Positions 1-64,000 of a stretch of DNA of 64,000 bases are shown one piece after another. Below the pieces are notes generated by a model. It worked only from the letters and a program-made list of their open reading frames with translations, ran no database searches and had not been told where the DNA came from. Position 1 is the first letter of the stretch. Each line of letters starts with the position of its first letter. This DNA is from Lampris incognitus (Eukaryota; Chordata; Actinopteri; Lampriformes; Lampridae). Where the stretch lies: NCBI RefSeq assembly GCF_029633865.1, contig NC_079216.1:60931732-60995731 (forward strand), read 5' to 3'. Both the position numbers and the translations under genes were made by a program.

Positions 1-428
1 CCTCTCTCAGCTCTGAGCTCTGCTAACTAACGTCAGCCAGCATTACACTTTCAGGCTGCAACAGCCAGAGGGAGCCTGTCCAAGACGTGTGGTGCCGCAT
101 GTTTCAACAGGTGAAAGTTCAGCGAATAGCCCCAGAGGAGGGGTGTGGTGCGATGGCGTCAATGTGCTACGTTTTGCATAGGCCAAACTTTGCATAGTTA
201 TTTGGAAAGGCTGGGGAATTTATGCTCACAGATTTAGATATACGCTACTCTAATTTCCATTTGCAGCTAAATAATGTTGGTTACCAAACGGGAAGTTCAG
301 GTCTGTCACCCTGGACATCCAAGTTAGAACACGGCTAAATGTTCTTTTAGTATGTTAAAGCAGTATGATGACGGGTATCTGCAGGTTATGACAGTATAAA
401 CACGTGCTTTTCTACACCATGTACATAC

Positions 429-15455
<15,027 letters not shown>

Positions 15456-16685
15456 GCCCGCCGTCCTCATTGATGTGTGTTATCTCCCGAGCGTGCAACA
15501 CCAACGTCGGTCCTCTGTCCGCTTTATCCAACAGTCTTTTTCCGTCCCGTCTTCCCGAGACACATGCCCTGTCGGGAGAGGAGCGCAGCTCAGTGGTATC
15601 CCTGCGGTCCTCTGACACAAGAACCTGCAGTCAGAAGCTCCACCAGCTAGCGTGCATGTCCCAGCTCGCAGCAGTGCATTCCACCCGAGAGGTTCAGCCC
15701 CCTCAGGAGCTGCTGGATACTCTAACAGGCACCACCACTACGGGCCATGAGCGAGGCCTTTTATTCTGCCGTGACAGAACAAACGGGGCAGTTAGTCTGC
15801 CTTTCACAACCCTAAATGCCGATTAGACAACATTAAGCCCAAGTGCAGCGGGCGTCTTTGCTCAAAAACTCAAGACAACTGAGCCAAGCTGGTTAACTTG
15901 GCGGTGTTTAGTTTAGTTCTTGCGATTATTATGGGATTATAGGGAGGAAAAGAAAAAAAAAAGAAAAAGGGGAGAGGGTATTTAGGGCATATCAGATTAG
16001 CCCCAGATGACACGAAATATTGGCAATAATGTAAATTTCAGCGAGAACGCTCCGAAAATTGGGACAAATATTCACTTCTTTAATGTTTGGTGCTGTCAGA
16101 GTATAATAATAATAATAATAATAAGCGATTCATATGAGAATAAAAACTACCTTGAAAAAAAAAATCAGTGACTCTTTAAAAGTGCATTACTTGAGTTAAA
16201 CACACAAGTTCTGACAAGTCACACCTTACAACAAAAAAAAAAAGAAAAAGAAAAAAAAAGCTGCTCATAATAACTGTACTATAGTCTAATGTGGCCTACC
16301 TTGTGTCAGTGTTGGCGGTGATAAGACAGCAGCATGCTTTTCTCACGTCCTCCGCGGCTGGTCTGAGCGGCTCAGTCTCACCGCCGGCACTTCAGCCTCA
16401 ACTCCCCTCCACCGACAACTAACACGCTTTTGTTTCCTGCCACGGCTCACAGAGAGACACGTCCCCTCATGGTCAAACTGCAGAACTGCTATGAAACAGG
16501 CTATTAATAAAAACATGACAAACTTTGATGGAACTTGTTGGTGGTGGTGCAATGGGAGGGAGGGGAGGGGAGGGGGGGTCTTCATCAACATTTCACTAAG
16601 ATGCCCTGTTTGATATTTCTGGATTTCTGCTTGACACCGAAATGTTGCGAATAAAATTAAGACCCGAGCAGTCAGCTACAACAAA
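15456..16685. other. dapk2 upstream region, no recognised gene
   Basis: This is the sequence upstream of the dapk2 start codon (transcribed leftwards). It should contain the 5' UTR and promoter, but no clear TATA or CpG island is visible. An (AAT)n run lies at 16101-16123 and A-rich runs at 15948-15970 and 16233-16259. Confidence 0.4.
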
Positions 16686-19369
16686 GTTTATTCAGTTTTT
16701 CTTGTAACTGGAAAAAAAAAATCCATATGAATTGCGTACGCTGGAGTTTATACCATCAAAGCATTTTTTTTTCAAACAAACACTGATGCAGGTTAACCAT
16801 TGAAAATATGATATAGAAAAGATTTCCATATGTAATCTAAGTGCCCCTGTAGCATTGTGAAAGGTTGTCATCGTGGCACTACATTTGTGCAATATATTGC
16901 TGTAAAGAGCAAAAAAGGGAATTTTTATCTAGCTTATGTAATACAAGGAATGAAATAAGCTAGTAATATGATGGAAAACAACAAAAAAAAACTTGATTTC
17001 AGCATGCAAAATAACAGCCTTAAAAATGGAGGTTATGTATTCAAGTAAGCTATGAAGATATATACATAATATGTGAACCCTTCTTAGACAAAGTAAACAT
17101 GTGAGGAAAAACAAAGTAAAAACCAGAGGAACAGGAATCATTTCACCACATTACAGCGTGTCCATCCTGGAAAGCCTCGCTCTCTCGAGAGTCCTGCTCT
17201 CCGAGGCAAAGTAAACTTAAAACTCACCGTCTGGGGGCGGGGGGTGGGGGTGGGTCCCACTAAAGGTTAATTGCAAGAGCGATCTGTGGCCAAATAGTGC
17301 AGTGAACAGATAGGAGCGGGGACGCACACGCTCACGACAGATTCTCATCCAGGCAAATAACGTCCATCCTTGACAAACCAGCACCCAACTATCTCTACCG
17401 ACTGAACATTACGGTCAACTTGTGAACGTTTTCATTACGGGCCACAAAATGATAAGCGATGACTGACTCGATAAGGATGACAGGAGTAAAGAGACGCGCA
17501 ACGACGCCAACCCGGTGAGTGGCGTTTTCTTTAGTACCGAGATAACGCTCCGACGTCTACGGCGGAGACAGACCGCTCCTGAACACGCCAAGAAACGCCC
17601 TCATATATATATATTCCCCTTATTAGAAGTTACACAAATCATATTTCCATTTATAGACAGCAATCACGATGACCAGTCAAGTCTGACATTCAGGTCATTT
17701 ACTGAGCGATTTAAACAGTATCACAGTATATTCAACGTCGACCCCTGAAAAACAGGGAACAAGCTGAAAGAAGAAGAAGAAGAAGAGGAGGACAGGATAT
17801 TCAACATTGAAACCGGCCCCCTGTGTACATAGTGAAGGTCCCTGTGGGAGCGTGTGAGCGTTTCGACTGATTGAAGAAGGTTATACTGCCACTCTGAGGA
17901 GGAGATCTGCACCTACCGCAGAATTTAAGACGGGGCTCAAAAGTACTCATCAATCAGCTGAGGCGAATAAAACACCAAGGATACACAATAAAACTGAAAA
18001 TCAGGTTCAGAGTGAGGGGATACTTCCGAAAAAACACAGAGGAACAGAGCTGGAAGTTGGAGCAAAAAGCATTAATTTGCTTAAAACAGAGAATTTTCTC
18101 TTTTTTTTTTTTTCCTTTTGAGGGAGGCGTATGATGTTCTGCTGTATTGTATAGCGGCTTGTTCCACCCGGTTCAGTGATATGATTTGCAGCAGGCATTA
18201 CATTGGCTCCCAAAATCTCAAGTCAATAACAACCTCGGTGCAACCTGCGACCATCAACACCACACTTGTAAAACTCCCTTGCTGCTTCACTAAAGCACCC
18301 GTCTGAACACAGGGATTGCAGACTGAGGAACAAGATAACCAAGAGAAGTGACCTGACTCCTGAGATGAAGAAATACAGCCTCGGACCTTCCCCCCGAAAT
18401 TTGCAATACCGCCAAATCACAGGTGGTGTGATAGAGGAAGATTATGCTACCGATCTTATTGCGGTCTACAGAGTACATCTTTGTGCATCTTCTGACCCCA
18501 CCTCATCAGCACTCCGGAAGTCTAGAACTACCCATTAATAAAATTCAGCGAACTTATATTCATGCAAATTGATTCAAGTATAAGACACAGGAATAACAGA
18601 TAAAACGGGGAGTTGTGTAGGAATGTCAGAAGGAGCGAAGCCAAAAGTGACGCAGGTAAACACAGAAAGGTGAACCGGTTCATCTGGACACAACGTTGAG
18701 AGAACCGTTTCATCGCTCGTCGGTCTCAACTGACTCCAGGTCTCCCCACCCTTCCGCTGAGACTGGCGAAACGTTTCTCCCAGTAACCGCTGCGTCCCGG
18801 ATGAACCGATTCAGCGTCCTGTGATTTCCTTACCTGGACTATGGAGCATGCGTAAACAGGTAAACAATTTTAGGAGATTCATATTGTAAAAAATGAGGTT
18901 GTGACAAAGCAAAAAAAAAAAGAAAAAAAAAAAAGTCTACTCAATTTAGACAAAAGTTAAAAAATAATACAATTTCCTCAAGAGGCACAAACATGACTTA
19001 CCATTTGGGATAACAGCCACGTCTTCAAAACACATTCAAACTGTGAAGGCTTAGCCTAGCAAAGTGGGTTGGAGATCCATGGGACAAGCTCGGTATTCAG
19101 CCCATCACCTTAACACTCATGCACACAGCAATTAAGGCATTTGCAAAAAATGGCAGGAATACTGATAGAAAGGCTGTTCGACCTACAATGTTTTGGTCTT
19201 TGAAAACCATACAGCACAAGGTTGATCGTTCCAGCTGGGAGGACATAGACCACATCATGCTTTGCATGGGAAGTGCCCGAGAGCGACCGGAACACTGATC
19301 TATGTAAGTTGACCTTTTTGTGTTTGGTCTATGTACCAAAACAGTCTGGAGGATCTGGTGAGATCAAGG
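16686..19369 (-). other. tbc1d2b: Probable long 3' UTR of tbc1d2b
   Basis: The stretch follows the tbc1d2b stop codon on the minus strand, is AT-rich and mostly free of recognisable SINEs. It ends near an AATAAA on the minus strand (TTTATT at 16687-16692). A diverged dispersed repeat lies at 18799-18857. The extent of the transcript is inference. Confidence 0.35.
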
Positions 19370-22300
19370 TCAGTTATCTTCCTCGTCATCGCTGACAAAG
19401 GTCCGTCCATCGTGACTCGTTTCTCTCTCCCTGAGGAAGGTTTGCCGTATTGCCTCAAGCTCAGTCAACTCAAGACGGACCTTCTCAAGGTGGAAGGCGC
19501 GTCGGCTCTGGATCTGCCTCAGGGGAAAAGGGTTCATGTCGACGAAGGCGATGTTCATTAGTTTCCTGCAAGAAGGTCACATTGATCTCACCGTTAATCA
19601 TATTCATGTGCTGTACTACACTCTGGTAATGTCACTGTCCTCTTCCACTAAATGAGACATTCTGACATCCTGCATGAGGTGTGCTATTACATACTAATGT
19701 TCCTGCAGCAGATGTTTAGAAGTCCAATGCCATCGAGTCGAATAGTGAATGATTTTTAGCGCCTGGTAAATAAAGTGATTCTGATTCTACTTTACTGCTC
19801 TAAAATCAGGCCTGGCATCCTGGAGAACATTTTTCCATCCATCCATTATCCAAGCCGCTTATCCCAATTGGGGTCACGGGATGCTGGAGCCTATCCCAGC
19901 AGTCCCTGGGCGACAGGGCAGGGAGACACCCTGAACAGGCTGCCAGTCCATCACAGGGCCGACACATTCACACCTAGGGACAATTTAGTACGGCCGATTC
20001 ACCTGACCTACGTCTTTGGACTGTGGGAGGAAACCAGAGCAGACACAGGGAGAACACGCAAACTACACACAGAGGTCGACCTGGGATGACCCCCAAAGTT
20101 GGACAACCCTGGGATTCGAACCCAAGACCTTCCTGCTGTGAGGTGACTGCGCTAACCATTGTGCCACCGAGAACATTTCTCTGATGTCATATTGCTTAAT
20201 CATCAAAAACAAAGCACAGCAGCGATTACAAATTTACATACATACATACACACATTACATACAAATATATAAAGCACTGCTTCACCTTGAATCCAGGATT
20301 GTGCGGGTGAAATATCTAAGGTATTTGAATATGGCGGTGGAGTCCTGTAACTTCAAAAACTCCTCCTCTTTGTACTTGAAGAGGGCAAGGGCGAAGCGAA
20401 ATATGATCTACAGAGGAGCATAATGAAAAGTCATAAAATCACGACATGGCTACTGCGAAACAGTGAGCCCTTAAACATTATCCATCTGAATTGCTGCACG
20501 TCGCAGGATTTGCATCAGCATTTCCTGACTTCCAACAGCTTTGTCCACGTGGCACAGTCCTTACTGCCTGTTTATCAACCTTGGGTCAAAGTACAAAACC
20601 GTGGTACTTGCCAAGTTTCTTCTAAAGAGAAGAATGCCAGCTGCCCCATGTTCTCTTCAGCCTTACAGCTGAAAGGAACCTCAGGGCACACAGCTCTGAC
20701 CGGTTCTGGCCACCGTGTTGCTATTCATTCCTCACACTCTTACCTTGGGTCCCTCGTACAGGAAGGCATCCCAAATCTTGAAGAGGATGTCGCTGACCAC
20801 GCTGTCCACAAACACCACCAGGAACCAGTTGAAGGTGATGAGGGAGAAGTCTACATTGTTCTGCTCAAAGTGGGCATGAAGCCGGGGCAGCTTGTCACTC
20901 ATCAAGTCCTTGAACACACGCTGGTCAACCTGACCGGAAACAAGAGGGTAAAAAAAATAATAATATTATGGGTTTCTAATGCAGTACAAGCAGACAAAAG
21001 CATGACCAGGTCATTACTTTGCAGTTAACTGGGTACTGGATTGTTTTTTTTTAGCCGGAGGAAACTTTGGGGTCAAACTCAAGAGTAAAACCACAACACG
21101 CACTGCTTTTTATTGCTACACATTCTTGCTCTGATGAGTCACGAGCATCAGGCTCTGTCACATGTATGTGACATCATCACAAATGAGAGAAATTTGTAAA
21201 CAGTATCAGTGAGACAGCAGCTTGCCCCTTGAATCTTACTGTGTATGAACACAAACCTCTGAGTTTGACTGATTACCTGTGAGCCCAGCAGAGTCTTGGT
21301 GTAATAGTCTCTCGGCATGAACACCTCCACAATGGCTATGAGGCACCAGAAGGCATCCTCTTGGTCTAGGTAGAGCAAGGCAATGGCTGCCAGTCTGGAA
21401 AAAACAAGAAGAAATTAAAGGACTTAACGACCGTGAACGTGAAACACAAAAACGGACCCTCAGATTTTACAGTACCTGTTTAGTCCTTGGCAGTAGCCAA
21501 TATCTGGGTTCCTCCAGGAGAAAGCCATAAGCACATTCCTTAGCTTCTGGATGCCCTCTGCACTCGGGGAGGCATAATGCTTGTTGTTGGGCAACGTGCG
21601 CAGCAAGTCTAGTTCGATCTGTTTGGAGGCCGGATTGGGTTTCTCCCGGGCAACATTCAACAGAGTTTCATAATAGTCCGGCGCCAACTGGTCCCGGAAC
21701 TTCTTCACATGGAAGTTGACACACCAGTGCCACACCTTGGAGCGGTGGGCATGGGGCACGCCGCTCCGCATCAGGGCCTTGAGCTCCGGGGAGCGCATCA
21801 GGTCCCTGTTCATTGTGCTGGCGCGGTAGTTCTCCCACTTCACGCCAACAGACACCTCCTGGTTCGTCATGGACAGAGACTTGAGCTCCAGGGCTCTCAC
21901 CTTCGCGTCCAGCTTCTCCTCCTCTTCCTCCTCCTCGGGGACCGTCTTGAAGCCATATATGTCATACTCGCTATGGTTAAACAAAGGCAGACGGAGGACA
22001 GTTGGAGAGTAATGGTCAGTTGCTGTTGGGATGATACAAGCCTTTCACTCATAGTGCAACACAGCAAATCTTGGGCTACGTTCAGACCGACACCTCGATT
22101 ACGAAATCCCGACTTTTTCCAGACAAATGCACACACACAAATCATTTTTAAAAGCATTTTTTACATTTCGGTTTTCTACAGCATATCAGACACATATCCA
22201 TTATGTGGCCGTATGACTTGAGCCGGTATGGCAAAGTCTGAGCCATACGGTACATTTTATGTCACCCTCTACGGCACAGATGGGCAGGATTAACTGGCTT

Positions 22301-25300
22301 GTATCAGCACTGCGGCTCGTCTTTCACTGACCAGTCACTGTTATTGGCTCTGCCAAACTAAGGTTAAATGAGATTAAGGAAAACACCTGCAACACCAGTG
22401 GAAAACCAGCAGGGGCGAGTGACTGTAGCAAAAGCAATTGGGGGAAAAACAGTGACAGTGACAGAAGTCAGTGGAAAGACAGCAAAGTCACTGAGTTCAC
22501 ATCTATTTTGGGAGGTGCCCCTATTCAATCTAAACCTCCTGGCATATATCACAACTGACCGGTGTTGTCACAAAACATATAGTAATAGTTGTGTAACAAC
22601 AGTTGTGGTTCATTTGAGCATGTAAATATCAGTGCAAACTTTTCTAACGTTGTGGACACATTGAAAAATGAATATGAACAGCGGTTTTTAAGGAAACGTA
22701 AATCAATCTGTTTTCTAAAACTGAATATTTTTTATGGCTTTTATTTCCCCGAGGTAAAGTTTGAAAGAAATTTTTGCAGAAACCCCCCCCTCCAAAAACC
22801 CACAAAACAAAACAAAAAAAACCCCCGAACACTCAAAGCTGCATTCAATGTAATCTTCTGGAAGTAACACAATCGGCTTTACCAATGCTGCATTATAATT
22901 TATACTTGTATTTTTCCTTAACATGTGTTCTCATTCCTGTTGGAGAAAAACGCTATTAGATATGGCAAACTACCCCATGGACCTGATTATGCAAATGTCA
23001 GGGGGGGGGGGTTAGATAACGGGTTCAGCAAAAGTGTTATTCGTCCTCAAACATCTGCGGCCTGGAAATGTGCACAGCAGGTTTCTGGAGCCACCGTACC
23101 TGACAGTATGAGGTTTGAAAATAGGATGGTCGTGATGGTCGGTGCTCTCCGCCTGCAGCGCGTCCTCCACTAATCTGGAGATGACCTCGCGGGCTGGGCT
23201 CTGCTCTGACGCGGAGCACACGGGGGACTTCATCTCCTGCAGCAGCACCAAGTACTTACTCTCCACCTGACACAGCTTGGCGACCAAGGCCGTGTGCTGG
23301 GGACAAAGACCGTGAGGAAAGAGGAAACACAGACCCGATTTGTTTTCATCGACGAAAATGGAGTTGTAGTTGCTATTCCTTTTTTTTCCTAACTTGGTAT
23401 TTTTTTTTTTTTTTTTTACGATTTGAGCTCAAAAGTTAACTAAGCTGAGGTTAATGCTGGACTTTCCCAAAAACCACCCCGACTTCCTGTTTCTATTTGC
23501 GGAGTTGTGCACAGTTATTCAGTAAAAATGTGTGTATGGTACCTTGGCCTCTAGAGCTTTCTCTCGGCATTCAGCATTTCTGCGTAACTCTGTCAGCTCC
23601 AGAATTTCTTTGTTCAGGAACTTGTTCTGAGATTTGTAACCTTGAAGACTGTCCTGAAATGGGAGCGATACATGCCCGTTACAACTGTGACAAGCAAACA
23701 GAGCCCAAGTAAACTAGGGACCGAAATGGGGACATTTCATTCGTCGAAAAACACATAAAGCTAAAGCTGAGTTCTTCTGTAAGACCAGCTTAAAGGAGTA
23801 ATTCATAACTTTTAAAGTCTATATCGATGCTTATGTACTACATAGGTCGGGTTCATTTTCACAGTCATCCATCCTTCTCTCTCCTCATACTGGACACACA
23901 GCTCCAGCTTGCCATCTCGAGCTCAACACAATTAACGGGGGACAAATCCACAATATTTAAGTGCAAAAACATACCCCATCGTTCAGCCAAAGCCAACATG
24001 ATTTTACAGCAGTCTATCGTAGCGAATTTGAGCGGTCATTCTAAAAATCTTCAGTTTTTTTACTCCCGGTTTTTTTTACTCGCAGTGATGATTGTTTCAT
24101 ACCATATTACTTCCCGCAACACAGTACAAGTGACTGCCACCAGGAGTCCCTCCACTGTGGCACAGCAAAGCAAACGTGAGGAGGGAATTTAACTCGAAAA
24201 AATTTTTTTTTTTCAAATTACCATTCAAGCGGGGCGCCCTGGTGGCTCACCTGGTAGAGCACGTACCAGATAAGGCTGAGTCCTTACCACAGTGACCTGG
24301 ATTCGAATCCAGCCTGAGCCCTTTGAGCCCTTACCCCATTAATTGCATTGAGCTCGAGACGGCAAGCTGGAGCTGTGTGTCCGGGATGGCTGTGTATTCA
24401 GAAAAAAGGATGGATGACTGTGAAAATGAAATCTACCTATTAACTACTTGAGGAATGAGTATAAAACAGAGATAGACTTCAAAAATTCCAAACAATTTCC
24501 ATCGGATCCATGTTTACACACTCATTTTCATCCTCAGAATGAGGGCATCAAGATACAGGTTTCCGATCCAAATCTACTATATATTTACAGTACGTGCTGA
24601 CAACTGTATCATACCTTAAGATTGTTCACCTCCTGTTGCTCCTTACTATAGGCCGGTGAACTGTGACCATTTGGATTTTCATTATTCTCTGAGCTCTGTT
24701 GGTTCAGTTTAATGATGATTTCATCCTTAGCCTGAATGGTCTCCATCAGCATGCCCAGCTGGTCATTAATCTCGCCAACCTTGATCTTCAGGCCCTTCAG
24801 CTCCTGCTGCAGGCTCTCCTTCTCCAAGGCTAGACGCTCCATGTGCCCACATAGGGCTTGGATCTGTCCGTCCTTATCTTGGAGAAGGGCCTCCATCTGG
24901 GGAAGCTCTTCCTGGCCTGGAGTTGTGGATGAATCTGAAGGTGGGGCTGTGCGGCTCACTGGGCCTCTATCACATTGGGACGTCCTAAGAGTCTGCTGCA
25001 GTAGTCTAACCAGCTCCTGGTACGGGATAAAGAAGTTATTTTTTTATCAAGACAGCTGGCAGTGTGGACAGAAATTTATTGAAAACCCAGTTTCATGCAC
25101 CCTAGTAAAGCCGAAACTTATATGAAAAAAAAAAACCTCTTAAACTCCCTTGACTGGGTTCAGAAACTGTCTACAAGGTGTGAGCTTTTCAAGTCACATG
25201 TTTATCCAATCACTTGCAAATGGGTGTAGTTCAAGAAAGGAAGTAGTTGCTGCTGAACAGACACGTTAGTAAAGACTTGAATGGAAGGTATGAAATCTAG

Positions 25301-28300
25301 TCGGTGTTGGTGAAAACACATTGTGTTAGCCCAGAGGAGAGCAAACAAACTACCAAGCAGCAGTTGAAAATACTGCGCATTTACCTACAAGTTAACAGTG
25401 CTGGAAGCAGTCGCAAGCAACACAACTTCCGTTTCATAACTGGATTATGCAGTCTTGTAAACCCAGATCATTAACAGATCACACCCATTAAACAAACAGA
25501 CACCTCCATCAAACTATCACCTTAATTTGAATACCTTGATCAAGTTGACTACATGTAAACTGAATGACTGTCAAATTGTTTATGAGGTGTGAACCATGCA
25601 TCTTAATTTTGCTGCTCATAAGTAATTATGATGCCTGGTTATTTCTATCACAGTATGTGGCATAAATAAACAGTTATTATCATTTTAGCCAGAATTATGC
25701 TTGAACCACTGGGCACCTCCATCGCAGTATTTTGAAAAAGCCAAATCTATTCAATATCATTTTAAAACAAGTTATTCTGAGAGGTGGTGAATCATTGAGG
25801 CATCTGCACTACTAACAAAACAAGTTGTTGCGAAGAGTATTTCATTGTTTGACAATGACCATGATGCCATGCTGACCCACACAACAGCGTGCAATTCATT
25901 TAAATAGCCACCAGCATGCCATGGCAACCCAGCCACTGCAGATGCACAAGCCAGCGCATTCTTAGTACCGGTCCCAAGTCTGGATAAATGGCCAGGGTTG
26001 TGTCAGGAAGGGCATCTGGGGTAAAAAAAGATTGAATACATATGTGTGAACGAGAGGGAAGACAGTGAGGACGCAAAGAGTAGAGGTGGCTAAAATGGAT
26101 GCGTTTGAATACTTGAGGTCAACTGTTCAAAGTAACGGGAAGTGCAGAAGAGCGGTGAAGAAGACAGTGAAAGCAGGGTGGAGAAGAGTGTCAGGAGTGA
26201 TCTGCGACAGAAGGGTACCAGCCAAAGTTAAAGGGAAGGTCTACAAGATGGTAGTGAGACCAGCTATGTTGTATGGTTTGGAGACAGTGGCACTAATTAA
26301 AATACAGGAGACAGAGCTGGATGTGGCAGAGCTGAAGATGCTGAGATTTTCGGTGAGAGTGACGAAGGAGGACAGGATTAGGAATGAGTATATTAGAGGG
26401 ACAGTTCAGGTTGGATGGTTTGGAGACAAAGCAAGAGAGGCAAGATTGAGATGGTTTGGACAAGTGTGGAGGAGAGATGCTGGGTATATTGGGAGAAGGA
26501 TGCTGAAGATGGAGCTGCCAGGCAAGAGGAAAAGAGGAAAGGCCAAAGAGGAGGTTTATGGATGTGGTGAGGGAGGACATGCGGGTGGTTGGCGTGACAG
26601 AGGAAGATGCAGAGGACGGGAAGAGATGGAAACGAATGATCTGCTGTGGCGAACCCTAACGGGAGCCGCCGATAGAAAAGGAAGAAGCCACCAGCATGCC
26701 ATGGCAAGCCTACATCCAACTCAATCTCAGTTCTGAGCATTAAATCCTATTGTAAAGAGTTTATTATGAGCAAATTAAGTCAAGATGCTCTCTAAAGTTG
26801 TTGAACTGACAACTGTGCTGAACTGTATTGTAACGTGCATGGATAAGAAGACACGCTGGCCGCTGGCTCGCGGGTCTGACCCTTTAGTCGAGCGGTTAGT
26901 GATGTCGCCTTGTGGTGCAGTACACCCCGTATCGAATCCCGCACCGGGCAAGAAAATAACCGGTTACATAGATGGGGAGTTTGACTGGGGCGGTACACCT
27001 GTCAAACGGTAACGCAGGTGTCCTAAGGCGAGGCGGGGAGACGAGCCCCGAGCGGGCTCTCGTTTCTGGTGTCAAGCGGCCGGCCTCCGCCAGCCGCGAC
27101 CCGCTCCGGGGACGGTGGCAGCGGTGGGATCCGGAAGTGTGCAGATCCTCAGAAGTCTCTTCGGAGCGCGGGAAGAACAAAGCGCGAGGGCGCGCTTCCG
27201 GGGAGGGTGACGACTGTAAACTACTAATAAGACACGTTAGTCCCTAGCTAACGGGTCTGACCCTTTAGCCGAGCGGTTAGTGATGTCGCCTTGTGGTGCA
27301 GTACACCTCGTATCGAATCCCGCACCGGGCAAGAAAATAACCGGTTACATTGGTGTCAGAAGTGGGATGGAGCGACCGTAAGGCCATCGGAAGCGTAGGC
27401 GCCCTGAGGCGTGAAGGAGCTGATATGCTTAAGCGCGGGGACGCGCTTCCCGAAGGAGGGGGGTAGTGTAACGTGCATGGATAAGAAGACACGCTGGCCG
27501 CTGGCTCGCGGGTCTGACCCTTTAGTCGAGCGGTTAGCGATGCCTCCTGCAGTGCGGGCGATACGGGTTCGCTTCCGGGCCGCGGCACTTCCTGTGGTTG
27601 CGTTGTCCCCCGAATTCGCTACAGTATGGTGCTTCTGCTTTTTGTGGCTATTTGAAGATGTCTAAGAGTGACAGGATCTCTAAATCCCAGTGTCGGGCAG
27701 AGAGGACATGCTTCATGAGCTACACGTTGAAAAGGTTAATGCTGCAGTTTGGCATGACTTCACAAACACAGCAAACATATTTAACATTCATCTGGCTTCT
27801 CCTCTATGACAGCAGACCTGTGTAGCGCCTTTCCCTCCATACAACAAGAACAGGGAGTAAGGAATAAACTGATACGGCTGTCTTTAGTGTTGAGAGAGCT
27901 CCTATGTTCTTGTTTTTGTCTTCGGCCTGGCTGCAAGCATGACTAATCATTAGCCATCTCGCTTCATTAGGAAAAACCAGATCCTACGTAGGTTCCATAT
28001 TAGTGAGAGAGAACAGTTCTGATACACGATATCCCATATGGAGTCAGAATCACGCCAAACATACTCATTTACTATAAAAAGCTCCACCTCAGGTCTGGAC
28101 TGAATTAATTCTATATTGAAGTGACTTTAAGCAGAAAAGACCATTTCTCCTGATACGTTACCACCTTTGAATGGTAAGTCAGCGATTACGGAGCTGGTTG
28201 TGCGCAGACATTTAAGATAAAGATTTCTTTCACACCATTTCACCAAATGCAATCATTATCTTGCAAACTTTCCACATAGCACCCACACAAAATAGGACAG

Positions 28301-31300
28301 GAATCATCACCTTCAAGTCACACACGAAAACAATCAAATAATTTGCATATCAATTTGCTTATCTTCACACTTTCTGAACGTAGACAAAGAGCACAGTAAA
28401 GTTGCATGAAAAGGTTGTTTGGCATAAATACACTGAAGCTACATGTCTTTTGATTTCGAAATATTTTGCTGGTGTCCTGATAGGAGAGTGATTATGAGGG
28501 GGTGTGAGGTGCGAGGGTGTGAAATGACAAGGCGAGAGTGAGAACAAGCAAGAAGGGCCCGGGTTGTACCTTCTGAGTGGCCAGCTCCTCTTGAAGTTTG
28601 GCCTTTTCCTGCTGCATGCGGCTGAGCTCCTCCTGCTGACTCTGGAGACGAAGTTGCATCTCCATGGGTTTGCTGCCGTAACCCTCCACCGGGGCGCCAT
28701 CGCTGGTGCTGTGGTTCTCAGCACTACGAGTAAATTTACCGCCGCTCATCATCATATCTTTGAGGAAGGGCCTCTTTGCCCGCGAAGAACTGCGTCCAAA
28801 ATCGAACGTGAATGCTGACCCAATGGAATCTGAGGGGAAATCGTTTCAGAAAGTTTCACATTGAAACTGCGCAGCTTCGTTTCTATCTTCATTTGCTCGC
28901 GGCTCACATTTACAGGTTCGAAACGCATGTGCCGGTAATAACTCACAGGAATCACCGCAACCCCAAAGAAGAAATCAAAAGTGTTTTACAACAAGCAGAA
29001 TCTTATCTTCCTCGTGGAATCCATGCTATGGACTAGAGTAAAGGTAAACGAAAGTAAAGAGTAAAGTGTTAAGCAACGGCAAGTGGAGACGGGTAACTTG
29101 ACATACGTCTGTGTGTGTCTGGTTGAGGTTTCAGTTCGGGTATGTCTTTTGGAGGAGGATCCACCAATTCCCACTCCTCTGAACTGTTGCTGGTGTAAAA
29201 CACACTCCGTCTGCTTTCACCGCCTCGCCCTTGTCGCAGATGAGACATGGAATTCCTGGAAGGACCGAGACATGACAAGTTATTCATTGAGAGCTCAGGG
29301 ATTTAAAACATTAAGAGCATCAGCATTATCACATATTCAGCCTTCCAACTTTATAAAAGCGGTTTTGAATCCAAAAAAAGAAGAACAAAGACAACTGGCA
29401 AGAGAATCCTGATGACCTGTTATTTTGCAGCACAGCTGCTGAGACGTTCTCAGGAACAGTAACAATTTATAGCACAAAGTGCCTTTGTCCGAGGCCTCCG
29501 GGCCACCAACATCTCACAGGAAATAGGCTTGCGACTGTTCGTTTGCAGTCAGCAAAGCCATACAGAAAGGAACCCTGAAACTGGAAGTTTGATTATGTGG
29601 AGGATTGGGGTGTACCCATAGCTCGATACTAGAACTTCTCGTGTTTAAGCTGAATTTCTGCCGATCACATGCCAGAGTTGCAGAAACTGCACGAAACCTA
29701 AGAGCGCGAGGAACTTAAGGAACTGGCATTTTCGGTAGAGATGACAGCTGTGGTCTCTCCATTGGCCCCGGTGATTTATGAGGATGATTTTGCACTGGCG
29801 CGGAATAGAAACCAATATTCAACAACTAATACGTGAGAAACCTCTATTCCAAGAAAAATCTGCTCCATTACAGAACATAAAAACCAAAAAATACAAGCCA
29901 AGACACCATAAAATAGCATACACGAGTCTTTCAAAGAATTCGGCTAATAGCTGTCAGCGACATTAGAGTATTTTAATTCTGGGCCTGTTTTTTCTTCCAA
30001 ACCGTCACGAGCTCATAAGATATTTGTCCAGCTTTATTTACAACTTCCCTTTCCATTTCTAGGTGAATACAAAGGTCCGACTCCAGCCTTGCATTTCTGG
30101 CATTTTACAGTCTTACATCATTTGAGCAGATGTGCTCTAGGTCCTTGAAAAGGAACTTTTAGCGGGGTGGATTACTCAAGGAAAGCAGTCCAACAGTTTA
30201 GAAACAGAAAACATTTGCAACCATTTCCTTGAAGGCAGCCAACACCAGGAAGGACTGAGGAGGTGTTTTCTTTCCTCATACAGCTGTGTAAGGCCTTTAC
30301 GCCGAGACGGTAGTGAAGCCAGTTTTGCATGCACTGAAAACAGTGTCCTTAAAGTACTTTCTCTCTGATAACTGAACGACTTGGTTCCAATACCTCATCC
30401 AGTCATTCATTACCCATACCCATCTAATCCAATTCAGGGTCTCCAACACATTGTCCTTCAAACTGGCACACTCGGACCCGCTGCAGCATAGGCCAGCACT
30501 TTTCTTTACCTGAGTTCTGTGCCCCAGTTTTTCAGGGAGAAGTTTAGGGGATTGGTGGACAAGCCAGAGGGCCCTCTGGCAGACTGCATCCCCACCATGC
30601 CCCCGCCATCTGTTTCTGTCTCCATGGCGAAGTCGCTGCGAACCTTCTCCATGCTCTCGCTAGGCTTTTCAAACAGGAAGGTATCTGAAACCCAGCACAG
30701 AGTGGCACCGTCAAAGATCTAGGCTTAAGTAACCATGCATGATTTTTTTTTTCATAGCGTGTTGCCTCTTGCCCAATTGATGTAAGATGCCTTGCATCCA
30801 ATTGAGCGGAACCTACATAATGAAAGCGAAAGCTAAACAGTCACTCACTGCTTGCTTGTGTGCATGTACTTGTCAGTCACACGAGGAACAGGCAGGACAG
30901 GCAATGAGGCCATAAATTTGCAGGGTTTGACCACTTTTAAGTCCAAATGGTTTTCTGCGTCTTTCCAGCAAACAAAATAGACACATGGCTTTTCGTTATT
31001 GTGAGCTGCTTTTCACACCGATTCATTGACGTGGAGTGTCGTTTTAGAAATCATTTGTCTTGCCTGTCTCCTCTATATTATTTATTTATTTGGATCCCCC
31101 CCCCCTTTTTCTCCCGGGTTGTTTTCGGCCAATTACCCCACTCTTCCGAGCCATCCCGGTTGCCGCTCCATCCCCTCTGCCGATCCGGGGAGGGCTGCCG
31201 GTCCCTGTGTTGGTGGGCAACGGAATAGACCGCTACGCTACCCGGACACGCTCTAATCTACAATACTTTTAATGTCAGTCATGCCACTGAAGCCTGCAAA

Positions 31301-34300
31301 ATTGGTAAAGCCCATGCATTTCTATCTCACCTGTCACGCTCTCAGACATGTGCGCTTGCTTGTGAGATTCTACAGACTGGAATGTTCTTTTTCTAAACGA
31401 GAACGAGGTATAGCACTCCGAGGTCTAACATACATCTGATTGACACAACAGGTGTTCTAACCATGAATGCTTGTGATTCGATAGCACAAACTACGTGGGA
31501 AAAATCGCCTCGGACCATTTGGAAATGCACTCGGTATTATCTATGCACTGTGTAGTGTATAATATAGCCTGATCTATGAACATTTCAAGGAAAGAAAACG
31601 CCCCTAATTACAGTGTGTAAGAAGGGGTGCGATGGCTTCCACAGTTTTGACAGCCGTGTTCAAATCACCTGTTTAGAAGTCCCATCCCCAGGCTTTAGAG
31701 TCTGATCACGTGTGAAGTAGATTCTTCTTTCCCGGGGTTATCGTGTGGGGATGACAATAACCCGTGTCAATCAAAATCAAATGTTGATGGAGGCCCACAC
31801 AGGTCTGCTGCTCCATCCCTCTCACTCAGAGGTGGAAAAACCCGGTCCAGAAAGTAAAAACCCTATCCGTGTCTTTACTCCACCCATGTACTAAACCATC
31901 AGATTGCACTGACTAGTTTCCCAAATCAGCTGGTTTAATACATGGATGGAGTAAAGACACGGTTAGGATTTTTACTTCCTGGGCTGGATTTTTCCACCTC
32001 CGCTCTCACCGCATGTATGTATAAGCAACTTCATTCTTTTATCATATTACAGAGAAGCCCATGTCACACAAAAGGAAAAGTGCACCGCCGAACTCAACTC
32101 AGAGGACCGTGTTCCCTCTCTAGGAAACCTGATGGTCATTTTATACAAAATGATATAAAGTATTTGTTTACCTTCAAATGTGACTTAATAATGGCATCCA
32201 TATTACAATATTCTATCCAATTTTTTTTTTTGGGCCACAAGTGTGACTAAATTTCCTCATTATTATTATTATTACTAATATTTTTGCAATCATAATCATT
32301 ATTATTATTTATTTTTCCCCCCCTTTTTCTCCCCAGTAGTACCCAGCCAATTACCCCACTCTTCTGAGTGGTCCCGGTCGCTGCTCCACCCCCTCTGCCC
32401 ATCCGGGGAGGGCTGCACACTACCACATGCCTCCTCCCATACATGTGGAGTTGCCGCCCCTTCTTTTCACCTGACAGTGAGGAGTTTCGCCAGGGGGACG
32501 TAGCACGTGGGAGGATCAGGCTAATCCCCCCTGAACAGGCGCCCCGAACGACCAGAGGAGGCGCTAGTGCAGCGACCAGGACACATACCCACATCCGGCT
32601 TCTCACCCGCAGACACGGCCAATTGTCTCTGTAGGGGTGCCCGACCAAGCCGGAGGTAACAAGGGGATCGAACTGCCGATCCCCATGTTGGTGGGCAACG
32701 GAATAGACCACTACGCTACCCGGACGCCCCTTGCAATCATACTTATGATAAGACATTTAATTTGTATAGCGCTTTTCACGAACTCAAAGTACCTCAGAAT
32801 GTTAAATTAGTCACCGGATAATCACAATTATTCACAACAACGAGAACAGATTACGGTCAAGGACGGCACAACATTGCACGTTAAAAGCCTGTGTTAAGCG
32901 TTGCTTCTTGAGAGTCGGCAGCAGTAGCCTGAAGGGCTTTTAAACCAAGAAAGGGGATCAAAATGTTTTCGAGCAAGCGGAGGAACAGCATCTCTGCCGA
33001 GGCATTATCTTCACCGGGGTGTGCCTGTCTGTGGGTTGCTGTACCGCGCTCCAACCATCCAAAACAGATACCATGCGGTCTGTAATTATATCTCTGCTGC
33101 TTAAACTCTTCTAGATCTCGCCCTAAACAGGATGCAGTACCTCTTCGCTTTTGACCACCTGCGATTCAGCACATATTTGCGAGGATCCCACACCTTTCCT
33201 GGCACACTTAAACCCCGACGGCTTGGTGCATGCGTCATCAGTACTGACGAGTAACGTTGCCGTTAGAAGGACTACGACCCTCACTGCGTACCAGGGCGGA
33301 GAACTCTTGTGTTCCCCTGCTTCTAGTCTTTCCCACAGCACCTACGCGTACCAGAACGCATTGCATGCAAGCTGCGGTGACGCTGGCCATAAATTCCCCT
33401 GCGCTGGTGTTGTGGGAGAGCACTTCCAACGCTGGAATCGTAGCTCGGCCGAGAGAACGAGGATGTGCTTTTCGAACGGCACCTTTACGGCGTATTACGA
33501 GTAGCAGAAACCCTGCCAGGATGTAGTTTTACCGTCTGCCAAATGATGTCCCAGTACGTCACTTGCCAGACAGAACTGCAGGTGTTTTTTATGCGCTATC
33601 CCTGTTGCAGATATACGGCGATACGGTTGAAAATTGGCGAATTTTCCATATAATAACTGTAGGCTGTTATATTGATGAAAAGGTTAATTGCTAAGTTTTT
33701 TTCACACACACCCCCCCCCTCCCAGAGCACTTATTTGACTCGTCTCTCTAACGCGTATTTATGTGATCTAACTGAATGGGCTGAAATTCAGTGACGGCCA
33801 AATGACAGTGAATTTACCCTCTTTGTTTCCGTTTGTGTCTGAATATGTACGGATGTGACCTCAGACGGTTTGGTAGCCTGCTCTGATTAACGGCTGATTG
33901 CCGTGACATTGTGTTTTTTCACGTACGGCACGCCAAGCCTCTTGAGCACTTGTGTTAATGGGATAGTTCGGCTCTATTGACATAAGGTGGTGTGATTTAC
34001 TCACTAATAGTGTTATCAGTTCACCAACATTACCTTGGTTGGCGACTCCCAAAATGTCAGAAATCAGTCCAAAAAAAAAAACCTTCTGCAAATGGGGACA
34101 ATTAATAAAAATATTTGAAGTCACATTAAAACATGCAATCCCCCGCCCCCCCCCCCCAAAAAAATAGGGTTAACCAGTCACAATATCTTAATAGTGTTAA
34201 CCATTCAGGATACATTACAACATCTTTCGTGTACTTCCGGCGCTCAGTTCTCCTCTCACACCGCTCTGTATCACAGAACTTCTCTCCGTTTTTGAGGAAC

Positions 34301-36000
34301 ATCTGGGCTGTTTGTGTTTCTCAGGTTGCTGATTGTGGTGCGTTATCTTTGAAACAACGGATAAGGGGGCGTGACGTGCTTTGTAAACAGGCTCCGGTGC
34401 TTAGCAGCACACCGGCGTTCTGCAGCAACAAAAAGTAATTCCACAATACGGAGCGCTACGAGAGGAGAAGCGAGCATCAGAAATGCACGAAAGACGTTTT
34501 ATTGTATTTGCGGATGTCAACGGCGGTGGGGGTTGTGTGTGTTTTATTATGGCTTAAAAAAATTTTTTTTCTTCATGAGCTCTCCCGATTCATTTTTGTG
34601 CCTGGCGGCTGGGAATAGCAGAACAAAGCCTATGTAATGTTCATGAATCGATATCACTGCTAGTGAGTGAGTCACACCACCTTAGGTCAATAAATCCGAA
34701 CTATAACCCTTTAAGCGGCTCTAATATGTTGACTGTGTGTGGCAGCTACAGTACAGGTTCGCATTAAATGTATAACCGCAATAAAATTATAATTGAAATA
34801 GAATATAATCACAGTTTTTAATGATCAAGATATGCCAATATCACGAAAGACAACACCAACGTGGTGTTTACCACATTTACCAAACAGCTGTACTGAGTCG
34901 GAAAATTGTTGTTACATCTGTGGCAATTGCCAAGCTGGTCTTACCGGTGTCAATGAGAAATGAAGTAACTGACACATATTGTAGTCCTCCTTACACTCAT
35001 TCGCCAACAATGCAAACACACCGGTATGATTAATACAGAATCTTCTCAAGTTACTGTGCTTTTAACCACACATATCAGCAGGTTGAGAACTTAAGATAAA
35101 ATCTTGGCAGGTTTCCTGGTCCACGACAGACGAGCGCCTCAGTCAGAGCAAGTTCTGTAAAATCTGGCAGTGGTTTGAATTGAAAACAAATGTGATCCTG
35201 ACTGATTGGACCAAGACGTGAACGTTTGAAGGGAGGTAAATAGGTAGGAAGGATCGCATCTTTACCACTCACATATTCAGAGCAGACTTCATGAGGGGGA
35301 AAGAAAGCCTATTGTCTTGTGAAAATGAATTCAGCCTGTACCAACTCACTGCAGTTTAGGGAAATTAGTTGATAAACTGAGGATCTCACGTTGACCGTCA
35401 AATTTTCCACACCGAGCTCGAAATCGAAACCTTCAGCAACACAGTAACCCTACGAGGACTACACGTAAATGTTCGAGACCCTTTCAACAGACAGAGAAGA
35501 GATTACAGTTGAGGAGATGTTATCTTTCTTCGGGCTGACACCGACTCTCACCCATCTTTCCTCTACACCCACGCATTTTATCCTAGCTTGCACAGCAAAG
35601 GCCAAGAGCTTCCAAGACCAATTTGGCAGAGGATGAAACAACGGTAGATAAACCAAAACAGGCCAACTAATGAAGGCCAACACACACTCAGCAAGTTTCA
35701 CGGACACGCTAGAAACCGTGCATTGGGAGGATTTCATTCTATGGTCTTTTGAGCGTCAAGATTTGGGCAATGAAATAAGAGCGGCTTTCATTTTGCGTGC
35801 TCATGTTGTGCGTTTAGGTGTATGTTTTCCGTACCTTCCATTTGCTTACCATTGTCTTTGGCGACCAGGCCCGTGTGAGGGTACGGCAGGATCGGAGAGC
35901 TCCAGCTGTCTCTCTGGCCTCGTGTGTTGCTGTACTCCCAGCGCTTCTGCTGTAACTGCTGGAGCCAGTAATGCATCACCTGCCTATTGGGAGCCTGCAA

Positions 36001-36073
<73 letters not shown>

Positions 36074-37901
36074 GGTATTGACTTGGGTAGCGGTTTCACG
36101 TCCATTCTATCGTATGGATGTGACTTGGGTATGAAAAGTCTGACACGGGCCAGAAAACCCGTGTACTTTGCAAAATATACCACACGCCGGTGCCCACAAC
36201 AGACTCAAACACCACTAGCCTCTTGCCACCCATGCAACTATAGTTGAGAAGTGCTTTCTATTTACCTTTTTATATTGTCTACATTAATATTTTACATTTT
36301 GTTACATGCTTAATTGAAAATTAGCGCAAAGGTTCTGAATAAAAGGAGAAAAATAATCAAATATATTGAGTATATAATTCAAAATCAAATAAGAAATAGG
36401 CCTTTCCATGTGGTCATTTTACAGATCACTGAATTTACAGAAAATGTGCTATATGGTGATCATGTATCGTTATCGTGGTATGAATGACCTACATCGTGAT
36501 ATCAGATTTTGGTCTTAAAGCACAGCCCTAACCGCACTCATCCAAAGGGGCTTGTATTCACGCATTAATGGAAGGTCTGGCAGATCACTGACGTCTCACT
36601 AAGCAAAGCGCGCCTACGAACGAGGGAAACAAAACTCAGTGACATCAAACCAAGAAAACAAAAGTAAGCAGTGGTACCAACGACAACCTACTGAAAAGGC
36701 CGAGAATACATTTCTGTCAAAACACGTTAACGCTTCGGTTAACAGGCAGGCGTTATTAGCACCCATCATGTGAATGAGCACAGATGTTAGTTTCAGTCTC
36801 AGTTCTGGCCTTGGGCTTTGCGAGCTGTTGGCTATTACCAATGCACACCATCTGCCCCCCAACGAGACTTTAGAAACTGGAATGGGTGACTTGACATTTG
36901 AAGTGGTGGTTTTCCGAACAACCTTTGGGTAAGAGCCACCTGCCCTTCTCTTGACACCAGGGCCTATCATCACATCTAGGGGACCCGAAAGGCCAATCAC
37001 ATGACACATGTGACCTGCATGTGGCGAAACCAGGAGGGGGGGGCAACTTTTCAGCAGGCTGCAGAAATCTGAAACATGCACACTTATGTTTAGTATTTTG
37101 ATGGGGGTCGTCTGGAAAACGTCCCAATGCACCGTCAGCTGTTACTCATCTATACACTAGACATATCTGCAGAACAGGACCTGGTGATACTTTATAATCA
37201 GTTTCAGTGCACCTGAACAGCTTGGGGGTCAGTTTAGGAGGGGGGGTCAAAGGTTAAATGAAAGGCAAAGCCAACCCCCCCCCCCAAAAAAATTGATTTC
37301 TCTGACACAGTGATGTGAGATTACATAAATCCAATTCCCTCCCTCCTGGTTCGCCAGTAAAGGGCAGAACGTTGTTAAGACATAACCGCGTTTCGACACA
37401 TCTAAGCGTCTTCTCAGGCAAGGCAGCGGTCCCCCCCCCCCCGCCCGCACGCTCGCCAACGGAGGAGGGCGTGTCCGCCTCTCGGAACGGCGACTAAGTA
37501 ACAAAACGGCGCCGTCGCCGAGGTGACGTCTCGGCGGCCGCGCGCTCCGCGAGCGGGACTACCTTCAGAAGGAACTCCTTGCCCGCGGTGTGGATCTCAA
37601 ACTGGCCCTCCTCCCCCTCCACGTCATAGCTGAAGGACGCGTCGCTTATTTCGATGTGCCCGAGCGGCAGCCCGTCCTGGGGCGTCTTGAAGTAATACAG
37701 ACAGCACGTCCTCGGGTCGTACACGAACCACCTCTGCTTGTATCCCCTCAGAGGTCCTTTGCCGGCGAGTTTGCTCAGGTGGCCGCACAGTCTGGGGCTC
37801 TCGTCCCTCGCCGCCTCGGCCTCGGCCTCGTCCAGCGACGCCGAGGCCGGGGGCCGCGGAGCCGCGGGGGCATTCGCTTCGCCGCCATCCTCCCCGCTCA
37901 T
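19370..37901 (-). CDS. tbc1d2b: TBC1 domain family member 2B, complete
   Basis: Rab GTPase-activating protein acting on endosomal membranes. Thirteen coding exons in order: 37901-37563, 35994-35850, 30684-30510, 29255-29107, 28829-28570, 25016-24615, 23653-23543, 23296-23100, 21970-21476, 21394-21277, 20929-20744, 20407-20286, 19565-19370; all are GT-AG with consistent phase, giving 964 residues, almost exactly the human length. A PH domain spans about 38-140, a coiled coil about 340-540, and the TBC domain starts near 660. The dual-finger residues are present: IxxDxxR (I711, D714, R717) and YxQ (Y752, Q754), so it should be catalytically competent. It ends in the acidic VSDDEEDN. The start at 37901 is preferred over an in-frame ATG at 37991, because it gives the family-like acidic N-terminus and has A at -3. 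The large introns hold many transposons. Confidence 0.97.
19834..20170 (-). repeat. V-SINE, full length
   Basis: On the minus strand there is a tRNA-like head (GTGGCACAATGGTTAGCGCA), the conserved central block (TTTGCGTGTTCTCCCTGTGT), GACTGGCAGCCTGTTCAGGG and a GGATGGATGG tail. The layout is that of vertebrate V-SINEs such as zebrafish DANA. It lies in the last intron of tbc1d2b. Confidence 0.8.
23400..23418. repeat. Poly(T) run
   Basis: About 19 consecutive T in a tbc1d2b intron between the exons at 23296 and 23543. Confidence 0.9.
23853..23945 (-). repeat. SINE tail fragment
   Basis: The inverse complement matches the 3' part of the SINE at 24231-24430: GGCAAGCTGGAGCTGTGTGT, then GGATGGATGACTGTGAAAAT. 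Only the tail is present, facing the full copy about 300 bp away. Confidence 0.6.
24231..24430 (+). repeat. tRNA-derived SINE of a third family
   Basis: It starts GGGGCGCCCTGGTGGCTCAC with an A-box-like TGGCTCACCTGGTAGAGCA and a B-box GGATTCGAATCC at about 24298. The tail contains GGATGGATGACTGTGAAAAT. It differs from both other SINE families in the window. It lies in the tbc1d2b intron before the exon at 24615. Confidence 0.65.
25928..26685 (+). mobile_element. 5'-truncated LINE insertion (RTE-like) with target duplications
   Basis: Direct repeats of 22 bp (AGCCACCAGCATGCCATGGCAA) at 25906-25927 and 26686-26707 bracket the insertion, as expected for target-primed reverse transcription. Inside is an open frame (26065-26736, read past the element end) encoding the C-terminal part of a non-LTR reverse transcriptase polyprotein, with VVRPAMLYGLETVAL, AELKMLRFSVRVTKEDRIRN and PGKRKRGKAKEEV. 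The clade is judged RTE-like from memory. A sister fragment is at 55490-55911. Confidence 0.7.
26829..27623 (+). mobile_element. Short LTR-type (TRIM-like) element with three LTRs and a 28S rRNA insert
   Basis: The element is flanked by GTAT on both sides (26825-26828 and 27624-27627). Its order is LTR1 26829-26968; 28S rRNA pieces 26973-27121; primer-binding site 1 at 27113-27130; internal DNA and polypurine tract about 27199-27214; LTR2 27215-27349; primer-binding site 2 at 27351-27368; internal DNA; polypurine tract about 27451-27466; LTR3 27467-27623 (157 bp). LTRs start TGTAA and end TACA. Site 2, TGGTGTCAGAAGTGGGAT, complements the 3' end of leucine tRNA of the CAG/CAA type. Site 1 complements that of the AAG type apart from its first base. 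There is no gag or pol, so it depends on proteins from elsewhere. LTR1 and LTR2 share one 3' half, while LTR3 has another. Confidence 0.75.
26973..27121 (+). pseudogene. Permuted 28S rRNA fragment inside the LTR element
   Basis: Piece A (26973-27032) has the conserved large-subunit sequence GTTTGACTGGGGCGGTACAC and TGTCCTAAGGCGAG. Piece B (27042-27121) has CGAGCCCCGAGCGGGCTCTC and GACCCGCTCCGGGGAC. In normal 28S rRNA piece B comes just before piece A; here the order is reversed on the same strand. Ten extra bases join them. Identification is from memory of the conserved 28S sequence. Confidence 0.75.
28829..29106. other. tbc1d2b intron, no recognised content
   Basis: Short intron between coding exons 4 and 5 of tbc1d2b, with nothing notable. 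Confidence 0.5.
31092..31252 (-). repeat. Internally deleted tRNA-derived SINE
   Basis: Same family as 2985-3404. The tRNA-like head (GTCCGGGTAGCGTAGCGGTC) and the tail (TAATTGGCCGAAAACAACCC) are both present, but about 260 bp of body is missing between them. It lies in a tbc1d2b intron. Confidence 0.65.
31827..32002. mobile_element. hAT-like foldback MITE
   Basis: The 176-bp palindromic element begins CAGAGGTGGAAAAACCC and ends with the inverse of CGGAGGTGGAAAAATCC. The 8-bp flanks CTCTCACT (31819-31826) and CTCTCACC (32003-32010) match at 7 of 8 positions, as expected of hAT elements. A related copy is at 55289-55487. Confidence 0.65.
32309..32729 (-). repeat. tRNA-derived SINE, full length
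   Basis: Inverse complement of the 2985-3404 unit, from the GTCCGGGTAGCGTAGTGGTC head near 32725 to the TTGGCTGGGTACTACTGGGG tail. It lies in the tbc1d2b intron between coding exons 2 and 3. Confidence 0.75.
32740..35849. other. Long tbc1d2b intron, no gene recognised
   Basis: AT-rich intronic DNA with poly(C)/poly(A) runs near 33710 and 34141-34160. Several short open frames have no recognisable product, and no further repeat family was identified with confidence. Confidence 0.45.
35999..36071. repeat. (AC)n microsatellite at a splice acceptor
   Basis: About 35 uninterrupted CA units. On the transcribed (minus) strand this is a (GT)n run ending only 4-5 bp upstream of the tbc1d2b exon 2 acceptor (exon starts at 35994). 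Confidence 0.95.
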
Positions 37902-38110
37902 CTTCCGTCCAACTTTCTTCTTGCGCTGCGGCGGATGCACACTTCTGTTTCCACCCGCATGACCGCTGGCTTCTCGGGCGCGGGGGATCACGGGAATTGT
38001 AGTTTGTTTTTGTTTTTTTTAATAGCGAGCGTTTTTTAGGGAGCGGTGGCTCGCGAAAAGACCCGCCCTCCTCTGCATCTGATTGGCTAGTGCTGGTCCC
38101 CCTCCCCCCC
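37430..38110 (-). promoter_or_regulatory. tbc1d2b: CpG island and promoter of tbc1d2b
   Basis: A dense CpG region covers coding exon 1 and the DNA upstream of it. On the minus strand a CCAAT box lies at 38086-38082, about 180 bp before the start codon, with a GC-box-like GAGGGCGGG at 38062-38070. A hAT element begins just upstream at 38133, limiting the proximal promoter. Confidence 0.6.
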
Positions 38111-38132
38111 CGCTGGTTAGGTTGGTTTAGGG

Positions 38133-38848
38133 CAGTGTTTCTCAACCGGGGGTCCGCGGACCCCTAGTGGTCCGTGGTGTAATTGCAAGGGGTCCGTGAA
38201 AGTAAATATCTTTAAAAAAAAAATCCTATGACATTTATAGAAATAGGATTATTTTACTCAAATGTGACTGAGACCTTTACCTAAACTGTAAAGGGTAACA
38301 GGAATTTTTTCTCTAATTACAACCGTTTCACAAGTGTAATTTATTGTATTTTAATAAGACATCTCGCTCCCGTTTGCATTGTTAAAAGTTACTGCATAAA
38401 AATTCTGTTGTTACATATATCTGAAAGTTACTGAATACATATTCTGTTGTTACATATATCTGAAAGTTACTGAATACATATTGTGTTTTGTTACATATAT
38501 CTGAAAGTTACTGCATAAGAATTCTGTTGTTACATGTGAAAGTTACTGAATACATATTCTGTTTTGTTACATATATCTGAAAGTTACTGAATACATATTC
38601 TGTTTTGTTACATATATCTGAAAGTTACTGCATAAGAATTCTGTTTTGTTAACTATATCTAAGTTACAACTGAAAGCTCTTATTTTTGCCCCAAAGAGTG
38701 AATAAATGCTATAATGCAATTTAAAATGCAGTTTCTACTGTTTCTATCAAATTGCAACCCCCCTCCCCCAAGATCAGGTGGAGGGGTCCTCAGGGTAGAG
38801 CAAAAATACACAGGGGGTCCAGGACCCCAAAAAGGTTGAGAACCACTG
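38133..38848. mobile_element. hAT-like MITE (Charlie-type ends)
   Basis: It starts CAGTGTTTCTCAACCGGGGG and ends, in inverse, CAGTGGTTCTCAACCTTTTT, with both ends continuing into GGTCC-rich inverted sequence. Flanking 8-mers GTTTAGGG and GTGTAGCC agree at only 5 of 8 positions. The centre holds a tandem repeat (38389-38663). There is no transposase frame. Confidence 0.7.
38389..38663. repeat. Tandem repeat of about 35-41 bp, seven units
   Basis: Units start TTACTGAATACATATTCTGT or the variant TTACTGCATAAGAATTCTGT, and most continue through TTACATATATCTGAAAG. The two unit types alternate irregularly. The array is inside the hAT-like element. Confidence 0.85.
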
Positions 38849-39168
38849 GTGTAGCCCAACGTGTGTCCACTGGCTGTGGCGCCAGAAGAATCTATAACTG
38901 CTGAGCACTTCATCCATTACGTTCCTGATTGCTTCTCGATCTTGCTTATTCTCCTACGGCCATTTCCATCCTCCATTGTTACATGGTAGCGATTAAGTCC
39001 TTGCGTTCCTGCGATCCGTCTCGTTGCTCACACATACCTTTGCTGACCCCCACGTTTCTGCATAAAGAACTGTGTTTCCCTTCATTCCGAAGTTCAGCCG
39101 ATCCTGGTACTGCTCTATCTGCTAAACGCTCGTTCTCGTACATGTATATTACAGCATAGTGTACATAG

Positions 39169-39325
39169 TGTAACGTGCATGGATAAGAAGACACGCTGGC
39201 CGCTGGCTGGCGGGTCTGACCCTTTAGTCGAGCGGTTAGCGATGTCTCCTGCGGTGCGGGCGACACGGGTTCGCGTCCCGGCCGCGTCACTTACTGTGGT
39301 TGTGTTGTCCCCCGAATTCGCTGCA
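39169..39325 (+). mobile_element. Solo LTR with tRNA-like module
   Basis: A 157-bp sequence starting TGTAACGTGCATGG and ending CGAATTCGCTGCA, the same length as LTR3 of the element at 26829-27623. ATAG flanks both sides (39165-39168 and 39326-39329), a clean 4-bp target duplication. Inside are an A-box-like TTTAGTCGAGCGGTTAGCGA and a B-box-like GGGTTCGCGTCCC. Confidence 0.75.
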
Positions 39326-40139
39326 ATAGAAACAATTTAATGAGGACTCAGGACTCCAGAAGTAGCGTTTCTATAGCTTTACTTGTCTTTCGCAGCTTCA
39401 ACAAACTTCTTCTTCTTCATTATATAGACTAACTGGACAGGTAAACCACCTGGAGCCTAGAGCTCCCCCTAGGTAAGTAATGCTATAAGTACACATAGCT
39501 CATGTATCTCCTGATTTAAAATGTGTTGTATATTCTTTGCAGTGCAGTTGCTGCTTAGATGGTTGGGTAATCAGGAAGATTAGGGGACATACTTTGTTAA
39601 ATTAATGCAAATGACTATTCGGATATAATAGAATGGGAAACCAATCTTAGGTGGTATGAGGAATTGAAAAGGCTGTGATCAAGACATCTTCGCAGTCTTT
39701 CTCATTACAGAACGATGCTTGAAGTATTTGCAGAGAGCGCTGTGGTGGAGTAATGATATGTCTGGAAATGAGCTCAGGGCCAATAACTGCAAGGGGTCTT
39801 GTTGGAATTGCTGGAATCCTCATCTAAGACTACTATGGGTATCGTGAAGCGCATATTGTCGTGCGACCTAACCATTAACACAAAATCAGCAACTTTTTCT
39901 TTTTTAATTTAGTCGGTTGGGTGGCAACAGGGGCGGCAGGGTCTTTTATTGAAGGTGGGCAGCCCCTAGATCAAGCCTTTTCCATTTGTAAGAGAGAAAT
40001 CTACCGTAAGCCCCCCAGCCCCCACCCCCATAGGAATCTACCATACACCCCCTGGAATAAGACTGTCTCGTTGCAAATTACAATATAATTTGAGCCAATT
40101 TGGTCTTTTTGCCAATGTCAGAGGAACAGATGTATGAAA

Positions 40140-42412
40140 AAAAATCAATGGACCAATGAGTCAAAACTGGAGCTCCGGACCTGCCTCGAATGCACCGACT
40201 GGAGTGTTTTTGAGGCTGCATCTACAGACCTGGACGAACTTACTGACACTGTGACGTCTTACATCAGCTTTTGTTAGTACATGTGTGTGGCCACCAAAAC
40301 CTTCTGTACCTTGAACAACAATAAGCCCTGGTTCACAGCAGAACTCAGGAAGCTTTGTCAGGCCAAAGAGGAAGCCCACACAGGGGTGGAGATAGGACCC
40401 GGTATAACAAAGCCAGAAATACACCTACGAAGGCGATCAGAGTGGCAAAAAAGGTGCTACTCTGAAAAGTTGAAAAATTGGTTTTCTGCCAAAGACCCAT
40501 CATTAGTCTGGAGTGGTTTGAAAGACATTACCACCTACAGGAGACCCCCCCCCCCCCACTGCAGGGAACCATCAACTGGCTGACGATCTAAATGGGTTTT
40601 ACTGCAGGTTTGAAAAGCAACATTTCACACCCCTCACCCTCTCCAGCCACAATACACAACTAACCGCACTCCCTGCCAGCCACTCTCCCCTCCCCACCTG
40701 AGCTCCACCTACACTCAGGATCTGTGTTGAGGATGTGCGCCAGCTCTTCCAGAGACAGAGGACCAGGAAGGCACCGGGCCCGGATGGCGTGTCACCCTCC
40801 TGTCTTGTCTTAAAGTCTGCGCTGACCAGCTGGCGCCCATTTTCACGCTGATCTTCAACTGGAGCTGTGTGAAGTCCCCTCCTGCTTCAAGAGCTCCACT
40901 ATCAGCCCAGTCCCCAAGAAGCCCTGTATCAGGATTAAATGACTACAGGCCCATTGCCCTAACATCTGTGGCCATGAAATCCTTTGAGAGACTGGTGTTG
41001 GCCCACCTGAAGGAAATCACAGGTCCTCTGCTCGACCCCCTGCAGTTTGCCTACCGAGCAAACAAGTCAGTGGATGATGCGGTCAACATGGGATTGCAAT
41101 ACATCTTCCAACACTTTGACTCCCCAGGGACCTACGCAAGGGTCCTGTTTGTGGACTTCAGCTCAGCGTTCAACACCATTGTCCACTCCAAACTCACCCA
41201 GCTCACTGCACCAGCCCCCATCTGCCAGTGGATTAAAAACTTCCTGACAGACAGGAGGCAGCTGGTGAGGCTGGGGAAATCCACATCCAGCACCCGGACA
41301 ATCGGCACTGATGCCCCCCAGGGATGTGTGCACTCATCTGTACTCTTCTCCTTCTACACAAATGACTGCACCTCAGGTGACCTTGTCTGTTAAACTCCTG
41401 CAGTGTGCCGATGACACAACCATCATTGGCCTTTTCCGGGATGGTGACGAGTCTGCATATAGACGGCAGGTTGATCGGCTGGCCCTCTGGTGTGGCCATA
41501 ACAACCTGGAGCTGAACACACTCAAAACTTTGGAGATGACAGTGGACTTCAGGAGGAGCCCCCAACACCCCCCCACCCACCATACTCAACAGCATGGTGT
41601 CTATGGTGGAAACCTACAGATTTCTGGGTTCCACAATCTCCCAGGACATCTAAGGTGGGCATCCAACATAGACACAAGCATCAAAAAGGCCCAGCAGAGG
41701 AGGTACTTTCTCCACCAGTCCAAAAAATTCAACCTGCCTCAGGAACTGCTGATTAAGTTCTACACTGCAATAATCCAGTCTGTCCTCTGCACATCCATCA
41801 CTGTCTGGTTTGGATCGGCCACCAAACAGGACAGGGACAGACTACAACGGACAGTGAGGTCTGCAGAGAAAATCATTGGTGCCAACCTGCCCTCCATTCA
41901 GGACTTATACTCCTGCAGAGTCAGGAAACGGGCAGGCAAGATCACTGCAGACCCATCACACCCTGGTCCCAACCTGTTCCAACTCCTCCCCTCTGGTAGG
42001 CGCTACAGAGCACTGTACCCCAAAACAACCTGATATAAAAACAGTTTCTTTCCGCCTGCCGTCGTTCAAATGAACGCGTAACACTGTCAAATAAATCCAA
42101 CCATTTTGTATATACTGTACTGTACTGTACTGGACATTGTACATATACTGGTAGGCTCTGTCATGTCCATCTACCTCAGACATGCATGGAAGTAACCTGC
42201 TGACATCTATCTCAGCATCTCTGATATAGTCTCTGCACCACTGCACGTTATCACCTCTTATTTCACCTTTATAAGGCAATCCTTGTGTACATATCTGAAG
42301 ATTGTTGTGTTGCAGTGTTGTTATTCTATGTTAAGTACACCGAGAGAGTCACGAAACTGGGGTCAAATTCCACGTATGTGCAAACCCACATGGCCAATAA
42401 GCAAACATGAAA
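40140..42412 (+). mobile_element. Degenerate LINE of the CR1/L2 superfamily
   Basis: Reverse transcriptase blocks are readable in shifting frames: WFTAELRKLCQAKEEA (about 40331), NDYRPIALTSVAMKSFERLV (about 40938), LFVDFSSAFNTIVHSKL, QGCVHSSVLFSFYTNDC, then CADDTTIIG (about 41406), LELNTLKTLEM and LLPSGRRYRALYP (ends 42033). Frameshifts near 41390 and a stop near 40273 make it non-functional. A short 3' UTR follows, to an A-rich end near 42430. Confidence 0.75.
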
Positions 42413-42562
42413 TACTAACATGAAGGAAAAAAAAAGGTTTCATAATATTTATAATATTTCTTTATTTCACCGTGAAGCCGAATGGACAAAAGCTAACTAT
42501 TGCTTGAGAACGGCAAGCATAATCGCCAAGCCCGCTTGCAGGTTTTAGAATCTGACCTGAGT

Positions 42563-42644
<82 letters not shown>
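42563..42644. repeat. (AC)n microsatellite
   Basis: About 40 uninterrupted CA units. Confidence 0.95.
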
Positions 42645-42647
<3 letters not shown>

Positions 42648-43516
42648 CACAGCCATATCCTGAGAGAACGATGATGACATTTTGCAAGAGCACCCATTAT
42701 GTGTTTGCTCTGATCCAGGTTCTTTATTGTAAGCCTTTATCTCACAACAGTGCACGGGTGGAGAAAACACATGCCAACAAACACTGCTAATAACCAGAGA
42801 TGCTTTACATGCGGCCATTGAGGGCCGTTCCTTGTGACTGTAGAATCAATGATCGGCCGGTAACCCGACACCTTTCAAACCCTCAGAAAAACACAGTTGA
42901 GTCACAAAGGCGCAACAGGCAGGCCTCCGCTGATTCACTGTAACGATAATGCGAAAAGGTCACGGGATGGGGAGGTCATGTTGCGTGTGTGTGTCATTCT
43001 TGTGTAAGAAGCGGGGTTGTTGTGGAGCGTCTAGTGTGTTGGTGTAGTGTTGCGGGCCTGTCGTGTCTCACTCTCAGCCTTCGCCGCTGGCTAGCGGAGA
43101 TGCGGACAGGGGAGCCGAGCACGCCAAGTCTCTCCCTGCCGGTGCGTAGCCTCTCCGACAGCGAGCCCTACGTAGCGCCTCCTCGTGGCGACGCGCGGTA
43201 ACTGGGTACACCTTGGACCCTGGCTGAACTACAAGACTCGGAGGAGGTCTGGCCCCTAGACACGTGGTACGCAGGCCCACCGGTGTGTGACTATTCTCTG
43301 ATGCCCACGGACCAGCCCCCCCCCCCCAGCTATGGCTTAAATAGTGCCACTGCCTAGCGGATACCTCGGGGGAGGAATAGGCTACGGGAGTAAACCCCTA
43401 CAGAAAATCAGCGTCCACAGTGCTGCTGTTTTTTTGTTTCTCTTGCCCTTTTATATCCGTTTAAGTGGGAGAGTACTGCTAGCGTCATGTGCGGCTGCCG
43501 CTTCTCCCTCTCGTCG

Positions 43517-43880
43517 CCCCCCCTTCCCATCCACCCCTGTATGTCTGCCCCCCTTCCCATCCACCCCTGTATGTCTGCCCCCCTTCCCATCCGCCCCTGT
43601 ATGTCTGCCCCCCTTCCCATCCGCCCCTGTATGTCTGCCCCCCTTCCCATCTGCCCCTGTATGTCTGCCCCCCTTCCCATCCGCCCCTGTATGTCTGCCC
43701 CCCTTCCCATCCGCCCCTGTATGTCTGCCCCCCTTCCCATCCACCTCTGTATGTCTGCCCCCCTTCCCATCCGCCCCCGTATGTCTGCCCCCCTTCCCAT
43801 CCGCCCCTGTATGTCTGCCCCCCTTCCCATCCGCCCCTGTATGTCTGCCCCCCTTCCTATCCGCCCCTGCGTGTCTGTGT
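43517..43880. repeat. 30-bp minisatellite, 12 units
   Basis: Very regular 30-bp units containing CCCTTCCCATCCGCCCC and TGTATGTCTG. Because 30 is a multiple of three, most frames on both strands stay open and give 10-residue peptide repeats such as PPSHPPLYVC. No start context or splice evidence supports a gene. Confidence 0.95.
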
Positions 43881-43989
43881 TATGTTTATCCGTTGCCTTG
43901 TTTCACCCTGTTTATTGTAAAGCGACTCTGAGTGTTAGAAAAGTGCTGTATATGTTTGATTTAGTATTAATTGTTATTATTAATTATTC

Positions 43990-48740
<4,751 letters not shown>

Positions 48741-48993
48741 GGAGTTGAGGTTGTTATACCGGCTACTGGAGAAAACCACTAAGATGACACTAGCACCACT
48801 CTCTAACTGTACCGGCATTGTGTCCTTTGTGAAATTTACATAAGATTATGTTTGTTGATATCTATTCAGGCTGACAACAAATGCTCTGTGCACTTCCGTT
48901 TTTTTAACGCATGTTAAAAAAAAAAGATAAAGATAAAAGATAAAACTTCCGGGTATGTGCTGGACACTGTACAAATACCGTGAATCAATATTT

Positions 48994-48999
48994 ATTAAA
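48994..48999 (+). terminator. sh2d7: Candidate poly(A) signal of sh2d7
   Basis: ATTAAA about 250 bp after the stop codon on the sense strand. It is the first such hexamer seen downstream. Confidence 0.4.
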
Positions 49000-49330
49000 C
49001 ATTGCTATGAACAACAAACTCCAAAAGTCAGATATTATTTTTCTTGCACAAACCTGTGAGCCACGTTATTAACATCTATCTGTATGCTGAATTTAGCTGA
49101 GCTTTAGGTAGACTACTGGAAGACGGCCCCGCCGCTAGTTAGTCGTGTTTATTTATTTATTTATTTATTTTGCTTCACATGTCGGACGACGCCCTTGCAC
49201 AGTAAATGTACTGCTTATGGCTGTGCGTCAATGTGAGAATACATATCATATTCTATCCCCGGGTTTAAGAAAGTACCGCGAGTATTTTCTCGTGGCTCTG
49301 TTTGTCATTTTCCCGAGGGGCTGTATTAAA

Positions 49331-49637
49331 GGTGGGGTGGCGCAGTGGTTAGCGCGGTCGCCTCGCAGCAAGAAGGTCCTGGGTTCGAGCGCCGGGGTCG
49401 TCCAACCTTGGGGGTCGTCCCGGGTCGTCCTCCGTGTGGAGTTTGCATGTTCTCCCCCCTGTCTGAGTGGGTTTCAGTCCAGACACATGTAGGTCAGGTG
49501 AATCGGCCGTACTAAATTGTCCCTAGGTGTGAACGTGTGTGGGCCCTGTGGGATGGCCTGGCGGGCCTGTCCCGGCATCCCCGCGACCCCGAGAGCAGGA
49601 TAAGCGGTTTTCGGGTAACGGATGGATGGGTGGATGT
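49331..49637 (+). repeat. V-SINE, full length
   Basis: The tRNA-like head GTGGCGCAGTGGTTAGCGCG continues to GGTTCGAGC, followed by the central GTGGAGTTTGCATGTTCTCC and AGGTCAGGTGAATCGGCCGT, then AGCAGGATAAGCGG and a GGATGGATGG tail. Confidence 0.8.
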
Positions 49638-49649
49638 ATTAAGGTGTGA

Positions 49650-51285
49650 TCCCATCCGTTAGGAAGGAGCAGCTCCTTACGTACGTGCAGGGCTCGATCG
49701 GTTCTGTCACCATAACTGACAAAAAGATGTCAAGCGAGCTGCAGACCGGTCCTGCAGTGGTTATGCAGGACAGGTGCGTGTCCAGAGGGAAAGATGTAAG
49801 TAGGTCAAACGTCGATCAATGAGATTACACGCAATTTCACCCTAAACATACCAGTTGCAAGTTTTCTTTTCACAGTGATGATGAATTTATTTATTTTATA
49901 TAACACAAGAGCAACCTAACGGGAGCGTGCCGCTTTTAATCCTGACTTACACTAAGTAAATCTGCCACGGCGCAAGACCGATGTGTATGGAAAATATGTT
50001 GGCAGATTCCAAAGAAAAACACAGGTGAAATGTATTCAGCGCTGCTTTGAATAAAATATTTTCCTGTCAGCGGCGCGTTTCATTCAAAGCAGGCCTGATT
50101 TGCTTAAAGACCTCTGGCCACCTCCGTGCAATTGCAATGCCGGGAAGCTGCGGTCACAGATATGTAGAGGTCATTTACTTATGGTGTCTTTTTATAGTCT
50201 GCTGCTCCCCTCTGCGCTAGCCGTGGATTTAGTGCCAGTAGCACAAGCGCAAAAGCCAAAATTTGCGCTCAAATGTTTTGCATGCTTGTTATCTCTTAGA
50301 GCGAAAAATGCAAAAGGGGCAACGGTGACATTAAAAAAAAAAAAGAAAAAAGCAACCACACTTGGGCTGGCCCTGTTAGGGCCATGATACAGATATCAAC
50401 CATTAAAAACATCCTGCTTGAAAGGCTGATGACTAACCGCCCTGCAGTGACGAGCCCCGACCTGAGCGTTTTCTCTCCTATCAGTATATTGTTCTACCAC
50501 TGAGGGCTAAACGCGGTTGGTTGTTGCATGTAGCATGGTGAAGTCTATTTTGAAATAATTCCCCCAAAAAGAAAATGTCCAGCCCCATTTATCTGGATGA
50601 AATTTGCATTTTCTCCTGTATCAAGAGAAACCCAAAATGGCCCTTTTCTTCGCGCGCTAACCTGGTCTTGACAGTGACAAGATCCTTGTTTACAGGAAAT
50701 CATTACAATCACAACTGACTGACACAGTATTTGTAAGTTCGTGCACCTATCACACCGAGATTTCGAAGAAAAACAAATAGATTTAAAAGAAATTCTCCAA
50801 TAACCGTGTTCCCTACTTCCGATGGAATATCGATTATTCTATAATGTAAACCCCCATCTCTATTACAGGTGGCAGGGTAGTTGTGAAATTACCAGTAATG
50901 TCATTCACAGACAAAAAAAATATATATTGAAAATATTATGATTTGATTAATAAATCTATGACATGTAAATATAAAATATCATCTGAGCTAAATTTCAAGA
51001 CATTGGGCCTCATTTGTTCTCACACACCCATGGAACTTTTTAGCCCTGAAATTTGTCTCAGAGGCACAAGTGGAACCTGGGTAACCCCTGAATTTAGACG
51101 CCAGTTGGTTAACGCTGGTGTCTTTGCAAGCCCGGGTGATGGGTCGTTGCAAGACGTAGACAATAGATGTTAGGGGGAAGGAATTGCAATACCATCAGGC
51201 TTTGCTCCTGCCTGTCAGACAATCCTGAGAGCCAAAAAAACTCCACTGGAGTGTAAGAATAAATTTGTGCGTATGAACGATTGAT
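49650..51285. other. Intergenic, nothing recognised
   Basis: AT-rich DNA between sh2d7 and the next LINE fragment, with only short frames that match nothing I know. Confidence 0.45.
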
Positions 51286-52435
51286 GAATGAAGGCCATTG
51301 TTTGTCCAGGAAACACAGATCAGGGCCACTTCCCACACCAGGCAACTTCGCCAGAATCCTCCTCATTTACTTCAGCTCCGTCTTCAATACCATCCAGCTT
51401 TTTCAGATGATCAGGAAACGCCAGCAGCTCAATGCCTTTCTACACGTCATCCACCAAGTACACAGCTTTCTCAGCAACAGACCACAAACAGTCAGAGTGG
51501 GCCCCGTGATATCTTCCACCATCATTACCAACGCCGGCGCTCCACAAGGCCGTGGGCTGAGCCCTTTTCTATTTACCCTATACACCAATGACTGTATTAG
51601 CCCCCCCACCTACATACATAAGAAACTCAGATGACACCGCCGTGCTCACACTCCTCAATGATAACAACTCTGTGGCAGCCTATCAACACGCCATTTCCCA
51701 CTTCACAAAATGGTGTACAGATCAGTACAACCGAATGTCACTAAGACGACAGAGCTGCTCATTACCAACACCCATCCATAATGAGATCGTTGAACTTGTG
51801 GACTACATCAGGTACCTTGGACTTGCTCTGGGCAATAGACTGTTTCGACCAACACGCCATTTTATATCCATAAACACTGTCAGGAAAGACTATCCGTCAT
51901 TCGTGAACTCGAGGCATTTTCCGTCAAACCTCATCTTCTCTCGTTACTGTACGAAAGCATAATACAGCCCTCACTACTTTACTGCTCCCCGTTTCTTCGC
52001 CATCTTAACGATAGGGACCGACTCATCCGCATCTCGTGGAGCCTCCAAAATCACCTGTCACTTGTTGGGGATGGGGAGGCACAAAATGCCTCCCCATCCC
52101 CAACCTATCAGACCTCAATAGCAAAGCCATGATACGCAGAGCGCCAATCATCACTCAGGATCCCATTCACCCCTTATCCCATTCTTCACATTGCTTCCAT
52201 CTGGTCTCAGGAGGTCCCTTCACCTGGAGACGGGCCGCTTTAAAAGGAGCCTTGTTCCCTCTGCCATTGAAGTTCTAAACTCACTGAACCTCTAAACTCT
52301 CGTGTTAATGTGTTGTTGTCTCCCTGTCCTGTGTATGTCCTGTGGTGTGTGCAGTGTGTGTACATGTATTTACCGTATATGTGAGGCTCTGTACAAAGGG
52401 AAAACAAATCTCTTGTAGGAGAACAAAATATCTCT
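51286..52435 (+). mobile_element. Degenerate LINE (CR1/L2-type)
   Basis: Reverse transcriptase blocks IYFSSVFNTI, AGAPQGRGLSPFLFTLYTNDC (split by a frameshift near 51590), DDTAVLTLLNDNN, and FTKWCTDQYN. The 3' end runs to a TCTC-rich and GATA-rich simple repeat at 52430-52490. Several frame breaks show it is dead. Confidence 0.65.
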
Positions 52436-52735
52436 CTCTCTCTCTCACTCTATCTGTCTACCTGTCTGTAGATAGATAGATAGATAGGTCTGTAGACCTG
52501 TCTGTACCCTGGCTTGCACTCAACCAGAAACCACAAGCAATGTTGTAATGGCTGCTTTTCAGCCATGCCGAGCTCCTGATATCACATCCAAACAGAACCA
52601 ACCAATCTAAATCGGCACATGCTCTGTGTGAGGGCAGTAATAAAGGAGGCTGCACTATCAGCGCCCTATTGCTGTGAATATTTCATACTGCCCTAATAAA
52701 GGGCGCCGGGGGTAAGGGGAAGAGGACTTAACTGC

Positions 52736-53393
52736 ATATTAGCAATTAAGCATGAGCAGCAAATACGTATCGATGTGGCCCAGCTTCACCGTCGTCGGAC
52801 AGATTCTGCTCACAATTTCTATTTCTTTCAAGTTGGACCAACTGCTTACAGATATTGGACCTACAGGATAAAATTTCATTTATTTTTTTGCACATTACCT
52901 AATTTATAACTGTGGTATTTAACTCTCTGCAGGCACAGAGCTTGAATACCGCACGGTCTGTTGAAGTGATTTACATGTCGAGCTTGTCCAAATGTACCAC
53001 AGTCAGTCATATAAAAACAATGCAGTTATGATGCTTAAGGGGGACGCACTGTGATTGCACCGGACATCTTCGCCCATAAACAGGACTAGCTGGTAAAGCC
53101 TCACATAGTTATCTTGACCGAGGCTAATAAGCCACCGTAGCATTGCCAATTAAGATATACTGAGGTCGTTAAGAGCGGGGCGTAATCACTCGTGGAAATG
53201 CTGAGGCAGCCTTCCTCGTGCTCTCTGTTCTGCTTAAAAAGTCATTGCAGAATATTTGATGGTGTATGCGCGGACATAATCCCCCCCCTGATCTTTATCG
53301 GACACGCTCCCCAGCCATCACCGGTGGCGAGGGGGATAACACCGAAATACTACATGCTCAAAATCTCATCCGCGTCGTTGATTTTTCAGGTCA
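52736..53393. other. Intergenic, nothing recognised
   Basis: AT-rich sequence with no gene or repeat that I can name. Confidence 0.4.
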
Positions 53394-53399
53394 GCGCCC

Positions 53400-53754
53400 T
53401 CTCCCGAGCCGTCCCGGTCGCTGCTCCACCCCCCTCTACCCATCCGGGGAGGGCTGCAGACTACCACATGCCTCCTCCGAGACATGTGGGGTCGCCAGCC
53501 GCTTCTTTTCACCTGACGGTGACAAGTCTCGCCGGGGGGGGGGGGGTGTAGCACTATTCACCCCAGTTCCCCCTCCCTGTCCCCCCCCTTAACAGGAGGA
53601 GGCGCTAGTGCAGCGACCAGGACACATACTCACATCCGGCTTCAGTTGTGTCGGTAGGGACGCCCGACCAAACCAGAGGTAACAAGGGGATTCGAACCGG
53701 CGATCCCCGTGTTGGTAGGCAACGGAATAGACCACCACGCCACCCGGACGACCC
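53400..53754 (-). repeat. tRNA-derived SINE, tail-truncated
   Basis: Inverse complement of the 2985-3404 family; the head ends at 53754 (GTCCGGGTGGCGTGGTGGTC). The final tail block is missing at the left end. Confidence 0.7.
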
Positions 53755-53963
53755 CTATGTGTCACCAGCCTCACACCGTTCCACGACTGTCACCATCAAA
53801 TAAAATAAATAGACAAATAAAACAACACGAGATGTCGTAGTAATCACTCGTTCTTTCTAAAATGTGTTTTTCAGTCGGGCGTTCGGTGCTTTCCTGTACC
53901 TGACCGGCTGTTTCATCGTATACCGGGTCGCCACGATGTCACTCAAAGCCCACTGAAAAGTGC

Positions 53964-53969
53964 TTTATT
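53964..53969 (-). terminator. cib2: Candidate poly(A) signal of cib2
   Basis: AATAAA on the minus strand about 850 bp beyond the cib2 stop codon. The DNA between has no recognised repeats and may be 3' UTR. Confidence 0.35.
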
Positions 53970-54817
53970 AGAAATAAAGTCAAGTACCACAAGTCACATC
54001 AAACACCGAGACGCACACGTCATTTACCGACAGGAAGACGACATGTGGAGGTCCCACGTGAGGCCGGTGGAGGTTTTAAGGGTTTCGCTGAGAGGCCGAG
54101 CCCTTCGTTCAGCTGGAAGACAGTGATCCACGACTGTCATCCTGTTCCAGTCCTTAAAACGAGGACACTTTTTAAAACGACAAAAGCAACACGCCACCAC
54201 AAAGTAAAAGAAACAAAAAAAAAAACCAATACACAAGTTGTGAATGTAGTGAGAAACGTTGCATAGCTCATATGAAACACACTTGGTTTGCCCTTAATGC
54301 CACTGCTGTGCTTTCCCGTTCCCCTGGAAGGGCGAAATCTCTACCGCCTCACTAGGACGCCGGTTAGGATTTCAAATGTGCCACGTAAGTAAAGGCGCCT
54401 TTCGATCATTCTTGGAAATGCAGGAAATGTTTTATAACCTTGTTTTCCTTTCTAGAAAGTGTAAAAAAAAAAGTGCCCTTATGTGACCAGTCCAGGTCAA
54501 GCCCTATTTTATGCGGCGGAATCAGTCTGTGTCCTTGAGTGAAAAGGTGAAATAAAGGAGGTCGTACAAAGAAGTCCAGGCTGGTGAGAATCCCCCCCTC
54601 CTCCGGGCGTTTAAGCTGTCGGCTGTTAGCCGACGTCTCCGAGGGGGCGGCCGGCGCGGAGCTTTCGGAGGAGCAACGGACGGCTGGCTGCCTTGCTGGC
54701 GGGACTGGAAGACGGGCACCGTGTTGTGGTGGTCTGGTCAGGGTCCTGAGGATGAACGTCTGAAGTCCAAGATCTTCGCCGCACTACCGGTCAGTGGTAT
54801 CTCTCCCAGGAGCCCTT

Positions 54818-60772
<5,955 letters not shown>

Positions 60773-61237
60773 CTGGCAAAAACAGAAGAAGAAAAAAAAA
60801 ACAATTTTTTTAATTTGTATTTTTTATCTCCTCACATTTCCTTATTCTCTGTCTCACCTCCTGTCAGGTAAGAAATATAGTCCGAGCTACTGACTAACAT
60901 AAAGGCAAAGTAGTTGGTTCCACAATATGATCCTCTGGAGAGAGGAGGAAAACCAGACAAAAATATTTCGGTCTGACTCGTTGTACTACTTACATGGCCT
61001 TTCTTAACACTCCATAAGGATTGTTGTGAACCAAACGCAATACACAGCTGAGGCACATGTTGGACCTGGATAATTTCATATCTAGATATTGGTAATTAAA
61101 ATTGTCTGTTTTACACACTGTGTCTCATAATTTTGCATGTCAGTGGTTAAGAACGGCCAAGGTGAAGGAGTGTGTGGAGGCTTGTGTACAAAGAGCACAT
61201 TATTTCATGGAGGCCAACCTCTATAATCTATAGTACC

Positions 61238-61602
61238 ATCCATCCATTATCCAAACCGCTTATCCTGCTCTCAGGGTCGCAAGGATGCTGGAGCCTATCC
61301 TAAAAGTCATTGGGCGGCAGGCGGGGAGACACCTTGAACAGGCCGCCAGGCCATCACATGGGCCCACACACACACATATTCATACCTAGGGGCAATTTAG
61401 TATGGCCAATTCACCTGACCTACATGTCTTTGGACTGTGGGAGGAAACCGGAGCCCCCGGAGGGAAACCACGCAGACACGGGGAGAACGTGCAAACTCCA
61501 CACAGAGGACGACCCGGGACGACCCCCAAGGTTGGACTACCCCGGAGCTCGAACCCAGGACCCTTCTTGCTGTGAGGCGACTGCGCCACCATGCCGCCCA
61601 AT
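61238..61602 (-). repeat. V-SINE, full length
   Basis: On the minus strand: head GGCGCAGTCGCCTCACAGCA, centre TGGAGTTTGCACGTTCTCCC, tail AAGCGGTTTGGATAATGGAT. It has the family's GGGTTCGAGCTCC B-box-like sequence. Confidence 0.8.
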
Positions 61603-61782
61603 AGCAATGTCATCCATATCCAGATACATTGGTCTTTCAGGGCACCTCTCTGATATTTGGCTTCTGCTCTATTCTCTCTGGATGTACAATAATACACTGA
61701 CTATGGGGATGACCTTCAGTTTAAATGATTATTTAAACCACTTATTTGATCGTTTCATAAACCTACTGGATAGCCACATATA

Positions 61783-62095
61783 CACCGACCAGCCAAAATA
61801 TTAAAACCACCTGCCTAATATTGTGTAGGTCCCCCTCGTGCCACTAAAACAGTTCTGACCCGTCGAGGCATGGACTCCACAAGACCTCTGAAGGTGTCTT
61901 CTGGTATCTGGCACCAAGATGTTAGCAGCAGATCCTTTAAGTCCTGTAAGTTGCGAGGTGGGATCAGACTTGTTTTTCCAGCACATCCCACAGATGCTCG
62001 ATCGGATTGAGATCTGGGTAATTCGGAGGCCAAGGCAACACCTCTAATGCTTTGTCGTGTTCCTCAAACCATTCCTGAACAATTTTTGCAGTATA
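61783..62095 (-). mobile_element. Tc1-like transposon 3' fragment
   Basis: The terminal repeat starts CACCGACCAGCCAAAATATT after a TA. On the minus strand it encodes the last transposase block, including PDLNPIEHLWDVLEK, in broken frames. It is cut off at 62095, where a tRNA-derived SINE begins. Confidence 0.75.
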
Positions 62096-62547
62096 GGGGC
62101 GTCCAGGTAGCGTAGCGGTCTATTCCGCTGCCTATCACCATGGGGATTGCTGGTTCGAATTCCCGTGTTGCCTCCGGCTTGGTCGGGCGTCCCTACAGGC
62201 ACAATTGGCCGTGTCTGCGGGTGGGAAGCCGGATGTGGGTATGTGTCCTGGTCGCTGCACTAGCGCCTCCTCTGGACGGTCGGGGTGCCTGTTCAGGGGG
62301 GAGGGGGGACTGGGGGGGAATAGCGTGATCCTCCCACGCGCTACGTCCCCCTGGTGAAACTCCTCACTGTCAGGTGAAAAGAAGCGGCTGGCGACTCCAC
62401 ATGTATCGGAGGAGGCATGTGGTAGTGTGCAGCCCTCCCCGGATCGGCAGAGGGGGTGGAGCAGCGACCGGGACGGCTCGGAAGAGTGGGGTAATTGGCC
62501 AGATATAATTGGGGAGAAAAAGGGGGAAAAATATGAAAAAAAAAAAC
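62096..62547 (+). repeat. tRNA-derived SINE, full length
   Basis: Starts GGGGCGTCCAGGTAGCGTAG, B-box GGTTCGAATTC, tail GGGGTAATTGGCCAGATATA plus an A-rich end. Same family as 2985-3404. It follows directly on the broken Tc1-like fragment. Confidence 0.8.
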
Positions 62548-62654
62548 CAAACCCAAAACTTGACATTCACCAAATTACTCATTTCTGAGACAACATCTCA
62601 GAAATCTTATATACTTTTATACTTCAACATTTATTCTGTAATAAAAGTCTAAAA

Positions 62655-62930
62655 GGCAGCATCGTGGCTTTGTGGTTGGCCCGCCACCACGCAGTAAGAG
62701 GGTCCTATAGGCTCAATTCCAGGTGTAGTTTGCATGTTCTGCCTGCGTCTGCATGGGTTTGCTCTGGTTTGCTATCAGTCCAGCGACGTGTGTTCAGTGA
62801 ACTGGAATCTCTTCATTTGCCCGTAGGGTTGAATGATTTGTTTGGGACTTGTGATGGACTGAAAATCTGTCCAGGGTGTCCCCCTGCCTTCTGCCTAGCG
62901 TCTAAGGTGGTAGGCTCCCTATTGGAGTAA
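62655..62930 (+). repeat. Degenerate V-SINE
   Basis: Keeps AGCATCGTGGCTTTGTGGTT in the head and GTAGTTTGCATGTTCTGCCT in the centre, and GTCCAGGGTGTCCCCCTGCC near the end. It is clearly older than the other V-SINE copies. Confidence 0.6.
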
Positions 62931-63481
62931 ATAGGAATAAAAATGTCCACAATATTTTCCATTTCTATTTTTAAATTTTTTTTTCCTATTTTCATTTTCT
63001 GCAAGGGCAACAACAGGGCCCAGAGGCACGAGGGGGCAAAAGTCGGCACTGGCCCCACAGAGAAATGTTGCGCCCCCCTCGGCTGTTGCATATGAAATCG
63101 GGGCATGTAGCACAAGCTGTCAAGTCAAGTTTACTTGCATAGCCTAAAATCCCAAAGTAATCCCAAAGGACTAAGTAATCCCAAAGGGCTAAGTAATCCC
63201 AAAGAGATTACTTTGTGACGCCTGCTTTCCTTAGACCCAGCAAGTGGAAGATGGAATTTGTGAGCCATTTCATCGCAGCCGCAGGAAAAAAGCTCACAAG
63301 TTGGAAGATGAAAACTGAGAAAACAGCCGATGAGCAGGAGGTTGAAGGACAATGTGGGGGAGTCAACTGTTATGAACAAACAAGACTCCTCATGCAATCT
63401 CAGTTGGCACAAGAAGCATTATGGCAAGCTACGGAAAGGGTTCAAGGTCTGAGAGCTGCAAACAGACTGTTTTCTGTCTGC

Positions 63482-63645
63482 ATCCATCCATCCATCCAGC
63501 CATCCATCCATCCATCCATTCATCCATCCACTATCCGAACCGCTTATCCTGCTCTCAGGGTCGCGGGGATGCTGGAGCCCATCCCAGCAGTCACTGGGCG
63601 GCAGGTGGGGAGACACCCTGGACAGGCCGCCAGGCCATCACAGAT
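63482..63645 (-). repeat. V-SINE tail, truncated
   Basis: Tandem CCAT units, then GCTTATCCTGCTCTCAGGGT and CACCCTGGACAGGCCGCCAG. It stops where a Tc1-like element begins, so only the 3' part is visible in this window. Confidence 0.75.
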
Positions 63646-63653
63646 TCCATATA

Positions 63654-64000
63654 CAGTGCATCCGGAAAGTATTCACACCCCTTCACTTTCCCCACATTTT
63701 GTTATGTTACAGCCTTATTCCAAAATGGATTAAATTCCTTTTTTTTCTCATCAATCTACACACAATAACCCATAATGACAACGTGAAAAAGGTTTTGAAG
63801 AAATTTTTGCAAATTTATTAAAAATAAAAAACTGAAATATTGCGTGTACATAAGCATTCACACCCTTTGCTGTGACACTCAGAATTGAGCTCAGGTTCAT
63901 CCTGTTTCCACTGATCATCCTTGAGATGTTTCTACATTTTGATTGGAGTCCACCCGTAGTAAATTCAGTTGATTGGACATGATTTGGAAAGGCACACACC
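63654..64000 (+). mobile_element. Tc1-like transposon, left end (runs off the window)
   Basis: After TA at 63652-63653 it starts CAGTGCATCCGGAAAGTATT, with CACTTTCCCCACATTTTGTT and TATTCCAAAATGGATTAAAT, a well-known fish Tc1-like terminus. On the minus strand the outer end of a transposase frame would follow beyond the window. It is inserted next to a V-SINE tail. Confidence 0.75.

Follow-up and report, generated by a model that had tools for sequence, protein, structure and literature searches.

Helenus elements are TRIMs with tRNA-like LTRs (TRIMp3; Kojima 2024, PMC10886601); the sections of that paper drawn on here describe short, gene-less LTR elements with 4-bp target-site duplications (TSDs) in animals and list tRNA-Leu as one of the primers in vertebrate families. 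Cassandra, a plant TRIM, has 5S-derived LTRs and occurs in tandem LTR-internal-LTR-internal-LTR copies (PMC7215508, available part). Chimeras of retroelements and cellular sequence are also known. LTR elements switch template to cellular mRNA at microsimilarities and the chimeras integrate with LTR ends (PMC5408686, reviewing Tan et al., in the passages available), while for chimeras of 28S rRNA and LINE-1 the accessible portion of PMC13174262 reports 18 loci. Intermolecular plus-strand transfer has been proposed for HIV-1 proviruses with asymmetric LTRs (PMC9278108, in the portion available).

The element described here, from the genome of Lampris incognitus, resembles Helenus in being short and gene-less with a 4-bp TSD, in LTRs that by eye look tRNA-like and in a PBS of putative tRNA-Leu type, and differs from it in that the copy under study combines three LTRs of two types and carries a patch of 28S sequence; the term '28S' does not occur in the available main text of the Helenus paper. 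With Cassandra it shares a TRIM structure, tandem copies and, judged by eye, LTRs that include sequence like that of a Pol III gene. As in LTR-mediated retroposition, cellular sequence lies inside an LTR element, microhomology is found at two of the three junctions and a TSD encloses the whole; here, however, the captured sequence is 28S rRNA, it sits at the boundary of LTR and primer-binding site (PBS), its pieces are permuted and the element is non-autonomous. Joining of a 28S fragment to a retroelement is common to this locus and the 28S/LINE-1 chimeras, but the latter, according to the available text, are target-primed LINE products with the RNA piece at the L1 5' end and not at a PBS. The two ends of the integrated element differ, as in the asymmetric HIV-1 proviruses, although 24 of the 26 cases given for HIV-1 have a partly deleted 3' LTR, whereas here a V-type tail stands against an H-type tail. 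Among the matches listed from titles and abstract openings of the open-licence literature, there was no report of 28S sequence at an LTR/PBS boundary.

A composite Helenus-like element and its genomic relatives

The window (the whole stretch of 64,000 nucleotides that was analysed) carries at 26829-27623 a 795-bp element with TG...CA ends and GTAT on either side, which is a composite Helenus-like TRIM. Its order is LTR1, 28S insert, internal region 1, LTR2, internal region 2, and LTR3 (Table 1). Two LTR types are distinguished, namely H, represented by LTR3 (157 bp, 3' end TTCGCTACA), and V, represented by LTR2 (135 bp, 3' end CCGGTTACA).

Table 1. Positions of the composite element's parts and flanks within the window.
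Feature	Position	Strand	Remarks
Target-site duplication GTAT, left	26825..26828	+	GTAT immediately before TGTAACG; identical four bases after LTR3
LTR1, 140 bp, mosaic	26829..26968	+	H-type LTR head, V-type LTR tail
28S piece A	26970..27033	+	downstream part in 28S; AGATGGGG...CCTAAGGCGAG
GGCGAG	27028..27033	+	present where A ends and again where B starts
28S piece B	27034..27113	+	upstream part in 28S; GCGGGGAG...CTCCGGGGAC
Primer-binding site GGTGGCAGCGGTGGGAT	27114..27130	+	first T of TGG replaced by C of 28S
Internal region 1	27131..27214	+	also in L044, L053, L055, L076-L080
LTR2, 135 bp	27215..27349	+	taken as V type
Internal region 2	27350..27466	+	starts with T + PBS TGGTGTCAGAAGTGGGAT
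LTR3, 157 bp	27467..27623	+	taken as H type; ends CTACA, no 28S behind
Target-site duplication GTAT, right	27624..27627	+	directly after LTR3

We assign the element to the Helenus-like TRIMs from its size, PBS and TSD, with tRNA-likeness judged by eye. A length of 795 bp, like the 424-431 bp of copies with internal region 2 between two H-type LTRs, is of TRIM size (less than about 1 kb), and none of the stop-to-stop ORFs of at least 170 aa that were checked overlaps the element. By eye, TAGCCGAGCGG in LTR2 and GGGTTCGCTTCC in LTR3 resemble the published Helenus boxes A and B; ARAGORN found no tRNA within 26000-28400. A candidate polypurine tract, GAAGGAGGGGGG (27452-27463), was identified by eye three bases upstream of LTR3. 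The PBS at 27114-27130, which is putatively of the tRNA-Leu type, is identical in its letters in L002, L007, L008, L013, and L015, and differs at one position each from L006 and from one place of L005, while L003/L004 and the other place of L005 have another PBS type.

A search of the 1.48-Gb genome gave 4231 candidates, of which 40 were scored, yielding 81 matches; this sample of copies is biased by a query with an H-type LTR at its end. In addition to the window and to L003/L004, which represent a place on C3, 38 other places were examined, and these include simple elements of the H-internal region 2-H form as well as composites with or without internal region 1. Ends and TSDs were tabulated for the window and for 27 of these 38 loci, L076 being entered twice, which gives 29 rows, or 27 two-ended rows once L053 and L068, which have no right end, are set aside; the 11 loci in which one or both ends looked incomplete or rearranged (L043, L044, L050, L052, L054, L055, L062, L064, L069, L072, and L080) were left out of the TSD count. 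The TSD is an exact 4-bp repeat, the length given for Helenus families of animals, in 22 of the 27 two-ended rows and is not exact in L047, L048, L059, L073, and L076a (start set 4 bases early). Where the junction behind the LTR is uninterrupted (11 rows, two of them the same place), all 10 distinct cases read LTR, one T, and then a PBS of the TGGTGGCAGCGGTGGGAT or TGGTGTCAGAAGTGGGAT type, two with one difference. In these junctions the PBS lies one base behind the LTR; in the window copy it is shifted by 144 nt. The tandem LTR-internal-LTR-internal-LTR arrangement, reminiscent of Cassandra arrays, is seen in L003/L004, L048, L058, and L077. Elsewhere in the window there is a further H-type LTR at 39169-39325, a solo LTR with what by eye seems to be ATAG on both sides, and two H-type LTR pieces in opposite orientations lie at about 7073-7303.

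A permuted 28S segment between LTR1 and the primer-binding site

LTR1 ends in ...GGTTACA at 26968. With L079, an uninterrupted composite copy, as reference for the limits of the insert, 144 nt stand in place of the one T that follows TTACAT, and the alignment picks up again at GGTGGCAGCGGTGGGATCC (27114; also given as GGTGGCAGCGG). The first-pass annotation had placed an insertion exactly between the end of LTR1 and the PBS and had read it as two pieces of 28S rRNA in reversed order; comparison with L079 and with the 10 uninterrupted junctions bears out the position, and the alignments below bear out both the source and the order. The insert matches the Rfam eukaryotic LSU model with an E-value of 2.6e-5 and 30.8 bits, below the gathering score of 50 bits; at gathering thresholds Rfam reports nothing in the whole window. 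BLAST against two genomic 28S-like copies, both of degraded appearance, aligned piece A at 94% over 72 nt (E 6e-27) and piece B at 86% over 99 nt (E 5e-28). In these two copies B comes first with A directly after it, while in the window A precedes B. The 53-nt core of A, from TTTGACTGG to GGCGAG, is 100% identical to a canonical vertebrate 28S segment. Over its full 64 bases A departs from that segment, and from the AGGTGGGG form, at one position, three bases from the left junction. Where 28S-like copies can be aligned with most of piece B, identity is 83-94%, and by eye B shows about five transitions in 80 relative to their commonest letters.

Only part of a PBS-like motif separates A from B where they adjoin in 28S-like copies. 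Together with six motif bases, AGTGGC, the insert makes up one contiguous 28S segment of about 150 nt. At the junction of B and PBS there is a 7-nt identity, GTGGCAG, common to the PBS and most 28S-like copies, and the switch lies at most one base from the pairing site of the tRNA 3' end. The annotation's observation that 28S at this point resembles the PBS is upheld, with the motif AGTGGCAGGTGGGG (from dispersed copy L014) scoring 17 against the 18-nt PBS. None of the 9478 sense-strand positions of one 9.5-kb 28S-like locus reaches that score; the locus's own degraded motif scores 15, two other sense places 16, and the antisense strand up to 18. The junction of A and B shows a short imperfect homology, with 28S-like copies reading mostly GG(C/T)GAG at both sites (GGTGAG or GGCGAG at the start of B in most of them) and both sites continuing with CGGGGAG, with an indel between them. 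At the junction of LTR1 and A (TTACAT/AGATGGGG), no clear microhomology is seen. Since A and B are adjacent in 28S-like copies and meet at a short homology, the patch is a homology-guided, one-off capture of a contiguous 28S segment of about 150 nt, opened at the PBS-like motif. Pairing of the PBS (or tRNA end) with 28S most likely guided the event, because the insert together with AGTGGC forms one segment opened at the motif and closed at GGYGAG.

None of the three junctions was found a second time in the assembly. Allowing up to three mismatches, the A-B and B-PBS junctions each match once, and the LTR-A junction gives one exact match and two 3-mismatch matches, whose agreement with the insert spans only 15-16 nt and whose 3-kb loci show no match to LTR1. 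All 12 candidates for the LTR-A query were scored; 11 places match the 28S part only and the twelfth is the window. Neither A nor B was found at E 1e-4 in the other 38 TRIM stretches, nor in L002-L008. A recurrent family of LTR-28S elements is not supported on these grounds.

Sequence resembling 28S is abundant in the genome: of 341 first-look candidates 40 were scored, and these gave 42 matches. No functional rDNA turned up in the assembly. A conserved 28S segment had 63 candidates, the best among the 40 matches scored reaching 95%, and an exact canonical 28S pattern matched nowhere. This is weak evidence of absence, since words of very high frequency are passed over in such searches and the species could depart from the pattern at one base, several copies reading CTCGGGGA there. 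The parent of an insert junction may therefore sit in unassembled rDNA. Two near-duplicate, degraded-looking 28S copies on different contigs (G000:C452:5397-5845 and C22:38193380-38193828) are identical over 400 nt around the motif.

A dispersed 28S-derived repeat, in which a 28S segment ending GTGGCAGGTGGGGAGTTTGA is followed by a non-28S tail like AATGTAAGAAATGTTTCTTTAA, was seen in most of 19 loci (L010-L028; 40 of the 341 first-look candidates scored), and looks like a SINE with a 28S head. It could have supplied B alone (best match L010, 93.6% over 78 nt). In most of the 19 copies the 28S part stops at GGGGAGTTTGA or shortly behind it, and in L010 and L017 it stops before that point, so that they do not give A. 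A single 28S source for both pieces is simpler. A TRIM LTR is present in 8 of the 19 dispersed-repeat loci, each of about 3.1 kb (L012, L013, L015, L018, L021, L022, L026, and L027), compared with 2 of 19 loci that hold a 28S pseudogene and 3 of 20 tiles of the window (Fisher p 0.019); once four control pairs that cover the same place and the near-duplicates L029/L030 are each counted as one, the control figure becomes 2 of 14 (p 0.044). A preference of TRIM insertion for the neighbourhood of this repeat is possible, the signal being weak and the controls ones of convenience.

Unequal LTRs and the origin of the insert

The standard replication scheme of LTR elements places any sequence copied between the primer and U5 at the ends of both LTRs, outside the right one, and equalises the tails of the two LTRs. 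Neither outcome is seen here. LTR3 ends ...CTACA directly on the TSD (CTACA|GTAT), and the diagnostic sites of LTR1 read H at the first 12 and V at the next three, the last one read fitting neither type. The change of type lies inside GGGTCTGACCCTTTAG(T/C)CGAGCGGTTAG, a block that holds an A-box-like motif. Of the 27 two-ended rows, seven combine a V tail on the left with an H tail on the right, namely the window copy, L045, L046, L047, L049, L051, and L079; all but L047 have an exact TSD. The switch was read in six of these seven copies, L051 being left out, and in L053, and falls inside the A-box-like block in all seven left LTRs; L049 and L053 have one further H letter downstream of it. In the window copy the switch lies after the T/C site, and in the other six before it. 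Such mosaics are what would remain if V-type strong-stop DNA moved to a 3' end of H type and a transfer from one cDNA to another came next. They can also arise by DNA recombination, since the switch lies in the longest block common to both LTR types.

The first-pass annotation had explained the insert by template switching onto 28S rRNA during strong-stop synthesis. As an event on one molecule this is unsupported, since it predicts 28S sequence outside the right LTR, and that LTR ends cleanly at the TSD; the idea holds only if the second strand transfer was intermolecular. We nevertheless lean towards the insert having arisen during reverse transcription and having been fixed when this TRIM copy integrated. 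In the particle, the tRNA-primed or PBS-copying strand would pair with 28S rRNA at AGTGGCAGGTGGGG, copy the 28S sequence upstream of the motif (B), slip at GG(C/T)GAG onto the end of A, copy A back to the AGTGGCAGGTGGGG motif, and then resume on the LTR. In a two-molecule step, plus-strand strong-stop DNA of the structure H head-V tail-A-B-PBS would become the left end now seen. This two-molecule form of strong-stop switching is offered tentatively; a later switch, during minus-strand copying across the PBS on another RNA molecule, would fit equally well, and under both versions the right end would stay clean and the LTRs unequal. Taken further, the patch could be a fossil of tRNA-Leu extended on 28S rRNA, in which the primer would have annealed to the PBS-like motif and the first cDNA would have copied rRNA before the element RNA, with rescue by transfer to a second cDNA that would account for the unequal LTRs as well; we regard this as conceivable and short of probable. 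The structure, its single occurrence in the assembly, homology at two junctions out of three, the clean TSD and the unequal LTRs are observed; RNA as the template, the timing, and the two-molecule step are inferred.

Reverse transcription as the source is favoured by the position of the insert exactly at the LTR/PBS boundary, by a B-PBS switch at a PBS-like 28S motif and an A-B switch within imperfect homology, by integration of the element as a unit between GTAT repeats, and by unequal LTRs with the switch in the A-box-like block. The insert also does not look younger than the element (about 6 differences in 144 against about 9 in 510 private to the window copy; Fisher p 0.11, a weak test with an uncertain baseline for B); the private branch of the window copy has a three-point mean of 1.7% (range 1.2-4.7%). 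Against it stand the single copy, the left junction with no clear microhomology, the PBS that reads CGG where a tRNA-templated one should start TGG, the mosaic left LTR that DNA recombination can explain, and the failure to find functional 28S in the assembly. In addition, the 28S stretch bears no mark separating an RNA from an rDNA template, and the AGTGGCAGGTGGGG-type motif is not the best PBS match within the degraded 28S-like locus.

The main rival is DNA repair after integration, which we hold to be a serious possibility though not the probable course of events. An ordinary composite copy would have been broken at its PBS and filled from rDNA or 28S-like sequence, the right end priming at GTGGCAG and copying B leftwards, the left end copying A rightwards, and the two new ends joining at GGCGAG, which gives the swapped order with no circle. 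The order of the pieces and both homologies fit such a repair, the right LTR end and TSD would remain untouched, and 28S-like sequence is common in the genome; yet the TGGTGGC needed to prime the left end is wholly missing there, the break must fall at the LTR/PBS boundary, and the age comparison, weak as it is, does not make the insert look younger. A one-turn geometry, in which the insert and six motif bases complete a circuit with both ends at the motif, would suit a circular 28S fragment of about 150 nt (RNA or DNA, closed at GGYGAG, with an expected junction CCTAAGGCGAGGCGGGG) copied once round or recombined at the PBS-like motif. There is no evidence for such a circle, however, a linear slip at the same homology yields identical letters, and the seven bases TGGTGGC due left of a simple crossover are missing, so that we consider it improbable.

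A LINE-mediated route, by which a 28S fragment would have entered an element already in place, as in the 28S/LINE-1 chimeras, has in its favour the dispersed 28S-derived repeats of this genome and the entry of 28S fragments into genomes with LINE-1 (PMC13174262, available portion); by eye, however, no TSD, poly(A), or LINE sequence surrounds the insert, which moreover fits the PBS motif exactly, and this route appears very unlikely. That only one copy exists would also be expected of an assembly artefact joining a rare rDNA read to a TRIM, but a misjoin would not, in our judgement, typically show homology at two junctions or differences within the inserted sequence, and such an error is hardly credible here.

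The patch has the look of one copying error that became fixed, not of a functional feature. It is an unusual single-copy fossil of a type of event already known, with no evident function and in an unusually informative position. If it arose by reverse transcription, rRNA could serve as a template within the particles of LTR retrotransposons, and abundant RNAs with PBS-like motifs could divert DNA synthesis at its start point; the signature would be testable, as LTR/PBS boundaries and unequal LTRs in high-copy TRIMs could be used to count mis-priming and two-molecule transfers. Should the reading as a fossil of primer extension on 28S be correct, the LTR/PBS boundary of TRIMs would act as a natural recorder of primer misplacement and of strand transfers between two genomes.

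Elsewhere in the window, ORFs resemble by eye vertebrate genes and LINE and Tc1-like fragments, and a long tandem repeat at 13184-14940 contains open frames built of repeated units, of one kind on the minus strand and of others on the plus strand.
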